Shown one piece after another: positions 1-64,000 of a stretch of DNA of 64,000 bases. The stretch is from Haloarcula sp. CBA1127. GTDB taxonomy: Archaea; Halobacteriota; Halobacteria; Halobacteriales; Haloarculaceae. A program made the position numbers and the translations under genes. How positions within the stretch are numbered: the first letter of the stretch is position 1; every line of letters starts with the position of its first letter. The notes beneath the pieces are model-generated. The model was not told the DNA's origin. It saw only the letters and a program-made list of their open reading frames with translations, and made no database searches. Where the stretch lies: positions 2,480,001-2,544,000 of the forward strand of contig NZ_BCNB01000006.1 in assembly GCF_001485575.1 (NCBI RefSeq). The letters run 5' to 3'.

Positions 1-357
1 TGTGCGATGCTCGGCGTGGCGGTGCTTGTCTCGACGGTCGCTCGGACCAAAACACACGCGCTGGGTGCCGCACTGGCCATCTGGCTGTGGGTCGCACTGT
101 TGCACGACCTGGTGGCGCTGGGGGCCGTCGCGGGGTTCGACCTCGGGTCCGGCGCTATCGCCGCGGCGATACCGCTCAACCCCGTGGACTGCTTCCGCGT
201 GCTCGCGCTCTCGCAGGTGGACGTGGTCGCCGGCGGGTTCGGAAGTGTGCTGGCCCAGGCTGGGCTGACCACGCCGATGGTCGCCGCGGGACTCGTCGCG
301 TGGGTCGTCGTGCCCGTCGGCGTCGCCGCGAAACTCATTCAGCGGCGGCGTCTCTGA
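1..357 (+). CDS. nosY: NosY-type ABC-2 permease, C-terminal part only
   Basis: The window opens inside this gene; only the last 118 codons and the TGA stop are present. What is visible is a run of hydrophobic segments (about residues 3-20, 22-50 and 92-112 of the visible part) ending in a basic tail, KLIQRRRL, as in an integral membrane permease. The piece NPVDCFRVL resembles the motif known from NosY, the permease of the NosDFY transporter that helps mature nitrous-oxide reductase. That assignment rests on motif memory; another ABC-2 permease is possible. It converges on the next gene with a 2-nt gap. Confidence 0.65.
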   Translation, partial: CAMLGVAVLVSTVARTKTHALGAALAIWLWVALLHDLVALGAVAGFDLGSGAIAAAIPLNPVDCFRVLALSQVDVVAGGFGSVLAQAGLTTPMVAAGLVAWVVVPVGVAAKLIQRRRL

Positions 358-359
358 AG

Positions 360-1256
360 CTAAATCGACTGCAGCGCTGTTTCTTCTGGTTCCTCGAACA
401 GACTGGCGACCCGTTCCGTCGTCTCGGTACGCTCGTGGGCGTTTTCCAGAAGGACAGTCTCGCTGGGGAACAGCTGCTCTCCGAGTTCGAGGCCGTGATC
501 GCGAGCAGTCGACCCCGTGACGGTGAGGTAGACGCCGAGGCCGGTCGCCGCGATGTCTGCCTCTTCCTCGCCGCCCTCCGTGGGATAGGTAAAGGAGACG
601 CCATCGAGCGCACTCGTCCCGAGGACGGCTTCGACAAGCCGTTCGTACCGCGGTGAGATACAGAGTTCGCCCTCGTAGTCGGTGACGAAGGCCCGGTCGA
701 GGGGCCCGTCCTGTGTGTCCATGACCTCCGGCGTCGCCAGCAGCGTGTGGTACACTGTATCCCCCAGCCCGGTCACGACCCGTACGTCCGTGTCCAGCGG
801 ATCGATGCGGTCGTTGATCTCGTGGATGGCGGTCAGCGGTTCGTCTCGAAGCTGAACGACTTCTTCGAGCACGAGGTCGGCGCTGTCGAACCCGAGCGCG
901 AACTCGTGGGTCCGGAGCGCCCGGAACGGTTCCTCGCGGCCGACCAGCTGGACATCACCGTATTCGGTCGGCACGGTAACGCTGTCAAAGACGATCCGTC
1001 GGGGCATCCCGTCGCGGTCGTCACGGAGCAGTGTGTATTCTGGTTCGTACGGCTCATCGAGCGAGGAGTAGTCGCTGATGCGATGGTACACGTCGGCGAC
1101 CGCGTCCTGGTTGCCCTTGGTGACAGCCTTCTCGTAGCGAAGCGTCGAGATGATATCGTCGGCCAGGTCGGTCGTCCCTGTGCGTCCGGCGAGTCGCTCC
1201 AGCACTGCTTCGAGGGGCCGGCCCTTGCGCGGAACGGCCACTCTCGTCGTCGTCAT
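360..1256 (-). CDS. HisG-like (ATP phosphoribosyltransferase-related) protein
   Basis: 298 residues, close to the length of long-form HisG. The N-terminus reads VAVPRKGRPLEAVLERL, which resembles the HisG opening PKGRL-e-AL-lL. Near residues 235-270 it has TVTGSTARDHGL followed by FPSETVLLEN, which resembles the HisG phosphate-loop region (STGSTLKANGL) and the following FPS-A-LI-N stretch. HisG catalyses the first step of histidine synthesis. The middle of this protein is diverged, and no other his gene is visible nearby, so it may be a paralogue with another substrate. It is the first gene downstream of the coiled-coil protein on the same strand (39-nt gap), so the two may be co-transcribed. 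Confidence 0.5.
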   Translation of the reverse strand: MTTTRVAVPRKGRPLEAVLERLAGRTGTTDLADDIISTLRYEKAVTKGNQDAVADVYHRISDYSSLDEPYEPEYTLLRDDRDGMPRRIVFDSVTVPTEYGDVQLVGREEPFRALRTHEFALGFDSADLVLEEVVQLRDEPLTAIHEINDRIDPLDTDVRVVTGLGDTVYHTLLATPEVMDTQDGPLDRAFVTDYEGELCISPRYERLVEAVLGTSALDGVSFTYPTEGGEEEADIAATGLGVYLTVTGSTARDHGLELGEQLFPSETVLLENAHERTETTERVASLFEEPEETALQSI

Positions 1257-1295
1257 TATGCAGGCACAGACGGGGGACCGGTAAAACGAGTTCGG

Positions 1296-2399
1296 TTATT
1301 CGCCGCCGCCGATAACCGACGACAGCTGTTCACGCCACTTTTTGAGCTCTTCGATCTCCGATTCGGTATCGTCGATCCGGTCCGCGAGTTCGCCGTCGTC
1401 GATCTCCTCGCGGACGGCTTCGATATCGTCTTCGAGGTCGTCAAGTTGCCCTTCGACACTCTCGACTTCCTCGGAAAGGTCGTCGACCTGATCGGAGGCG
1501 GACGTGGCTGTATCCGTCGCCGACTGGACCTCGTCCTGGAAACCCTCCAGAGCCTCCTCGAAAGAGTCGAGGCGCTCGCCGAACTCCTGAATCATGTCCT
1601 CGCCAGTGCCGTTCTCTTCGAGGAACTCTTCGAGGGCATCAGTGTACGCACGGAGGTCTGCAACATCGCTCTGTATGCGCTGGATCCGGGCGTCGTTGAC
1701 GCCGCCGGCGTCACTGTCGTTGTCATCTTCGGAGACGGCGTCGAGCGCACGCTTGAGGAGCTTCACGTCTTCGGGGGAGACGTTTTGATCGCGGATTTCC
1801 TGTGCCATTGTCGCGACGACAGCGCCGGATTGTACCTCGGAGTCTGCCGGCGCGGCGTTGCTCTCTTCGGGGGCTTCGACGCCTGAGTCCGGGTTGTTCG
1901 GGTCTGAGAGGTCCAGCGTCTCGATATCCTCGTCGTCATCGTCTTCGAGACCGGGAACGCTGTCGGCGTCGCCAGCGATAACATCTCGAACGGCCTCGTC
2001 GCCGCCTCCGACAAGGTCCTCCTCGTCTTCATCCAGTGGCGGGTCCACACCCTCAATTTCGGGTTCCGTCAGGAACTTCTCGACATCGTCAGTGCCCGTT
2101 GCACGAATGCCGTAGACGGTCGTGTAGTCGGCTTCGGCTTCGAGTTCCTTCTCGAACGCGATCCGGTCTTCGTTGATATCCCAGTACTCGCTGCCGTACT
2201 CGGGGTGGAAGCCAAGATCTTCGACTGCCACGTCGTCTGGAACAGTGTCGACTAGCCTGACTGTCACCGGAACGGACCGTCGCGAAGTGAGATTGAACGC
2301 TATCGCGGGTACGGGGAACTCGTCCGCCTCGAACCGCTTGGTCACTGTCACGCCATCTGCGGCGACAGTGACTTCGTCGTAGGCTTGCGAATTGCTCAT
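1296..2399 (-). CDS. acidic protein with N-terminal beta-rich domain and C-terminal coiled coil
   Basis: 367 residues; I do not recognise a named family. Residues 1-115 look like a compact domain with alternating hydrophobic strands (EVTVAADGVTVTKRFEAD, VPVTVRLVDTVPDDV). Residues 120-210 are an extremely acidic low-complexity linker. Residues 235-360 are heptad-like with many Glu, Asp, Leu and Val (VDDLSEEVESVEGQLDDLED), predicting a long coiled coil. There is no signal peptide or membrane segment, so it is probably cytoplasmic, perhaps a scaffold. The ATG at 2399 lies about 25 nt from a TATA-like CTTTAATACT box, so the transcript is leaderless. A perfect palindrome sits directly upstream of that box. 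Confidence 0.75.
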   Translation of the reverse strand: MSNSQAYDEVTVAADGVTVTKRFEADEFPVPAIAFNLTSRRSVPVTVRLVDTVPDDVAVEDLGFHPEYGSEYWDINEDRIAFEKELEAEADYTTVYGIRATGTDDVEKFLTEPEIEGVDPPLDEDEEDLVGGGDEAVRDVIAGDADSVPGLEDDDDEDIETLDLSDPNNPDSGVEAPEESNAAPADSEVQSGAVVATMAQEIRDQNVSPEDVKLLKRALDAVSEDDNDSDAGGVNDARIQRIQSDVADLRAYTDALEEFLEENGTGEDMIQEFGERLDSFEEALEGFQDEVQSATDTATSASDQVDDLSEEVESVEGQLDDLEDDIEAVREEIDDGELADRIDDTESEIEELKKWREQLSSVIGGGE

Positions 2400-2420
2400 G
2401 GTCTGTATGGTCTCAGCAAT

Positions 2421-2440
2421 AGTATTAAAGGTACGTACCT
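2421..2440 (-). promoter_or_regulatory. TATA-like box with adjoining perfect 12-bp palindrome
   Basis: On the minus strand CTTTAATACT (2430-2421) is at the right distance for a leaderless start at 2399. The perfect palindrome AGGTACGTACCT (2429-2440) overlaps the upstream edge, where the BRE and TFB contact lies. A bound protein there would compete with or recruit TFB. The core GGTACGTACC recurs at the top6B promoter. Confidence 0.5.
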
Positions 2441-2570
2441 GACCAACATTTACACCTTTTTTCTATACGATACCGATTAATATAATCTAGAGACGTAACC
2501 TCAGTAACACGAACAGGACGTGAGCCAGCAAAGACGGACAGTCCGTCCGGGCGGTACTGGCAAGCCGTTT

Positions 2571-3419
2571 TCAGTCGAGATCGTACCGGTCGCCGATTTC
2601 AACAATTGAAAGCGTCGAAGGGTGCGCGAAGCTGTTGGCATGGTTGTGCAGAACGGTCGGCTCCGTCGTCATCCCCTTCCACATATCCCAGTGGGTTGGA
2701 ATGAGGGTATCCAGTTGGAGTTCGTTTGCAGCTTCGATAATCATGTTCTCGTCGTTGTACCACTGCGTTCGCGTGGGTTCGCCGGTCTCCTTGTCGTCAA
2801 TCATTCCGACAGTCCCGAACGCGAGGACGCCGACGTCGATATCGTAGCGCTCGCCGACGGATTCGAACTCGCCGGGGCGGGCGTCGCCCCCGTGGAAGAA
2901 CGTGCCGGAGTCGTGTTCGAACACGTACGACACTGGATGCTCGGCGTCGGGGTCGTTGGCTGGTTCGACGTGTACTGTCAGGTCGCCGATTTCGAGCGTG
3001 TCCCCCTCCGTGACTTCGTGGAGCTGGTCGTCGGTGACGCTGTAGTTCTCCAGCCACGCCTCCTCTCGGATAACGTCGTGACCGCTGTCGGTCGTGTAGT
3101 AGTCCGCGCCCGTCCCAGCGAGAATCGGGGCCTGGGACGGCCCGTGAACGTGGTCGGTGTGTTCGTGGGTACCTAGAACCGCGTCGCACTCGGTGATGTC
3201 CTCGGGGTTGAACGGCACTGGGACCATCCGAACGGTTCGCGGCGGGTCGCCAATGCCGAGATACGGGTCGATGAAGACGGTCGTCCCGCCACTGGATTTC
3301 ACGATGAAGCCGTTACAGCCCAGATACCAGATCGCCAGTCCGTCGGGTGTCGCCGACTCCACCGCACGCGGGAGCCAGTCGTCCCAGTCGGATTCGACTG
3401 TCATGTCGGGAGATGCCAC
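2571..3419 (-). CDS. metallo-beta-lactamase-fold hydrolase (UlaG-like)
   Basis: 282 residues. The zinc-binding signature HEHTDH (within GTHEHTDHVHGP) lies near residue 85, with further metal-ligand candidates in GGDAR and IPTHWDMW downstream. This arrangement is typical of the UlaG/UPF0173-like branch of the metallo-beta-lactamase superfamily, cytosolic hydrolases such as L-ascorbate-6-phosphate lactonase. The actual substrate cannot be inferred. No signal peptide is seen. The start may be the ATG at 3419 or the next in-frame ATG at 3404 (MTVESDWDDW). It is divergent from the UspA gene, sharing about 100 nt of upstream DNA. Confidence 0.8.
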   Translation of the reverse strand: MASPDMTVESDWDDWLPRAVESATPDGLAIWYLGCNGFIVKSSGGTTVFIDPYLGIGDPPRTVRMVPVPFNPEDITECDAVLGTHEHTDHVHGPSQAPILAGTGADYYTTDSGHDVIREEAWLENYSVTDDQLHEVTEGDTLEIGDLTVHVEPANDPDAEHPVSYVFEHDSGTFFHGGDARPGEFESVGERYDIDVGVLAFGTVGMIDDKETGEPTRTQWYNDENMIIEAANELQLDTLIPTHWDMWKGMTTEPTVLHNHANSFAHPSTLSIVEIGDRYDLD

Positions 3420-3517
3420 GCCCGGTCGCTAAGATGTTTCGAAGACGCCGGGCCGTCTCCCGCTATCTGAGAACGGAACCCTCGGTTTATTTCCTACCTG
3501 AGAGATATACGACCTGT

Positions 3518-3967
3518 ATGTACGATCACATCCTCCTCGCCTCAGATGGGACAGAAGCCTCGACCAACGCCGAATCCCACGCGATTGCCCTCGCAGCGGA
3601 ACACGGCGCGGCTCTCCACGTGCTGTATGTCGTCGACGAGGACGTGTACACGGCCTACAGCGGTGACGAGTACGTCGACGAATCGGAGGGACCGGAGCAC
3701 GGCCTCGAAGAGACGGGCCAGGAGACGCTGGCCCGGATAGAGGCCGATGCAGAGGCATCCGGCGTCGACGTGACGACGACCCTGAAACACGGACGGCCGG
3801 CCGAATCCATCATCGAAACCGCCGACGAGGTGGACGTCGATCTGCTCGTGCTCGGGACGAAGCGGCGGCCGGCGGAGTACCGCAGTCTCCTCGGCAGCAT
3901 CACGGACAAGGTGCTCAGGCTAAGCGAACGACCAGCGGTCGTGGTGAAAACCGAAGTCGAGGAGTAA
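3518..3967 (+). CDS. universal stress protein, UspA family
   Basis: 149 residues beginning MYDHILLASDGTEAS, the usual UspA opening strand with its Asp. It ends with DLLVLGTKRR and a GSITDKVLRLSERPAVVV segment corresponding to the ATP-binding G-(2)-G-(9)-G-S region. The canonical glycine-rich loop is altered here to GTKRRPAEYRSLLGS, so ATP binding may be weak. The ATG at 3518 is chosen over upstream in-frame codons because the family starts here and because a TTTAT box (3486-3490) lies about 28 nt upstream, implying a leaderless mRNA. It is a small cytoplasmic stress protein of undefined partner. Confidence 0.9.
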   Translation: MYDHILLASDGTEASTNAESHAIALAAEHGAALHVLYVVDEDVYTAYSGDEYVDESEGPEHGLEETGQETLARIEADAEASGVDVTTTLKHGRPAESIIETADEVDVDLLVLGTKRRPAEYRSLLGSITDKVLRLSERPAVVVKTEVEE

Positions 3968-3991
3968 CTGCCCAGTCGGTCGAATGTGTCA

Positions 3992-4049
3992 CTGACGGAT
4001 GGTAGCTGTCGGCGGAACAGTGTAGCTGACGGATGGTAGCTGTCGGCGG
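3992..4049 (+). repeat. imperfectly spaced tandem repeat, 24-bp unit, 34-bp period
   Basis: The unit beginning CTGACGGATGGTAGCTGTCG occurs at 3992-4015 and again, identical over 24 bases, at 4026-4049. It lies in the 146-bp gap between the convergent uspA-like and ylbF-like genes. Two copies only; it looks like a local duplication rather than an array. Confidence 0.85.
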
Positions 4050-4113
4050 TATCGACGTTCTTGACCGATGGCTTCGGAGTCAGAGAAAAACGCACCGCGA
4101 GAAGTATCGCTGT

Positions 4114-4515
4114 TCAGTCCTCGCAGCAACCGCCGGCTTTCTGGCCGAAGTCGACGGCCAGTTCCTCGGAGACGATTTCGTTGAGTTCCTGCAGGCGCAG
4201 TTCGAGTTCGTTCTGGGCTTCCAGATAGTCACTCATTACCGGGATGTCGTGGAGTTCCTCCTGCTTTTGCTGGACTTTCCGGAGGTCCTCCTGAGAGGCG
4301 TTTCCGGTCTGGCGGGCGAGCATGAACTCCTCGCGGATCTGCTCGAACTCCTTGATGGCCGCCTGCGCCTCGTCGTGGTTCTCGACAGCGTCTTTCGTCT
4401 CCTTGAATCGCTGGTACACCGGTAGCTCGGCGATCGCTTCGCCGAACTCTGTAGCGAGCGCCTCGACGTGGTCACCGTCGATATCAGCGGCGGTATCGGT
4501 CTCGATGCTCATCAC
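4114..4515 (-). CDS. YlbF/YmcA-like helical protein
   Basis: 133 residues, almost entirely helical, with the YlbF (DUF964) pattern: ELPVYQRFKETKDAVENH, then a long helix and EELHDIPVMSDYLEAQNELE. In Bacillus, YlbF-type proteins act with YmcA and YaaT around RNase Y; what the archaeal versions do is not established to my knowledge. The protein ends GGCCED, a vicinal cysteine pair at the C-terminus that could bind metal or be redox-active. Two consecutive ATGs (4515 and 4512) make the start uncertain by one residue. Confidence 0.75.
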   Translation of the reverse strand: MMSIETDTAADIDGDHVEALATEFGEAIAELPVYQRFKETKDAVENHDEAQAAIKEFEQIREEFMLARQTGNASQEDLRKVQQKQEELHDIPVMSDYLEAQNELELRLQELNEIVSEELAVDFGQKAGGCCED

Positions 4516-4805
4516 CGATTGGTATGGACTCGGGCGGTATAGGCCTGCCGAAACCGGGTTGTTCTATGCGGGATATCGGTCCCTGGCAGCGTTCCTGCCG
4601 TGTTGTCGCTCGCATCGGATTCTCGGGCCGACAGTTGTTCAACGTTGAATCGGGAAGCCGTGTTTGTCGCAGTTGTTGTGGTCTGCCGGAGCGCCGCTAT
4701 ACTGGTCGCTCTGTAGCTTCGCTCCTGGCGAGATTCGCTCAAACCAGTTATCAGCTGATATAATCAGTCGAAAACGGTATATTAGTTTCTAAGATAGACC
4801 TTACA

Positions 4806-6122
4806 ATGGCAAAAACTGCATCCGAAGACAGTCTGCTACCGGAGTCTGTCGACGACAGCGGGGAGTTCTGGCTCCACGCGTTCGAATCGCTTGTCGCGGA
4901 TTTACCGGAAGCTGCGTTCGTGGTCGATGCGGACGGCGATATCACACACTGGAACGACACGGTTGGACAGATGCTCGGACTCCCGGCGAGCGAGGCGGTC
5001 GGGATGAACGCATACGACGTGTTCGGCACAGAGGGGCAGGACGAAACGCTCGCTCAGGAAGTCATCAGAACGGGCGAGCCAGTCCGCGAAGACGAGTTCC
5101 GCTCGGCCGAGCGACCTGACGGGACGATGGCACACGCGCGTGCAGTGGCAATTCCGCTAATGGGTCCCGGCGGAGACGCTATCGGTGCCTTAGAGCTACT
5201 GATCGATTTCAGCGATATCGTCGAACAGCGTGAGGCGCTCCAGAACCTCCAGTCACAGATGGCGACGGACGTCGAGTCAGCTGTCGGTGAAATCGGCGAC
5301 TCCGCCGCGGCCGTTACCGAGCAGTCCGACGAAATCAAGGAGATGGCCGGCGAGCAATCCGACAACCTCGACGAGGTCCAGTCCGAGGTCTCCGGGTTCA
5401 GCGCGACCGTCGAGGAAATCGCCTCCAGCGCCGAGGAAGTGAGCAGTCAGAGCGGCGAGGCCAGGGAACTCGCCGAAGAATCCGTCGAGACGGCCGAGGA
5501 AACAATCGAACGCGTCGAGGACGCGACGGAGTCCGCCGAACAGGTCGCGTCGGACTCGACGGAGCTTCGGGGCCACATCGAGGAGATCGACGAGTTCGTC
5601 GAGGTCATCAACGACATCGCGGACCAGACGAATATGCTGGCGCTGAACGCCAACATCGAAGCCGCACGGAGCAACAGCGACAGTGACGGGTTCGCGGTCG
5701 TCGCCGACGAAATCAAAGAGCTGGCCGACGAATCGAAACAGCACGCCGACGAGGTCGAGCGAATCGTCGGGGAGGTCCGTGAGATGGCCGACAGCACCGC
5801 CGAGAACGTCGAGGAGACGACGGACGCGATTCAGCAGGCGCTCACTGACTTAGAGACGGTGCTCGACAACCAGCAGGCAATCGTCGACGCGACCTCAGAG
5901 ACGGAACAGGGTATCGGCGAGGTTGCGGCGGCGACGGATGACCAGGCTGCAAGCGCCGAAGAGATCGCTAGCATGATCGACGAAATCGCCCAGCGTGCTG
6001 CCGAGGTGTCCGAGTCCATCGACGAGCTGGCTGGCGCAAACGAGACCCAGCACCGGATGGCCCAAGACTTAGAAGAGAACGTCGAGCGGGTCGAGCGCCG
6101 ACTCGCCGAAATTATGGAGTGA
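4806..6122 (+). CDS. soluble PAS-domain methyl-accepting transducer (Htr)
   Basis: 438 residues without membrane segments. Residues 20-135 form a PAS domain (AAFVVDADGDITHWNDTVGQMLG). Residues 150-430 form the coiled-coil signalling domain, with the conserved hairpin tip DIADQTNMLALNANIEAARS and flanking Glu/Gln-rich methylation helices. It should pass a cytoplasmic signal (redox, small ligand or light-linked) to a CheA/CheW array that controls archaellum rotation. The che genes are not in this window. The promoter region contains GGTATATTAG at about 4776, roughly 30 nt before ATG. Four kinases and receivers follow downstream beyond dph2. Confidence 0.9.
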   Translation: MAKTASEDSLLPESVDDSGEFWLHAFESLVADLPEAAFVVDADGDITHWNDTVGQMLGLPASEAVGMNAYDVFGTEGQDETLAQEVIRTGEPVREDEFRSAERPDGTMAHARAVAIPLMGPGGDAIGALELLIDFSDIVEQREALQNLQSQMATDVESAVGEIGDSAAAVTEQSDEIKEMAGEQSDNLDEVQSEVSGFSATVEEIASSAEEVSSQSGEARELAEESVETAEETIERVEDATESAEQVASDSTELRGHIEEIDEFVEVINDIADQTNMLALNANIEAARSNSDSDGFAVVADEIKELADESKQHADEVERIVGEVREMADSTAENVEETTDAIQQALTDLETVLDNQQAIVDATSETEQGIGEVAAATDDQAASAEEIASMIDEIAQRAAEVSESIDELAGANETQHRMAQDLEENVERVERRLAEIME

Positions 6123-6176
6123 CTGCCGCTCACCGAAACACGGGGGTTATGCCGCTCGAACCGATACAGGGTTGCA

Positions 6177-7223
6177 ATGAGTCAAGAGCGGACTGACGGC
6201 GACCTCCGGAACACCGGACTGTCGCTCAAGCACGACCGCGAGTGGGATTACGAACTCGACCGAATCGTCGAAGCCGTCGAAGAACGCGACGCCGAGAAAG
6301 TGGGCCTGCAGTTCCCCGAGGGACTGAAGCGCCGCGGCCCGGCCGTGGCCGATGACCTCCGCGAGAACCTCCCCGACGACGTGACGGTACTGCTCTCGGG
6401 CCAGCCCTGCTACGGTGCCTGTGACCTCGATACGTACATGATGCGCCGGACGGACGTGTTCGTCCACTTCGGCCACTCACCGATGAAAGAATCGGACAAG
6501 ATCATTTACGTCCCGCTGTTCTCCAACGTCGACGTCTTCCCAATCATGGAACAGGCCCGCGAGGAGCAACTGGCCGACCCCGAAGAAGACCCCGACGTGG
6601 GGCTGGTGACGACGGCCCAGCACATGAACAAGTTCGACGAGATGCGCGAGTGGTTGGAGGAGCGTGGCTACACGGTCCATACCCGGCGCGGCGACGAGCG
6701 ACTGACCCACGAAGGACAGGTGCTCGGCTGTAACTACGCCAGCGCCGACGTTGACGCCGACCAGATGCTGTACGTCGGTGGCGGGAAGTTCCACCCGCTC
6801 GGGTTGGCGATGGAGCACCCCGACAAACACGTTGTCATCGCCGACCCCGTGAACAACGTCGTCACCGTCGCCGACACGGAGAAGTTCATGAAGCAGCGCT
6901 ACGGCGCGGTCCACCGCGCGATGGACGCCGAGTCATGGGGCGTCATCTTCTGTACCAAGATCGGGCAGGGCCGCTGGGATCAGGCCGAGGAAATCGTCGA
7001 AAACAACGAGAACGCCTACCTCATCACGATGGACGAGGTGACGCCGGACCGGCTGACGAACTTCGGAATGGACGCCTACGTCAACACTGGCTGTCCGCGT
7101 ATTACCACCGACGACGGCCCGCAGTTCAAGAAGCCGATGCTCACCCCCGGCGAGTACGAGATCGCCATCGGCGAGAAGCCGCTCGATTCGCTGGAGTTCG
7201 ACACCTTCCACGGCACCTGGTAG
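6177..7223 (+). CDS. dph2: 2-(3-amino-3-carboxypropyl)histidine synthase Dph2 (diphthamide synthesis step 1)
   Basis: 348 residues. Dph2 transfers the 3-amino-3-carboxypropyl group of SAM to a histidine of elongation factor 2 with a [4Fe-4S] cluster held by three cysteines. Three well-spaced cysteines fit: C82 (YGACD), C185 (LGCNYA) and C306 (GCPRI). The characteristic sequence QFPEGL is near residue 45. Length agrees with archaeal homodimeric Dph2. The ATG at 6177 follows the transducer gene by 54 nt on the same strand. An oxygen-sensitive cluster enzyme in a soluble cytoplasmic setting is expected. Assignment is strong from the motif set. Confidence 0.93.
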   Translation: MSQERTDGDLRNTGLSLKHDREWDYELDRIVEAVEERDAEKVGLQFPEGLKRRGPAVADDLRENLPDDVTVLLSGQPCYGACDLDTYMMRRTDVFVHFGHSPMKESDKIIYVPLFSNVDVFPIMEQAREEQLADPEEDPDVGLVTTAQHMNKFDEMREWLEERGYTVHTRRGDERLTHEGQVLGCNYASADVDADQMLYVGGGKFHPLGLAMEHPDKHVVIADPVNNVVTVADTEKFMKQRYGAVHRAMDAESWGVIFCTKIGQGRWDQAEEIVENNENAYLITMDEVTPDRLTNFGMDAYVNTGCPRITTDDGPQFKKPMLTPGEYEIAIGEKPLDSLEFDTFHGTW

Positions 7224-7283
7224 CGTTCTCACACCTGAGAACGGCGGGAGTACAGTCTTGTAGCCTGCCAGCGCACCACACGT

Positions 7284-9212
7284 ATGGCTTCTACGGAGGA
7301 CACTGCTCTTTTCCGCGACGTGTTCCAGGCGAATCCGGACCCGATTATGATCCACGACGCCGACACCGGGACTGTCGTCAGAGCGAACGAGGCAGCGGGC
7401 GCGTTGCTCGGGCGTCCGCCGGCAGATGTCGTCGGGATGCACGTCGGCGAGTTCAGCCCGCCGGGGTTTTCGACGGCAGACGCAAACGCTCTGATTACGG
7501 AGGCAGCCACATCGGGGTCGGCACAGGTCGAGTGGTCGACACAGGGTCCGGACGGTGAGAGCCGGCTGGTCGAAGTGTCGCTCGAACGCGCCGTCATCGA
7601 CGACACAACCCGCGTTGTGGCGTTCATTCACGACGTGACCGAGATCCGCCGACAGGAGCGCAAACACACTGAACGGAGCAAGCAACTCCAGACGCTGATC
7701 GAGAACCTTCCGGTCGTCGTGTTCACGCTCAACCCTGACGGCGTCTTTACTTACTCGGCTGGGAAGGGACTGGACGAACTCGGGATCGAACCCGGCGAGT
7801 TCGAAGGGGCCTCTGTGTTCGAGGTCTATAGCCAGTATCCGGACATCATCACTGCCGTCGAGCGAGCGCTGGACGGGGAAGAGGTCCGGGTGACCCAGGA
7901 GATCGACGGCCTCGTCTTCGAGACGTGGTATCGGCCGGTGTTCGACGACGGAGAGCTAACGCAGGTGGTCAGCGTCGCCCGCGACATCACTGACCTCAAA
8001 CAGCGCGAAGCACGCATCGAAACACTCAGCGAGGCGACGAACGAACTGCTGTACACTCGCACGGAGCGTGCGGTCGCGGACACGGTGACGCAGATCGCAC
8101 AGCGCATCATCGACCAGCCGCTGGCGGCGATGTGGTCCTACGACAGCGACGACGACACCCTCTATCCGATCGGTGCAACAAGCGAGGCGGCAGACTTCGC
8201 GGCGGTGGAGACGGCATCTGACCTCCCACCGATGGGTCCCGAAAGCGACGAAAACCGCCTGTTCCACGATGGCAGTCCGACCGTCGTCGAGGACTACCAG
8301 ACGCTATCGAACCCATCAGTCCCTCAGACACCGCTGCGAACGGTGCTGTTTCTCCCCCTCGAGGACTACGGGATACTGTGTATCGGCTCGCCGACTGTCG
8401 AATCCTTCGACAGCCACGACCGGTTCTTGCTCGAGATCCTTGCGAGTACTGGGGCCGCTGCGCTGGACCGGGTCGAACGGGAGACGCGGCTCAAATCCAA
8501 GCAGACGGAGCTCGAGCGGTCGAACGAGGCGCTCCAGCAGTTCGCCTACATCGCCTCACACGACCTGCAGGAACCCCTCCGGATGGTATCGAGCTACGTT
8601 GATCTGCTGGACAGTGAGTACGGTGACGATCTCGACGACGAGGCGGCCGAGTACATGGCCTTCGCCGTGGACGGGGCTCGCCGAATGCAGGAGATGGTCA
8701 ACGCCTTACTCCGGTACTCGCGAGTCGAGACGAACTCGGGTGACTTCGAGGAAACAGACCCGGAGGCGGTGCTCGACCGGACGGGAGACGCCTTGCAGAT
8801 GCGAATAGCGGAGGTGGACGCGACCATCACAGCGGAGTCACTGCCACCCGTCGAAGCCGATCCGAACCAGGTCGGGCAAGTGTTCCAGAATCTGCTGGAA
8901 AACGCCATCGAGTACGCCGTGGAAGCCGATATCGAACCCCGCGTCGAGGTCAGCGCCGAAGAAGACGACGACATGGTGACGTTCACCGTCTCGGACAACG
9001 GACCCGGGATTCCGGCGGCGGACCACGAGGAGGTGTTCGACATCTTCCACCGCGCCGGGGCCCACGACACGGAGGGAACCGGCATCGGGCTGGCCGTCTG
9101 CCAGCGAATCGTCCTGCGCCACGACGGGCGTATCTGGGTCGAACCGTCGGACGATGGCGCGACATTCAAATTTACGCTGCCCGCGGTGACGGAGGTGAGT
9201 GGCGATGACTGA
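7284..9212 (+). CDS. PAS-PAS-GAF sensor histidine kinase
   Basis: 642 residues, soluble. PAS 1 covers about 8-115 ([23 protein letters not shown]) and PAS 2 about 130-240 ([20 protein letters not shown]). A GAF domain spans about 250-405, followed by a DHp helix with the phospho-acceptor His426 in [11 protein letters not shown], then a HATPase_c domain with NAIEYA (N box), DNGPGIP (G1) and GTGIGLAVC (G2). The HDLQEPLR H-box is the type found in bacteriophytochrome-like and haloarchaeal kinases, which often pair with Rcp1-like receivers. The next gene encodes exactly such a receiver and overlaps this stop codon, so the two are translationally coupled partners. Confidence 0.93.
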
Positions 9213-9651
9213 GTCCGCCGAAGGTCGGCCAGTGGAGATTCTGCTGGCGGAGGACAACCCCGGCGATGTCAAGCTGACCGAGAAAGCGCTGGAGAAGGGG
9301 AAGGTGCTGAACAATCTTCACGTGGTCAACGACGGCGTCGAGGCACTGGCGTTCCTCCGGCAGCAAGGTGAGTACGACGACGCACCGCGGCCAGATCTGT
9401 TGTTGCTCGATCTTAATATGCCACGTAAAGGCGGACAGGAGGTCCTCGAAGAGATGAAAGACGACGAGTCGCTCCGGCGGATTCCGGTCGTCGTGCTGAC
9501 CAGTTCCGAGGCGGAAGAGGACATCATCGAATCGTACGACCTCCACGCGAACGCCTACCTGACGAAACCGGTCGACTTCGATGGCTTCGTCGACATCGTG
9601 AGCAGCGTCGAAGATTTCTTCCTCACGGTCGTCAAGCGGCCGCCGAAATAA
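9205..9651 (+). CDS. stand-alone response regulator, Rcp1-like receiver
   Basis: 148 residues comprising one CheY-like receiver and nothing else: acidic pair in LLAEDNPGD, phospho-acceptor Asp69 (LLLLDLNMP), Ser/Thr in [11 protein letters not shown] and the lysine of YLTKPVDF. No DNA-binding domain, so output is by protein contact. The start at 9205 is chosen over the GTG at 9199 because GGAGG at 9191-9195 then has a 9-nt spacing, and because ATGA overlaps the kinase stop. It is likely phosphorylated by the kinase just upstream, and lies 2 nt before the receiver-kinase hybrid. Confidence 0.92.
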
Positions 9652-9653
9652 CG

Positions 9654-10727
9654 ATGGCTGAGTCGGTACATCTCGACGTGCTCCTCGTCGAGGACAACCC
9701 GGGCGATGCCCGCCTCGTTGAGCATCACCTGAACTCGCCGGCGGTGGCGCACTTTGTCGATGACGTGACGATTTCCCACGTTGAGTCGCTAGCGCCGGTT
9801 GACGAACAGTCGGGGGCAGCCTACGACGTGGTACTGCTTGACCTCGGACTCCCCGAGTCAACAGGGCTTGCGACGCTCGACCGGGCAACCGAGATGATAG
9901 ATGAGGTGCCGATCATCGTCCTCACCGGGATGCAAGACCGGGAGGTGGCTATCGAAGCGATCAACCGGGGTGCACAGGACTACCTGCCGAAAGCGGATCT
10001 GGACGGCGATCGACTCGTGAGAGCACTCCGGTACGCAGTCGTCAGGAGCCGCCAGCAGCGTGCCATTCAGCGCCAGACCGACCAGATGGACTTCTTCAAC
10101 AGCATCCTGCAACACGACATCCTCAACGGGATGAACGTCATTCGGGCGCGGGGGGAACTCCTCGAAGACACGCTCGACAGCGAGGAACGCGAGTACGCGT
10201 CGACAATCGTCCAGTGGAGCGACGACCTCATCGAACTCACCGAAAAGGTCCGGTCGGTGCTGGAGACGGTCACCGAAGAGGACGGTCGGGACCACGAACA
10301 CCGGGAGATACAGGCCGTCCTCGACAATGCGGCGGACCGCGCCCGGTCGGTCAGCGACGACTGTACCGTCACAATCGAGCCACAGGCGGTCACTGTTGTC
10401 GCTGACGAGTTACTCGATGACGTGTTCGGGAACCTCTTTCTCAACGCAGTCGAACACGGTGGCAACGACGTGACTATCGACGTGACGACGACGGTTGCTG
10501 ACGGCACCGTGACTGTCTGTCTTGCGGACGACGGGGACGGGATTCCGAGCAGCGACGCTCGCCGTATCTTCGAGCGTGGTGAGAAGGGGTCTGAGTCCGG
10601 CGGGACTGGCTTCGGCCTCTACTTCGTGGACACGATGGTCCGGAGCTACGGCGGCGACGTCTGGGTCGAGGACAGCGACCTCGGCGGCGCAGCGTTCTAT
10701 GTTGAACTGCCGCACGCGACTCTGTAG
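9654..10727 (+). CDS. receiver-histidine kinase hybrid
   Basis: 357 residues. An N-terminal receiver (LLVEDNPGDARLV, phospho-acceptor Asp63 in VVLLDLGLPES, then PIIVLTG and LPKADLD) is followed directly by a kinase core, with His154 in SILQHDILNGM, an N box (NAVEHGG), DDGDGIP and GTGFGLYFV. The receiver-first order is opposite to classical hybrid kinases. It suggests that phosphorylation of the receiver, perhaps by the upstream PAS-PAS-GAF kinase, gates this kinase. The start codon is 2 nt past the previous stop, so these genes form one operon. The H-box is nearly identical to that of the next kinase. Confidence 0.92.
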   Translation: MAESVHLDVLLVEDNPGDARLVEHHLNSPAVAHFVDDVTISHVESLAPVDEQSGAAYDVVLLDLGLPESTGLATLDRATEMIDEVPIIVLTGMQDREVAIEAINRGAQDYLPKADLDGDRLVRALRYAVVRSRQQRAIQRQTDQMDFFNSILQHDILNGMNVIRARGELLEDTLDSEEREYASTIVQWSDDLIELTEKVRSVLETVTEEDGRDHEHREIQAVLDNAADRARSVSDDCTVTIEPQAVTVVADELLDDVFGNLFLNAVEHGGNDVTIDVTTTVADGTVTVCLADDGDGIPSSDARRIFERGEKGSESGGTGFGLYFVDTMVRSYGGDVWVEDSDLGGAAFYVELPHATL

Positions 10728-10823
10728 GGATGGCCGATCGTCACACCATTATTGCTCGGCCGCATTTCAGCTTCTGAGAAACGGGTCCGAATCTTCAATT
10801 CCGGGGAGGTCGACTCACCTGCT

Positions 10824-12383
10824 ATGGATGATCCGCTGGACGGGAACGAGGGTAGCGATTTGGAGGAGCGAGATCGCTATCTGGCAGCTATGCAGGACCT
10901 CACTGCGGCGATGGCGGCCAGCGGAACTACCTTTCAGGAGCGTGTAGAACCGGTCTTGGCCGTCGGGCGAGAGCATCTGGGGTTCCCGAACGGCCACATC
11001 ACGGTCGTCTCCGGAGACGAACACAAAGTCGTCGCCAGTAGTGGTCTGCCATCAACGATTGCAGCGGGCGTCGAACGCCCACTCTCCAAGACATACTGCA
11101 AGCACACCCTCAACGACTCCGGGATTCACATCATCACTAACGCGAGCGAATCGATGGCTGCCGACCCGGCATATAAGGAGGCCGGACTGGAAGCGTACGT
11201 CGGCACGACGCTTCGGGCGGACGGCTCGGAATACGGGACGCTGTGTTTCGTCAACGACGACGAGGCGATTTCGGAGTTCTCAGACTGGCAGCAGACGCTG
11301 TTTGAGCATCTGACGCAGTGGGTCGAAGCGGAGATTGAACGCGAGATCGCTGTCGATTCACAAGAGGAGAGCCAGCGGCTGTTAGAAGCGACGTTCAACT
11401 CACCGGAGACGTTCATCGGCATCCTTGAGGCCGATGGAACTCTCATCAGGGCAAACGAAACAGCACTCGGGTTCATCGAGGCTGACGCTGAAGACATCTC
11501 CGGAAACGCGATCTGGGAGACGCCCTGGTGGGACCACGATGCGACGACAGCACGTCGTTGTCGAGATGCTGTCGAGCGAGCGGGAGAGGGGGAGATGGTC
11601 AGGTTCGAGGCCGAGCATATCGGCATGGACGGCCAGCGTATCTCGACGTCCGTCGTGGCCCGACCGGTAACGGCCGACGGGGTTGTCCGAAAGATAATCG
11701 TCGAGGGGACAGATATCACGGATCTCAAGCGCCGCGAAGAGCAGATGGAGTTTTTCAATAGCATTCTCAGACACGACATCCTCAACGGGATGACCGTCAT
11801 CGAAGCGCGCGCAGAGACGCTTGCAGACGCACTTGACGGCACGCAAGCGACCTACGCAGAGACGATTCTGGACTGGAGTCAGGACATCGTCGACCTCACA
11901 CAGAAGGTCCGGAGCGTCCTGAGCACGATGTCAAACGATGGGTTGACCGAGGCAGAGACGATCGAACTGGGGCCGGTCATCGAAGGGGCAACGAGAAAGG
12001 CGGCCTCGATGGATGGAAACTGTACGCTCAAAACAGACATCCACGAGGGTATCGAGGTCGTGGCTGACGACCTTCTCGACGATGTTGTTGGGAACATCTT
12101 GACGAACGCTGTCGAGCATGGCGGTCCAGACACCACAATCGAGGTAACGACGGAACGCGTTGGTTCGATGGTTCACCTTCACATCGCTGACGACGGGCCC
12201 GGGATACCACCCGCAGAGCGCGAGACAATCTTCGAGAAGGGGGAGCGTGGAACCGAGTCGACTGGGACCGGGTTCGGATTGTACTTCGTGTCGGTGATGG
12301 TCGATAGCTATGGCGGCGCCATCTGGGTCGAAGAGAGCGACTTCGGCGGCAGTGAGTTCGTCGTTGCGCTCCCGTCAGAATAA
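10824..12383 (+). CDS. GAF-PAS sensor histidine kinase
   Basis: 519 residues. A GAF domain occupies about 20-170 and contains SKTYCKHTL, a Cys-His pair seen in many haloarchaeal GAF sensors. A PAS domain spans about 185-300. The kinase core has His317 in SILRHDILNGM, NAVEHGG, DDGPGIP and GTGFGLYFV. The ATG at 10824 is preferred to the TTG at 10752 because GGGGAGGT lies upstream and the GAF domain is complete without the extra residues. It shares its H-box style with the preceding hybrid kinase, so the pair likely arose by duplication. No dedicated output regulator follows. Confidence 0.88.
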   Translation: MDDPLDGNEGSDLEERDRYLAAMQDLTAAMAASGTTFQERVEPVLAVGREHLGFPNGHITVVSGDEHKVVASSGLPSTIAAGVERPLSKTYCKHTLNDSGIHIITNASESMAADPAYKEAGLEAYVGTTLRADGSEYGTLCFVNDDEAISEFSDWQQTLFEHLTQWVEAEIEREIAVDSQEESQRLLEATFNSPETFIGILEADGTLIRANETALGFIEADAEDISGNAIWETPWWDHDATTARRCRDAVERAGEGEMVRFEAEHIGMDGQRISTSVVARPVTADGVVRKIIVEGTDITDLKRREEQMEFFNSILRHDILNGMTVIEARAETLADALDGTQATYAETILDWSQDIVDLTQKVRSVLSTMSNDGLTEAETIELGPVIEGATRKAASMDGNCTLKTDIHEGIEVVADDLLDDVVGNILTNAVEHGGPDTTIEVTTERVGSMVHLHIADDGPGIPPAERETIFEKGERGTESTGTGFGLYFVSVMVDSYGGAIWVEESDFGGSEFVVALPSE

Positions 12384-12433
12384 CTACTGAGTATTTCCAA
12401 ACGCTTTTGAATGAATTCTGCGTATAACGAGTG

Positions 12434-13060
12434 ATGCCGACAAAGAGTGCGCTCGCCCAACAACTCGCCGTTGTCGCCGGGTTCGACAACCCGCGAGCCA
12501 GTCTCGAACAGTACCGGACACCGCCGGATCTGGCGGCGCATCTGGTCCATACTGCGGACCTCCAGAACGATATCCAGAGACAGACAGTCGTCGACCTCGG
12601 CTGTGGCACCGGGATGCTGGCGCTGGGGGCGGCGCTACGGTCGCCGGCGCGGGTGGTCGGACTAGATATCGACCCCGCACCGCTGTCGACGGCGCGCGAA
12701 AACGAGCGGAAGGTCGGGTCGACGACGCCAGTGTCGTGGGTTCGAGCGGATGCCACCACAGCCCCGCTGTGTCCGTCCGCCGGAGAAACTACAGTCGTGA
12801 TGAACCCGCCCTTTGGCGCGCAGTCGGACAACGAACACGCTGACCGTCGGTTCCTCGAAACTGCCGCATCCATCGCGGGCGTTTCGTACTCGATTCACAA
12901 CGACGGAAGCCAATCGTTTGTCGAATCCTTTACCGACGACAACGGTGGCGAGGTAACCCACGCTTTCGAGACGGAGTTCGACCTGCCGCGACAGTTCGAT
13001 TTCCACGAGTCGGACCGACAGGCCATTACTGCGGAAGTGTACCGCATCGACTGGACCTAG
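12434..13060 (+). CDS. METTL5-type RNA N6-adenosine methyltransferase
   Basis: 208 residues. The order of motifs matches METTL5: LEQYRTP near residue 26, the SAM loop VVDLGCGTGMLALGA, VGLDIDPAPL, the catalytic NPPFGAQ (NPPF, N6-adenine type), then SYSIHN and a C-terminal FDLPRQFDFH. Human METTL5 methylates one adenosine of 18S rRNA with TRMT112 as partner; the archaeal enzyme probably acts on 16S rRNA. No TRM112 gene is visible here. The start at 12434 follows the family. A GTG three bases earlier would add one residue. The 3' end overlaps the convergent rhomboid gene by 4 nt. Confidence 0.87.
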   Translation: MPTKSALAQQLAVVAGFDNPRASLEQYRTPPDLAAHLVHTADLQNDIQRQTVVDLGCGTGMLALGAALRSPARVVGLDIDPAPLSTARENERKVGSTTPVSWVRADATTAPLCPSAGETTVVMNPPFGAQSDNEHADRRFLETAASIAGVSYSIHNDGSQSFVESFTDDNGGEVTHAFETEFDLPRQFDFHESDRQAITAEVYRIDWT

Positions 13061-14715
13061 CCCCGCGCTGCTTGCTGGCGACGCTCGGCGATCTTGACAC
13101 GAGTACCATCTGTCCGTGCGTACAGCTTCGAGCGGTTCCGCTCGAAGGTCAGTCCGCCGATCCGCGTCCGCGTCATGTTCGCCGGGAGCGGTGCCTGCCC
13201 GACCGTTTCATTCCCCCGTGTGACGACCACGTCGAACCCGTTCTGCCGGGCCGCCACTGTCACGTTCCGGCCGTCGAGCATCACATCCGCCGTTGACGGC
13301 GCTGATGTGTACGCCGTCCGGAGCTGGTCGCCCTCGCGCCTGAGCTGGACCCGGTAGACGCTGGAATTGCCGAGTACTGACCAGTCTATTCGGTTCGCAT
13401 ACACCGATTCGCGCCAGGTCGGCCCGCCGACTGTGACCCGCTCCTTACCGTTGACGGCGAGCCGGCCCGGCTGGATAGCGGCGATCCAGACCTCCCGCTC
13501 AGCGCTGGCGACGATGACACCGCTTTCGTTGACGCTCGCCCCGCCCCGCTGTGTTGGGACCCAGATACCTTCGAAGTACGCGTTCGGGACGTTCTCGTCG
13601 TAGGTCACGACGTAGTCTCTGATTTCGATCCCGTCTTCGGGGAGCTGGTCCGCCTGCAGGTCGACGACGTTCGTCGGGACGGCAGCGAGACTCAGTGCCC
13701 CGAGGACGACGAGCAGAACCATCACTGCGAGTGACGCCGGGCGGCGGTCGAACGACGGGTAAAAACTCCGGTCAGAACCGACGGTCGACGCGGCGACGAC
13801 GAGCGCGAGGACGAACACCAGTGCCGTCCCGGCCCACCGGAACAGCCGAAATCGGCCGCCGCCGAGCGGTATGTACACCGCCCACAGTCCCTGGGCGACA
13901 GCGAACACGAGCGTCGCAAAAAACACCCGTAGCGTGTCGGGGCGTTCGTCTCGACTCCACAGGAGCGCGAGTGCCACGACGACGCCTGCCAGGATGCCGA
14001 TGGCATGCCCCTGAATAGCGATGTTGGACCACCACGGCGTCACAAAGCGGGTCTGACCAGAGGCCGTCGACACGGGGTAGCGAAGCGCCGAATACAGGAG
14101 GTCGAGCACGCGGTTTCCGAGAAACGCACCGAGAAACAGCGTCGGCCGCGTCACGAGCGCGAACCCGGCAATGGCAAACACCACGCCGGAAAACCCCACA
14201 ATCGGTCCGATAGCGAACACCGCGGAGAACACGCCCACAGCGAACATGGCGACGGGAACGGCCAGAATTCGAGTAAACGGGTTCGTCCGAAGCGACGTGA
14301 AGGTCTGCACCCCGCGCTTGCGAGGGTAGTGTCCCCAGACGTATTCCGCGACCGTCCCGTACACCAGTGTGCCCATGAGGTTCCCCGTGATGTGCCCCTG
14401 ACTGCCGTGGGTGAACGCGCCGGTGAGCATCCCGAACGGGTAGAAGTACGACCACGTCCGGAACGGGGTAACAAGCGGGTTCCGCGGGTGCCACCACGCG
14501 CCCTGCAGAAACAGGTACACCGTCAGGACGCCGGCCATCGTCAGCAGTGTTCCCCACGGAACTCCGAGGAGTAGTCGTCCCCGTAAGCCGTCGCCAAGCC
14601 GCATATCCGAGAAGCGTCGGACGGCAAGGAGGACAGCGAGCACCACGGTGAGGACGACCGCTTCCTGCCACGGGAGCCATGCAGGCATGGCCGGCGTCGG
14701 CAGCGACTGCATCAT
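13057..14715 (-). CDS. rhomboid-family intramembrane serine protease with large C-terminal domain
   Basis: 552 residues. The membrane part (about 20-350) has the rhomboid landmarks: HGSQGHITGNLMG (the H-x-x-x-N of TM2), the nucleophile serine in VGFSGVVFAIAG, and the partner histidine in IQGHAIGILAG. Several further hydrophobic helices bring the membrane domain to about nine segments. Residues 360-552 form a soluble, beta-rich, probably extracytoplasmic domain that ordinary rhomboids lack. The enzyme should cut single-pass membrane proteins within or near the bilayer. ATGs at 14715 and 14712 are both possible starts. The gene is separated from doxX by about 115 nt. Confidence 0.85.
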   Translation of the reverse strand: MMQSLPTPAMPAWLPWQEAVVLTVVLAVLLAVRRFSDMRLGDGLRGRLLLGVPWGTLLTMAGVLTVYLFLQGAWWHPRNPLVTPFRTWSYFYPFGMLTGAFTHGSQGHITGNLMGTLVYGTVAEYVWGHYPRKRGVQTFTSLRTNPFTRILAVPVAMFAVGVFSAVFAIGPIVGFSGVVFAIAGFALVTRPTLFLGAFLGNRVLDLLYSALRYPVSTASGQTRFVTPWWSNIAIQGHAIGILAGVVVALALLWSRDERPDTLRVFFATLVFAVAQGLWAVYIPLGGGRFRLFRWAGTALVFVLALVVAASTVGSDRSFYPSFDRRPASLAVMVLLVVLGALSLAAVPTNVVDLQADQLPEDGIEIRDYVVTYDENVPNAYFEGIWVPTQRGGASVNESGVIVASAEREVWIAAIQPGRLAVNGKERVTVGGPTWRESVYANRIDWSVLGNSSVYRVQLRREGDQLRTAYTSAPSTADVMLDGRNVTVAARQNGFDVVVTRGNETVGQAPLPANMTRTRIGGLTFERNRSKLYARTDGTRVKIAERRQQAARG

Positions 14716-14830
14716 TCACGCACAGTTCAGGTACGGGACGGCTTATGGATGACGGCAGGTGTCACTCTCCAACAGTGACAAACAGGGAACGGGCCACGGT
14801 TAGGCAACTCTGTCCAGCGAATGCGTCACC

Positions 14831-15250
14831 TCACAACAGAGACATACCGACGCTGTATGGCCACGACGTGCCGGCCACCGAAAGCACTGACACCGCGCCG
14901 CCGGCGAGGGCGATGTTCTTGAGGAACTGCGTCATCTCGTCCTGTACCTGGTCGTCCGGGACCGCCCAGAAGTCGTGCATCATGACGGCAGAAGCGACGA
15001 GGAACGTCGCCAGCGCCCCGGCCGCGATGGCGGGGTATGCACCGAGGATGACGAGGATACCGCTGACGAGGAGCAGTCCGCCGCTCCCGTAGACCGACGC
15101 CACCGGTGCCGGGAGCCCCTTTGCCTCCGCGTAGGGGGCCATCTGCCCGGCGTTCTGGAAGTGGTTCAGGCCCATGAAGGCAAGTACCCCGCCAAACAGG
15201 AGTCGGCCCAGCAGGAATAGTTCGCTCGCCCCGGCAGACTCAAACGCCAT
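14831..15250 (-). CDS. DoxX-family membrane protein
   Basis: 139 residues with four hydrophobic helices, opening LFLLGRLLFGGVLAFMGLNHF, the DoxX signature region, with YAEAKGLPAP after helix 1 as in many bacterial DoxX/MhqP-like proteins. These proteins are linked to redox and quinone homeostasis; an enzymatic mechanism is not settled. It is divergent from an HxlR-family regulator with a palindrome in the shared 136-bp promoter region, so regulation by that protein is likely. This arrangement resembles the YodB/CatR-controlled doxX genes of Bacillus. Confidence 0.88.
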   Translation of the reverse strand: MAFESAGASELFLLGRLLFGGVLAFMGLNHFQNAGQMAPYAEAKGLPAPVASVYGSGGLLLVSGILVILGAYPAIAAGALATFLVASAVMMHDFWAVPDDQVQDEMTQFLKNIALAGGAVSVLSVAGTSWPYSVGMSLL

Positions 15251-15328
15251 CAGGCGCTCACCGCCGGAGCAGTGGTCGTTTCGTGACGAAGCTGTCGAAC
15301 CACGATTGGTGGTTTCATTACGTTACTT

Positions 15329-15344
15329 GGTTCGTATCCGAACC
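15329..15344. promoter_or_regulatory. inverted repeat GGTTCG-TATC-CGAACC between doxX and hxlR
   Basis: Perfect 6-bp arms around a 4-bp spacer lie in the divergent promoter region, about 43 nt before the hxlR start and overlapping its likely TATA region (CCTATTTG, 15343-15350). HxlR-family dimers bind such palindromes. It is a good candidate for the operator controlling both genes. Confidence 0.5.
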
Positions 15345-15386
15345 TATTTGTACGTTCCCGGACAAAGAAGATACCAGGTAGCACCG

Positions 15387-15737
15387 ATGTCATCTGAAGT
15401 ATTCACTGCCGCGGAAGAGGAGGAAGAAAGCGGGCCGTGTGCCGTCATCGAATCGCTGGAACAGATTGGGTCGCGCTGGCGACTTGTCGTACTCCACGAA
15501 CTCCAGAACGGCGAACAGCGGTTCAACGAACTCAAACGCGCCACCGACGCCAGCTCTCGCACCCTCTCGCGGGTCCTCGACGACCTCCAGGAGATGGGCT
15601 TCGTTGACCGGCGGCTCGAAGAGGACGCTCCCGTCGCGACGTACTACCAGCTCACGCCCAAGGGCGAATCCCTCTGTCCGGTGTTCGCCGAAATCGAGGG
15701 CTGGGCCGAGGAGTGGCTGGCCGGTTGCGAGAATTAG
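15387..15737 (+). CDS. HxlR-family winged-helix regulator
   Basis: 116 residues matching the HxlR pattern: an N-terminal cysteine (GPCAVIESL, Cys18), GSRWRLVVLHEL, RFNELKRAT, SSRTLSRVLDDLQEMGFVDRR and YQLTPKGESL. In YodB, CatR and HypR of Bacillus the N-terminal cysteine senses quinones or hypochlorite; the cysteine is at the equivalent place here. It is probably an autoregulated redox repressor of doxX. The ATG at 15387 is chosen because family proteins begin shortly before this cysteine. Upstream in-frame codons run back through the doxX promoter and are rejected. Confidence 0.9.
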   Translation: MSSEVFTAAEEEEESGPCAVIESLEQIGSRWRLVVLHELQNGEQRFNELKRATDASSRTLSRVLDDLQEMGFVDRRLEEDAPVATYYQLTPKGESLCPVFAEIEGWAEEWLAGCEN

Positions 15738-15783
15738 GCCGACAACGCAGACTTTTCTATCCCCCGGCCCCATCACGTTACCA

Positions 15784-16110
15784 ATGGGAGTACGGCCACC
15801 AGCCGATAACAGTGACGAGCCAGACGTCATCGAGTTCGGTATCGCGGCACTCGACGCCCGCCTGTCGGACGTGGACATCGAGTATCCCGCGACAGCAAGG
15901 GAGGTCCGGGACGCCGCCGGACACATCGCGGTCCCGTTCGACGCGTCGGGCCACTCGATGACCGTCGCCGAGGCGCTCGACGAAACGAACGCCACGCAGT
16001 TCGACAACGAGCAGGAGCTACTCAACGATCTGCATCCGATATTCGAGCGGAAACGGGAAGCCACCAGAAACAGTATTCTCTCCCAGCTACGCGCGCTGGT
16101 CCCGTTCTAA
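15784..16110 (+). CDS. small conserved haloarchaeal protein (DUF5789-like)
   Basis: 108 residues, acidic, soluble. The core VDIEYPATAREVRDAAGHIAVP followed by a weakly helical tail (RKREATRNSILSQL) resembles the DUF5789 family found across haloarchaea, whose function is unknown. A TATA-like CTTTTCTATC lies about 30 nt before ATG. It is convergent with aglJ, with one base between stop codons. Confidence 0.7.
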   Translation: MGVRPPADNSDEPDVIEFGIAALDARLSDVDIEYPATAREVRDAAGHIAVPFDASGHSMTVAEALDETNATQFDNEQELLNDLHPIFERKREATRNSILSQLRALVPF

Positions 16111-16111
16111 A

Positions 16112-17158
16112 TTACTTCTCGGACTGGTTCGGAGATACCGCCGGCTCTGTCTCTGTGTCGCTATCTTTGGTGCCCTCCGCGCCGCTGACCTGCTGGTCGT
16201 CAAACACGTCCGCCGGCTGATTTCGGCTCTCGTGTGTGAGCTGGACGGCGATGTCCTCCAGCCGGCGCGTCTGCTCGCGGTTCACCGCTACGAGCATATC
16301 CGATAGGACGCCGAACATGAGGAGTTGGATTCCCAGCAGAATAGCAAAGGAGCCCACAACTGCAATCACCTCGTGTGAGATGCTGTTGACAACCCAGTCG
16401 TAGGCCACGTACGCGCCGAGGAGGAACCCGACCACAGTGCTCCCGAGGCCAACGCTCCCGAAGTAAAACAGTGGATTGTTGGTCTTTGCCATCTGGTACA
16501 GCGTCAGGATGATCGTTGCGCCGTCCCGGAACGGGCGAAGGTTCGTGTCGGACTCGTCAGGGCGGGGCTGATAGGTGATCGGCACCACCGCCGTCGAGAT
16601 GTTGTGTTTGACACACTCGACGGCCATCTCCGTCTCGATACCGAATCCCGACGCCGTCAGCGAACTCCGCTGGAAGGACTGGCGCGTGAACGCGCGATAC
16701 CCTGAAAGAATATCAGTGAGGTCCCGTCCGTGAATCGTTTCGAAGGACCTGTTGATGATACGGTTGCCAACCTGGTTCAGTTTCGTCATCGCGCCGGGTT
16801 GCATATCCGCAAATCGGTTTCCGATGACGTGGTCGGCCTGGCCCGACAACAGCGGTTCGAGTAGCCTGTCCGCCTCGTCGGGCCGATAGGTCTCGTCGCC
16901 GTCGGCCATCAGGACGTACGGCTGCTCGATGTGGCGCGTCACCGCCTCTCTGACGGCCTGCCCCTTCCCCGAACCGGACTGTTCGACGACCCGCGCGCCG
17001 GCCGATTCGGCGATGTCCTGTGTCCCGTCGGTCGACCCGCCGTCAATGACGAGGACGTTGTCGAAGCCCTGCTCGCGGAACCCGGACACGACCGACTCGA
17101 TAGTCTCGGCCTCGTTGAATGTCGGCAACAGTATACAGACGTCGTCTCGGTCGGCCAT
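16112..17158 (-). CDS. aglJ: dolichyl-phosphate hexosyltransferase AglJ (first sugar of the N-glycan)
   Basis: 348 residues. A GT2 fold begins CILLPTFNEAETIESVV, with VLVIDGGSTDGT and the metal-binding region VLMADGDETYRP. Residues 120-215 contain NRSFETIHGRDLTDILSGYR, typical of DPM1-like enzymes. Two membrane helices follow (about 235-260 and 270-295), then a hydrophilic tail. Haloferax volcanii AglJ puts the first hexose on dolichol phosphate, and this protein matches it in layout. The ATG at 17158 is preferred over GTG 17176 because CATTTATTTGCC sits about 30 nt upstream, giving a leaderless transcript. Confidence 0.9.
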   Translation of the reverse strand: MADRDDVCILLPTFNEAETIESVVSGFREQGFDNVLVIDGGSTDGTQDIAESAGARVVEQSGSGKGQAVREAVTRHIEQPYVLMADGDETYRPDEADRLLEPLLSGQADHVIGNRFADMQPGAMTKLNQVGNRIINRSFETIHGRDLTDILSGYRAFTRQSFQRSSLTASGFGIETEMAVECVKHNISTAVVPITYQPRPDESDTNLRPFRDGATIILTLYQMAKTNNPLFYFGSVGLGSTVVGFLLGAYVAYDWVVNSISHEVIAVVGSFAILLGIQLLMFGVLSDMLVAVNREQTRRLEDIAVQLTHESRNQPADVFDDQQVSGAEGTKDSDTETEPAVSPNQSEK

Positions 17159-17204
17159 TGACTCAACGTCATCCACGCGAAGGCAAATAAATGCGGGTCT
17201 GACC

Positions 17205-17312
17205 TCAGTCGTCGCGCTGCTCGCTCATGTGTTCCCAGACCTCCGCGCAGCCACAGCCGTCTTCGATGTCTGCCAGGTGCTCGTCTTCTTCGGTCTGGGA
17301 TGTCGCAGTCAT
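17205..17312 (-). CDS. 35-residue conserved acidic protein with CGC motif
   Basis: MTATSQTEEDEHLADIEDGCGCAEVWEHMSEQRDD in two parts: a polar start, then DIEDGCGCAEVWEHMSEQR. The DGCGC-E-WE-(L/M)SE-R pattern is, to my memory, repeated in many small haloarchaeal proteins of unknown role. Two cysteines separated by one residue could bind zinc or act in redox chemistry. The ATG at 17312 directly follows an inverted repeat; a TATA-like CTATTAG lies about 45 nt upstream. It sits between aglJ (downstream, same strand) and the divergent trmB-like gene. Confidence 0.65.
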   Translation of the reverse strand: MTATSQTEEDEHLADIEDGCGCAEVWEHMSEQRDD

Positions 17313-17333
17313 GTTACTCACTCTGCGAGTAAC
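17313..17333. promoter_or_regulatory. inverted repeat GTTACTC-7 nt-GAGTAAC at the small CGC gene
   Basis: Perfect 7-bp arms at 17313-17319 and 17327-17333, ending exactly at the start codon of the minus-strand small gene and lying about 75 nt upstream of the trmB-like start. The position spans the expected transcription start of the small gene, which fits a repressor operator or an RNA hairpin at the start codon. Confidence 0.45.
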
Positions 17334-17407
17334 TACTTGCTGCCACCCACTAATAGATTCCGGCGCCGGGCGACGCGTTTTACATCCCGTGCCACACATG
17401 GGCGTAT

Positions 17408-18250
17408 ATGAGCGACCCTGCGGACGTGTTCGACTTGGTTGGGCTGACTGAATACGAGGCGACGGCGCTAGAACAGTTGCTCTCGCTCGGCCGAACGACG
17501 GCCCCGAATCTCGCGGAAGCGAGCGGTATCCCCAAGGCCCGCGTCTACGGCGTGCTGGAGTCACTGTCCGACCGCGGCTTCATCAAGGTGATACCCGGCC
17601 GCCCCAAGGAGTACCAGCCGAAATCTCCCAGCGACATCCTCGACCGGGCCGTCGAAAACCGCAGGCAATCATATGAATCGTTCGCTGCCGACATGGACTC
17701 CTACCGCGACGCCTTCCTCGCCGAGTACCAACCGCGGTTTGAACAGGCAAGCGAGGATATCTCACCGACGGCCGAACTGTTCCACGTCGTCGACGTCGGC
17801 GAACCGAGCGAACGCGAGACCAGACGGCTGTACGACGACGCCGACGAGACGCTTCGGGTTATCACCAACAGCTTCGCCTATCTGGACAGCGTCAGCGGGG
17901 CGCTGGAAGACGCTCTTGAGAGGGGCGTCGACGTCTCTGTTCTCTTCCTGCACCCGGACAATCTTCCGCCGGAGAAGGCCGCAGTACAGTCGAATATCGT
18001 TGACCGACTGGCTACAAAATTCCCCGCCGTAGACGTACGCTTCAGCCCCGAGAAACTGCCCTGGCGCGGCACCCTGATGGACCCCAGTATGGACTACGAA
18101 GGCGGGGAAGCTATTCTGCTGGTCGAGGAACCCGATGTCCCCAACCATATGCGGCAGGCCGCCTTGACCGAGAACGGTTCCTTCGTCGCCGGGATGAAGC
18201 GGTACTTCGATTTGGTGTGGGAGTACGAGAGTGTCGCGGACTCCCAGTGA
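17408..18250 (+). CDS. TrmB-family sugar-responsive transcription regulator
   Basis: 280 residues. The N-terminal winged helix carries the TrmB signature: LGLTEYEA-type GLTEYEATALEQLLSLG, SGIPKARVYGVLESL, GFIKVIPGRPKEYQP. A helix-rich linker (SPSDILDRAVENRRQSYESF) leads to a C-terminal PLD-like/effector domain from about residue 115. TrmB proteins sense sugars or central metabolites and act as repressor or activator. Located between aglJ and the surface-glycan genes, it may respond to sugar supply, but TrmB paralogues are numerous in haloarchaea. TATA-like CGTTTTACA at about 17379 gives a leaderless start at 17408. Confidence 0.88.
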   Translation: MSDPADVFDLVGLTEYEATALEQLLSLGRTTAPNLAEASGIPKARVYGVLESLSDRGFIKVIPGRPKEYQPKSPSDILDRAVENRRQSYESFAADMDSYRDAFLAEYQPRFEQASEDISPTAELFHVVDVGEPSERETRRLYDDADETLRVITNSFAYLDSVSGALEDALERGVDVSVLFLHPDNLPPEKAAVQSNIVDRLATKFPAVDVRFSPEKLPWRGTLMDPSMDYEGGEAILLVEEPDVPNHMRQAALTENGSFVAGMKRYFDLVWEYESVADSQ

Positions 18251-18352
18251 ATCGAGCGAAAGTGGATAGTGACACGACTCGTCCAGAACTGAGTGGCTTG
18301 GTCCGTCAATCAGTGCCCTCGTGGGTGGCCGTAGACAAATTGCCGCCCTCGG

Positions 18353-20089
18353 TCACTTTTCGATCATCACGTCTTCGACGAACAGTACGTCGAGTCCCAT
18401 GGAGTAGAAATCACGTATCGCCTCCTGTGGCGACCGGACCATCGGTTCGCCGCTGTCATTGAAACTGGTGTTCAGAACGGCACCGACGCCAGTTCGGTCC
18501 TCGAACGCAGAGATGAGCGAGTGATACCGGGGGTTGGCATCCGCCGTCACGATCTGTGGCCGGGTGGTGTCGTCCGCCGGGTGTAGAGTCGCCGGAATCG
18601 ATTCTCTCGCGGCAGCAGTTGTCTCGTAGGTATCTATCATGAACCGTGCGGCCTTCGAGAGTTCGCCTTCGAGATACTGCTCGCCCGCCGAGCGCAGCAT
18701 CGATGGGGCGAACGGTCGCCACTCCTCCCGGTGTTTCACGTACCGATTGACACGGTCAAGCGAGTCAGGTGACCGCGGGTCCGCCAGTATCGACCGATTG
18801 CCGAGCGCCCGGGGACCGCCTTCCATTCCGCCTTGGAACCAGCCGACCAGCTCGCCGTCAGCGAGTCTCTCTGCGGCCCGTTCCGGTGGGTCATCCACTA
18901 CGTCGTAGTCGACTTTCAGTTCATCGCAAACGGCTGTCACCTCCTCGGTGGTGTACGCCGTCCCGAAGTACGGGTGGTGCATCTCGGCGATACTGTCGCC
19001 TGCCTCGACGCTGTCGATGTAAGCGGCACCGAGTGCGCCGCCCGCATCGTTGGCTGCAGGCTGGACGAACATGTCCTCGACGGCGTCTAGCTCCCGAATT
19101 CGTTTGTTCATCTTGCAGTTGAGTGCGACGCCGCCGGCCAAACAGACCTTCGACAGGCCCTCGCGCTCGAGATAGAACTCGGACAGTTGCGAGACGATGT
19201 CCTCGACGGCTCGCTGTAAGTGGAACGCAACGTCTTTGTGACGTTGCTCGATTTCGTCGCGCCAGTATCGCTGGTCGAACCCGAGGTCACGTTCTAGTTT
19301 CGCGACAGCGTCGCTGGGCTTACGATAGGTCAACGCCTCGACATCGTAGTGCCCATCCTCGACGGTGTAGTAGGACTCCACCACGGAACCGATGTGTTCA
19401 TTCGGTTCTCCATAGGGGGCCAGTCCCATGACTTTCCCTTCGCCATTGGACCGACGGAAGCCCAGGAAGGCGGTGAAGTCACCGAAGAACCGACCCAGAG
19501 AGTTGAACCGCGGGAACGACTCCAACATCCGCAGTTGAGACCCCTCACCGTGGTACACGCCACCGGATAGGTGACCGCCGTAGTTGTCCAACGAGACGAC
19601 CAGTGCTTCGTCGAATCCGCTGGGCAAAAACGCGCTCGTCGCATGGGTGTGTTGATGGTTGCGGCAGCGAATCTCGGGGAGTTCGGACTGATCGATGTCG
19701 AAATGGGTGCTCAGTTTCGAGGCCGTCAGCGACCGGAGTTTCTCGTTTGTCAACTGCATGCTCTGTTTGAGCGGTAACATGACAGTGTCGTAGAGCCGTT
19801 CGAAACGGCCCGATGTTGTCGAGTTGTACCCCCGACGGGCGAGACGGCCAAGCGCTTTCCGTCGGTTGTCGTAGTTCCGCGAAAGCGAAATCGTCGAGAC
19901 ATCGCGGATAGAGATAGACGCGATAGAGAGGACCTCTTCGATGGCTTCAAGCGGGAACTGCCCCTCGGCGTGTTTGTCCCGACTCATCCGCTCTTGTTCG
20001 ACGAATGCCCGTACTTCGCCCCGCTCGACGAGACAGGCACTCGGGTCGTGATGTGACCCATCATTGGCGGGAACGATACCCAGATGCAT
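18353..20089 (-). CDS. carbamoyltransferase, NodU/CmcH/TobZ family
   Basis: 578 residues. The N-terminal Kae1-like domain has NDGSHHDPSACLV and HQHTHATSAF; the middle contains VSLDNYGGHLSGG, and AGGVALNCKMN is near residue 320. The C-terminal YrdC-like-fold domain has FQGGMEGGPRALGNRSILAD, the hallmark of the family. These enzymes attach a carbamoyl group from carbamoyl phosphate, via carbamoyl-adenylate, to hydroxyls of sugars or antibiotics. Here the likely acceptor is a surface glycan sugar, an inference from the agl neighbourhood. The ATG at 20089 has a TATATT box about 25 nt upstream; earlier in-frame codons are rejected. Confidence 0.9.
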   Translation of the reverse strand: MHLGIVPANDGSHHDPSACLVERGEVRAFVEQERMSRDKHAEGQFPLEAIEEVLSIASISIRDVSTISLSRNYDNRRKALGRLARRGYNSTTSGRFERLYDTVMLPLKQSMQLTNEKLRSLTASKLSTHFDIDQSELPEIRCRNHQHTHATSAFLPSGFDEALVVSLDNYGGHLSGGVYHGEGSQLRMLESFPRFNSLGRFFGDFTAFLGFRRSNGEGKVMGLAPYGEPNEHIGSVVESYYTVEDGHYDVEALTYRKPSDAVAKLERDLGFDQRYWRDEIEQRHKDVAFHLQRAVEDIVSQLSEFYLEREGLSKVCLAGGVALNCKMNKRIRELDAVEDMFVQPAANDAGGALGAAYIDSVEAGDSIAEMHHPYFGTAYTTEEVTAVCDELKVDYDVVDDPPERAAERLADGELVGWFQGGMEGGPRALGNRSILADPRSPDSLDRVNRYVKHREEWRPFAPSMLRSAGEQYLEGELSKAARFMIDTYETTAAARESIPATLHPADDTTRPQIVTADANPRYHSLISAFEDRTGVGAVLNTSFNDSGEPMVRSPQEAIRDFYSMGLDVLFVEDVMIEK

Positions 20090-20209
20090 ACTTAGTTGGC
20101 TACAACACGAATATAAAAAACACTCTGTTTTCCTCGCCACCTTGTCGGTGTCGTCCGCCGTTTGCGGGCACTCTCGGCAGTCAGACGCCACACTGAGACG
20201 CCGCTCTCG

Positions 20210-20225
20210 TGTGGTTTGAACCACA
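20210..20225. promoter_or_regulatory. inverted repeat TGTGGTT-TG-AACCACA in divergent promoter region
   Basis: Perfect 7-bp arms with a 2-bp spacer, between the carbamoyltransferase gene and the rightward glycosyltransferase operon. GGTTAAGAATTTT (20228-20240) immediately follows and could be the TATA element of a rightward transcript with a leader of roughly 110 nt. The remaining intergenic DNA (20090-20376) shows no reading frame that looks real. Confidence 0.4.
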
Positions 20226-20376
20226 ACGGTTAAGAATTTTCCTGCGGCAAGGCCAGTAGACGCTTGATATCGCGAACTGCGAACGTCCGCTTGGAGTGGG
20301 CCGTAGTGTGAGTTCACTCGCTGCAGTAACCGATGTCTGTCAGGAGCCCTCTGAAGCCCATCGGCTATGTAGACCA

Positions 20377-20886
20377 ATGCTAGGGAAGATACTGTTCAAC
20401 ACGTACCAGCTGTTTGGAACTGACGAGCCACCGGCCTCCGACTCTTTACGGGAGTCGTTGACTTATCGGGCGTGGACGTGGCTCTCGAAACACCTCCCGG
20501 AGACATGCTCTCTGCGTCTGTTCAAACAGTTAGAGGCAGTCGATTGGGACGGACTCATCATCCCCAGTATGTGTCGGTACGACACGCTGTCGGAGATGGT
20601 GACAGACGCCGTTGTCGGCCATGATCGGTCACCGGCGAGTGCGACGTGGGAGTTTATACAGGCCGTACAGTCGGCGGGGTTCGAAGATACCACCTATGTT
20701 TGTGCGAACCCGGACTCCGACCTAGGGTCGCCAAGCCCCAACTGCGAGCACGTTTCGGTCCACGCTAGCGGTTGGAACGACCCGCTGGTGACGGTGCCGG
20801 GGGTAGTCTTCGAGCCCGATACCCCTGTCGGGGCCGCCGACTACGTCTCGGACCGACTGGCGGCATTGGGGTACGCCGAAGAGTGA
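20377..20886 (+). pseudogene. internally shortened alkaline-phosphatase-fold ('sulfatase-like') protein, probably inactive
   Basis: 169 residues. The N-terminal two thirds resembles the haloarchaeal 'sulfatase-like' proteins containing a D-W-D-N-L-I-I-L-D-A-C-R-Y-D block: here DWDGLIIPSMCRYD, then ATWEFI, TTYVCANP and GWNDPLVTVP. After that it jumps straight to the family's C-terminal end, YVSDRLAALGYAEE, so the whole central metal-binding half is missing. The usual Asp metal ligand of LDACRYD is replaced (PSMCRYD). The frame is open with an ATG at 20377 and a glycosyltransferase 2 nt downstream, so a protein may still be made. I classify it as a degenerate gene. Confidence 0.6.
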
Positions 20887-20888
20887 AC

Positions 20889-22001
20889 ATGACCGGGACC
20901 AGCCCACGCGTCTGTTTCGTCGTCAACGCAGTCGGCGAGACGAGCGTCCCGGCCGATATCGCTACGGCGGTAGTGAAGTACACCGATGCCGAGGTGGACA
21001 TCCTCGCGTGGTTCGACGCCGAGTCCTTCGACGGCGACGACCGGGTAGGTGTCACCTGTCTTGACGCGCCGGACACGACGGTCGGGGCAGACGTACAAAC
21101 CGTCAGACGCACCGCGTCGATACTCCGCGAGTACGATGTCGTACAGGCTCACCACAACCACTCCGGGTCGTTCGCGAAGGCCATCGCACGGTATCTCGGG
21201 GTCCCGTCGGTATCCCGAGAGGGGAATATGCGGAAGGGGTTCAACAGACTGGGGAGGGTAGCGAACGGATTCACGAATCCGCTGGCTGACCGCGTCGTCT
21301 GTAATTCACGGGCGGTATACGACTCGTTTACTCGCTGGGAGGACATCCTACTCCCCGAAGACCGTGTCAGGTTCATCCCAAACGGCGTTGACTTCGCCCG
21401 AATCGACGCCGGTCGAACAGTCGATTGGAGCGCCCGCGAGGTGGCCGGCATAGATGACGACACCGCTCTCGTCGGTACCGCGGGGATGCTCACCGAACAG
21501 AAAGACCAGGCGACGCTCGTCCGCGCGCTCGCTCTTGCCCGCGACCGCTCGGCCACCCCTATCGAGTTGGTCATTGCCGGCGACGGTCCGGAGCAAGACG
21601 CCCTCAGGACGGTCACAGCAGAACACGGCGTCACCGACGCCGTCCACTTCCTCGGCTATCTCGACCGTCGATACGTCTACAAGATGCTCGACGAGATAGA
21701 CATCTACGCGATGCCGTCGCTATGGGAGGGGTTCAGTGCCGCGGCCGTCGAGGGTCTGGCCACCGACAATGCGGCTGTCTTCTCTGAGATTCCACCGTTC
21801 ACCGAGCCCTACAGCGACGTGGCGCTGTTCCACCCGACCGGTGACGCCACCCGTCTCGCAGACCATCTGGTCACGCTGGCCTCCGACATCGAGCGACGCC
21901 AACGTCTCGCCACCGCGGGTCGAGAGCTGGTCCAAGAGAAGTACGAGATACGCACTGTTGCGAACGCGTATCGGGAGCTGTACGGCGAGCTAGTGGACTG
22001 A
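20889..22001 (+). CDS. GT4-family glycosyltransferase
   Basis: 370 residues, GT-B fold. N-terminal acceptor domain opens VCFVVNAVGETS; the C-terminal donor domain has FIPNGVDFARI, GTAGMLTEQKDQATLVRAL, VIAGDGPEQDAL and MPSLWEGFSAAAVEG with the E-x7-E region typical of GT4. It would transfer a nucleotide-activated sugar to a lipid- or glycan-acceptor at the cytoplasmic face. The ATG at 20889 follows the preceding stop by 2 nt, implying one operon. Donor and acceptor are not predictable. It is convergent with the next phosphodiesterase-like gene, with one base between stops. Confidence 0.9.
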   Translation: MTGTSPRVCFVVNAVGETSVPADIATAVVKYTDAEVDILAWFDAESFDGDDRVGVTCLDAPDTTVGADVQTVRRTASILREYDVVQAHHNHSGSFAKAIARYLGVPSVSREGNMRKGFNRLGRVANGFTNPLADRVVCNSRAVYDSFTRWEDILLPEDRVRFIPNGVDFARIDAGRTVDWSAREVAGIDDDTALVGTAGMLTEQKDQATLVRALALARDRSATPIELVIAGDGPEQDALRTVTAEHGVTDAVHFLGYLDRRYVYKMLDEIDIYAMPSLWEGFSAAAVEGLATDNAAVFSEIPPFTEPYSDVALFHPTGDATRLADHLVTLASDIERRQRLATAGRELVQEKYEIRTVANAYRELYGELVD

Positions 22002-22002
22002 G

Positions 22003-22974
22003 TTACATATACCCGAGATCTTCAAGCTGCGAGGTGACGGCGTCATTCTGCCCCATCGAGAGTCGCTGCCCGCGGCCGCTGCCGTCGTGGTCGTGAGCGT
22101 CCAGTTCGGACTCGATGGCCGCACGGACATCCAGTACGCTCCCGACATCGTCAACGAGACGGTTGTCCGTCGCCGCGACCATTGCCTCGTGGGTGTGGAC
22201 GCCGTCCTGTAGCCCGTGGTCGCTCACGAGAAGGAGTTCATCGTCCTCGTGGAGGTCATCCCGCAGTTCACCCACGAACTCGTCGAGTTCGTCGTAGGCC
22301 TGCATCTGGAGAGTCGGCTGGTCGTAGGTGACGTGGCCGATAAGGTCAAGTCCGCTCGTGTACGCGAAGACCAGACTCTTTTGGCCGCCTCTGAGTGCTC
22401 TTCGCGCCCGGGCGAGGCGAATCATTGACATCTCCAGACACTGCTCGTAGAACGCTACCGGGTCGGATGAGGTATGACCACCCCGGGCGCTCTGGTCGCG
22501 TTCGAACAGGTCTCCGAGGTTCCGCCGAAGGCTGTGTTCTCGGTCCTCGATATCGGGATCGACAACGTAGTTCGGGATGCCGATGGTCGCGGCCTCACGA
22601 CCGTCGAATACCGTCGATATCCCTTCGTTCTGGTAGTAGGTCGCTGGAACACGGAACGCGTCTTCGCCGGTATTGTTGAGCAGCCACGCACCAATTCTGG
22701 TTTGAATCCCGTCGGGAAGCAGGTAGCTCGCGGCCGCGCTCCCGTACCGTAGCAAGGGGTTCTCCCAGGCCACACCGTCCTCGAGTTCGAGCCCATGCTC
22801 TTCGGGAGAAAGACCGGTGATAATCGTCGGCCACAGTTCGTGGGTACTTGGCTCCCCTTCAACGCTGTTTATTGTCTCGATAGATCGGTAGCTATCGAGC
22901 GTGAGGTTCGGATGGTCCGCAGGGTCTACCAGCTCCGGATCCAGCGCGTCGATACCAAGAACGACCAGCACCAT
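22003..22974 (-). CDS. alkaline-phosphatase-superfamily phosphodiesterase-like protein
   Basis: 323 residues. It begins VLVVLGIDALDPELV, supplying the first metal Asp (D9). The nucleophile region is EPSTHELWPTIITGLSP with Thr44, as in NPP-type phosphodiesterases (sTp-aWps-lTG-nP). Further metal ligands are in SGLDLIGH and LLLVSDHGLQDG. The end, VTSQLEDLGYM, is the short tail shared by the neighbouring members. No signal peptide is present, so it probably acts inside the cell on a phosphate mono- or diester, perhaps a lipid-linked or nucleotide sugar. AT-rich DNA with TTAAATATAC upstream serves as promoter. Confidence 0.8.
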   Translation of the reverse strand: MVLVVLGIDALDPELVDPADHPNLTLDSYRSIETINSVEGEPSTHELWPTIITGLSPEEHGLELEDGVAWENPLLRYGSAAASYLLPDGIQTRIGAWLLNNTGEDAFRVPATYYQNEGISTVFDGREAATIGIPNYVVDPDIEDREHSLRRNLGDLFERDQSARGGHTSSDPVAFYEQCLEMSMIRLARARRALRGGQKSLVFAYTSGLDLIGHVTYDQPTLQMQAYDELDEFVGELRDDLHEDDELLLVSDHGLQDGVHTHEAMVAATDNRLVDDVGSVLDVRAAIESELDAHDHDGSGRGQRLSMGQNDAVTSQLEDLGYM

Positions 22975-23022
22975 GATTGTCTTACTTCGGCTACGTGTAT
23001 ATTTAATACTTATTTACTTTGA

Positions 23023-23244
23023 CTACTCAGCATAGCCCAAGGTCTCCAAACGGTCTTTGACAGTCCTGTCGTCGGCCGTCTCAGGCTGGGAGGACTCGAA
23101 CCCGACCCACGGGACAGCCGTCAGTGGTCGAGTTCCCACCTTCGAAGGGTGTTCGTATATTGTTGCGCCGGCAGTCGAGGTGACGTGCTGGAGGCACACT
23201 TCCTGAGCCAGCAGGAAATTTCTCGCTAGCGCTGGTGTCTGCCG
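23023..23244 (-). pseudogene. C-terminal remnant of an alkaline-phosphatase-fold ('sulfatase-like') gene
   Basis: This fills most of the 379-bp gap 22975-23353. On the minus strand an open frame of 73 codons without any ATG ends at a TAG at 23023-23025. Its last residues read YEHPSKVGTRPLTAVPWVGF and then TVKDRLETLGYAE, which matches the ends of haloarchaeal sulfatase-like proteins (YGHP-x(n)-VPW, then V-RL-LGY-E). A TGA (23247-23245) closes the frame upstream, and the catalytic half is absent. It is a decayed copy left in the glycosylation locus; the rest of the gap is AT-rich promoter DNA. Confidence 0.6.
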
Positions 23245-23341
23245 TCATGCTCTCTGGTGTGTCTCCAGATCTCACAATACGTCAGTAATCCACCTTCTCT
23301 GTCTGGAACCGGAATATAAATTACTGGAGGGCAAATCAACA

Positions 23342-23353
23342 ACGGTATACCGT
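23342..23353 (+). promoter_or_regulatory. perfect 12-bp palindrome ACGGTATACCGT abutting the start codon
   Basis: The palindrome ends at the base before the ATG at 23354 and covers the expected transcription start, because GGAATATAAATTAC (23312-23325) upstream is a clear TATA element. That is where an archaeal repressor would block RNA polymerase. Confidence 0.5.
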
Positions 23354-24739
23354 ATGTCGACGCCGAACATCGTCTGGATAACTCTCGACAGCCTTCGGTC
23401 GGATCACACGACGATCGGGGGATACGAGCGCGACACGACCCCGGAGATGGCCGATATAGCTGCTTCGGGCCACGGGTTCGATACGTGCATCGCTCACAGT
23501 AAATCCACACTGCCCTCTAGTGGCGCCATCTTGACTGGCTATGCTCCAACCCACACGAATATCGGCATCGAGGGGAACGCAGTCCCTGACAGCATTACTA
23601 CTGTCGCGGAACGGTTCCAAGACGCCGGCTACCGGACGGCCTGCCTGTCGCGCAACTCCTATCTGAGCTCGGCGACCAATCTTGACCGCGGCTTCGATCG
23701 GTTTCAGTGGCTCGCATCCTCAACAATTCATCAGGCCGGTGCAAAGACCCTCGCCTCGTACCTCTGGAACATCCGGAGCCACTCGGCCGGGCTGACGATG
23801 GACACGTCAAAACACGCGTCGCCACTGCTGATGAACGGTGTTGCGAAGCGATGGCTGGGCGACTTCGAATCCGAGTCCAAGCCATTCTTTTTTTATCTCC
23901 ATTATAATGAACCCCACCGACCCTATTATCCGCCGGGAAAATACCTTGATACCTTTACTGATGATCTTGAAATGTCCGGACGTGAGGCCGCTGAACGTGC
24001 GCTCGAGATCCACTACAACCTCGATGAAATCATCGCAAACGGCTGTGAGCTGACCGACGAGGAGTGGGCCGCCCTGCGTGCGATGTACGACTCGGAGATC
24101 GCCTACACCGATGAGATGGTCGGTCAACTTGTCTCAAATTTGCGCTCGCTCAACCTCGAAGACACCATCATCGTGATTACGGGCGACCATGGCGAATTAT
24201 TCGGCGAGTGGGGATTGCTTTCGCACAGCTACGTCCTGAACGACGCCGTTACCCGCGTCCCGCTCGTTATTGACGGACTCGAGGATCCGTTAGCCGTCGA
24301 CGACGACGACATCATCCAGCATAGCGACATAATGCGGACGCTGCTTGAAGTCGCCGGCGTGGACGGTTCAGATACCATCGGAGTCGACCTCCGTGAGGAA
24401 GGTCGTGAGTTCGCCGTTTCCCAGCGGGGCCCGAACACCTACGAAGAACTACTCACACACAACCCTGACTTTGATTACTCAGCGTTCCACACCGCGACGC
24501 TGAGCGGGCTCCGGACAGAGGAGTGGCGCTATCAGGAGAGCGAAGCAGGTTCAGAACTGTTCGAGGTAACCGATGAGGAAACCGACGTGCGTGAGGCGCA
24601 CCCAGAGGTGGCCGAGTCGCTACAGTCCGATTTAGCGGACTGGATTGAGGCGAACGGCCAGCCAGTATCGGGGGGCCAACAAGAGGAGTTCTCTGGTGCG
24701 GTCCAGCGCCAACTTCGGGACCTTGGCTACATGGAATGA
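23354..24739 (+). CDS. sulfatase-fold (alkaline-phosphatase superfamily) enzyme with Thr nucleophile
   Basis: 461 residues. It opens NIVWITLDSLRSDH (metal Asp12), has the nucleophile segment KSTLPSSGAILTGYAPTH (Thr52), HYNEPHRPYYPP and VITGDHGELFGEWG (metal Asp/His). Classical sulfatases need C/S-x-P-x-R for formylglycine; here it is T-L-P-S-S, so no formylglycine can form. A threonine nucleophile fits phosphodiesterases or phosphoglycerol/phosphoethanolamine transferases. There is no signal peptide. The end, VQRQLRDLGYME, is the common tail. The stop overlaps the flippase start by 4 nt, so the two genes are coupled. A patch near 23880-23990 is noticeably AT-richer than its surroundings. Confidence 0.85.
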   Translation: MSTPNIVWITLDSLRSDHTTIGGYERDTTPEMADIAASGHGFDTCIAHSKSTLPSSGAILTGYAPTHTNIGIEGNAVPDSITTVAERFQDAGYRTACLSRNSYLSSATNLDRGFDRFQWLASSTIHQAGAKTLASYLWNIRSHSAGLTMDTSKHASPLLMNGVAKRWLGDFESESKPFFFYLHYNEPHRPYYPPGKYLDTFTDDLEMSGREAAERALEIHYNLDEIIANGCELTDEEWAALRAMYDSEIAYTDEMVGQLVSNLRSLNLEDTIIVITGDHGELFGEWGLLSHSYVLNDAVTRVPLVIDGLEDPLAVDDDDIIQHSDIMRTLLEVAGVDGSDTIGVDLREEGREFAVSQRGPNTYEELLTHNPDFDYSAFHTATLSGLRTEEWRYQESEAGSELFEVTDEETDVREAHPEVAESLQSDLADWIEANGQPVSGGQQEEFSGAVQRQLRDLGYME

Positions 24740-26178
24740 AGCTTGGGAAAACCGCCTTCTCACACTTTGTCTCACAGGCCGTTGTCACGCTGGCCGGCTT
24801 CGCCGCAAGATGGCTCATTGCTATCGTTCTGGGTGCAGGCGGTCTTGGACAGTATTCTGTTATCGTCGCGCTGGGCTTCTTTTGGCTGGTGATTCCGGGT
24901 AACGCTGTTGCGAACGCGATGAAAAAACGGATTAGCGAGGGTGACAGTCCTGCCGGTTTCATCGGCGGCGGTATCCTGCTCAACGCGATTACGACTGCCG
25001 TGCTCGGCGTCCTCGTCTTGGCGGCCGGCGAACTCCTCGGAGGGATTGTCTCCCGTAACCGCGAGCTCATGCGGGTCCTCATCGATTACGACGTGGAGAT
25101 CGTGGTTATGTTGATCGCGGCAGTGGCATACCGGACGACACAGGGAAGCTTGCAGGGACAGAAACGAGTCGCTGCGACCGGTTGGCTCAAGGCTGGCGAG
25201 CGCGTGACGCGGACCGCTCTACAGGTCGGGGCGCTTCTGGCGGCGATGGGGGTGGCCGGCATCGCGCTGGGCCACGCCTTGTCCCTAGCCGTCGCCGCCG
25301 GGGCTGCTTTCTTGCTGAGTAAGCGGCGGCCGGCGCTGCCCACCGTTGACCAGCTCCGGAGCCTCATCAACTACGCCAAGTATGCGTGGATGGGGGCACT
25401 CCGAGGCCGAGTCTTCGGCTGGCTCGACACTATCTTTCTCTCGTTTTTCGTCAGTGCATCTCTCATCGGTATCTATGAGGCGGCGTGGGGTATCGGATCA
25501 ATGCTTGCGATTGCAAGTTCTTCGATCAGCCAGACGCTCTTTCCGGAGGTCAGCGATCTGAGCACGGCGGACGGCTACGACCGCATCGTTCACTACCTCG
25601 ACGAGGCACTGGCGTTCAGCGGTATCCTCGTCATTCCGGGACTCGTCGGTGCGGCCATCATCGGCGAACGGGTCCTTCGGTTCTTTGGCCCGGAATTCGG
25701 CCAAGGCGGGACGGTGTTGCTCATCCTCATTGCAGCATATCTTGCTGACGCGTTCGCCTCCCAGTTCACAAACGTCATCAACGGGGTCGACAGGCCTGAC
25801 GCAGCGTTCCGTGTCAACATGGTTTTTATCGCCTCTAACGTGATTTTGAACGCAGTTCTCATCTGGCAATTCAGCTGGACAGGTGCGGCCATCGCTACCG
25901 CGCTGTCGTCGCTACTTCGAGCGCTAATCAGTTACTGGGTGCTCGGGAACATCGTCGGATCCATCCAAATTCCGTACCGGACACTCGGCACCCAGGTCGC
26001 CGCTGCCACGGTGATGGCCGCTGCAGTCTCTCCCGTTGCCACGCTGATGCCTCCGGGTCGGCTGGGGACGCTGCTGCTCGCCGGCTTCGGCGGGGTCGTC
26101 TACGCTGTCGTCCTCGTAGCCATCTCGTCGCGGGTCCGTGCGAAGGCCCGATTGGTTATGCCGGAAACGACACTATAG
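24736..26178 (+). CDS. polysaccharide/oligosaccharide flippase, AglR/Wzx-like
   Basis: 480 residues of nearly continuous hydrophobic helices (12-14), of the MOP superfamily. It begins LGKTAFSHFVSQAVVTLAGF, followed by RWLIAIVLGAGGLGQYSVI, the LG--GLG-Y- pattern of Wzx and AglR. AglR of Haloferax is tied to moving a dolichol-phosphate-linked sugar across the membrane. A lipid-linked glycan is the probable cargo here. The start ATGA overlaps the upstream phosphatase-fold gene. Placement between two such genes suggests that the enzymes act on the cargo before or during flipping, which is inference. Confidence 0.88.
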   Translation: MKLGKTAFSHFVSQAVVTLAGFAARWLIAIVLGAGGLGQYSVIVALGFFWLVIPGNAVANAMKKRISEGDSPAGFIGGGILLNAITTAVLGVLVLAAGELLGGIVSRNRELMRVLIDYDVEIVVMLIAAVAYRTTQGSLQGQKRVAATGWLKAGERVTRTALQVGALLAAMGVAGIALGHALSLAVAAGAAFLLSKRRPALPTVDQLRSLINYAKYAWMGALRGRVFGWLDTIFLSFFVSASLIGIYEAAWGIGSMLAIASSSISQTLFPEVSDLSTADGYDRIVHYLDEALAFSGILVIPGLVGAAIIGERVLRFFGPEFGQGGTVLLILIAAYLADAFASQFTNVINGVDRPDAAFRVNMVFIASNVILNAVLIWQFSWTGAAIATALSSLLRALISYWVLGNIVGSIQIPYRTLGTQVAAATVMAAAVSPVATLMPPGRLGTLLLAGFGGVVYAVVLVAISSRVRAKARLVMPETTL

Positions 26179-26213
26179 CAATCCTTAATTGTGCCACTGG
26201 CGGACGCAGTAGC

Positions 26214-27566
26214 ATGAACAACGTCCTCCTCGTTACTATCGATTCGCTACGAGCGGACCACATGGGGTACCATGGGTACGAGCGAGATACCACGCCACAT
26301 ATTGACGCTTACGCCGAAGAAAGCAGCACGTTCCTGAACGCTTTTTCCCACGTCGGCGGCACCCGCTTTTCATTTCCCGGCATCCTCTCGGGCGTGACGC
26401 CGATGATGTACGGCGGCCACGAGCGCATTTCCGAGGAACAGACCCTTATTTCCGAGGTGTTCGACGACGCCGGCTACCGCACCGGCGGGTTTCACTCGAA
26501 CCTCTACGTCTCTGGGAAGTTCGGCTATGACCGGGGGTGGGACGAGTTCTACGACTCGGCCCCCGACGAGTCGGCGACCTCAAAGCTCCGCAAGTGGGCC
26601 AAGACGAACCTCGACGGCACACTGCTCTCCCTCCTGCGGCGGGGCTACGACTTCCTTGAGTCCTCACAGGGAATCAATGTCGGGTCCTATCACGTCCCGG
26701 CCGATGAAATCACAGACCGAGCGATCCAGTTCATCGAGGACAGCGACGATGAGACGCCGACGTTCGTCTGGGCACACTACATGGACGTCCACCATCCGTT
26801 CCTCCCACCCGAGGAATACCAGCGGAAGTTCCGGGATGAGCCAGTGTCCGACGACGAATCGATCCAACTTCGTCGCAAGTATATCGAGGAGCCCGAGGCA
26901 GTGACTCCGGAAGAGCACCAGACCTTCATCGACCTCTACGATGCGGAGATACGGTTCAACGACGCGGAAGTTGGCCGTCTCATGGACGCCGTCAAGTCAA
27001 CGTGGGGAGACGACTACGTGATGGCGCTGACGGCGGACCACGGCGACCACTTCCTCGAACACGGTTACTTCGGCGGCGCCCGCCTCCTTGACGTGAAAAA
27101 CCACGTCCCGCTCTTGATTAACGGCTGGGACGATACGGGAAGCTACGACGAGCTAGTCGGGCTGACTGACCTGCCCTGCACGCTCGTCGACACCGCTGGG
27201 CTCGATGTGCCGAACAACTGGTTCGGACAGAGCCTCCGGCGACTCGCTTTCGACGGGGAGTGGGATCGCAACGAGATTCTGGGCGGCTACCGCGATGACG
27301 ACGGCGACGAACACGTCCGCGTACGTGAGCCCGAGTGGAAGCTCATTGCCCACGAGGACAAGGATGACGAGCTGTATGACCTGACAGCGGATCCTGAAGA
27401 GCAGGTAAACGTCATCGAGGACCATCCAGCTCAGGAGCGGCGGCTCCGCAAACAGCTCAATGACCACCGGCAACTCGTTCGGGCAACGGAGGCGGACGAC
27501 GTCGAGCGCCCGGATATGGATGAGGATGTCAAGGAACGGCTCCGACGGTTGGGTTACGACGAGTAG
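26214..27566 (+). CDS. second sulfatase-fold enzyme with Thr nucleophile
   Basis: 450 residues. Starts NNVLLVTIDSLRADHMGYHG (metal Asp10), with HVGGTRFSFPGILSG as the nucleophile region (Thr50 aligns with Thr52 of the neighbour), WAHYMDVHHPFLPP, and LTADHGDHFLEHGYFGG. The C-terminus has the sulfatase-like read-out LYDLTADPEEQVNV and ends VKERLRRLGYDE. No Cys/Ser formylglycine site exists, so it is more likely a phosphatase or transferase than a true sulfatase. The gene lies 35 nt after the flippase on the same strand and overlaps the convergent glycosyltransferase by 13 nt. Confidence 0.85.
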   Translation: MNNVLLVTIDSLRADHMGYHGYERDTTPHIDAYAEESSTFLNAFSHVGGTRFSFPGILSGVTPMMYGGHERISEEQTLISEVFDDAGYRTGGFHSNLYVSGKFGYDRGWDEFYDSAPDESATSKLRKWAKTNLDGTLLSLLRRGYDFLESSQGINVGSYHVPADEITDRAIQFIEDSDDETPTFVWAHYMDVHHPFLPPEEYQRKFRDEPVSDDESIQLRRKYIEEPEAVTPEEHQTFIDLYDAEIRFNDAEVGRLMDAVKSTWGDDYVMALTADHGDHFLEHGYFGGARLLDVKNHVPLLINGWDDTGSYDELVGLTDLPCTLVDTAGLDVPNNWFGQSLRRLAFDGEWDRNEILGGYRDDDGDEHVRVREPEWKLIAHEDKDDELYDLTADPEEQVNVIEDHPAQERRLRKQLNDHRQLVRATEADDVERPDMDEDVKERLRRLGYDE

Positions 27567-28747
27567 CTGGCGACGGAACGAAGAATACCGCGGTATCGCT
27601 CACAGGCCGCATCGAAACTGTACTCGCGTTCGACCAGGGCGCGTCCGTTCTCGCTGATTACTGCTAGATCATCCCTGTCGAGAATCCGCTCGATACCCGC
27701 CGCCAGTGCCGTGGGCTCGCGCGAGTCGATGGTGAAACCGGTTTCCTCGTCTCTGACCACGTCCGGGACACCTGAGACCGGGCTGGCATATACTGGCGTT
27801 CCGCAAGCCAGCGCCTCCAGAATAGTCGTCGGGAGCCCTTCGGTCGGCTGGGAGGGCAGTATCAGAAGTTCGAGGTCATTCAGAGCGTGTGGGACCTCAT
27901 CGTGGTCCACCCAGCCGGTCAGTTCCACGTGACCGGCCTCGATATCTGCGGCGAGGTCTTCTTCCAGCCACTCTCGGAGGTCGCCGTCCCCGACGAACCG
28001 GAAGGTGATGTCATCAGGGAGTTGCGTGGCAACTGCAGCCAGTTCCCGGACGCCTTTTTCTTCGTCGAGCCGTCCGAGGAACCCGACGACGCGGTCGCGG
28101 TCAGCGTAGGGTTGCCGGACGCGAAATTCGTCCGTCCGGACGTAGCGCGCCCCTGTCGGATACACGGTCGGGGCTTCCGGATGCAGGTCCAGTTGGCGAG
28201 CCATCTCGGGCGTGTAGGTGATGACGCCGTGGGCCGCGGCGAAGCCAGCTCGTTCGAGTGCACGGACGGCACCGGCGAGCCCGGCAGCCACCGGGTCCGG
28301 CAACTGCTGTTCCCAGTTCAGCCGGAGCGTCAGCGGCACGTCGCCGCGGGGTTCGACGAGAACAGTCTTCCCGAGTAACCGAGCCACAATAATGGGTAGC
28401 AGGTACGACGTTGCGCCGAAAAACAGGACCACGTCTTCGTCACGATCAGCAATAACGCGACACATTCGGAGTTGGTTCAGCAGAAACCGGAACGCGGCGG
28501 TGACGATGGAGTCGCCCGCGCCTTTCCGCGTGAGTTCAACGAGTTCGTGCCGGTCGCGGATCTCAGAATCGGCTGGCAAATCAGCCGTCACGAGCGCGAC
28601 CGATGTGATCGCAGAGAGGATATCCAGCAGGCTCCGTGTGGCGTTCTCGCCGGCCGCGGCAAGCGGATGCGTGACGACACAGACGTTCGACAGGTCCGCT
28701 TCCTGTGTTTCCGTCTCACACTCTTGCTGACGTGTTGGGTCCGTCAT
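27554..28747 (-). CDS. GT4-family glycosyltransferase
   Basis: 397 residues, GT-B fold. N-terminal part: NVCVVTHPLAAAGENATRSL, and VLFFGATSYLLPIIVARLLG, a hydrophobic patch likely to touch the membrane. The donor domain has VVGFLGRLDEEKGVRELAAVA, FVGDGDLREWL, LLILPSQPTEGLPTTILEALACG and GVPDVVRDEETGF, the usual GT4 order. It resembles exopolysaccharide and N-glycan transferases. It lies 3 nt downstream of aglG on the same strand, so both belong to one transcript from the aglG/aglB divergent promoter. Confidence 0.9.
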   Translation of the reverse strand: MTDPTRQQECETETQEADLSNVCVVTHPLAAAGENATRSLLDILSAITSVALVTADLPADSEIRDRHELVELTRKGAGDSIVTAAFRFLLNQLRMCRVIADRDEDVVLFFGATSYLLPIIVARLLGKTVLVEPRGDVPLTLRLNWEQQLPDPVAAGLAGAVRALERAGFAAAHGVITYTPEMARQLDLHPEAPTVYPTGARYVRTDEFRVRQPYADRDRVVGFLGRLDEEKGVRELAAVATQLPDDITFRFVGDGDLREWLEEDLAADIEAGHVELTGWVDHDEVPHALNDLELLILPSQPTEGLPTTILEALACGTPVYASPVSGVPDVVRDEETGFTIDSREPTALAAGIERILDRDDLAVISENGRALVEREYSFDAACERYRGILRSVASYSS

Positions 28748-28750
28748 CTG

Positions 28751-29725
28751 TTACCTCCAGACAGTCATCCCGTACAGGTAGCCAAAGCCAACGAATGCGG
28801 TGAGAGCGAACAGGAACACGAACTGTAACACGCCGGCTACAGAGGGAGCGCGAACGAGGCCCGAGAGCCTTTCGGGGGCAAACCGGAACAGGAGGTCGCC
28901 GAGGAAATCGGACTCCTCGCCGGTCGATTCGGGGACGAACACCTCCATGCCGCGCTTCGAGTACCCCTGCCAGAACGCCCGGTCTAACAGCCAGCCGGGA
29001 TCAGTCCGGTAGTCGAATATCTTGTGCGCGACAAGCGCGTCCGGGGTGTAGTATACGCCTTCGTCGTATTCAGTTCGCAGGCGCGCGCAGAGTTCCGTCT
29101 CGCCGCCCTGGAGATTCTTTTCGCCCTGGCGGCCGCCGATGTCGTCGTCGAAGCCGCCCAGTTCGAGAAACACGTCTCGGTCGAAGGAGATGTTCGAGCC
29201 GAAGGTGTTGCGAACGACGCCGGGTTCGTCGGGGTCGCCGTTCGGTCCGAACCCGCGATGGGTGACGCCGATGAGCCAGTAGAACTCCGCGGGCAGAAAA
29301 CTGGGTTTCCCGGCGACCCACGCCGGCGTCATTCGGCCGCCGACCGCGAGCGCGTCGTGTTGTTCGTAGGCATCGACTAGCGCCGCGACCCACTCCTCGT
29401 CAGCGATCGCGTCGTCGTCGATGAACGCGACAACGTCTCCGGTAGCCACCTCGGCCCCGTTGTTCCGACTCTCTAGCAGTCCGATGTTTGCATCGTTACA
29501 GTGAGTCAGGACATCGTCGCGATTGCCGAAGTCAGATTGGTACTGCTTGTACACGTCCCGGTTCCCATCTGAGACCAGTACGAGTTCCACGTCGTCGTAG
29601 GTCTGGGCTAAGACGCTCTCGGCCGCCGCTCGACAGTCGTCATATCGCTCCATCGTGTGCGTACAGAGCACGACCGAGACTCGCATGGTCGGTGGTGTGC
29701 CACCGGTGCTGTTAGGCGTTTCCAT
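28751..29725 (-). CDS. aglG: AglG-like GT2 glycosyltransferase (N-glycan second-sugar enzyme)
   Basis: 324 residues. GT2 opening RVSVVLCTHTMERYDDCRAA, acceptor/donor motifs VELVLVSDGNRDVY, NIGLLESRNNG and the D-D-D metal site VVAFIDDDAIADEEW, then FGSNISFDRDVFLELGGFDD, GGETELCARLR. A hydrophobic segment at about 300-320 anchors the C-terminus. This layout matches Haloferax AglG, a glucuronosyltransferase working on glucosyl-dolichyl phosphate; the sugar here may differ. The ATG at 29725 gives a leaderless gene about 28-30 nt from the shared TATA-like box; an internal ATG at 29686 is the alternative. Confidence 0.85.
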   Translation of the reverse strand: METPNSTGGTPPTMRVSVVLCTHTMERYDDCRAAAESVLAQTYDDVELVLVSDGNRDVYKQYQSDFGNRDDVLTHCNDANIGLLESRNNGAEVATGDVVAFIDDDAIADEEWVAALVDAYEQHDALAVGGRMTPAWVAGKPSFLPAEFYWLIGVTHRGFGPNGDPDEPGVVRNTFGSNISFDRDVFLELGGFDDDIGGRQGEKNLQGGETELCARLRTEYDEGVYYTPDALVAHKIFDYRTDPGWLLDRAFWQGYSKRGMEVFVPESTGEESDFLGDLLFRFAPERLSGLVRAPSVAGVLQFVFLFALTAFVGFGYLYGMTVWR

Positions 29726-29747
29726 CCTGCGCTCGAATAGAGGTCAA

Positions 29748-29765
29748 AAGGCTTATGCGCGCCTT
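29748..29765. promoter_or_regulatory. shared bidirectional TATA-like box within an inverted repeat (aglG/aglB)
   Basis: AAGGC and GCCTT arms (29748-29752, 29761-29765) flank TTATGCGC. Read rightward it gives GCTTATGCG, read leftward CATAAGCC. The centre, about 29755, is 28-30 nt from each start codon (29725 and 29783), the classic TATA spacing for leaderless archaeal genes in both directions. Confidence 0.5.
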
Positions 29766-29782
29766 GGCAGTTTTTCCGTGCA

Positions 29783-32608
29783 ATGAGTCAATCACGGGGC
29801 TATCTTGATGACAACCCCGAACTCGAGTCCGCCCTGGAGTGGGCCGAGCGCTGGTACCACGTTCCGGTCCTCCTGGTACTGCTCGGGTTCATGCTGTGGA
29901 ATCGCGTCCGAAGTTGGCAGAACTTCATTGTTGACGGCGAGGTGCTCTTCAGCGGGAACGACGCCTGGTATCACTACCGTTCGACCCAGTATGTCGTTGA
30001 GCACTGGCCCGCGACGATGCCGTTCGACCCCTGGACGCGTTTCCCATATGGAACCAGCACGGGGCAGTTCGGGACGCTGCTCGATCAGATCGTCGCGACA
30101 GTTGCCCTGATTATCGGTCTGGGGTCCCCCAGCGACCAGACTGTTGCGATGACGCTCCTGTTTGCCCCCGCCGTGCTCGGGACGCTCGTTGCGGTTCCGA
30201 CGTACCTCATCGGACGCCGACTCGGCGGCCGCCTCGGCGGCGTAACTGCGGTTACTGTGATGGCCTTCTCGACGGGGTTTCTCCTGCAGCGGAGCCGCGT
30301 CGGGTTCTCCGACCACCACGTCGCTGAAGCGCTCTTCCAGATACTCGGTGTCCTCGGTGTCATGGTGGCTGTCAGCGTCGCCGCGCGGGACAAGCCGATC
30401 TATGAGCAGTTTATCGAGCGAGACATAGGCGCACTCCGGGATACCATCAGTTGGTCCATGCTGGCCGGTGTGGCAATCGCAATGTATCTCTGGGTCTGGC
30501 CGCCCGGTGTGCTTCTTCTCGGGATACTTGGTGTCTTCTTCCTGCTCCGACTGTGTCTGGAATATGTTCACGACAGCAGCCCGGAACACACGGCCATCGC
30601 GGGCGCAATCACGATGGCGACTACCGCTGTGGTGAGTGCGTCGCGAATCAACGTTTTGGAAATTACAGCAACCGCTCAGTCGCTGCTACAGCCCGGGCTG
30701 GCGTTAGCTGTTGCCTTCGGTTGTGTGTTCATGGCGTGGCTAGCTCGATTCATGGAGCAACGAGAGTACGGCCAGTACGTGTATCCGGCGACCGTATTCG
30801 GAATCCTCGCGTTCGGGGCCGTTCTGATGGCAGTGTTGACCCCCGATCTGTGGAGCTTCTTCACAAACAACGTGATGCGGGTAATCGGGCTCACAACCAG
30901 TGAAACGGCCAAAACCGTCGGCGAAGCCACCCCGCTGTCGGGCGTCGGCGTCCTGTTCAGGGCACACGGGTTCGCTGTCGTCGTCGCAGGCATTGGCGGC
31001 CTCATCTTGCTCGGAAAACAGTTCCTCTCCGACGACGCGCCTGCGGAAGAACTACTGGTCGTGGTCTGGGCGGTATTCATTCTGCTGGCAACGTTTACCC
31101 AGCGACGGTTCGCCTACTATCTCGTCGCGCCGATTGCAGTGCTATCGGGAATGGTTGTCGGCCGATTCATCCGCTGGTTCGATTTCAGCGCCGACGATGG
31201 TATCGAGTACTATCAGGTCATGACGATTCTCGCAGTGCTGCTTGTCATCGTCGTCCCACTGTTCGCCTTCGGCTCGACATCGCCGGTCGAAGCCGGTTCG
31301 ACCGGTCCCGGGCCGAGTATTCAGGGCTGGGATGAGAGCCTGCAGTGGATGGAAGGGAACACGCCTGCGGAAGGAGCTTACGGCTCCGGCGGTGACGCGA
31401 CACTCGAGTACTACGGCACCTATGAGCGACAAGAGGACTTCGACTATCAGGAAGGGCAGTACGGTGTTCTGTCGTGGTGGGACTACGGACACTGGATTAC
31501 AACCAGAGCAGAACGTGTGCCGAACGCGAACCCGTTCCAGCAGGGAACGGAGATCGTCGCTCCGTTCCTGGTCGCACAGAATGAAACGCAGGCAAACGAT
31601 ATCCTCGACAACACAAACGAGGACGACGCGAAGACCAGATACGTCGCTGTCGACTGGAAGATGGCAGAGACAAACGGGAACAGACCCTACCGTGGGAAGT
31701 TCTTCGCGCCAGCGACGTACGCTGACGGCGTGGGTCCTGGTGACTACTACAGCCGAATGTACATCCAGTCCCAGAGCGGCAGTACCAGACCGATAACGTT
31801 CCAGCAGCAGGCCTACTACGAGACGATGACCGCTCGGTTGTATCGGTTCCACGGCAGCGCTAAAAACCCGCAGCCGGTTGTCATCGACTGGGAGAACAAG
31901 CAGACACGCCAGGGAGGCCAGTACCGCGGTGCGCCGACCAACGAACAGGAACCAGAAGGCCAGCAACAGGGACGGGTCATCCGACAGTTCGAGAGCATGG
32001 AGCAGGCTCGTCAGTACGTTGAAGAAGACGCGACCTCACAGATCGGTGGGTTCGGCGACAACCCATCCGAGCGGGTTTCAGCATTAGAACACTACCGTCT
32101 GGTCGGTTCCAGTGAGACTGAGGCGTTCCCGAACAATCCGCGGTATCAGCACTCCGCCTGGGCAAAGATATTCGAGCGCGTCCCAGGTGCGACAATTGAA
32201 GGGACCGGACCGGCGAACGCAACAGTCCGGACCGCCGTACAGATGCGCAACCCGGCCACGAACAAGACGTTCGTCTACCGCCAGCGGACCCAGACAGATC
32301 AGAATGGGAACTTCGAGATGACTGTTCCCTACTCGACCACTGGGTACGACGACTGGGGGACTGACGAGGGCTACACGAACGTGAGCGTCCGTGCCGAGAC
32401 CCAGTATCAGTTCAGCGCAGTCGGGGCTAACAACGGCACCCGGACCGGCTTTACCGGCGCGACCGAGGTCACTGAAGGGCAGGTCATCGGCCAGGACGCC
32501 GCCGCCGCAACCGTCGAACTGGAACCGGTAACGATTCAGCAGGGCAATGGGACCAGCGGTGAATCGCGCGCACCGATGACCGAAGGCGCAGCTGAAGCGG
32601 GCGCATAG
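29783..32608 (+). CDS. aglB: archaeal oligosaccharyltransferase AglB
   Basis: 941 residues. About 13 membrane helices up to residue 500 are followed by a soluble extracellular domain containing the diagnostic WWDYG (565-569) and its continuation GHWITTRAERVPNANPF. An early acidic loop, SGNDAWYHYRS, corresponds to the D-x-D-like metal site in the first external loop. AglB moves the glycan from dolichol phosphate to Asn in N-x-S/T of exported proteins such as the S-layer glycoprotein. The C-terminal 250 residues are the variable halophile extension with beta-rich repeats. Leaderless start at 29783. Confidence 0.97.
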   Translation: MSQSRGYLDDNPELESALEWAERWYHVPVLLVLLGFMLWNRVRSWQNFIVDGEVLFSGNDAWYHYRSTQYVVEHWPATMPFDPWTRFPYGTSTGQFGTLLDQIVATVALIIGLGSPSDQTVAMTLLFAPAVLGTLVAVPTYLIGRRLGGRLGGVTAVTVMAFSTGFLLQRSRVGFSDHHVAEALFQILGVLGVMVAVSVAARDKPIYEQFIERDIGALRDTISWSMLAGVAIAMYLWVWPPGVLLLGILGVFFLLRLCLEYVHDSSPEHTAIAGAITMATTAVVSASRINVLEITATAQSLLQPGLALAVAFGCVFMAWLARFMEQREYGQYVYPATVFGILAFGAVLMAVLTPDLWSFFTNNVMRVIGLTTSETAKTVGEATPLSGVGVLFRAHGFAVVVAGIGGLILLGKQFLSDDAPAEELLVVVWAVFILLATFTQRRFAYYLVAPIAVLSGMVVGRFIRWFDFSADDGIEYYQVMTILAVLLVIVVPLFAFGSTSPVEAGSTGPGPSIQGWDESLQWMEGNTPAEGAYGSGGDATLEYYGTYERQEDFDYQEGQYGVLSWWDYGHWITTRAERVPNANPFQQGTEIVAPFLVAQNETQANDILDNTNEDDAKTRYVAVDWKMAETNGNRPYRGKFFAPATYADGVGPGDYYSRMYIQSQSGSTRPITFQQQAYYETMTARLYRFHGSAKNPQPVVIDWENKQTRQGGQYRGAPTNEQEPEGQQQGRVIRQFESMEQARQYVEEDATSQIGGFGDNPSERVSALEHYRLVGSSETEAFPNNPRYQHSAWAKIFERVPGATIEGTGPANATVRTAVQMRNPATNKTFVYRQRTQTDQNGNFEMTVPYSTTGYDDWGTDEGYTNVSVRAETQYQFSAVGANNGTRTGFTGATEVTEGQVIGQDAAAATVELEPVTIQQGNGTSGESRAPMTEGAAEAGA

Positions 32609-32615
32609 CGGAGTC

Positions 32616-32633
32616 CCAGCGGTCGTTCGCTGG
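32616..32633 (+). terminator. small hairpin after aglB
   Basis: CCAGCG-GTCGTT-CGCTGG lies 8 nt after the aglB stop. Haloarchaeal terminators are mainly T-rich, and there is TTTGATC shortly downstream, so the role is uncertain. Confidence 0.3.
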
Positions 32634-32743
32634 CTGACCGATGTTTGATCTGCCCGAGACTCTTTGTAGGATTCCGTCAGCGGAGTACGTTCTAACGGCG
32701 ACACCCTACCAGTCAAAAAGTCGATAGCAGCGGAGCGGCGAAC

Positions 32744-32923
32744 TCACTCGGCCAGCGGATTGAACGTGCCGTTGATGTCCCACTCGTGGAGACAGTGTGG
32801 GTCGCCGGACTGTTTGGTGCCGTCGTCGGTGACGATACGCCAACTGTGTTGGTCCGGGTCCCACTCGTCGACCCGCCCACACCGCTCACATTCGCGTTTG
32901 CGTGGGGTGACGATTTCAGCCAT
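32744..32923 (-). CDS. HEWD-family small zinc-ribbon-like protein
   Basis: 59 residues, starting MAEIVTPRKRECERCGR. The Cys pair CERC and the downstream HCLHEWDINGTFNPL (His, Cys, His) give a likely metal-binding knuckle; the HEWD block names the family. Function is unknown, and zinc binding is inferred. The ATG at 32923 fits the family better than the GTG-like codon 54 nt upstream. It is convergent with aglB across a 135-nt gap. Confidence 0.7.
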   Translation of the reverse strand: MAEIVTPRKRECERCGRVDEWDPDQHSWRIVTDDGTKQSGDPHCLHEWDINGTFNPLAE

Positions 32924-33051
32924 ATCTGGTGCAAGCGCGTGGGTGATTATCAGGCTGCCGGTCCCTGACTGGTCCATCGGAACGATTCACAGCCGACGAC
33001 GTGAGAGTGCTGCACCGACGCTGACGCTAGGTAGTGCAACCGCTGCAGTGC

Positions 33052-33507
33052 TTAAAAGTCCGGGAGGTCGTCCGCGTCGACCTCCTCCGCTTCCCAATCG
33101 AGGTACTCGTCGGCCAGTACCTCGCAGACGACCTGGCCGAATTCGGTCAGTCCGGCATTGATACCTGAAACAGTGCCCCATGAGTCGATGTCCGGATGGA
33201 TCTCCCGCTCACGCCAGTCCTCGGGCAGGCCCGGGGCGTGGTAGCCGACACGACCTGCAAATGAGTCCCAGAAGAAATCGAACTCTTCGATGAGCCCCAG
33301 ATCCGTGACAATCTTCCACTGGTCGGAATCGAGCGACGCGTCCGTGGCCCATTCTTCAAACGCGTCCGTCCACGCGCCCTCGTCGAGGGCCTCGGCGAGC
33401 TCCTCACGTCGGTATTCGTCGCCCTGTACCTCCGCGTCATCGTACTCGTCGGCAGCGACGCCGGTGGACAGCTCCGGGCGCTCCGGCGTCTCGACATCGA
33501 GTGTCAT
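33052..33507 (-). CDS. acidic hypothetical protein
   Basis: 151 residues, strongly acidic, soluble, with aromatic clusters (DEGAWTDAFEEWATDA, EEFDFFWDSFAGRVGYHAPG). I do not recognise a family. The in-frame upstream extension to 33588 is rejected because TATA-like CTTTATTC lies at 33528-33535, about 25 nt before the ATG at 33507. It lies 129 nt upstream of the HEWD gene on the same strand, and about 110 nt separate it from the thioesterase gene behind it. Confidence 0.6.
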   Translation of the reverse strand: MTLDVETPERPELSTGVAADEYDDAEVQGDEYRREELAEALDEGAWTDAFEEWATDASLDSDQWKIVTDLGLIEEFDFFWDSFAGRVGYHAPGLPEDWREREIHPDIDSWGTVSGINAGLTEFGQVVCEVLADEYLDWEAEEVDADDLPDF

Positions 33508-33617
33508 AATCGTGGTACGTGGTGGAGCCGAATAAAGCTCATACTGTTGGCTGCTCCTTCCTGACGGTATTCCCACTCCGTGGTGCAATACCTTTCACGT
33601 GACCACAGCAGACAGTA

Positions 33618-34061
33618 TCAGCGGTTCGCTTCCCCGTCAAGGGCGCGCTGTCGCAGTTGTTCACCGCGCTCAGTCTCGGTCGTCACGTCGGGGACAGGAA
33701 CCGGGTTCCTGTCCTCGTCGACTGCGACGTACACCGAGTACGACTCCGCTGTCGACTCTGTCTCGCCGGTTCTGAGGTTCTCTCGGGCGACTCGGAGCCG
33801 AACTTTGACACTCGTTTCGCCAGTGTCGTAGACGAACGCTTCAATGAGAGCCGTGTCACCGACAGGTATCGGCCGCTTGAAGTTCACCTGGTCCATCCGC
33901 GCGGTAACGCAGGTTTCGCCGGCAAAGCGCATCGCCGACATCGCCCCGAGTTCGTCCATCCACTTCAGTACGTTTCCCCCGTGGGTCGAACCCAGGTGGT
34001 TCGAATGGTTGGGCTGGACCATCCAGCGGTTCTCGATATAGGTTTCCAGTACCGTTGGCAT
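33618..34061 (-). CDS. hot-dog acyl-CoA thioesterase (YciA/BACH-like)
   Basis: 147 residues with the acyl-CoA thioesterase pattern: ENRWMVQPNHSNHLGSTHGGNVLKWMDELGAMSA, in which NHLG---GG--L-W-D is diagnostic, and CVTARMDQVNFKRPIPVGD downstream. It hydrolyses acyl-CoA to CoA and free acid in the cytoplasm, as a hexamer or tetramer of hot-dog domains. In haloarchaea, which make isoprenoid lipids, likely substrates are branched or short acyl-CoAs from degradation. It lies about 57 nt downstream of the PadR gene on the same strand. Confidence 0.9.
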   Translation of the reverse strand: MPTVLETYIENRWMVQPNHSNHLGSTHGGNVLKWMDELGAMSAMRFAGETCVTARMDQVNFKRPIPVGDTALIEAFVYDTGETSVKVRLRVARENLRTGETESTAESYSVYVAVDEDRNPVPVPDVTTETERGEQLRQRALDGEANR

Positions 34062-34118
34062 GGCGCGAGGTTGGCCAGCACCGGGGTTGAGTCTGTCGAA
34101 CGGAGTTCGAAAAGGTGA

Positions 34119-34394
34119 CTATGCCGAAACGTACTGCGCTTCCCACTCTTTCCGGGCATCGAGTTCGCGCTGGCCACGCTTGGTCAGCGTGTAAAAGTTC
34201 GTTCGGCGGTCGCGTTCGCCCTTCTCGATGAGTGCCTTCTCGACGAGCGTGTCAAGGTTCGGATACAGTCGGCCGTGGTTGACCTCGCTCTCGTAGTAGT
34301 TTTCGAGCTCTTCCTTGATTGCTAACCCGTGGGGCTCGTCAAGGCCTGCAATGACGTACAGCAGGTCCCGCTGGAATCCAGTCAGGTCATACAT
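34119..34394 (-). CDS. PadR-like winged-helix regulator
   Basis: 91 residues: MYDLTGFQRDLLYVIAGLDEPHGLAIKEEL, then NHGRLYPNLDTLVEKALIEKG and YTLTKRGQRELDARKEW, the PadR order helix-turn-helix plus wing plus C-terminal helix. Very short, as usual in haloarchaea. The start at 34394 has TATATC-type AT-rich DNA behind it, and sequence upstream of this codon lacks coding character. It may be autoregulatory. The adjacent thioesterase is a possible target. Confidence 0.88.
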   Translation of the reverse strand: MYDLTGFQRDLLYVIAGLDEPHGLAIKEELENYYESEVNHGRLYPNLDTLVEKALIEKGERDRRTNFYTLTKRGQRELDARKEWEAQYVSA

Positions 34395-34641
34395 CTTATA
34401 TCCGATACAGTTTGACCCTGTACATATCAGTCTTTTGAATCGGCAAATATATTGCGCATTTACAAATCCCGCCACTGTCCAGTAGTTACCACGGCATCTG
34501 TGGCTGTATTAACACGAGAGTCGCTAATAGCTTCGCCGCGTAACGGGAACATACAATGCCGCAAACATGATTTCGGCCGCCGTTTCTCGGCAGTCACCCG
34601 GACCCGACAAGGGTAAAGGAAACGAATGTGTAACGCGGGTG

Positions 34642-36171
34642 ATGACCGAACACGCGGAGTCGGCGGCAGACGAGTTCCCGGAACCGTCAGGAGCGGGACG
34701 CGTCGATGTCGTCGGAACCGCTCACGTTTCCGAGCACAGCGTCACGGAAGTGGAATCAGCGATTGAGGAATCCGAGCCCGATATCGTCGCCGTCGAGCTT
34801 GACGAGGGGCGCTATCGGCAAATAAAGGGCGAAACGCCAGACGACCTCGATGCAAGCGACCTCCTGCGCGGGAACACCGTCTTTCAGTTCCTCGCGTACT
34901 GGATGCTGTCGTACATCCAGACCAGACTGGGCGACCGCTTCGATATCGAGCCGGGTGCGGACATGAAAGCGGGCATCGACACCGCCGAACGACTCGGCCT
35001 CGGCGTTGCACTCGTCGACCGGGACATTCAGACGACCGTCCAGCGGTTCTGGGCGCGGTTGACGGCCGTCGAGAAGCTCAAACTGGTCGGCAGTCTCGCG
35101 GCCGAGATGGGGCCGCCGTTGACCGTCGGACTGACCGTCGGTTCTGTCTTTGGCGGGCTGTTTGCGGTCGTCGCCGGGGCCTTCGGTGGTCCGTTTATCG
35201 TCCCGAGCGGAGCGCTTTCAGTTCTGCCGGGCGGCCTCGGTGGGACGGTCGAGGGTCTCCTCGATACGCTGTTGCTCATCTGTGTTGCCGCGGCCGGTAT
35301 CGGGGTGCCTATCGCCGCACTGCTAGTCCGGTTCCGCGGTGAAGCCGATGTCGAGGAGTTCGACATGGAGAAACTGACCGATACCGACGTGGTCAGTGCG
35401 ATGATGGAAGAGTTCCGTCAGTTCTCCCCCGGCGGCGCGGAGGCGCTCATCGACGAACGCGACGCATTCATCGCCCACCGACTTATCGCCCTCCGCGAGG
35501 CCGGCTATCACGTCCTCGCTGTCGTCGGAGCCGGCCACCGTGAGGGGATTCAGGGCTATCTCGACAACCCGGAGACGCTCCCGCCGATGGAGTCGCTCAC
35601 CGGAACCGAGGGTGGCCGGCGAGTCTCGCTGTACAAACTCGTCGGCTACGGCTTCGGCGTCGTCTTTCTCGTCTTCTTCGGCCTGCTCATCCTTGGCGGC
35701 GCAAGCCAGGCCGTCCTACTGCAGTTGTTCGTCGCGCTGGTCGCCGTCAACGCCGTGCTGGCCGGTGGGCTGGCGAAGGTGGCCGGCGCACACTGGTCAA
35801 GTGCGGCCGCCGCCGGCGCGTTCGGCTGGCTGACGAGCCTGTTTCCGCTGCTCGCGGCCGGCTGGTTCGCGGGCTACGTCGAACTACGGTACATCTCCGT
35901 CAATATCAGCGATATCGCGACGCTCAATGAGATACTCAACGACCAGGAATCACCGGTGATGGACCTTGTCAGCCGGATGCGTGCGGTACCGCTGTTTCGG
36001 TTGATCCTCGTCGTCGCGCTGACGAACGTCGGCAGCGCAATCGCCTCCTACGTCGTGTTCCCGGTGTTGATCCCATACATCTCGTCGGACATCGGCGGGA
36101 TGCAGGGCGTCTCGCGCCTGCTCTGGCAGGGTGTCGACGAAGGAACACAAATACTTCTGGGGTTCCTCTAA
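34642..36171 (+). CDS. TraB/PrgY-family membrane protein
   Basis: 509 residues. The cytosolic N-terminal half has the TraB signature: VVGTAHVSEHSVTEVESAIEE, IVAVELDEGRYRQI and AVVGAGHREGI, resembling the Tiki/TraB protease-like fold with conserved His and Glu residues. About eight hydrophobic helices make up the rest. In Enterococcus, TraB shuts down pheromone peptides; archaeal function is unknown, though proteolysis is suspected. The ATG at 34642 is preferred over the upstream codon at 34567 for domain reasons. The stop TAATG overlaps the next start by one base, so both genes are coupled. Confidence 0.85.
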   Translation: MTEHAESAADEFPEPSGAGRVDVVGTAHVSEHSVTEVESAIEESEPDIVAVELDEGRYRQIKGETPDDLDASDLLRGNTVFQFLAYWMLSYIQTRLGDRFDIEPGADMKAGIDTAERLGLGVALVDRDIQTTVQRFWARLTAVEKLKLVGSLAAEMGPPLTVGLTVGSVFGGLFAVVAGAFGGPFIVPSGALSVLPGGLGGTVEGLLDTLLLICVAAAGIGVPIAALLVRFRGEADVEEFDMEKLTDTDVVSAMMEEFRQFSPGGAEALIDERDAFIAHRLIALREAGYHVLAVVGAGHREGIQGYLDNPETLPPMESLTGTEGGRRVSLYKLVGYGFGVVFLVFFGLLILGGASQAVLLQLFVALVAVNAVLAGGLAKVAGAHWSSAAAAGAFGWLTSLFPLLAAGWFAGYVELRYISVNISDIATLNEILNDQESPVMDLVSRMRAVPLFRLILVVALTNVGSAIASYVVFPVLIPYISSDIGGMQGVSRLLWQGVDEGTQILLGFL

Positions 36172-36857
36172 TGGCGGGTCGCCGACAGCGAACCACCACG
36201 GAGCGAACTATCGGTGGCCTCAGCTTCAGCCAGCGCGAACTCCGGGACCTCCTCGTCGCCTGGCTTGCACTCGGACTGGCGTTTACGTTCTTCCTCGAAC
36301 GACAGTTCCGCCGCATCGTTTTCGGCCAGTTCGGCGGCCTCTCGGGTGCCGAAATCGCCAGCACATTCGCGGTCAGCCTGCTGACGGTTGGCGTTGGTTT
36401 TCTATTGCACGAACTGGCTCACAAGGTCGTTGCTGTCCGCTTTGGTCAGATTGCCGCGTTTAAGGCCGATTACCGGATGCTCGGATTCGCAGTCCTGGGT
36501 GGCCTCGTCGGCTTCCTGTTTGCCGCACCGGGGGCAGTCGTTCACCGCGGCCGCCTCACGGCGAAGCAACACGGTCTCATTGCCGTCGCCGGACCGGTGA
36601 CGAACCTCGCGCTGGCTGTTGTGTTCCTCGTCCCGTTCGTCGCGGCACTGCTGTCGGGCACGGGTGGCTTCCTCTGGGAAGTCGCCCGGATGGGCCTGCA
36701 GATCAATCTCCTGCTCGCCGGCTTCAACATGCTGCCCTTCGGCCCGCTTGACGGCCGAACGGTCCGAAAATGGAGCACGCCGGTGTTTCTCGCCGTCGCG
36801 GTGCCATCGATTCTGCTCGCGATAATCGGATTGCTGTTCCTCCCTCAGATGCCCTGA
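36171..36857 (+). CDS. site-2-protease-like M50 membrane metalloprotease
   Basis: 228 residues with six or so membrane helices. The zinc site is HELAHK (H80, E81, H84) and the third ligand is the Asp in NMLPFGPLDGR, the N-x-x-P-x-x-PLDG motif of M50 peptidases. It should cut transmembrane substrates within the bilayer. Coupling with the TraB-like gene (1-nt overlap) suggests one membrane proteolysis module. A second intramembrane protease, a rhomboid, occurs elsewhere in this window. Confidence 0.9.
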   Translation: MAGRRQRTTTERTIGGLSFSQRELRDLLVAWLALGLAFTFFLERQFRRIVFGQFGGLSGAEIASTFAVSLLTVGVGFLLHELAHKVVAVRFGQIAAFKADYRMLGFAVLGGLVGFLFAAPGAVVHRGRLTAKQHGLIAVAGPVTNLALAVVFLVPFVAALLSGTGGFLWEVARMGLQINLLLAGFNMLPFGPLDGRTVRKWSTPVFLAVAVPSILLAIIGLLFLPQMP

Positions 36858-36876
36858 CTGAAGACGGTACTTGAGC

Positions 36877-36895
36877 CCAACCCATAGCCGGTTGG
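36877..36895 (+). terminator. inverted repeat CCAACC-7 nt-GGTTGG after the M50 gene
   Basis: The arms lie 20 nt past the M50 protease stop codon and just before the structured-RNA candidate. It may end the upstream transcript or belong to the regulation of the element that follows. Confidence 0.3.
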
Positions 36896-36916
36896 TCATC
36901 CAGTATGGGTGGGGCT

Positions 36917-37005
36917 GAAAGGGGCCGTTTTCTTGGCGAACCTCGGCGACGCAAGCACCTACTGGAGCGCAGCGAGCCGCGGGAGTCAAGAGAACGGGGG
37001 CTTTC
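36917..37005 (+). ncRNA. candidate structured RNA: long interrupted hairpin upstream of purM
   Basis: GAAAG (36917-36921) pairs with CTTTC (37001-37005). A symmetric GGG/GGG internal loop follows. Then CCGTTTTCTTG (36925-36935) pairs with CAAGAGAACGG (36987-36997) over 11 bp with one G-U. The apical part can form a weaker GC-rich stem. The unit starts at GTATGGGTGGGGCTGAAAGG and ends before TTCTTTTTATC, the probable purM TATA box, so it appears to be its own transcription unit. I recall similar GAAAGGGGC...GGGGGCTTTC elements in other haloarchaea but cannot check this here. A shadow frame over it is not a gene. Confidence 0.5.
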
Positions 37006-37094
37006 TGGCTGTTCACACACTTGTTCTTTTTATCAAACACCGTTTCCTGCGCCGGAACGACGCTCTTTTGCCCCCGCCACGCACGCTCTCGGGT

Positions 37095-38105
37095 ATGACC
37101 GACAGTGAGTCCGAGGCTGACGACGCCGACAGCGAGGAGGGACTGACCTACGCAGAAACCGGTGTGGATATCGACGCCAGCGAGGCGGCGACGAAGGCGC
37201 TCATCGGCGCGGCCGGCGAATTCGAGGGCGACTACGCGGGCCTTGTCGACATCGGCGACCAGTACCTCGCGCTCGCAACGGACGGCGTCGGCACCAAACT
37301 CCTCGTCGCCGAGGCTGTCGACGACTACTCGACTATCGGCATCGACTGCATCGCGATGAACGCCAACGACCTCATCGCGACTGGTGTCGAGCCGGTCGCC
37401 TTCGTTGATTACCTCGCAGTCGAAACGCCCGACGAGGAGACGAGCGAGGACATCGGTGCGGGGCTCCGAACGGGAGCCGAGCGGGCCGGCGTGGCGCTCG
37501 TCGGCGGCGAAACCGCCGTAATGCCGGATGTCATCAAGGGGCTGGACATCGCCGGGACCTGTGCCGGACTGGCACCGAAAGACGCTGTCTTCCCCGGCGA
37601 GGCCGAACCCGGTGACGCCATCGTCGGCTGGCCGTCCTCTGGGATTCACTCCAACGGGCTCACGCTCGCGCGCGAGGCGGTCACGCAGGACCACGAGTAC
37701 ACTGACCCGTTCCCGCCGAACCCCGACAGGACCATCGCCGAGGAACTGCTGACGCCGACCCGGATCTACAGCGAGGTGCTTGAGCCGCTCCGAGCCAGTG
37801 AGGCGCACGCGGCCGCACACGTCACTGGCGGCGGCTGGACCAACCTCACGCGGATGGGGAGTCACCGGTACGAGATCACGGACCCCTTCGAGGCCCAGCC
37901 CGTCTTCGAGTTCGTTCAGGCGGAAGGCGAGGTCTCTGACGAAGAGATGCACCGGACGTTCAACATGGGCACTGGATTCGTCGCTGCGGTCCCCGAAGCC
38001 GACGCTGACGAGATCGTCGCCGACAGCGAGGACGCTCGCGTGATCGGTGAAGTGGCTAGCGGGGACGAGGCAGTCGCGATCCGAAATCTCGAACTCACCG
38101 AGTAA
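37095..38105 (+). CDS. purM: phosphoribosylformylglycinamidine cyclo-ligase (AIR synthetase)
   Basis: 336 residues. Purine synthesis enzyme that closes the imidazole ring of AIR with ATP. The family motifs are complete: LTYAETGVDIDASEAATKAL, LALATDGVGTKLLVAEAV, IDCIAMNANDLI, VGGETAVMPDV, SSGIHSNGLTLAR and HVTGGGWTNLTRMG. Length is normal. The ATG at 37095 has TTTTTATC at about 37027-37034, some 60 nt upstream, so this gene has a short leader rather than being leaderless. Other pur genes are not in the window. Confidence 0.96.
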   Translation: MTDSESEADDADSEEGLTYAETGVDIDASEAATKALIGAAGEFEGDYAGLVDIGDQYLALATDGVGTKLLVAEAVDDYSTIGIDCIAMNANDLIATGVEPVAFVDYLAVETPDEETSEDIGAGLRTGAERAGVALVGGETAVMPDVIKGLDIAGTCAGLAPKDAVFPGEAEPGDAIVGWPSSGIHSNGLTLAREAVTQDHEYTDPFPPNPDRTIAEELLTPTRIYSEVLEPLRASEAHAAAHVTGGGWTNLTRMGSHRYEITDPFEAQPVFEFVQAEGEVSDEEMHRTFNMGTGFVAAVPEADADEIVADSEDARVIGEVASGDEAVAIRNLELTE

Positions 38106-38142
38106 GTGATTGGGAGCGCTGACAGAATCCGGTCAGGCAGGA

Positions 38143-38322
38143 TCAGGCGGACAGGATGTCTTTGCCGGCTGTCTCCTCCGCGATCCGTATCTGGAGCGCC
38201 TGCCGGATGTGGTATCTGGCCGCCTCGCTTTCGGCGTTCTCAAGTGCCTTTTCGAGTTCGGCATACAGTGGGTCGCTGGGATTGGGCATGTGAGTAGGTC
38301 TTTCATTAGTGAGAATAGACAT
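38143..38322 (-). CDS. 59-residue helical conserved protein
   Basis: Frame MSILTNERPTHMPNPSDPLY, then AELEKALENAESEAARYHIR and QALQIRIAEETAGKDILSA. The helical core (ENAESEAARYHIRQALQ) looks like a small conserved haloarchaeal protein family as I remember it. A second ATG at 38289 (MPNPSDPLY) may be the true start, giving 48 residues. TATA-like TTAATAC lies at 38344-38350. It is convergent with purM (37-nt gap). Confidence 0.6.
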   Translation of the reverse strand: MSILTNERPTHMPNPSDPLYAELEKALENAESEAARYHIRQALQIRIAEETAGKDILSA

Positions 38323-38408
38323 ATACCCCTGACACTGTTTTCAGTATTAAGCCCCTCCTACGGGTAGTACGCGGCCACTATCGCAGTTCGCGCTTCTGAG
38401 AATTAGAG

Positions 38409-38951
38409 TTAGCTGACCGTACGCGCGATGTCCGCTTCAGTTATGACACCGATAGTTTCCCCGTCTTCAACAACCATCACAGCGGCATTGTGGTTCAGGT
38501 AAGCGTCGACTTCGTCGATGGGTGCGTCGGGTTCGACGGTCGCGATCGACTCGTTCATCACTTCAGCCACTGGAAGGTCGCCCACATTTTCTTCGGGCCG
38601 CTGGCGGATGTCGGAGTTGCCGATGAGCCCCTGTGGTGCCCCGTCTCGGATGACGGGGACCTGCGAGTACCCTTTCTCGTCCATCACGGCCTTCGTCTGG
38701 TGGACGGAATCGTCGGGCGCGACGCCAACAACGGGAGAGTTCATCAGGTCGCGGGCCTTGATGATGCCGCCTTCGGCCTCCTCCAGTGCAGTCACGATCC
38801 GACGGAGTGTCGACAGCCGCGGGTCCACGTCACCACCTTCGATACGAGCGATAAGGGGCTGAGAGACGTCAGCCCGCTCCGCCAGTTCGCTCTGGGTCAG
38901 CCCAAGTTCGTTGCGGCGCTCCCGCAGGTCCTGTGGCGTCGGTAAGTCCAT
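38409..38951 (-). CDS. XRE-type HTH regulator with two CBS domains
   Basis: 180 residues. An N-terminal XRE helix-turn-helix occupies 8-62 (RNELGLTQSELAERADVSQPLIARIEGG). CBS domain 1 is about 68-118 (VVGVAPDDSVHQTKAVMDEKGYSQVPV) and CBS domain 2 about 125-178 (ATVEPDAPIDEVDAYLNHNAAVMVVEDGETIGVITEADI). CBS pairs bind adenylates such as AMP, ATP or SAM, so this would be a DNA-binding energy or cofactor sensor (COG3620 type). Upstream, TTACCTCTGGTAA forms a 6-bp-arm inverted repeat at 38961-38973 beside the TATA region, a possible autoregulatory site. Confidence 0.9.
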   Translation of the reverse strand: MDLPTPQDLRERRNELGLTQSELAERADVSQPLIARIEGGDVDPRLSTLRRIVTALEEAEGGIIKARDLMNSPVVGVAPDDSVHQTKAVMDEKGYSQVPVIRDGAPQGLIGNSDIRQRPEENVGDLPVAEVMNESIATVEPDAPIDEVDAYLNHNAAVMVVEDGETIGVITEADIARTVS

Positions 38952-38960
38952 ATCCGCTAA

Positions 38961-38973
38961 TTACCAGAGGTAA
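38961..38973. promoter_or_regulatory. small inverted repeat TTACC-AGA-GGTAA upstream of the CBS-HTH gene
   Basis: Arms TTACC and GGTAA separated by AGA, immediately upstream of the leaderless start at 38951 and next to AT-rich TATATTA sequence (minus strand). XRE regulators commonly bind short palindromes; autoregulation is inferred. Confidence 0.35.
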
Positions 38974-39022
38974 TATAAAAAGCCCACGGCTGCTGCGGCG
39001 GGCGAACCAAGTGAAGCGCCGA

Positions 39023-39394
39023 TTACGCCTCGGCTTCGGCTTCGTCCTCGTCGGCTTCGGTCTCGAAGACCTCGACGACTTTCAGCGGGACGTCCCGCAG
39101 TGCGCCGCCGATTTCGCTCTTGGCGATCCGCTGGGCGTGCTCGGGGGATTCGGCGTTGAACACATCCATTTCGAGTACCAGTCCGACGAGCGCCGTGTCG
39201 GCCGCGATAAACGCCGAGTCGAACGGTTCGCCACAGGCCGGGCAGCCGGTCGCACCGACTTCGACCTCAACGTAGTCCATCTCGGCTTCGTTGAGTCGCT
39301 TCCCCGCTTCGCTCACTGCGACACCGATAGCGTCGTCTATGTCGTCTACGTCACGAACCAGCCAGGCTGCTTCCATCGCCACGAGGTAGTTCAT
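39023..39394 (-). CDS. UPF0212 (DUF555) family protein
   Basis: 123 residues. The body matches the archaeal UPF0212 family: [20 protein letters not shown], then [21 protein letters not shown] with a CPAC metal knuckle, and [19 protein letters not shown]. Only one CxxC is seen, so any metal site needs other ligands or dimerisation. Function is unknown. The C-terminal tail is purely acidic. The start at 39394 faces the 272-bp intergenic region 39395-39667. Confidence 0.85.
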
Positions 39395-39667
39395 ACACGA
39401 ACTCTCGTGGTCCGACTATTCGATAGTTTTGATTCGCCTTTGTTGCGCACGTCACCATTACTATCTCTATAACTTATGCGAACCAGCCATCTGACTCATA
39501 CCCCCATTATGTCTGATCGGGAAGTCCTTCGGGTAATGGTCTGGTTTCTCAGGTGTCTCAGCAAACCGCAAGACAGCGGCCCATTAGTTCATCACAATCG
39601 ATGATGCTGAACTGAAATGTGGCGACAAGACTTATATACCAGACTCACTCTGGAATGACCGAGGAAG
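39395..39667. other. intergenic region, 273 bp, promoters and one doubtful micro-ORF
   Basis: It holds the UPF0212 promoter on the left and a strong CTTATATACC box at 39631-39640 for the small membrane gene on the right. A 31-codon frame at 39509-39604 (MSDREVLRVMVWFLR) follows a TATAACTT sequence, but there is no other support for it. No convincing RNA structure was found. Confidence 0.5.
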
Positions 39668-39838
39668 ATGGTAGCTCGACTGTACACCGCAACGCTGTTC
39701 GCATTGTATCAACTCACCCTGCTGCTGGGCATCATGCTGCTGCCGGTGGCAATGCTCACAGAGCAGTTCGGACTCCGGCTGCCGATGGACCGGGCCGTGT
39801 CGGGACTCAACGAGGCCTACGATCAGGCGAGCGCGTAA
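39668..39838 (+). CDS. 56-residue small membrane protein
   Basis: MVARLYTATLFALYQLTLLL, GIMLLPVAMLTEQFGLRLPM, then DRAVSGLNEAYDQASA. One hydrophobic helix (about 8-32) follows a short basic start, with an amphipathic C-terminus. I recall similar small proteins (Y-T-A-T-L-F-A-L-Y-Q-L) throughout haloarchaea with no known role. A textbook TATA box (CTTATATACC) 28-37 nt before ATG supports real, leaderless-like expression. It precedes psmB by 91 nt on the same strand. Confidence 0.75.
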   Translation: MVARLYTATLFALYQLTLLLGIMLLPVAMLTEQFGLRLPMDRAVSGLNEAYDQASA

Positions 39839-39929
39839 GACGGACCAGCCGGCTAAATGCCCGCAGTGGTGGCGGTCAGGTTCACCAGGAAAAGAGGTTT
39901 TATCAGCGCCCGACTAGTACCCTACAGTA

Positions 39930-40652
39930 ATGCGAGATATGACTCCGGGGCCGGACCTTTCTGGACCCCAGGCTGCTGACGAGTTCCAGAGCGACCCGTA
40001 CGCGCCCGAAGTCGGCGAACTCCCCGAACAGTCCGCACAGGATTCGGAGAAGGTGAACAAGACCGGGACGACCACTATCGGTATCAGCACGTCCGAAGGC
40101 GTCGTCATCGCGACGGATATGCGCGCTTCGCTCGGCGGTCGCTTCGTCTCGAACAAGAACGTCCAGAAGGTCGAGCAGATTCACCCCACGGCGGCGCTCA
40201 CCCTTGTCGGGAGTGTCGGCGGCGCACAGTCGTTCATCCGGACGCTTCGGGCGGAGGTCAATCTCTACGAAGCCCGACGCGGTGAGGACATCAGCATGAA
40301 AGCCCTCTCGACGCTGGCCGGTAACTTCGCCCGCGGCGGTCCCTTCTTCGCTATCAACCCCATCCTCGGCGGCGTCGACGACGACGGCCACCACGTCTAC
40401 TCCATCGATCCGGCCGGCGGCGTCATGAAAGACGACTACACTGTAACCGGCTCCGGGCTCACCGTCGCGTACGGGACCCTCGAAGACCGCTACGAGGAAG
40501 ACATGACCAACGACGAGGCCAAAGAAGTCGCTGCTGCCTCCATCAAGGCTGCTGCCGAGCGTGACACCGGCTCCGGTAACGGGATCTACCTCGCTGATGT
40601 CACCGCTGACGGCGTCGACATCAACGGCTACGACTTCGACGAACTGCTGTAG
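39930..40652 (+). CDS. psmB: 20S proteasome beta subunit
   Basis: 240 residues. A 46-residue propeptide ends at KTG, and mature enzyme would begin with the catalytic Thr47 (TTTIGI). The rest follows the beta-subunit pattern: VVIATDMRASLGGRFVSNKN, VGSVGGAQSFI with its GSGG-like turn, GGVDDDGHHVYSIDPAGG and SGLTVAYGTLE. It forms the proteolytic inner rings of the archaeal proteasome with alpha subunits and PAN ATPases, none of which are in the window. TTTTATC at 39898-39904 gives a leaderless start at 39930. Confidence 0.96.
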   Translation: MRDMTPGPDLSGPQAADEFQSDPYAPEVGELPEQSAQDSEKVNKTGTTTIGISTSEGVVIATDMRASLGGRFVSNKNVQKVEQIHPTAALTLVGSVGGAQSFIRTLRAEVNLYEARRGEDISMKALSTLAGNFARGGPFFAINPILGGVDDDGHHVYSIDPAGGVMKDDYTVTGSGLTVAYGTLEDRYEEDMTNDEAKEVAAASIKAAAERDTGSGNGIYLADVTADGVDINGYDFDELL

Positions 40653-40843
40653 CCACACGAAACAATCGTTGCGGTCGGGTCTCGGCCCAGACGTTTTTCG
40701 TGCCGAGGTCGGCTTTGTTCCGCCGCAGTGAGAGACTACGAGGCGACGACTGGCGCACTCTGTCTAAGCTGTAGATATACGCAACCGTGTAATGTGACCA
40801 TGAAACGACAAGTATAGATAGTTGGTCTGAATAACTTATCTAA

Positions 40844-41644
40844 ATGATATCTTCAGACGCCGTCGTTCAGCTTGCATCCCAGACCGGATTCAAACCGCTA
40901 CTCAACCGGTGTTACAACCAGTATCGTGAAGTCTCGTACCGCCTTGCTGGCGATACATACACGGTCACAGTCGGTGATGTCAGCACAGAGTTCCTGATAC
41001 CAACCTACAATGAGTTTACTGACCTCTGGAAGATAGACGAACGGCCGGTACTCGCTGATCTGCTGGAGGAACTCCGGCCCGACGACGTGTTCTACGATAT
41101 CGGGGCTAATATCGGTCTGTATGCCTGTCTGGCATCGGAGGTGACCGACAATCCGGTCATCGCATTCGAACCACACCCCGACAACGCCGAGCGGTTGCGA
41201 CAGAATATGCAACACAACCGCGCCGATATTTCGCTATTCGAACACGCGCTAGTCGATGAGGACGGTGAAGCCGAACTCTCCATTACGCTCGAAAAGGTCG
41301 GTTCAGCCGGGCATTCGCTGGTGACGACAGCGACAGAACACGAGACAATCACAATTAGCAAGCGACACGGCGACGAGTTCATCGCCGACAACCAACTGCC
41401 GACACCGACTGCGATCAAAATCGATGTCGAAGGGACGGAGGGCGCTGTTCTCAATGGTCTGTCGGCAACGCTCGACCAGCCCTCGTGCCGACTCGTGTAC
41501 TGTGAAGTCCACGGAAACCGACTCGAGACCAACGGCCACTCCATTGCTGGCATCCGGAGTCGACTGGAGGGACACGGCTTTGCTGTGACCAAGCGAGTCA
41601 TCCGTGACGGCAAGGGCGACACATTCCTTATCGGGAAGAAGTGA
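40844..41644 (+). CDS. FkbM-family SAM methyltransferase
   Basis: 266 residues. The FkbM pattern is clear: SAM-binding FYDIGANIGLYACLAS, FEPHPDNAERLRQN, and the conserved IKIDVEGTEGAVLNGL. FkbM enzymes methylate hydroxyls of sugars or secondary metabolites; in haloarchaea they often belong to glycan loci, though this one is isolated by 8 kb from aglB. TATA-like AAGTATAGAT (about 40810) lies upstream of an AT-rich leader. The phosphohexomutase starts 44 nt after its stop on the same strand. Confidence 0.88.
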   Translation: MISSDAVVQLASQTGFKPLLNRCYNQYREVSYRLAGDTYTVTVGDVSTEFLIPTYNEFTDLWKIDERPVLADLLEELRPDDVFYDIGANIGLYACLASEVTDNPVIAFEPHPDNAERLRQNMQHNRADISLFEHALVDEDGEAELSITLEKVGSAGHSLVTTATEHETITISKRHGDEFIADNQLPTPTAIKIDVEGTEGAVLNGLSATLDQPSCRLVYCEVHGNRLETNGHSIAGIRSRLEGHGFAVTKRVIRDGKGDTFLIGKK

Positions 41645-41688
41645 GGACCGAACGAGAGAATTATACGGTCGGCTTCCGCATCGCCGGT

Positions 41689-43056
41689 ATGGAACTGTTC
41701 GGGACCGCGGGAATCCGCGGTGATGTCGTATCGAAGGTGACGCCGGACCTTGCACTGCGAGTTGGACAGGCGACTGGCCGAGACGGCGAGACGTTCGTGC
41801 TGGGGTACGACGGGCGTGTAACGTCGCCAGCGCTCGCTGATGCGATGGCTGCGGGACTACAAAGCGCTGGCGCGCGTGTCGTCAGAATCGGCCGCGTACC
41901 GACGCCGACGCTGGCATACGCCTCGCAGGGCCGCCACGGCGTGATGATTACCGCGAGCCACAACCCACCGACCGACAACGGCATCAAGCTGTTTGCGGAC
42001 GGCACCGAGTACGGCGATAACGACGAGACGCGCATCGAAGGCCGAATCGAGGACGGCTCGACACCGACGGCCTGGAACGGCTGGGGCGACACGGAGTCGG
42101 TTGACTACCTCGACGAGTATCGAGGCGCTGTCGCCGACTACGCCGAGTCGCTCGGTGGCGACCCGTCGGGGCTGACAGTCGCCGTTGACTGCGGGAACGG
42201 GATGGCCAGCGTGGCGACGCCACAGGTCCTCCGGGAACTGGGTGCCGACGTACTCGCGACGGAGGCGAACGTCGACGGGACCTTCCCCGGCCGCGAGAGC
42301 AAGCCGACGCCGGAGACACTGGCCGATTTCCGCGAGTTCGTCGCCGAATCTGACGCCGACTTCGGGTTCGGCCACGACGGCGACGCCGACCGCATCGTCG
42401 TCGTCGACGCCGACGGCGATGTCATCCACGAGGATACGATACTCGCGATGCTGGCCGAACACTACACGCGTGCCGCGGACGTTTCGGACCCCGTGGTCGT
42501 AACGACGCCTAACGCCTCCGGTCGCATCGACGAACGGGTCGAGGCCGCGGGCGGCCGCGTCGAACGCATCCACCTTGGCTCGCTCCACGTCGGAATCGCC
42601 GATGTTCGGGCGGGCGCGACCGACGAAACCGAGGTTGTCTTCGCCGCAGAACCATGGAAACACATCCACACCGCCTTCGGCGGCTGGATCGACGGCGTTG
42701 CCAGCGCGGCCGTGCTGACGCGCCTGTTTGCCGGGGAGAGCGTGGGCGACAGGCGGGCCGTCATCTCCGAGCGACCCTACGAAAAGGTGAGTGTGGAGTG
42801 CCCCGACGACGCCAAAGCCGAGACGATGGAGCGACTGGAATCCGACCTGCCGGACGCGTTCCCCGAGGCCGACGTCTCGACGGAGTACGGCGTCCGGCTC
42901 TCCTTCGATGACGGGTCGTGGACGCTCGTCCGGCCGAGTGGCACCGAGCCGTACGTCCGGGTGTACGCAGAGAGCGACGATATCGACGCGCTGGTCGCCG
43001 ACACCACACAGGCGGTCCGCGACGCCGTCGCGGCCGTCAGTGCCGCCGACGCCTGA
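41689..43056 (+). CDS. alpha-D-phosphohexomutase (phosphoglucosamine/phosphomannomutase-like)
   Basis: 455 residues with all four domains of the family: start MELFGTAGIRGD, phosphoserine loop ITASHNPP (Ser90), Mg site GHDGDADR and C-terminal phosphate loop RPSGTEPYVRVY. It interconverts 1- and 6-phosphates of glucosamine, mannose or glucose; archaeal members cannot be assigned from sequence alone, and some act on pentose phosphates. The ATG at 41689 is chosen over the GTG at 41641 because the family begins with -LFGT-GIRG. Cytidine deaminase follows after 64 nt. Confidence 0.9.
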   Translation: MELFGTAGIRGDVVSKVTPDLALRVGQATGRDGETFVLGYDGRVTSPALADAMAAGLQSAGARVVRIGRVPTPTLAYASQGRHGVMITASHNPPTDNGIKLFADGTEYGDNDETRIEGRIEDGSTPTAWNGWGDTESVDYLDEYRGAVADYAESLGGDPSGLTVAVDCGNGMASVATPQVLRELGADVLATEANVDGTFPGRESKPTPETLADFREFVAESDADFGFGHDGDADRIVVVDADGDVIHEDTILAMLAEHYTRAADVSDPVVVTTPNASGRIDERVEAAGGRVERIHLGSLHVGIADVRAGATDETEVVFAAEPWKHIHTAFGGWIDGVASAAVLTRLFAGESVGDRRAVISERPYEKVSVECPDDAKAETMERLESDLPDAFPEADVSTEYGVRLSFDDGSWTLVRPSGTEPYVRVYAESDDIDALVADTTQAVRDAVAAVSAADA

Positions 43057-43120
43057 CGTCCGAGCACCGACTGCTACCGAGACCGATAGAATTTCTACAC
43101 GGCCCTTCGACGCCCAGTGC

Positions 43121-43507
43121 ATGGAGGACCTCCTCGACGCAGCGAGAGACGCCATCGACGAGGCGTACGCGCCATACTCGGAGTACACCGTTGGCGCGGC
43201 GCTGGAAACGAGCGACGGTACCGTCTACACCGGCTGTAACATCGAGAACGCCAACTACAGCAACAGCTTGCACGCCGAAGAAGTGGCCATTGGTGCGGCT
43301 GTCAGCGACGGGCACCAGTCGTTCGAACGCGTCGCTGTCACCTCTGGCAAGCGCGACGGCGTCACTCCCTGTGGGATGTGCCGACAGACGTTCAGCGAGT
43401 TCTGTGACGAGTCGTTCGAAATCATCACCGACGGCGACGAGCCGACGGTGTACGAGCTCGGGGAGCTCCTGCCGACGACAATCACCAGCGACCATCTCGA
43501 CAAATGA
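43121..43507 (+). CDS. cdd: cytidine deaminase
   Basis: 128 residues, the short tetramer-type length. Zinc ligands and catalytic Glu are in LHAEE (H51, E53) and TPCGMCRQTFSEF (two Cys). Short tetrameric deaminases usually have CAE at the first site; here it is HAE as in the longer dimeric E. coli enzyme. The substrate loop NIENANYSNSLHAEEVA is conserved. It converts cytidine and deoxycytidine to the uridine forms. Its stop overlaps the next gene's ATG by 4 nt, coupling it with uridine phosphorylase. Confidence 0.93.
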   Translation: MEDLLDAARDAIDEAYAPYSEYTVGAALETSDGTVYTGCNIENANYSNSLHAEEVAIGAAVSDGHQSFERVAVTSGKRDGVTPCGMCRQTFSEFCDESFEIITDGDEPTVYELGELLPTTITSDHLDK

Positions 43508-44328
43508 CAAGCGATAGTGAAGACCCGAATGACGACGTACAGTACCATCTGGAAGTAGGCGCGGACGACGTGGCCGACAGCGTTCTGCTGCCGGGGAATC
43601 CAGAGCGTGTGGAAAAGGTCGTCGACTACTGGGACGACCACGACATCGTGGCCGAACACCGCGAGTACCGCACGGCAACGGGCAATCACGACGGCACGCC
43701 AATCTCCGTGACCTCGACCGGTATCGGCGGTCCATCGGCCGCTATCGCGCTCGAAGAACTGGCCCGCGTCGGCGCTGACTCCTTTATTCGGGTCGGCTCC
43801 TGTGGCGCAATTCAGGAGGAAGCCAGCATCGGCGACCTCGTCATCACGACCGGCGCGGTGCGACAGGAGGGGACCAGCAAGGAGTACGTCCGCGAGGATT
43901 ACCCCGCCAGCGCCGACCATCGGATCGTTTCGGCGCTCATCGCCGCCGCCGAGGAACTCGGCTACGACTACCACCTCGGCGTCACCTGCTCGACCGATAG
44001 TTTCTACGCCGGGCAGTCACGCCCCGGATTCGAGGACTTCGAGGCCAGCGGCAGCGACGAACGCATCGCGGCCCTTCAGGAAGCCGGCGTCCTCAACTTC
44101 GAGATGGAGGCCGCCACAATCCTCACGCTCGCGAACCTGTACGGCCTGCGGGCCGGCGCTGTCTGTACGGTGTACGCCAACCGCGTTACCGGCGAGTTCC
44201 GCACCGAAGGAGAGCGCAAAGCGGCCAAATGTGCCAGCCTCGCCGTTTCGTATCTGGCGGAGATGGACGCGGCTGTCGAGGAAGCCGACGCCGACGGGTG
44301 GCACGCTGGCCTGTCTATCGACCGCTAG
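43504..44328 (+). CDS. udp: uridine phosphorylase-family nucleoside phosphorylase
   Basis: 274 residues of the PNP/UDP family: VLLPGNPERVEKVVDYWDD, the phosphate-binding TSTGIGGPSAAIALEELARVG, IRVGSCGAIQEEASIGDLVI and the uridine-phosphorylase-type FEMEAATILTLANLYG. It splits uridine with phosphate into uracil and ribose 1-phosphate. Overlap (ATGA) with cytidine deaminase makes a nucleoside salvage pair. In haloarchaea ribose 1-phosphate may enter the pentose bisphosphate pathway; that is family knowledge, not visible here. A multi-hairpin element follows downstream. Confidence 0.92.
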   Translation: MTSDSEDPNDDVQYHLEVGADDVADSVLLPGNPERVEKVVDYWDDHDIVAEHREYRTATGNHDGTPISVTSTGIGGPSAAIALEELARVGADSFIRVGSCGAIQEEASIGDLVITTGAVRQEGTSKEYVREDYPASADHRIVSALIAAAEELGYDYHLGVTCSTDSFYAGQSRPGFEDFEASGSDERIAALQEAGVLNFEMEAATILTLANLYGLRAGAVCTVYANRVTGEFRTEGERKAAKCASLAVSYLAEMDAAVEEADADGWHAGLSIDR

Positions 44329-44426
44329 GCTTCTCGACACCCGATAGCCGCGAGCGGCCGCTGTTGCAGTATAGAAGTAGTGCGGTAGCGGACGCTGTGC
44401 AGTCGCGGAGCGGTAGGAGACAGCAT

Positions 44427-44561
44427 ACCGCTCGCCAGTGGCGAGCGGTTTCACTTCTCGCGACCAGCGGGAGCGAGAAGGTCGTTTTTAGCGTAGATTT
44501 TTGCAAAGGGGGGTTCCCGCAGCGCCGGAGGCGCGAGGAAAACCCCCTGCAGTAAAAAGGT
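44427..44561 (+). repeat. multi-hairpin intergenic element 1 (between udp and ndh)
   Basis: In order: hairpin ACCGCTCGCC-AGT-GGCGAGCGGT (44427-44449); hairpin CTTCTCGC...GCGAGAAG (44454-44480); GTCGTTTTTAGCG; TTTTTGC (44498-44504); a nested hairpin with outer stem GGGGGTT/AACCCCC (44509-44515, 44541-44547) and inner GCGCC-GGA-GGCGC (44522-44534); and AAAAAGGT (44554-44561). It lies between convergent genes, and the T-runs could end transcription from the left. The same architecture with different stem sequences recurs next to gyrA on the other strand. The region before it (44329-44426) shows nothing else. Confidence 0.65.
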
Positions 44562-44566
44562 ACTCG

Positions 44567-45736
44567 CTACATGTCGGGCCAGGCCTTGGCGGCCCGACCG
44601 ACACCGGTCATATCGTTAATCCAGCGGGCGGCAATCGCTTTCTTCAGCAGTTTTGCGGGCATCCCGCCGAACGTCTCGATAGGCATATTCACCACGTCGT
44701 GGGCGACGGCTTTCTCGCCGACCGAAACGACCGTGCCCTTGTCCTTGTGGGTCCAGGTCTTCAGTGGCTGGCCTCGCACGGCGCGAGCGAGGTTTTCGCC
44801 GGCGACTTCGGCGGCCTGCCAGGCGGCTTGGGCGGTCGGCGGGGCGGGCTGGTCGCCCGGCTGGTCAATCAGCGCCGAGTCGCCGATTGCGAAGACGTGT
44901 TCGTCATCGGTCTGGAAGCTCCCTTCTGCGTGGACGCGGTGGTTGCGCTCGTCCTTGTCCAGATCGACCTCTTGCATGCAATCGCGGCCGGTGATGCCGC
45001 CCGTCCAGACCAGCACGTCGTAGTCCAGTTCGTCCTCGTCGCCGATGTAGACCGTCTCTTCGTCGACTTCGCCGATGAACTCGCCGCATTTGATGTTCAC
45101 GTCGGCGGCCTCCAGTCGCTTGCGCAGGGCGCCCTGGAGTTCCGGGTCGCTGTTGGGCAGGACCTGGTCGAGACCTTCGACGAGATGGATGTCGATAGGT
45201 GCGTTGTGTTCGTCGCGGAACTCGGCGACCTCGCCGGCGGTCTGAATGCCGGAGAGGCCAGCGCCGCCGATGACGACCTGTGCGGGGTCGTTTGTGGAGG
45301 CTTCGCGGGCCGCTTGCTGAACCTTGTCGTGGATTTCAAGCGCGTCGTCGAGACTCTTGAGCGTCAGGGCGTACTCTTTGAGGCCCTCAATGCCGAAGAA
45401 GGCGGTCTGGGAGCCCAGCCCAACGAGCAGGTAGTCGTACTCGACGGTGTCGGAGTCCGCAAGGTCCACCTCTTGGGCGTCGGTGTCGATACCAACAACC
45501 TCGTCCTGAATGAAGTTGGTCGAGGGCTGCTTGATTTCGTGGACGGGGATGGCGATATTCTCCTGCACGCTCGGGTCCCGGATGCAACGGTGGGACTCGT
45601 GCAAGACCAGATGATAGTCCGTCTCAGAGATCCAGGTGACATCAACGTCAGTCTGGCCATCTAACTCGTCCTCGAAACTCTTTATTGCCCCCGCGCCGGC
45701 ATACCCCGAACCGAGCACCACTACGTTCTCTGTCAT
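44567..45736 (-). CDS. type II NADH dehydrogenase-like flavoprotein (NDH-2)
   Basis: 389 residues. FAD-binding Rossmann start VVVLGSGYAGAGAIKSFE, NADH-binding second Rossmann VVIGGAGLSGIQTAGEVAEF, and HVFAIGDSALIDQPG near residue 290 as in NDH-2 and related disulfide-reductase-fold enzymes. It would oxidise NADH and pass electrons to menaquinone at the membrane without pumping protons. The C-terminal part (PAKLLKKAIAARWINDM) can supply an amphipathic membrane anchor. A sulfide:quinone-like role is less likely because no conserved cysteine pair is seen. A hairpin sits about 50 nt upstream of its start. Confidence 0.87.
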   Translation of the reverse strand: MTENVVVLGSGYAGAGAIKSFEDELDGQTDVDVTWISETDYHLVLHESHRCIRDPSVQENIAIPVHEIKQPSTNFIQDEVVGIDTDAQEVDLADSDTVEYDYLLVGLGSQTAFFGIEGLKEYALTLKSLDDALEIHDKVQQAAREASTNDPAQVVIGGAGLSGIQTAGEVAEFRDEHNAPIDIHLVEGLDQVLPNSDPELQGALRKRLEAADVNIKCGEFIGEVDEETVYIGDEDELDYDVLVWTGGITGRDCMQEVDLDKDERNHRVHAEGSFQTDDEHVFAIGDSALIDQPGDQPAPPTAQAAWQAAEVAGENLARAVRGQPLKTWTHKDKGTVVSVGEKAVAHDVVNMPIETFGGMPAKLLKKAIAARWINDMTGVGRAAKAWPDM

Positions 45737-45788
45737 ATCGGAGATTCCGCAACCGACTGATACAAACCCTTTGAAATCCCTCTCAGCG

Positions 45789-45803
45789 GGGGAACAATTC
45801 CCC
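45789..45803. promoter_or_regulatory. perfect hairpin/palindrome GGGGAA-CAA-TTCCCC upstream of NDH-2
   Basis: Six-bp arms around 3 nt, between the 3' end of the HTH regulator gene (45881) and the NDH-2 start (45736). It may act as a terminator for the regulator transcript or as an operator about 53 nt before the NDH-2 start codon. Both readings are open. Confidence 0.4.
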
Positions 45804-45880
45804 AGCGCTGCTCATCGTCAGAGCGGTACGATGCGGCCCCGGTGACCGCAAAAAACAATTCAAAAGACCAGTGAGACGTA

Positions 45881-46414
45881 CTAGTGTTCCGGCTCGCCCG
45901 CCGGTGCCCGCATATCGTCGATAGCGAGGATGAGCTTGTTGTTGGTGTCGTCCTTGCCTTCGAGGGTCCCGATAATCTGGAGCTTTGACAGCGGTGTCGG
46001 TCCGACTGTCACCGAGTCGCCCTCGTGGAATTCGGACATCGTGCCCTGCAACTGAATCTCCGCGCGGCACTCTTCGGGGTGGTGGACGCTGGTCAGGTCG
46101 ATCTCCTCGACGTTCGAGTGTTCGACAAGCTCGCCGTTGTGTCGCAGTGGGACTTCCGCGGCCTGGTCCATGTCCTGAATCTGGAGCGCGTCGTAGGCGT
46201 TGGCGGTGGGCTTGTACCCGCCTTTGGGGCCGGGGACGCCCTCGACTAGCTGCAGGGCTTTGAGGCTCTGCATCTGGTTTCGAATCGTGCCGGGGTTCCG
46301 GTCGACTTTCTCGGCAATGTCCTCGCCTTTGACAGCGCTTTCACTTTCCCGATAGAGATTTACCAGTTCCTGCAGAATGTTCTTTTGACTGGGTGTCAGT
46401 TCGATAGATGACAT
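45881..46414 (-). CDS. winged-helix transcription regulator (COG2524-like N-terminus)
   Basis: 177 residues. Residues 5-75 form a winged helix: LTPSQKNILQELVNLYRESE, VKGEDIAEKVDRNPGTIRNQ, and VPGPKGGYKPTANAYDAL, as in archaeal regulators that usually end in CBS domains (COG2524). Here the C-terminal 100 residues have no CBS motif. They look beta-rich (EIQLQGTMSEFHEGDSVTVG), perhaps a ligand domain of another type. The target is unknown; NDH-2 lies directly downstream on the same strand. A TAGTACTTTA-type AT-rich segment precedes the divergent epimerase gene. Confidence 0.8.
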   Translation of the reverse strand: MSSIELTPSQKNILQELVNLYRESESAVKGEDIAEKVDRNPGTIRNQMQSLKALQLVEGVPGPKGGYKPTANAYDALQIQDMDQAAEVPLRHNGELVEHSNVEEIDLTSVHHPEECRAEIQLQGTMSEFHEGDSVTVGPTPLSKLQIIGTLEGKDDTNNKLILAIDDMRAPAGEPEH

Positions 46415-46524
46415 AATGCCCTGTTCGGTACAGCCGTCCTTAAATGCGACGGTAAACCGTCTGGAACCGTCTTAGAATCGCGGAAAACGTTAGTACTTTA
46501 TTCCAGCGCTGACCTGACACAGAT

Positions 46525-47442
46525 ATGGAAAATCAGCGCGTTCTGGTGACCGGCGGTGGGGGGTTCATCGGGGCAAACCTCGCGAACAAACTGGCCGAGA
46601 ACAACGATGTCGTCGCCCTAGATGACGGCTATCTTGGCACGCCTGAGAACGTATCAGAAGACGTAGAGTACGTCGAACAGAGCGTCCTTGACGACGACCT
46701 GCCGACCGATGTGGACGTTGTGTTCCACCTCGCAGCGCTCTCCTCCTACGCGATGCACGAGGACAACCCGACCCACGGCGCTCGCGTGAACGTCGAGGGG
46801 TTCGTCAACACGGTCGAGCAGGCCCGGGACGACGGCTGTGACACCGTCGTCTACGCCTCGACGTCCTCCATCTACGGCAGTCGGACGGAGCCTTCGCCGG
46901 AAGACATGGACGTGACGGTCAACACCGGCTACGAGGCATCGAAGATGGCCCGAGAGACGTACGCGGAGTACTTCCAGAACCACTACGACCTCACACTGGC
47001 CGGGATGCGCTTCTTCTCGGTGTATCAGGGCTACGGTGGCGCAGAGGAACACAAGGGCGAATACGCCAACGTCATCGCCCAGTTCGCCGACGACCTTGCC
47101 AGCGGCGACGCACCGAAACTATACGGTGACGGCGAGCAGACTCGCGATTTCACCCACGTCGACGACATCGTCCGTGGGCTCGTCCTGGCCGCCGAGCACG
47201 AGCTAAACGACGTGTACAACCTCGGTACCGGCGAGGCCTACGACTTCAACACTGTCGTCGAGATGCTGAACGACGAGCTTGGGACGGACATCGAGCCGGA
47301 GTACGTGGAGAATCCGATCCCCGAGGACGTGTACGTCCACGACACCTGTGCCGACTTCTCGAAGATGCACGAGGCGACAGGCTGGGAACCGGAGATCAGC
47401 TTCGAAGAGGGCATCGAGCTGGTCTGTGCGCCGTATACGTAG
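46525..47442 (+). CDS. NAD-dependent sugar epimerase/dehydratase
   Basis: 305 residues, extended SDR. NAD motif VLVTGGGGFIGANLANKL, catalytic Ser/Tyr/Lys in TSSIYGS and TGYEASKMA, then GMRFFSVYQGYGG and the SDR signature RDFTHVDDIVRGLVLA. It resembles UDP-glucose/UDP-GlcNAc 4-epimerases and could supply sugar nucleotides for surface glycans. Substrate is not predictable. It is divergent from the HTH regulator (110-nt gap) and 63 nt upstream of arginase. Confidence 0.9.
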   Translation: MENQRVLVTGGGGFIGANLANKLAENNDVVALDDGYLGTPENVSEDVEYVEQSVLDDDLPTDVDVVFHLAALSSYAMHEDNPTHGARVNVEGFVNTVEQARDDGCDTVVYASTSSIYGSRTEPSPEDMDVTVNTGYEASKMARETYAEYFQNHYDLTLAGMRFFSVYQGYGGAEEHKGEYANVIAQFADDLASGDAPKLYGDGEQTRDFTHVDDIVRGLVLAAEHELNDVYNLGTGEAYDFNTVVEMLNDELGTDIEPEYVENPIPEDVYVHDTCADFSKMHEATGWEPEISFEEGIELVCAPYT

Positions 47443-47505
47443 GGAACTGGTGACGGTCGTCGTCCCAACGCTGGGTCTTTATTCGCCGCCCGTGGAGGCG
47501 ATAGT

Positions 47506-48420
47506 ATGGAACAACAGGTTCGCGTGCTCGGCGTGCCGATGGACCTCGGCGCTGACCGGCGCGGCGTCGACATGGGACCATCAGCGATACGGTACGGCGG
47601 CCTCGCCGACCAGTTGTCGGATATTGGTATCGACTGCATCGACGGCGGCGACATCGCCGTGCCACGACCGGAGGAGCGCGACCCCGATGCCGGTGGGCTG
47701 GAAAGCGGGCGCGCGAAGTTCTTCAGAGAGACAAAAGAGGTCTGTGAGGACGTGACGACGGCGGTCGATGCGACCCTGCGGGAGGGACGGTTCCCGCTCG
47801 TTCTGGGCGGCGACCACTCTATCGGCATCGGTACCATTTCCGGTGCGGCCCGCGAGGACGAGGAACTGGGCGTCATCTGGTTCGATGCGCACGGCGATTT
47901 CAACACACCGGAGACCACACCCAGCGGGAACATCCACGGGATGTCGCTGGCGGCCGTCCTCGGTCTCGGTGAGTTTTCGAACCACGAGTGGGCGCACACG
48001 CCGGCAGTGAGCGAGGAAAACATCGTCATCGTCGGGCTTCGAGACGTGGACGACGAGGAACGCCGGCTGATCGAAGAAAGCGACATCACGGCATACACGA
48101 TGTCTGATATCGATGCCCGGAGCGCACCGGAGGTCGTCGACGAGGCACTGGAAATCGCCACTGATGGGACGGACGGGATACACGTCTCGCTCGACCTCGA
48201 CTGGCTCGACCCGACGGAAGCCCCCGGCGTCGGGACGCCGGTTCGTGGCGGTGTCTCCTACCGCGAGGCCCACATCGCGATGGAGTACGTCGCCGAACAG
48301 CACGACCAGCTGCGCTCGATGGAACTGGTCGAGGTGAACCCGATTCTCGACGAGCACAACCGCACTGCCGAACTGGCCTGTGAACTCGTTGCCAGTGCCT
48401 TCGGCAAGCGCGTACTGTGA
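47506..48420 (+). CDS. rocF: arginase
   Basis: 304 residues of the ureohydrolase family with the Mn site complete: LGGDHSIGIG, WFDAHGDFNTPETTPSGNIHG and VSLDLDWLDPTEAPG. The NTP-TT-SGN-HG wording is that of arginases (substrate loop) rather than agmatinases, and VEVNPILDEHNRTAELA closes the fold. It hydrolyses arginine to ornithine and urea. GTCTTTATTC upstream (about 47475) gives a leaderless start at 47506. It is convergent with gyrA across a 275-bp region holding the second hairpin element. Confidence 0.92.
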   Translation: MEQQVRVLGVPMDLGADRRGVDMGPSAIRYGGLADQLSDIGIDCIDGGDIAVPRPEERDPDAGGLESGRAKFFRETKEVCEDVTTAVDATLREGRFPLVLGGDHSIGIGTISGAAREDEELGVIWFDAHGDFNTPETTPSGNIHGMSLAAVLGLGEFSNHEWAHTPAVSEENIVIVGLRDVDDEERRLIEESDITAYTMSDIDARSAPEVVDEALEIATDGTDGIHVSLDLDWLDPTEAPGVGTPVRGGVSYREAHIAMEYVAEQHDQLRSMELVEVNPILDEHNRTAELACELVASAFGKRVL

Positions 48421-48471
48421 CTGTTTAGACGGCAAGAAGGCAATCTAAACCGCGCGACCGGGAATCGGGCC

Positions 48472-48548
48472 TTATTCTTCAGTGACGGTTGGCACGACTG
48501 TCACACTTGCCACACGGTCATCCTCTTCGAGCCCATAATCGTCACCCC
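48472..48548 (-). pseudogene. duplicated remnant of the gyrA 3' end
   Basis: On the minus strand this reads like the end of gyrA: after GTGACGATTATGGG, one base is missing relative to gyrA, then CTCGAAGAGGATGACCG... translates [19 protein letters not shown] before TAA at 48472-48474. Bases 48491-48548 align with 48711-48769 at all but about five positions plus one indel. The two copies bracket the hairpin element, so one copy is a duplicate made when the element arrived, or one is the original gyrA end. Confidence 0.75.
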
Positions 48549-48693
48549 GCTTCCACCTTTTTCCCGCTCGGGTGGCCGGAGGCCACAATTCGCGGCAAAA
48601 ACGTGGTCTTGCTGAGCAGCGCGAAGCAAGGCTCGAAAGACGAGCTGAACGAGTCTTTCGGTGGCGAAAAAGGCCGCTCGCTTCGTTCGCGGC
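48549..48693 (-). repeat. multi-hairpin intergenic element 2 (between arginase and gyrA)
   Basis: Read on the minus strand: GCCGC...GCGGC (48693-48673), a T-run CCTTTTTCGCC, CGAAAGAC...GTCTTTCG (48660-48634), CTTGCT...AGCAAG (48630-48608), GTTTTTGC (48602-48595), GTGGCC-TCC-GGCCAC (48586-48572) and AAAAAGGT (48562-48555). This is the same order of hairpins, GTTTTT-GC, a hairpin with a GGA/TCC loop and AAAAAGGT as in element 1. The T-run just after gyrA may end its transcript. The element sits between two copies of the gyrA tail. Confidence 0.65.
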
Positions 48694-48695
48694 TG

Positions 48696-53074
<4,379 letters not shown>

Positions 53075-53096
53075 TTACCCGTCCTAATAGAGGGGA

Positions 53097-53124
53097 ACGT
53101 ATAAAGCTCCCGCACGCGCGCGGG
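53097..53124 (-). promoter_or_regulatory. gyrB promoter with alternating purine-pyrimidine tract
   Basis: TATA-like CTTTATACG (minus strand, 53105-53097) is placed for a near-leaderless gyrB. Directly upstream, CGCACGCGCGCG (53111-53122) is a strictly alternating pyrimidine-purine 12-mer inside a CCCGC...GCGGG inverted repeat (53109-53124). Such tracts flip to Z-DNA or cruciform under negative supercoiling. Confidence 0.5.
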
Positions 53125-53170
53125 ACTGCGGTTTTGGAGGTAGGGTTTACTTTCACTCCGGTGGCGATTA

Positions 53171-53198
53171 CCTTTTAACCCCGACGCGGGTACGTACC
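53171..53198 (+). promoter_or_regulatory. top6B promoter with palindrome GGTACGTACC
   Basis: CCTTTTAACC (53171-53180) is the TATA element for the leaderless-like start at 53207. The perfect 10-bp palindrome GGTACGTACC (53189-53198) lies between it and the start codon, over the expected transcription start, where a repressor could act. The same 10-mer adjoins the TATA box of the coiled-coil gene at 2.4 kb. Confidence 0.45.
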
Positions 53199-53206
53199 GC
53201 ACGACA

Positions 53207-55597
53207 ATGACCTCGTATCAGTCGCAACTCGGCGAGGGCGAGGGGATCGCTGAGGAGTTGGCCGAATCCCAGCGGGCCATCTCCATCGCCGAGTTCTTCG
53301 AGAAGAACAAGCATATGCTGGGCTTCGACTCGGAGGCCCGGGCGCTCGTTACGGCCGTCAAAGAAGCCGTCGACAACGCGCTCGACGCCTGCGAGGAAGC
53401 CGGTATTCTCCCCGATATCTACGTCGAGATTCAGGAGTCCGGGGACTACTACAAGCTGGTCGTCGAGGACAACGGCCCCGGGATTACGAAGGAACAAGCG
53501 CCGAAGATCTTCGGGAAGCTCCTGTATGGCTCCCGATTCCACGCCAGAGAGCAGAACCGCGGCCAGCAGGGGATCGGTATCTCCGCGGCCGTGCTCTACT
53601 CGCAGCTGACTTCCGGCAAGCCCGCAAAGATAACGTCCCGACCGAAGGGTCAGGACGAGGCACAGTACTTCGAGCTCATCGTCGACACGGACACCAATGA
53701 ACCCGAAATTAGCGTCGACGAGACGACAACGTGGGAGCGACCTCACGGGACACGAATCGAACTGGAGATGGAGGCCAACATGCGGGCCCGGTCGACGCTG
53801 CGGGACTACATTCAGGACACCGCTGTGGTCAACCCTCACGCCCGCGTCGAGTTCGACGAACCGGGGCTGGACGAGTCCCTGAAGTTCGAGCGCGCCGAAC
53901 GCGCCGAACTCCCAGACGAGACAGAAGAGATCCGCCCGCACCCCCACGGCGTCGAACTGGGGACGCTCCTGAAGATGCTCGAAGCGACGGATTCGTACTC
54001 CGTATCCGGCTTCATGCAGGAAGAGTTTACCCGCGTCGGCGGGAAGACGGCCGACAGCGTCATCGCGAACTTCAACGACCGGCACTACGGCCGCGGCATG
54101 GCCTGGCAGCCGCCGAAGGTCAACGAGGACGCCGACATCGAGCGCGCTGTCGAGGACGCCGTGGCGAACAAGGGTGCTGAAACCACTGCGACGTTCGCCG
54201 CCGCCGTCTCCGACGCCATCCACGACCGCGACCGGGTCGCGTACCACGAGGTCGAATCCATCGTCGATTCGGCGGCCGAAGACGCCGAAGCGGACGGCGA
54301 CACGACGTTCGGCACGACGGTTCGGGAGAACGCCGTCGATGCCGCCTGGAACGCCGTCAGCGACAGTTTATCGAGCGACCTCTACGCCCTTGTCGATGAT
54401 GTGACGACAAAACGCAAAGGCGACGCCGCAATCGAGGGGCTGTCAAGCCGACTGGCCGACAAGTTCAACGACGACGGCCGCCACCGGCTGACCCGCGATG
54501 AACTCCGTGGCTACATCGACCGCGCGGCCGACATGACCGAGGAGCAAGATGACGCCACCTTCGGTGAAACGGCCCGCGAGAACGTGCTAGAGGCGCTCTG
54601 GACGGCCGCCGAGGGCGTCCCGGAGGAGCCGCCGAAGGTCTCCGACATCGCCGACGACCGCGATACGGCGAGCGAACTGCTGTCGGCGATGCGCGAGACG
54701 GACATCATCGCGCCGCCGACGGACTGTCTCTCCCCCATCAGCGCGGAACTCGTCGAGGAAGGACTCCGGAAGGAGTTCGACGCGGACTTCTACGCCGCGT
54801 CGACGCGGGACGCGTCGGTCCACGGCGGCGACCCGTTCATCGTTGAAGCCGGTATCGCCTACGGCGGTGAACTCGAAAGCGAGGGGACCGTCGACGTGAT
54901 GCGGTTCGCCAACCGGGTCCCGCTGGTGTACCAGCGCGGGGCCTGTGCGACGACGGACGTAGTGAAGTCCATCCGCTGGCGCAACTACAACCTCGACCAG
55001 CCCGGCGGCTCCGGCATCCCCAAGGGGCCGGCCGTCATCATGGTTCACGTCGCCTCGACGAACGTGCCCTTCACCAGCGAGTCCAAGGACGCCATCGCCA
55101 ACGTCCCCGAGATGGAAGACGAAATCGAACTCGCAATCCGGGAGGCCGCCCGAGAACTCAAGAGTTACCTGAACAAGCGCCGCTCGATGCAACAGCGCCG
55201 CGAGAAACAGGACAAGCTCGCGACTATTCTGCCGGAGATGGCCGAAAAGCTCACCGAAGTCACCGACAACGACGAGCTACACATTGACGACTCGCTTGCC
55301 CGCATCATGAACAACGTCCTCGTCGAGCGCGAGGTCGAGGACGACACGGTCCGGGTCCGCATCGAGAACAACGACGACACGAACGCGGACGTGGAACTGA
55401 CCGATATCGTCACCGCCGAACCACAGGTCACCAACGGCGCATCGGTCGTCGAGATGGACGGCGAGTGGTTCGTCAAGTGGTCCCCGACAGTGGCAGCCGG
55501 CGAGACCGCTGTCCTCGAATACAGCGTGACCGACGAGGCCGAGTTCACCGTCTCGGTCGACGGCATCGAAGAGGAGAAACTCACGGTGAACGCCTGA
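53207..55597 (+). CDS. top6B: DNA topoisomerase VI subunit B
   Basis: 796 residues. The GHKL ATPase has [42 protein letters not shown] and [16 protein letters not shown]. Then come the helix-two-turn-helix and transducer regions, and a C-terminal Ig-like domain (from about residue 690) typical of long archaeal B subunits. It is much longer than Sulfolobus Top6B mainly because of an acidic insertion at about 290-510 ([19 protein letters not shown]) usual in halophiles. With Top6A it relaxes and decatenates DNA. It is divergent from gyrB across 138 bp. Confidence 0.95.
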
Positions 55598-55598
55598 T

Positions 55599-56705
55599 AT
55601 GAGCACCGACTCAGACACCACACCCGACACAGAGGAAGCGCGCGAGCAACTCATCGACCTCGCGGCGGAGTTCTACGACCAGTTCGCCGACGGCGAGGTG
55701 CCGACAATGACCATCCCCACCCGGACCAAGTCCAACATCGTCTTCGACGAAGACGAGCAGGTCTGGGTGTACGGCGACCGTAACTCCACGCGGTCAGCCA
55801 AGACGATATCCGGGGCCGAGAAGATCCTGAAAGCCGTCTACACTATCGATTTCCTCTCACAGCAACTGGAAGAAGACCGCTCATCGACCCTGCGTGAACT
55901 GTACTACCTTTCAGAGTCCTGGGACCTCGACGAGGCCCAGTTCAACACGCAGGACGAGTCGAACAACCTCATAGAGGACTTAGAAATCGTTTCCGACGTC
56001 AAGCGTGAGGACTTCCACATGCGCCCGGAAGAATCCGGAGCGAAGGTGATGGGACCGCTCCTCCTCCGTGAGCAGACGAACCGCGGCGACCGCGAAATCC
56101 ACTGTCAGGACGACGTGGGACAGGGCGGCTACCAGATCCCGAACAACCCCGACACCATCGAGTTCCTCGACAACGACGCGAAGTTCGTCCTCTGTGTGGA
56201 GACCGGTGGGATGCGCGACCGACTCGTCGAGAACGGCTTCGACGACGAGTACGACGCGCTGGTCGTCCACCTCGGCGGTCAGCCAGCGCGAGCGACCCGG
56301 CGGCTCATCAAGCGCCTCCACGACGAACTCGACCTCCCGGTCACGGTGTTCACTGACGGTGACCCGTGGTCGTACCGCATCTTCGGGTCGGTCTCCTACG
56401 GCTCGATCAAGAGCGCACACCTCTCGGAGTACTTAGCGACACCCGAAGCGCAGTTCATCGGCATCCGGCCGGAAGACATCGTCGAGTACGAACTGCCGAC
56501 GGACCCGCTGTCGGACTCCGACGTCAACGCCCTGGAGAGCGAACTGGAGGACCCGCGGTTCCAGACAGACTTCTGGGAGGAACAGATCGAACTCCAGCTC
56601 GACATCAACAAGAAGGCCGAGCAGCAGGCGCTCGCGTCTCGGGGGCTTGACTTCGTGACGGAGACGTACCTGCCCGAGCGGCTAGACGAGATGGGTGTGC
56701 TGTAG
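55599..56705 (+). CDS. top6A: DNA topoisomerase VI subunit A (Spo11-like)
   Basis: 368 residues. The catalytic tyrosine lies in [12 protein letters not shown] (Tyr102 or Tyr103). The TOPRIM domain has [14 protein letters not shown] and [16 protein letters not shown] with the conserved Glu and D-x-D, then [18 protein letters not shown]. It is the homologue of the eukaryotic meiotic Spo11 nuclease. The start at 55599 follows the top6B stop by 1 nt, so the two are co-translated. It is convergent with the PQQ lipoprotein gene, 27 nt apart. Confidence 0.95.
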
Positions 56706-56732
56706 ACGCGGCATCGGCGGACGGCTTTCCGG

Positions 56733-58022
56733 CTATTCTAGCGCGTACACAGTGTCTTCGGCGGCGACGTACGCCCGTTGTTTCCCGAAAGACAGGTCGG
56801 TCAGCTCGCGTTCGACATCGAACGCCCACCGTTTCGTTCCTGCCGTCGTATCCAGCGCGAACTTGAATCGGTTCCGTGGATCACCATCCGACCACGAGTC
56901 CACGTACAGAGAGTCGGAAACGACCGCTGCCGGCACCACCCCTTTGACGTTCGTCTCCGGTCTCCACGTCCAGTCCAGTTCGCCAGTGCTACTGTCGTGA
57001 CCGCGAACCACGTCGCCACCCGTATAGAGAGTCCCGTTCTGAACCGGGACCTGTTTGACGTACCCGGACTGATCCGTTCGCCACCGTTGCTCGCCAGTCG
57101 TCGGGTCGAGCGCGGCGACGTGTGTCCCGCCGACGTAGAGGGTCCCGTCGTGGAGCGTCGTCGATGCGATGGACCCTTCCTCGTGAGTCCAGAGCGTCTC
57201 GCCAGTGTCGGCGGCCACACCGAGTAGCGTGCCGTGGGTCTCGTCCACGTCGGCGGCATAGCAGAGAGTACTGTCGGTGGCGACCATCGTCTGGGAGTAG
57301 TAGTCGGCAACGTCAGTAGTCCACCGTTGCTCACCGGTCTCAGCGTCGTACGCGTAGAACCGGCCGTACGACGCCACGTATATCCTCCCGTTGTGTACGA
57401 CCCCCTCGTACTGGTCACCGACTTCGCCGGACCATTGTACCGACCCATCAGAAACAGCGAGCGCGTAGAGCGTTCGCCCCTGCTTCGACGGGGCGTCGGT
57501 GTTTGTCCCGACGTACACCATATCCTCGGTCACACCAAGCAACTCCAGCCACCACTCTCCGGGCGAGAACGTCCACTGCTTCGAACCAGTTTCGGTGTCG
57601 AGTGCGACGACGATGTGATCCTTGTACAACCCCTCTTTCCCGCTTACGACGAATACGCTGCTCCCGACGCGTATCGGCTGCGAGCGGATGCCATCGCTCG
57701 CGTCGTACGACCACTGCTGGCTCCCGCCTGCAGTTGCGAGTGATTTGACGGTTCCCGATTTTGTGCCGACGTAGACGCTGTCATCTGTACTGGCTGGTTG
57801 GGCCGTGACTTTAGATTCGAGCGACTGCTGCCAGGCGACAAACGATTCCGTTTGCCCGCTCTGTGTGGAGGTGGCAGTCCCAGTCTCTGATTCCGTCGCT
57901 GTACTGGTTTTCGCCGGTGTCGTGTCCGTTGACTCGTTCGACTCAAGACAGCCAGCGGTTGCCAGTCCAAGGGCCGCGGCACAGCCACGAAGGTATCGCC
58001 GACGAGAGGAGGGCATTGACAA
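56733..58022 (-). CDS. Tat-exported PQQ-like beta-propeller lipoprotein
   Basis: 429 residues. A twin-arginine signal SSRRRYLRGCAAALGLATAGC ends in a lipobox (Cys25), typical of haloarchaeal lipoproteins, then a Ser/Thr-rich spacer (residues 26-65). The body has at least six repeats of the PQQ-propeller type with the W/G pattern (SLATAGGSQQWSYD, ALDTETGSKQWTF, AYDAETGEQRWTTD, AADTGETLWTHEEG). PQQ itself is not necessarily bound; most archaeal members act as surface scaffolds or BamB-like proteins. The last blade ends RAYVAAEDTVYALE. Outer-surface location is expected. Confidence 0.88.
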   Translation of the reverse strand: MSMPSSRRRYLRGCAAALGLATAGCLESNESTDTTPAKTSTATESETGTATSTQSGQTESFVAWQQSLESKVTAQPASTDDSVYVGTKSGTVKSLATAGGSQQWSYDASDGIRSQPIRVGSSVFVVSGKEGLYKDHIVVALDTETGSKQWTFSPGEWWLELLGVTEDMVYVGTNTDAPSKQGRTLYALAVSDGSVQWSGEVGDQYEGVVHNGRIYVASYGRFYAYDAETGEQRWTTDVADYYSQTMVATDSTLCYAADVDETHGTLLGVAADTGETLWTHEEGSIASTTLHDGTLYVGGTHVAALDPTTGEQRWRTDQSGYVKQVPVQNGTLYTGGDVVRGHDSSTGELDWTWRPETNVKGVVPAAVVSDSLYVDSWSDGDPRNRFKFALDTTAGTKRWAFDVERELTDLSFGKQRAYVAAEDTVYALE

Positions 58023-58145
58023 TCTAACTCCAGTCGCTCGGTAAGTACTTTCTGCCGAGTGAAATCAGTGTAGTCGTAGGCGTATATTGATTTACCATCG
58101 GAGTGGTGGCGAATCCAACTGCGTTTCGCCCGGCGTGGCGACCCA

Positions 58146-58628
58146 TCAATCGTGATTAGCCGACTGGTCCTCCGGCGGTAGTTTAAGCACGGAACGGACA
58201 GATCGCCAGAAAGAGTTCCGTATCTGCTTCCCAACGGGCGTAAACACCAGCGTCACAGCGAGACAAATAGAACTGAACTGGAGCACAGCCGTGGCCCATG
58301 GTGTAGACGGCGGAACAAAGAGAAAGATGGCACCGAAAAGTAGGATTAAGTAGATCACCTGTTCGGTGATGAAATAGCCGAGACTGGCCGCGAGTGAGGG
58401 TCGAAAGCCGGCCCTCCAGAACGACACAACGATGATCGTTCCGAACAACAAGCCTGTCCCCATCGTTGATAGCGGAAGTTCGACCTGAATCGCATCAGCT
58501 ACTGCAGCACCGAAAGACCAGAGTGAACTCCCAACGAGGACCCAGACCAGCAGTAGGTGCCCGAACGAAGGCGTTCGGTCGGCCGAGGAACGTGCCTCCC
58601 CTGCTCGCTCGCTGGAACGTTCCATCAC
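58146..58628 (-). CDS. hypothetical four-helix membrane protein
   Basis: 160 residues with hydrophobic helices at about 24-46, 55-73, 83-105 and 112-133, and a hydrophilic C-terminus. I recognise no family. The first helix carries VWVLVGSSLWSFGAAVADAI. Two ATGs (58628, 58625) could start it. TATA-like AAATTAAT-type AT-rich DNA (about 58650) lies upstream. Genes around it are unrelated, so there is no functional hint. Confidence 0.6.
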   Translation of the reverse strand: MMERSSERAGEARSSADRTPSFGHLLLVWVLVGSSLWSFGAAVADAIQVELPLSTMGTGLLFGTIIVVSFWRAGFRPSLAASLGYFITEQVIYLILLFGAIFLFVPPSTPWATAVLQFSSICLAVTLVFTPVGKQIRNSFWRSVRSVLKLPPEDQSANHD

Positions 58629-58721
58629 AGTGGTGTTCCTGTGACCGATTTAATATTGTTTTGACTGATAGATGCAGCAGAAAAGCTAGCGTCTCGGGTC
58701 ACGGTCTGGCTGTTGCACCAG

Positions 58722-59468
58722 CTAGTTCTCGTCCAGGACGACCGGGACGCCGCGTTTGGCGACGTCTTCGGCAAACGCACCGGAATCCGCTTCCAGCGAC
58801 GTGAACGTGTTGTAGTGCATCGGGAGCACGAGGTCGGGGTCCATCGCTTCAGCGAGGTCGGCGGCCTCGTGGCGGTTCATCGTGTAGTTCTTGGCGATAG
58901 AGGGGACGAACAGCGACACGTCGAGTTCGGCGTGGCCGTCCAGTACGTCGGTGTCGCCGGGCCAGAACACGTGGGTGTCGTCCAGCGAGACGAGGAAGCC
59001 ACAGCCGATGCCCCTCGGGTGGATGGGGCTGCCGTCGTCTTTCAGGTTCCGGCCGTCTTCGTGGTTGTACGCCGGCATGGTCCAGATGGGAACGTCGTGG
59101 ACCAGCACATCGGCTTCCATCGACACCTTGCGGACCTCGTAGTCGAGGTCGGCGAGGCGGTCAAGGTCGCGGTCGGTCGCGTGGACGTTGATGCCCTCGA
59201 ACGCGACGACGGTGGCGTCCTCGCTTGCGACACGGCGGATGCCGTCGGGGTCGTAGTGGTGGATGTGGGTCACACAGACGATGTCGCCGTCTTTCGGAGC
59301 GTAGTCCCGCGTCGGTGGATGACCGATGCCGGGCGTGTCCGGTTCCCACTCGCCTGTGAGGACGCCGTACCGACCGGGGTCGAAGTAGACCACCGTGTCC
59401 TCGCCTTCCAGCCGGAGCGTCGCGTAGCCGAGCCACTCCGCGGTGATGCCGTCGTGTCGGACTGTCAT
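58722..59468 (-). CDS. metallo-beta-lactamase-fold protein with altered metal motif
   Basis: 248 residues of the UlaG-like branch: ITAEWLGYATLRLEGEDTVVYFDPG, then VCVTHIHHYDPDGI, GCGFLVSLDDTHVFWPGDTDV and LVLPMHYNTFTSLE. The metal motif reads H-I-H-H-Y-D where the superfamily has H-x-H-x-D-H, so the second-metal ligands are changed. I believe this variant is shared by haloarchaeal homologues. The ATG at 59468 gives the compact domain. The longer frame to 59720 is antisense to the ligase gene end and rejected. It ends 64 nt downstream of the ligase gene. Confidence 0.8.
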   Translation of the reverse strand: MTVRHDGITAEWLGYATLRLEGEDTVVYFDPGRYGVLTGEWEPDTPGIGHPPTRDYAPKDGDIVCVTHIHHYDPDGIRRVASEDATVVAFEGINVHATDRDLDRLADLDYEVRKVSMEADVLVHDVPIWTMPAYNHEDGRNLKDDGSPIHPRGIGCGFLVSLDDTHVFWPGDTDVLDGHAELDVSLFVPSIAKNYTMNRHEAADLAEAMDPDLVLPMHYNTFTSLEADSGAFAEDVAKRGVPVVLDEN

Positions 59469-59532
59469 GAACGGGTGTTCTCGGAGACGCCCATTACGCG
59501 TGTCGGTCCGTCCCGAAACGGTCCCGTCGGCG

Positions 59533-61194
59533 CTACTGTGACGCCGCCAGCCGTTCGACGCGCTCCAGCGAGTCAGCGCTGTCAGGCGTCTTGTCCTCGC
59601 GGACTGAGAGGAACCGGGGGAACCGAAGCGCATATTCCGAGGCGTAGGACTGCGAAGCCTGGATCTCCTCGTAACCGACTTCGAAGACGACGGCTGGGTC
59701 GAGCACCACGTCGCGGCCATCCTCGCGTCGGATGTGTGATTCGAAGCGCTCCGTCAGGTCGTCCAGTTCCTCGTCGGTGATGCCGGTCGCGACATTGCCG
59801 ACGGTGGCGTAGCCGTCGTCAGTTCGGACAGAAAGCTCAAACGACCCGAGGACGTTCGCCCGGCGGCCCTCGCCCCACTCCGCGCCGGTGACGACGCAGT
59901 CGAGCGTCTCCACGTCAGGTTTGCGCTTGCGCCAGTGCTTGCCCCGCTTACCGGGCGAGTACGCCGCCGTCGGGTCCTTCAGCATGATACCCTCCTGTCC
60001 AGCGTCGAGGGCCGCCGTTTCCAGGTCTTCAATCTCATCGGGGTCGTCCGAGAGCCACATCTGGGAGACAACATCGCTTTCGGCCGGGAACAGTGATTTG
60101 AGACGGTCGTGGCGCGTCTCCAGTGGGGCATCGAGCAGGTCCTCACCGGCGGCGTGCAGACAGTCGAATGCGTGAAGCCGGACGGCCACGTCCTCGCGGG
60201 CCGCAGCTACGTCGTGTTTCCGGCGGAAGCGCCGCAGCACCTCCTGAAACGGGAGCGGGTCGCCGTCGGCGTCGACAGCGACCACCTCGCCGTCGAGGAT
60301 TGCCGGTGCGTCCAGCGTCGACTCCACGGTGTCGACGACCTCCGGGAGCGGGTCGGTGACTTCCTCCATGTTCCGGGAGAACAGCCGCGCGTCCTCGCCG
60401 TCGAAGTGGACCTGGACGCGAGCGCCGTCGTACTTCCACTCGACGGCAGCGCGGCCCCAGTCTTCGAGCGCTCCAGCGACCGTGCCCGCCTGTGCCAGCA
60501 TCGCCTGAACGGGGCGACCGATTTCGAGGGTGACGGTCGCCAGTCCGGACTCCCCCTCGTCGCGGGCCACTTCGGCGACCATGCCGTAGTCGTTCGACAC
60601 CTGCACGGCCCGTTCGACGGCCTCGACTGACACGTCAAAAGCGGCCGCGGCGGCGTCCCGGACCGTCCCCTCGCCGACGCCGATTCGCATCTCCGAGAGG
60701 ACGAGTCGAGCGAGGTAGCCGGCTTCCGTCGACGAACACCGCGAGAACAGGCCAAAGAGGATATCGACTTTCGTCCCTTGGCTCCCACTGCCGTCGACGG
60801 CGGCCAAGTTCCGTAGCTCGGCGTCGAGTTCCGCTACCGTGATGGCGTCACTCCCGCCACCAGCGCCGAACGCGGCGAGTCCCTGTTGGCCGCCGAGGTC
60901 GTAGCTGGCTGCGACAGCACCGATTTCACCCATGTCGGCGAGGCGCTGCTCCACATCGTCGGCACTGATGTTCTGGCCCGCCGCCCGGGCAATCGCCTCG
61001 TAGCAGAGCCGCGGCCCGATATCGAGCGTGCGGGACTCGTAGGCCGGAAACACCCGCCCCTGTACGAAGCGAGCGAGCGTCGAGAGGTCCGGCCCCGCGT
61101 CGGTGAACAGGTCGGTCACCGCCTCGGTTATCGCGGTGTCGGCACTCTCGGCTTCGATTGCTTCGGCGCGGTCGGCGAAGGCGGCGAACTCCAT
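59533..61194 (-). CDS. lig: ATP-dependent DNA ligase
   Basis: 553 residues, archaeal family B ligase. An N-terminal DNA-binding domain (1-215) leads to the adenylation domain with the nucleophile lysine in EWKYDGARVQVH (motif I), VDTVESTLDAPAILDGEVVA (motif III area), LDAGQEGIMLKDP (motif IV), and RGKHWRKRKP (motif V). The OB domain follows from about 425. It seals nicks in replication and repair with ATP. Length is normal. No other replication gene is adjacent. Confidence 0.95.
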   Translation of the reverse strand: MEFAAFADRAEAIEAESADTAITEAVTDLFTDAGPDLSTLARFVQGRVFPAYESRTLDIGPRLCYEAIARAAGQNISADDVEQRLADMGEIGAVAASYDLGGQQGLAAFGAGGGSDAITVAELDAELRNLAAVDGSGSQGTKVDILFGLFSRCSSTEAGYLARLVLSEMRIGVGEGTVRDAAAAAFDVSVEAVERAVQVSNDYGMVAEVARDEGESGLATVTLEIGRPVQAMLAQAGTVAGALEDWGRAAVEWKYDGARVQVHFDGEDARLFSRNMEEVTDPLPEVVDTVESTLDAPAILDGEVVAVDADGDPLPFQEVLRRFRRKHDVAAAREDVAVRLHAFDCLHAAGEDLLDAPLETRHDRLKSLFPAESDVVSQMWLSDDPDEIEDLETAALDAGQEGIMLKDPTAAYSPGKRGKHWRKRKPDVETLDCVVTGAEWGEGRRANVLGSFELSVRTDDGYATVGNVATGITDEELDDLTERFESHIRREDGRDVVLDPAVVFEVGYEEIQASQSYASEYALRFPRFLSVREDKTPDSADSLERVERLAASQ

Positions 61195-61232
61195 CAGCGC
61201 CTCCTACCCGATTGGGCACTGTAAATCCAGCG

Positions 61233-63680
61233 TCACTCGACCGTGTACTCGACGGTGACGTTCTCGCCGGCCGTCGACGACGCATATGGCCGGTCCGGGG
61301 CCCCCGAACTGTCGCCGAAGCGGTAGTCGAGTTGCTGGTTCCCGTTAGTGTCCTGATGGGCGACGAGCACGAGCGACTGGCCGGTCGACGGCGGCCTGTC
61401 AAGCGTTATCTGGACGTCGCCGTGGGACCCTGAGGAGAGGTACTCGGAAGTTCCAAGCACTCTTCCATCCTCCTCGAACTCCCGGACAACAATGAACCCA
61501 CCCTCCGAAAGAGACGCTGATTCGACCGTTATCTGGTCACCGGAAACGGCTGGGCTGGTGACCGTCATTGATGCGACCGGCGAGGAGAGGAGAATGAACG
61601 CGATGTACGCGACGCCCAGCAAAATCGCGGCGTGTTTCGCGCCGTCCTTGAGCGTACCCTCGCCGAGTTGACCGCCAATGAAGCCCGTCAGAACCGCCTG
61701 AATGAGGGCAGTGTGGAAGAAAACAAGCGTGTACGCGGCCTTGTCGACGCGGCCGAAGCGAGCGAACTGGTCGACGTTGACGCCGAGGCGGTTCGACTCC
61801 CCGGCCGGCGTCGGCACGCTGGAGGGCAGACTCGGGACGAGAACTTCCTGCACGGCGACAATGATGACCAGAAACACCAGGAAGGCGACGTAAATGACGA
61901 CGAGGTAGGTGAGCATCTGCTGGCGCCGCCGCCGTTTCAGCCGGAGGTCGGCCCGCGACTGGGTCGCCGCGATGCGGAACACCTGGCCGAGCTGGCCCGA
62001 GGCGTGCATCGCGTGGGTCAACAGTGTCACGATGCGCGTAATCGCCGTCGTCTGGACCCGACGACCGAACCGGACGAGCGCGTCGTCGACGTTCGCGCCC
62101 ATCCTGATGTCGGCCCAGATACGGTGCATCTCCTGCGTGAGGACGCCGATGTCACTGCCCCGGACCCGTCGAAGGCTCTCGACGACGGTCATTCCGGCCT
62201 CGTTCAGACTCGCCAGCCGTTCGAGCAGGTCCGGCGTCGCGTCCTCAATGCGGGACAGCCGCTGCGTGTAGATGAACCGCACCAGCGCGAACGGCCCCAG
62301 AACCAGCAGGACCGACTGGATGACGAGGTCATCAAGCAAACGGATGTTGACTGTCGACGCCTGGAACGCAGGTGGGGCACGGACGAGCAACAGCACTACC
62401 GCGACGGGCACGGTGAGGTAGAGGACGTACACCGGGTTCCAGACCAGCGACTGAATCGGGGAGCTAAGCAGCTCCCGAAGCGATTTCACGCGGTCGTGGA
62501 ACCTGAGCCGGTCCCAGTTTGCCTCGTCGGCCGGAACGACGCCACCGTCGGGCAGGCCGAGGCGGTTGGTCCCCAAGCTGGGTTTCCCCAACGTCGCCGT
62601 TTCGTACCGGTCCAAAATATCTGTCGTCCCGCCGTTCCCGATGCCCAGCGACTGGAGCTTGCTATCGAGATATACCATGAACCCGACGTTAGCCAGCGGG
62701 ATAACGAGATACGCCATCATCTGTAATAGCCAGAGCGTGTCCGTCGTCGTCAGGCCGAAGACGAGGAGAATCGTCATCAGGAAGAGGACGGCGGCGACGA
62801 ACACGGTGACGTACGCCTCGGCGACCGTTGCCAGCCGCTCCAGTAGGTCTTCCTGCCGCTCGGCGGCCTGCTCCTGATGGCGTTCGTACTGCTCGCGGAG
62901 GAACGGGGCCAGCGACTGGCCGCTCTGGAGGACGCTGGAGAGGTTCTCGGTGAAGGTCTTGAACTGTTCGCTGGGAGTCCGCCGGGAGACGTGTTCGAGC
63001 GCCGTGATCATGTCCCGGCCGAACAGGTCCATCTCTCTGACGGCGACGCCGACCTCTCTGGCCGTGTCGCCATAGATCTCTTGATTCCGGGCCAGCACAC
63101 GCATCACGTCGGGGAAGGACATTCCACCGCGGGAGAGCGCGTACATGAAGGCGATGGTGCGGGCCATCCCCTCGTCGATGTTCCGGCTCCGCACGTCTGC
63201 CTGATTTTTCAGCCGTTCCCAGCGGTAGAGGTACGTGAGGCCGGCCGTTGCTGCGCCCGAAAGCACCCCGCCACCGATGAGGATGTACAGCGTCTGTGTC
63301 GGCGTCAACACGAGTTCGAACGTTCGCAGGCCGAAGGCGTTCACCATCGTCGAGGGGAGTCCCTGTGCGAGGTTCACCAGCGCCGGCAGGACCAGTAGAA
63401 AACCGCCGATGGCGTACGCGCCGGTGATAGCGCCTGCGACGGCCCCTACACAGGCGTACACCAGCGTTCTGGCAGCGTAGCCGCGGTACGTCTCGTCGAC
63501 GTATGCGGCTTCGAGCTGGCGTTCCCGTTCGGGCGACTGGCCTACGTACCGGCCGAAGAGCCGTCGGGACAGCCGCGTGACGTTGCGGTCGAAGCGCTCG
63601 TTGACGGTGCTGTAGCCGACCAGTCCGAGAATCCCAACGACGACGGCGAGCGGTGCCAGACCGAGCGGGTTCAGCGCCAT
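61233..63680 (-). CDS. pilC: archaeal pilus assembly membrane protein PilC with C-terminal extracellular domain
   Basis: 815 residues. Two T2SSF (TadC-like) repeats: the first around 160-345 (GMARTIAFMYALSRGGMSFPDVMRVLARN), the second around 440-620 (LLERLASLNEAGMTVVESLRRV), each followed by membrane helices. It is the platform protein that the secretion ATPase drives. From about residue 705 a soluble domain begins (SASLSEGGFIVVREFEEDGR, VLGTSEYLSSGSHGDVQITL, HQDTNGNQQLDYRFGD). That domain resembles the haloarchaeal extracellular DUF7282-type domain. This fusion is unusual. It starts 1 nt after the pilB stop. Confidence 0.9.
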   Translation of the reverse strand: MALNPLGLAPLAVVVGILGLVGYSTVNERFDRNVTRLSRRLFGRYVGQSPERERQLEAAYVDETYRGYAARTLVYACVGAVAGAITGAYAIGGFLLVLPALVNLAQGLPSTMVNAFGLRTFELVLTPTQTLYILIGGGVLSGAATAGLTYLYRWERLKNQADVRSRNIDEGMARTIAFMYALSRGGMSFPDVMRVLARNQEIYGDTAREVGVAVREMDLFGRDMITALEHVSRRTPSEQFKTFTENLSSVLQSGQSLAPFLREQYERHQEQAAERQEDLLERLATVAEAYVTVFVAAVLFLMTILLVFGLTTTDTLWLLQMMAYLVIPLANVGFMVYLDSKLQSLGIGNGGTTDILDRYETATLGKPSLGTNRLGLPDGGVVPADEANWDRLRFHDRVKSLRELLSSPIQSLVWNPVYVLYLTVPVAVVLLLVRAPPAFQASTVNIRLLDDLVIQSVLLVLGPFALVRFIYTQRLSRIEDATPDLLERLASLNEAGMTVVESLRRVRGSDIGVLTQEMHRIWADIRMGANVDDALVRFGRRVQTTAITRIVTLLTHAMHASGQLGQVFRIAATQSRADLRLKRRRRQQMLTYLVVIYVAFLVFLVIIVAVQEVLVPSLPSSVPTPAGESNRLGVNVDQFARFGRVDKAAYTLVFFHTALIQAVLTGFIGGQLGEGTLKDGAKHAAILLGVAYIAFILLSSPVASMTVTSPAVSGDQITVESASLSEGGFIVVREFEEDGRVLGTSEYLSSGSHGDVQITLDRPPSTGQSLVLVAHQDTNGNQQLDYRFGDSSGAPDRPYASSTAGENVTVEYTVE

Positions 63681-63681
63681 G

Positions 63682-64000
63682 TCAGGCTATCGCGTCGTCG
63701 TCGATGTTTGCTATGACCTGCTCTTTGTCCGCGTAGTACTTGTTGACCATCGCCGTGAACTTCCGGTAGTCGGTGATACCTTCGGACTGGAGATAGCGGA
63801 GGAACCGCTGACGGTTGCGGAGTTCGGTCAGCAGTTCTGACTGCGTCCAGCCGCGCTCCTCGCGGATTTCGTCCAGTAGCTCGCTGTTGTTCTCGGAGAA
63901 GCGGTCCTCGGTGGCCCGCCAGTTGTACGTCGTTGAGTAGTCCAGTTCGCCGGTCCGCTGGTCGATACCCTCGATTTCGGCGAGCGTCTTCGCACGGCGG
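63682..64000 (-). CDS. pilB: archaeal pilus/type IV secretion ATPase PilB, C-terminal end
   Basis: Only the last 105 codons are in the window; the rest continues to the right. The visible end reads RRAKTLAEIEGIDQRTGELD, STTYNWRATEDRF and SELLTELRNRQRFLRYLQSE and finishes IANIDDDAIA. This matches the C-terminal region after the ATPase core in haloarchaeal PilB proteins (EI-GID--TGEL---YNW-A--D-F). The stop TGA at 63684-63682 lies 1 nt before the pilC ATG, so the two are one operon. Confidence 0.85.
   Translation of the reverse strand, partial: RRAKTLAEIEGIDQRTGELDYSTTYNWRATEDRFSENNSELLDEIREERGWTQSELLTELRNRQRFLRYLQSEGITDYRKFTAMVNKYYADKEQVIANIDDDAIA

Follow-up and report, generated by a model that had tools for sequence, protein, structure and literature searches.

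The 64,000-nucleotide stretch of Haloarcula sp. CBA1127 analysed here (contig NZ_BCNB01000006.1, positions 2,480,001 to 2,544,000; hereafter the window) contains two multi-hairpin elements, each located between convergent genes (Table 1), at positions that were given in a preliminary description and confirmed by sequence. Element 1 separates a gene for a uridine phosphorylase-type protein (udp) from that of a pyridine-nucleotide oxidoreductase, for which we use the short name ndh, and element 2 lies between an arginase-family gene and gyrA, the corresponding gaps being 238 and 275 bp long. The earlier statement that these are the only long convergent gaps in the window was broadly upheld. A crude gene caller gave one further gap of 303 bp (38106-38408), which appears to result from overlooking a short minus-strand ORF (38144-38289, about 47 aa by our own reading) that was missed by larger-ORF gene calling. 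When compared with shuffled sequences, the fold of element 1 was clearly exceptional (z -6.4, 0/200 shuffles), and that of element 2 was less striking (z -2.5, 3/200).

Table 1. Genes, elements and element parts at the two loci (positions within the window).
Feature	Position	Strand	Remarks
Uridine phosphorylase-type gene (udp)	43504-44328	+	PF01048
Element 1	44423-44563		Between udp side and oxidoreductase gene; type A
Element 1, third hairpin (distal end)	44423-44449	+	GCATACC box, ACCGCTCGCC/GGCGAGCGGT stem; sequence, fold
Element 1, second hairpin	44454-44480	+	CTTCTCGC..GCGAGAAG, immediately 5' of double T-run; fold, own halves better than chimeras
Element 1, double T-run linker	44483-44504	+	CGTTTTTAGCGTAGATTTTTGC, type A; invariant linker
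Element 1, core hairpin	44503-44553	.	Conserved internal-loop motif CCTCGC..GCTGYGGG on minus strand
Element 1, P end	44554-44563	-	GTACCTTTTT
Pyridine-nucleotide oxidoreductase gene (ndh)	44567-45736	-	PF07992
Arginase-family gene	47506-48420	+	
gyrA 3' end, second copy (y')	48478-48552	-	Degenerate, frameshifted, 75 bp; flanks element 2 on the arginase side
Element 2	48553-48693		Between arginase-family gene and gyrA; type B, linker split
Element 2, P end	48553-48562	+	CCACCTTTTT
Element 2, core hairpin	48563-48600	.	GGGTGGCC GGA GGCCAC; sequence, fold
Element 2, inner T-run	48595-48606	-	CCACGTTTTTGC
Element 2, insert with two extra hairpins	48607-48661 (approximate)	-	CGAAAGAC.., CTTGCT..AGCAAG; splits the linker
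Element 2, outer T-run	48663-48677	-	GCGGCCTTTTTCGCC
Element 2, second hairpin	48673-48693	-	GCCGCGAACGAAGCGAGCGGC; two nt past gyrA stop codon (48696-48698)
gyrA	48696-51155	-	
gyrA 3' end (y)	48699-48773	-	Intact direct-repeat member

In element 1, the CCTTTTT of the P end begins six nt past the minus-strand stop codon of the oxidoreductase gene (44567-44569). At the opposite end, relatives keep the GAAACCG..CGGTATGC frame of the third hairpin with variable stems. Regarding the stems that had been proposed as counterparts, GCGCC/GGCGC of element 1 and GTGGCC/GGCCAC of element 2 do correspond to each other as the stems of the core hairpins. This was not so for CTTCTCGC/GCGAGAAG and CTTGCT/AGCAAG, as the latter pair belongs to the extra insert of element 2, and the true counterpart of the second stem of element 1 is the GC hairpin at 48673-48693. 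The two-hairpin insert is missing in normal copies, and was found again in one other copy of this genome (L018, ~1421-1510) and in the gyrA copies of three further genomes (G020, G007, G027); it looks like a smaller nested unit. Two features went beyond the preliminary description, one being that the T5/A5 runs constitute the conserved core of the family and the other the copy of the gyrA 3' end that flanks element 2 (local alignment score of 48 between y' and y). The same y' structure at gyrA was also seen in five genomes (G024, G014, G020, G008, G021).

BLASTN searches with each element retrieved further copies in this genome, revealing a dispersed family of 120-170 bp to which both belong. 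Its members follow a common plan, in which a stop codon is followed by (C/T)ACCTTTTT, the core hairpin, and AAAAA with a fixed linker, either CGTGGGCGAAAAA (type B) or TCTACGCTAAAAA (type A), and then by the second hairpin, GAAACCG, the third hairpin and CGGTATGC, with one or two hairpins beyond the A-run linker. On the opposite strand the linker reads TTTTTCGCCCACGTTTTT or TTTTTAGCGTAGATTTTT, so that it contains two T5 runs. The internal-loop motif CCTCGC/GCTGYGGG is conserved in many cores. A MAFFT column alignment of all cores was structurally wrong because arm lengths vary; owing to this problem, the family was searched with patterns and reversed controls instead of a covariance model.

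The strict pattern, CCTTTTT-N35-65-AAAAANNTNNG, produced 13 matches in this genome and none when reversed, and it was detected in 31 of the 32 genomes of the genus, typically in 4-24 copies, with 0-1 matches for the control. The proposal of a dispersed family was thus borne out, and a chance or composition artefact as its origin was rejected on the basis of these controls. The pattern was also frequent in the family Haloarculaceae and several further families within the order Halobacteriales, its abundance being limited to parts of the order; outside Halobacteriales the counts equalled those of the controls, that is, chance level. Among named genomes, the exact type B linker was found mostly in Haloarcula, Halomicroarcula, Halorientalis, Halomicrobium, Halosimplex, Halorhabdus and Salinibaculum, and the few exact matches in Bacillus, Selenomonas and Thermoplasmata were judged to be due to chance. 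This genome contains 15 exact double-T linkers, all of them on the 3.12-Mb main replicon; allowing one mismatch added mostly noise (24 matches versus 18 in the control). Searches against Rfam 15 at gathering and at permissive thresholds (E-value under 1) gave no matches. No account of the family was found in a literature search, which does not by itself prove its absence elsewhere.

The stems of different copies are almost unrelated in sequence and nearly always self-complementary. As the MAFFT alignment was wrong, covariation was tested by arm chimeras and within one fixed-length class. A first arm test based on global alignment had a high GC-driven baseline (0.66 within copies, 0.56 between copies, 0.53 shuffled) and was replaced. 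In the chimera test, the left half of one stem was joined to the right half of another among 126 distinct copies. Minimum free energies for own, chimeric and shuffled halves were -27.4, -19.8 and -19.1 for the core, -19.3, -11.0 and -10.2 for stem 2, and -12.7, -7.6 and -6.4 for stem 3. Chimeras therefore folded almost as poorly as shuffled halves, meaning that the arms of different copies do not pair with each other much better than shuffled arms do. Within a single size class of 23 distinct cores, 94.7% of the cells were paired versus 77.2% after shuffling, six of nine pairs had changed on both sides, and the covariation score was 0.433 compared to 0.114 for shuffled sets (0/500) and below 0.08 for slid structures. 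The claim of conserved linkers with covarying stems was in this way substantiated, compensatory changes being far above both shuffled and slid controls.

The position of the family relative to genes was analysed for 201 copies, with neighbours taken from our own heuristic gene calls (ORFs and third-position GC) rather than from annotation. The distance from the P-side stop codon to CCTTTTT was 2-6 nt in 73 of the 201 copies and 13-80 nt in only four, and in many other copies the stop codon of the distal gene lies just beyond the linker (second) hairpin. Neighbouring pairs within 450 nt were convergent in 78 cases, codirectional in 67 and divergent in seven; the preliminary description had proposed as a test that many matches should fall between convergent genes and show compensatory changes, and both were found. 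Features expected of archaeal T-run terminators were present, with a T-run (T4 or more) soon after the stop codon, gene-end placement and avoidance of divergent gaps, although a minority of copies, in divergent pairs or without an adjacent stop codon, do not fit the placement of a terminator.

In Haloferax volcanii, intergenic termination sites consist of a T stretch ending at C, one such terminator reached an efficiency of 95% in a reporter, and some of the sites are preceded by hairpins (PMC7237163). Every copy of the family offers T5 runs to polymerases arriving from both sides. As (T)ACCTTTTTC right after the stop codon and hairpin-TTTTTCGCCCACGTTTTTC on the opposite strand match the Haloferax signal, we infer a bidirectional terminator. 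A polymerase leaving the P-side gene would meet (C/T)ACCTTTTTC a few nt past the stop codon, and one coming from the distal gene would encounter two T5 runs (TTTTTCGCCCACGTTTTTC or TTTTTAGCGTAGATTTTTG) after passing one or two GC hairpins. Transcripts would end at the T-runs, with the hairpins aiding termination or protecting 3' ends, and the combination of a T-run terminator on each strand with a self-complementary core between them would help to keep transcription units apart. In element 1, the P end would accordingly be the putative terminator of the oxidoreductase gene, and the double T-run the predicted stop signal for transcripts from the udp side. Since polymerases from either side reach a T-run before the core hairpin, there is no need for the core to act as a terminator hairpin of the bacterial type, and its conserved pairing calls for another explanation; possible roles are arrest of read-through, protection of 3' ends and a block to the polymerase. 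Considering what is seen by sequence, namely membership, anatomy, gene-end placement, covariation and old orthologous sites, it is probable that the family represents dispersed bidirectional transcription terminators of haloarchaea, with an additional layer of flanking repeats.

The same paired stems could instead belong to a 3'-UTR RNA element acting on mRNA stability, protein binding or processing by the archaeal termination nuclease, and not to a terminator proper. The base pairing of hairpins 2 and 3, which lie within the transcript of the distal gene, is under selection, and the conserved internal-loop motif of many cores would fit such a role; however, conserved bases are mainly those of the T5/A5 runs and the borders of these, on either strand the core comes only after the first T-run, and the stems have no common sequence and no Rfam match, making this explanation quite improbable. 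Even harder to sustain is that the family constitutes a DNA-level palindrome between convergent genes, such as a cruciform, a nucleoid-protein site or a recombination or replication barrier. The core is indeed palindromic, T5/A5 included, and long direct repeats at the element (see below) suggest recombination or replication-fork trouble, but the element is asymmetric and its placement with CCTTTTT just past the stop codon is oriented, T5 followed by C on both strands matches the known termination signal, and codirectional pairs also carry the element, which leaves this reading with hardly any likelihood.

Compared with intrinsic terminators of haloarchaea and other archaea (PMC7237163; U-tract with aCPSF1, PMC8716108), the family is alike in its T5 runs followed by C past stop codons and in the hairpins upstream of one set of T-runs. 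It differs from them in that two opposed sets of T-runs form part of one cassette of 120-170 bp, found again and again across the genome and the order, in which the linkers are conserved and the paired stems vary. On these features, the family would be a kind of T-run terminator not previously described in the literature searched.

Conservation in place was followed at the ndh site, where an element with a T5-hairpin was found 2-7 nt past the stop codon in 25 of 28 sampled genomes of the genus (counted by eye), with wholly different stems and even different linker types from genome to genome. From these comparisons we take the element at this site to be old, to have stayed in place and to be selected for form. 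As a separate observation, the oxidoreductase gene is present twice in this genome, in near-identical form (99% over the C-terminal 200 aa), with the type A element 1 behind one paralog and a type B element (L036, C6:1791322-1791378) behind the other. Behind oxidoreductase paralogs of genome G003 (L064 and L073) a second partial element is joined through an N base, possibly an artefact of repeat assembly.

Of the 201 copies, 52, element 2 among them, lie between direct repeats of 40-128 bp (median 75). One member (y) belongs to the gene reading toward the element from the distal side, of which it forms the 3' end, and the other (y') stops 0-8 nt short of CCACC; in 47 of the 52 copies the distal gene reads in. 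No copy with a repeat has an adjacent P-side stop codon (0/52), versus 77 of the 149 copies without one. Several genes were sampled in two or more species, and their junctions were identical or nearly so between them. The identity between y and y' within a genome was 0.92-1.00 at most loci, the copies at gyrA and L194/L196 being more decayed, and that of either member between species was 0.67-0.88. Such a pattern is concerted evolution, y and y' being homogenised within each genome, and it is consistent with the very efficient gene conversion described in polyploid haloarchaea (PMC8223754).

At patchy loci, gain and loss were tied to the flanking repeats. The element at the gyrA site is patchy on the gyrA tree and absent from 17 of 30 genomes, hence it is not essential there. 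At a methyltransferase gene, the arrangement of y, element and y' was found with the same junction in 13 of 30 genomes, with the best match of y' in its own genome in 12 of these 13; inspection showed that two genomes flagged as filled (G025, G002) were false positives of the regular expression. In an empty genome (G014), the post-stop flank begins exactly where the y' of a filled genome ends (score 52 over 60). The precise empty sites of relatives would agree with loss of the element by homologous recombination between y and y', an event that would not damage the gene. Five loci (L110 at G011:C1:1319202-1319779, L083, L222, L206 and L276) contain tandem arrays of element plus gene end, with periods of ~120-195 bp and up to four copies, as in the four copies at 170 bp of G011. 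Tandem duplication of the gene end with its element was rejected as the sole origin, since at gyrA and the methyltransferase gene the precise empty sites are better explained by insertion plus duplication; at some loci (L051, G010), remnants of a second element beside y' support tandem duplication.

The preliminary description had left the choice between a terminator family and a small mobile palindrome. The former fits best, and simple cut-and-paste mobility was not supported, given that orthologous sites are old and that neither terminal inverted repeats nor, by BLAST, plasmid or phage copies were found. A broader form of the second option, in which a MITE-, PATE- or REPIN-like palindrome inserts near gene ends and terminates transcription only as a side effect, is also unlikely. 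It would account for dispersed copies, tandem arrays, precise empty sites, patchiness at gyrA and the resemblance of the flanking repeats to long target duplications whose junction at the CCACC end is fixed. Against it, inverted termini were not seen, the repeat never accompanies an adjacent P-side stop codon, junctions common to distant species imply old insertions, the main chromosome carries all 15 double-T linkers, BLAST retrieved no plasmid or phage copies, and only a single viral contig contained a match.

Bacterial REP, REPIN and BIME sequences are likewise intergenic, palindromic, dispersed and preferentially found at the ends of genes and in convergent gaps, but here the stems share almost no sequence, the arms of different copies pair little better than shuffled ones, the T-run linkers are the conserved parts, and the copies are stop-codon-adjacent and associated with long repeats of host-gene 3' ends. 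A palindrome of conserved sequence, which would define REP/REPIN, was therefore not found. For a MITE or a derivative of a classical transposon, the ends (CCACCTTTTT, and GCATACCGC or variable) showed no inverted match by inspection, and direct repeats that might represent target duplications, within 0-8 nt of the CCACC end, occur at only the 52 copies mentioned above. Mobile DNA is known to integrate into the 3' ends of tRNA and other genes with att direct repeats. The family resembles such integration in the duplication of a gene 3' end on both sides, the intact gene and the precise loss, but has only ~100-200 bp between the repeats, no integrase, and repeats that are gene-specific and homogenised within genomes. 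The PATEs and SMRs of Haloquadratum are also haloarchaeal, transposase-free and provided with palindromes near their ends; however, PATEs, which are related to IS605 termini, do not duplicate their target, whereas a quarter of our copies have direct repeats, which speaks against that assignment, and SMRs have inverted terminal repeats that are lacking here (PMC3119063). By the features tested, we judge that the family is not REP, MITE or PATE.

The flanking repeats would also allow a self-spreading, transposase-free terminator, installed through duplication of the terminal 40-128 bp of the target gene on the far side of the element, with both copies kept alike by gene conversion and with a traceless exit. 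We regard this as a speculative and rather doubtful scenario; if true, it would represent a reversible termination switch run by host recombination, without a close known counterpart.

Archaeal termination is still defined mostly by short T-runs. As bidirectional terminators, these two-way cassettes, which keep their place while their stem sequences vary, would provide many natural variants for learning what termination needs besides T-runs. Their gene-end repeats document, in polyploid archaea, both gene conversion and the precise gain and loss of elements. Moreover, annotation pipelines could use the family to place 3' ends in many genomes of haloarchaea, and it might serve as a source of compact two-way terminators for genetic work in these archaea.
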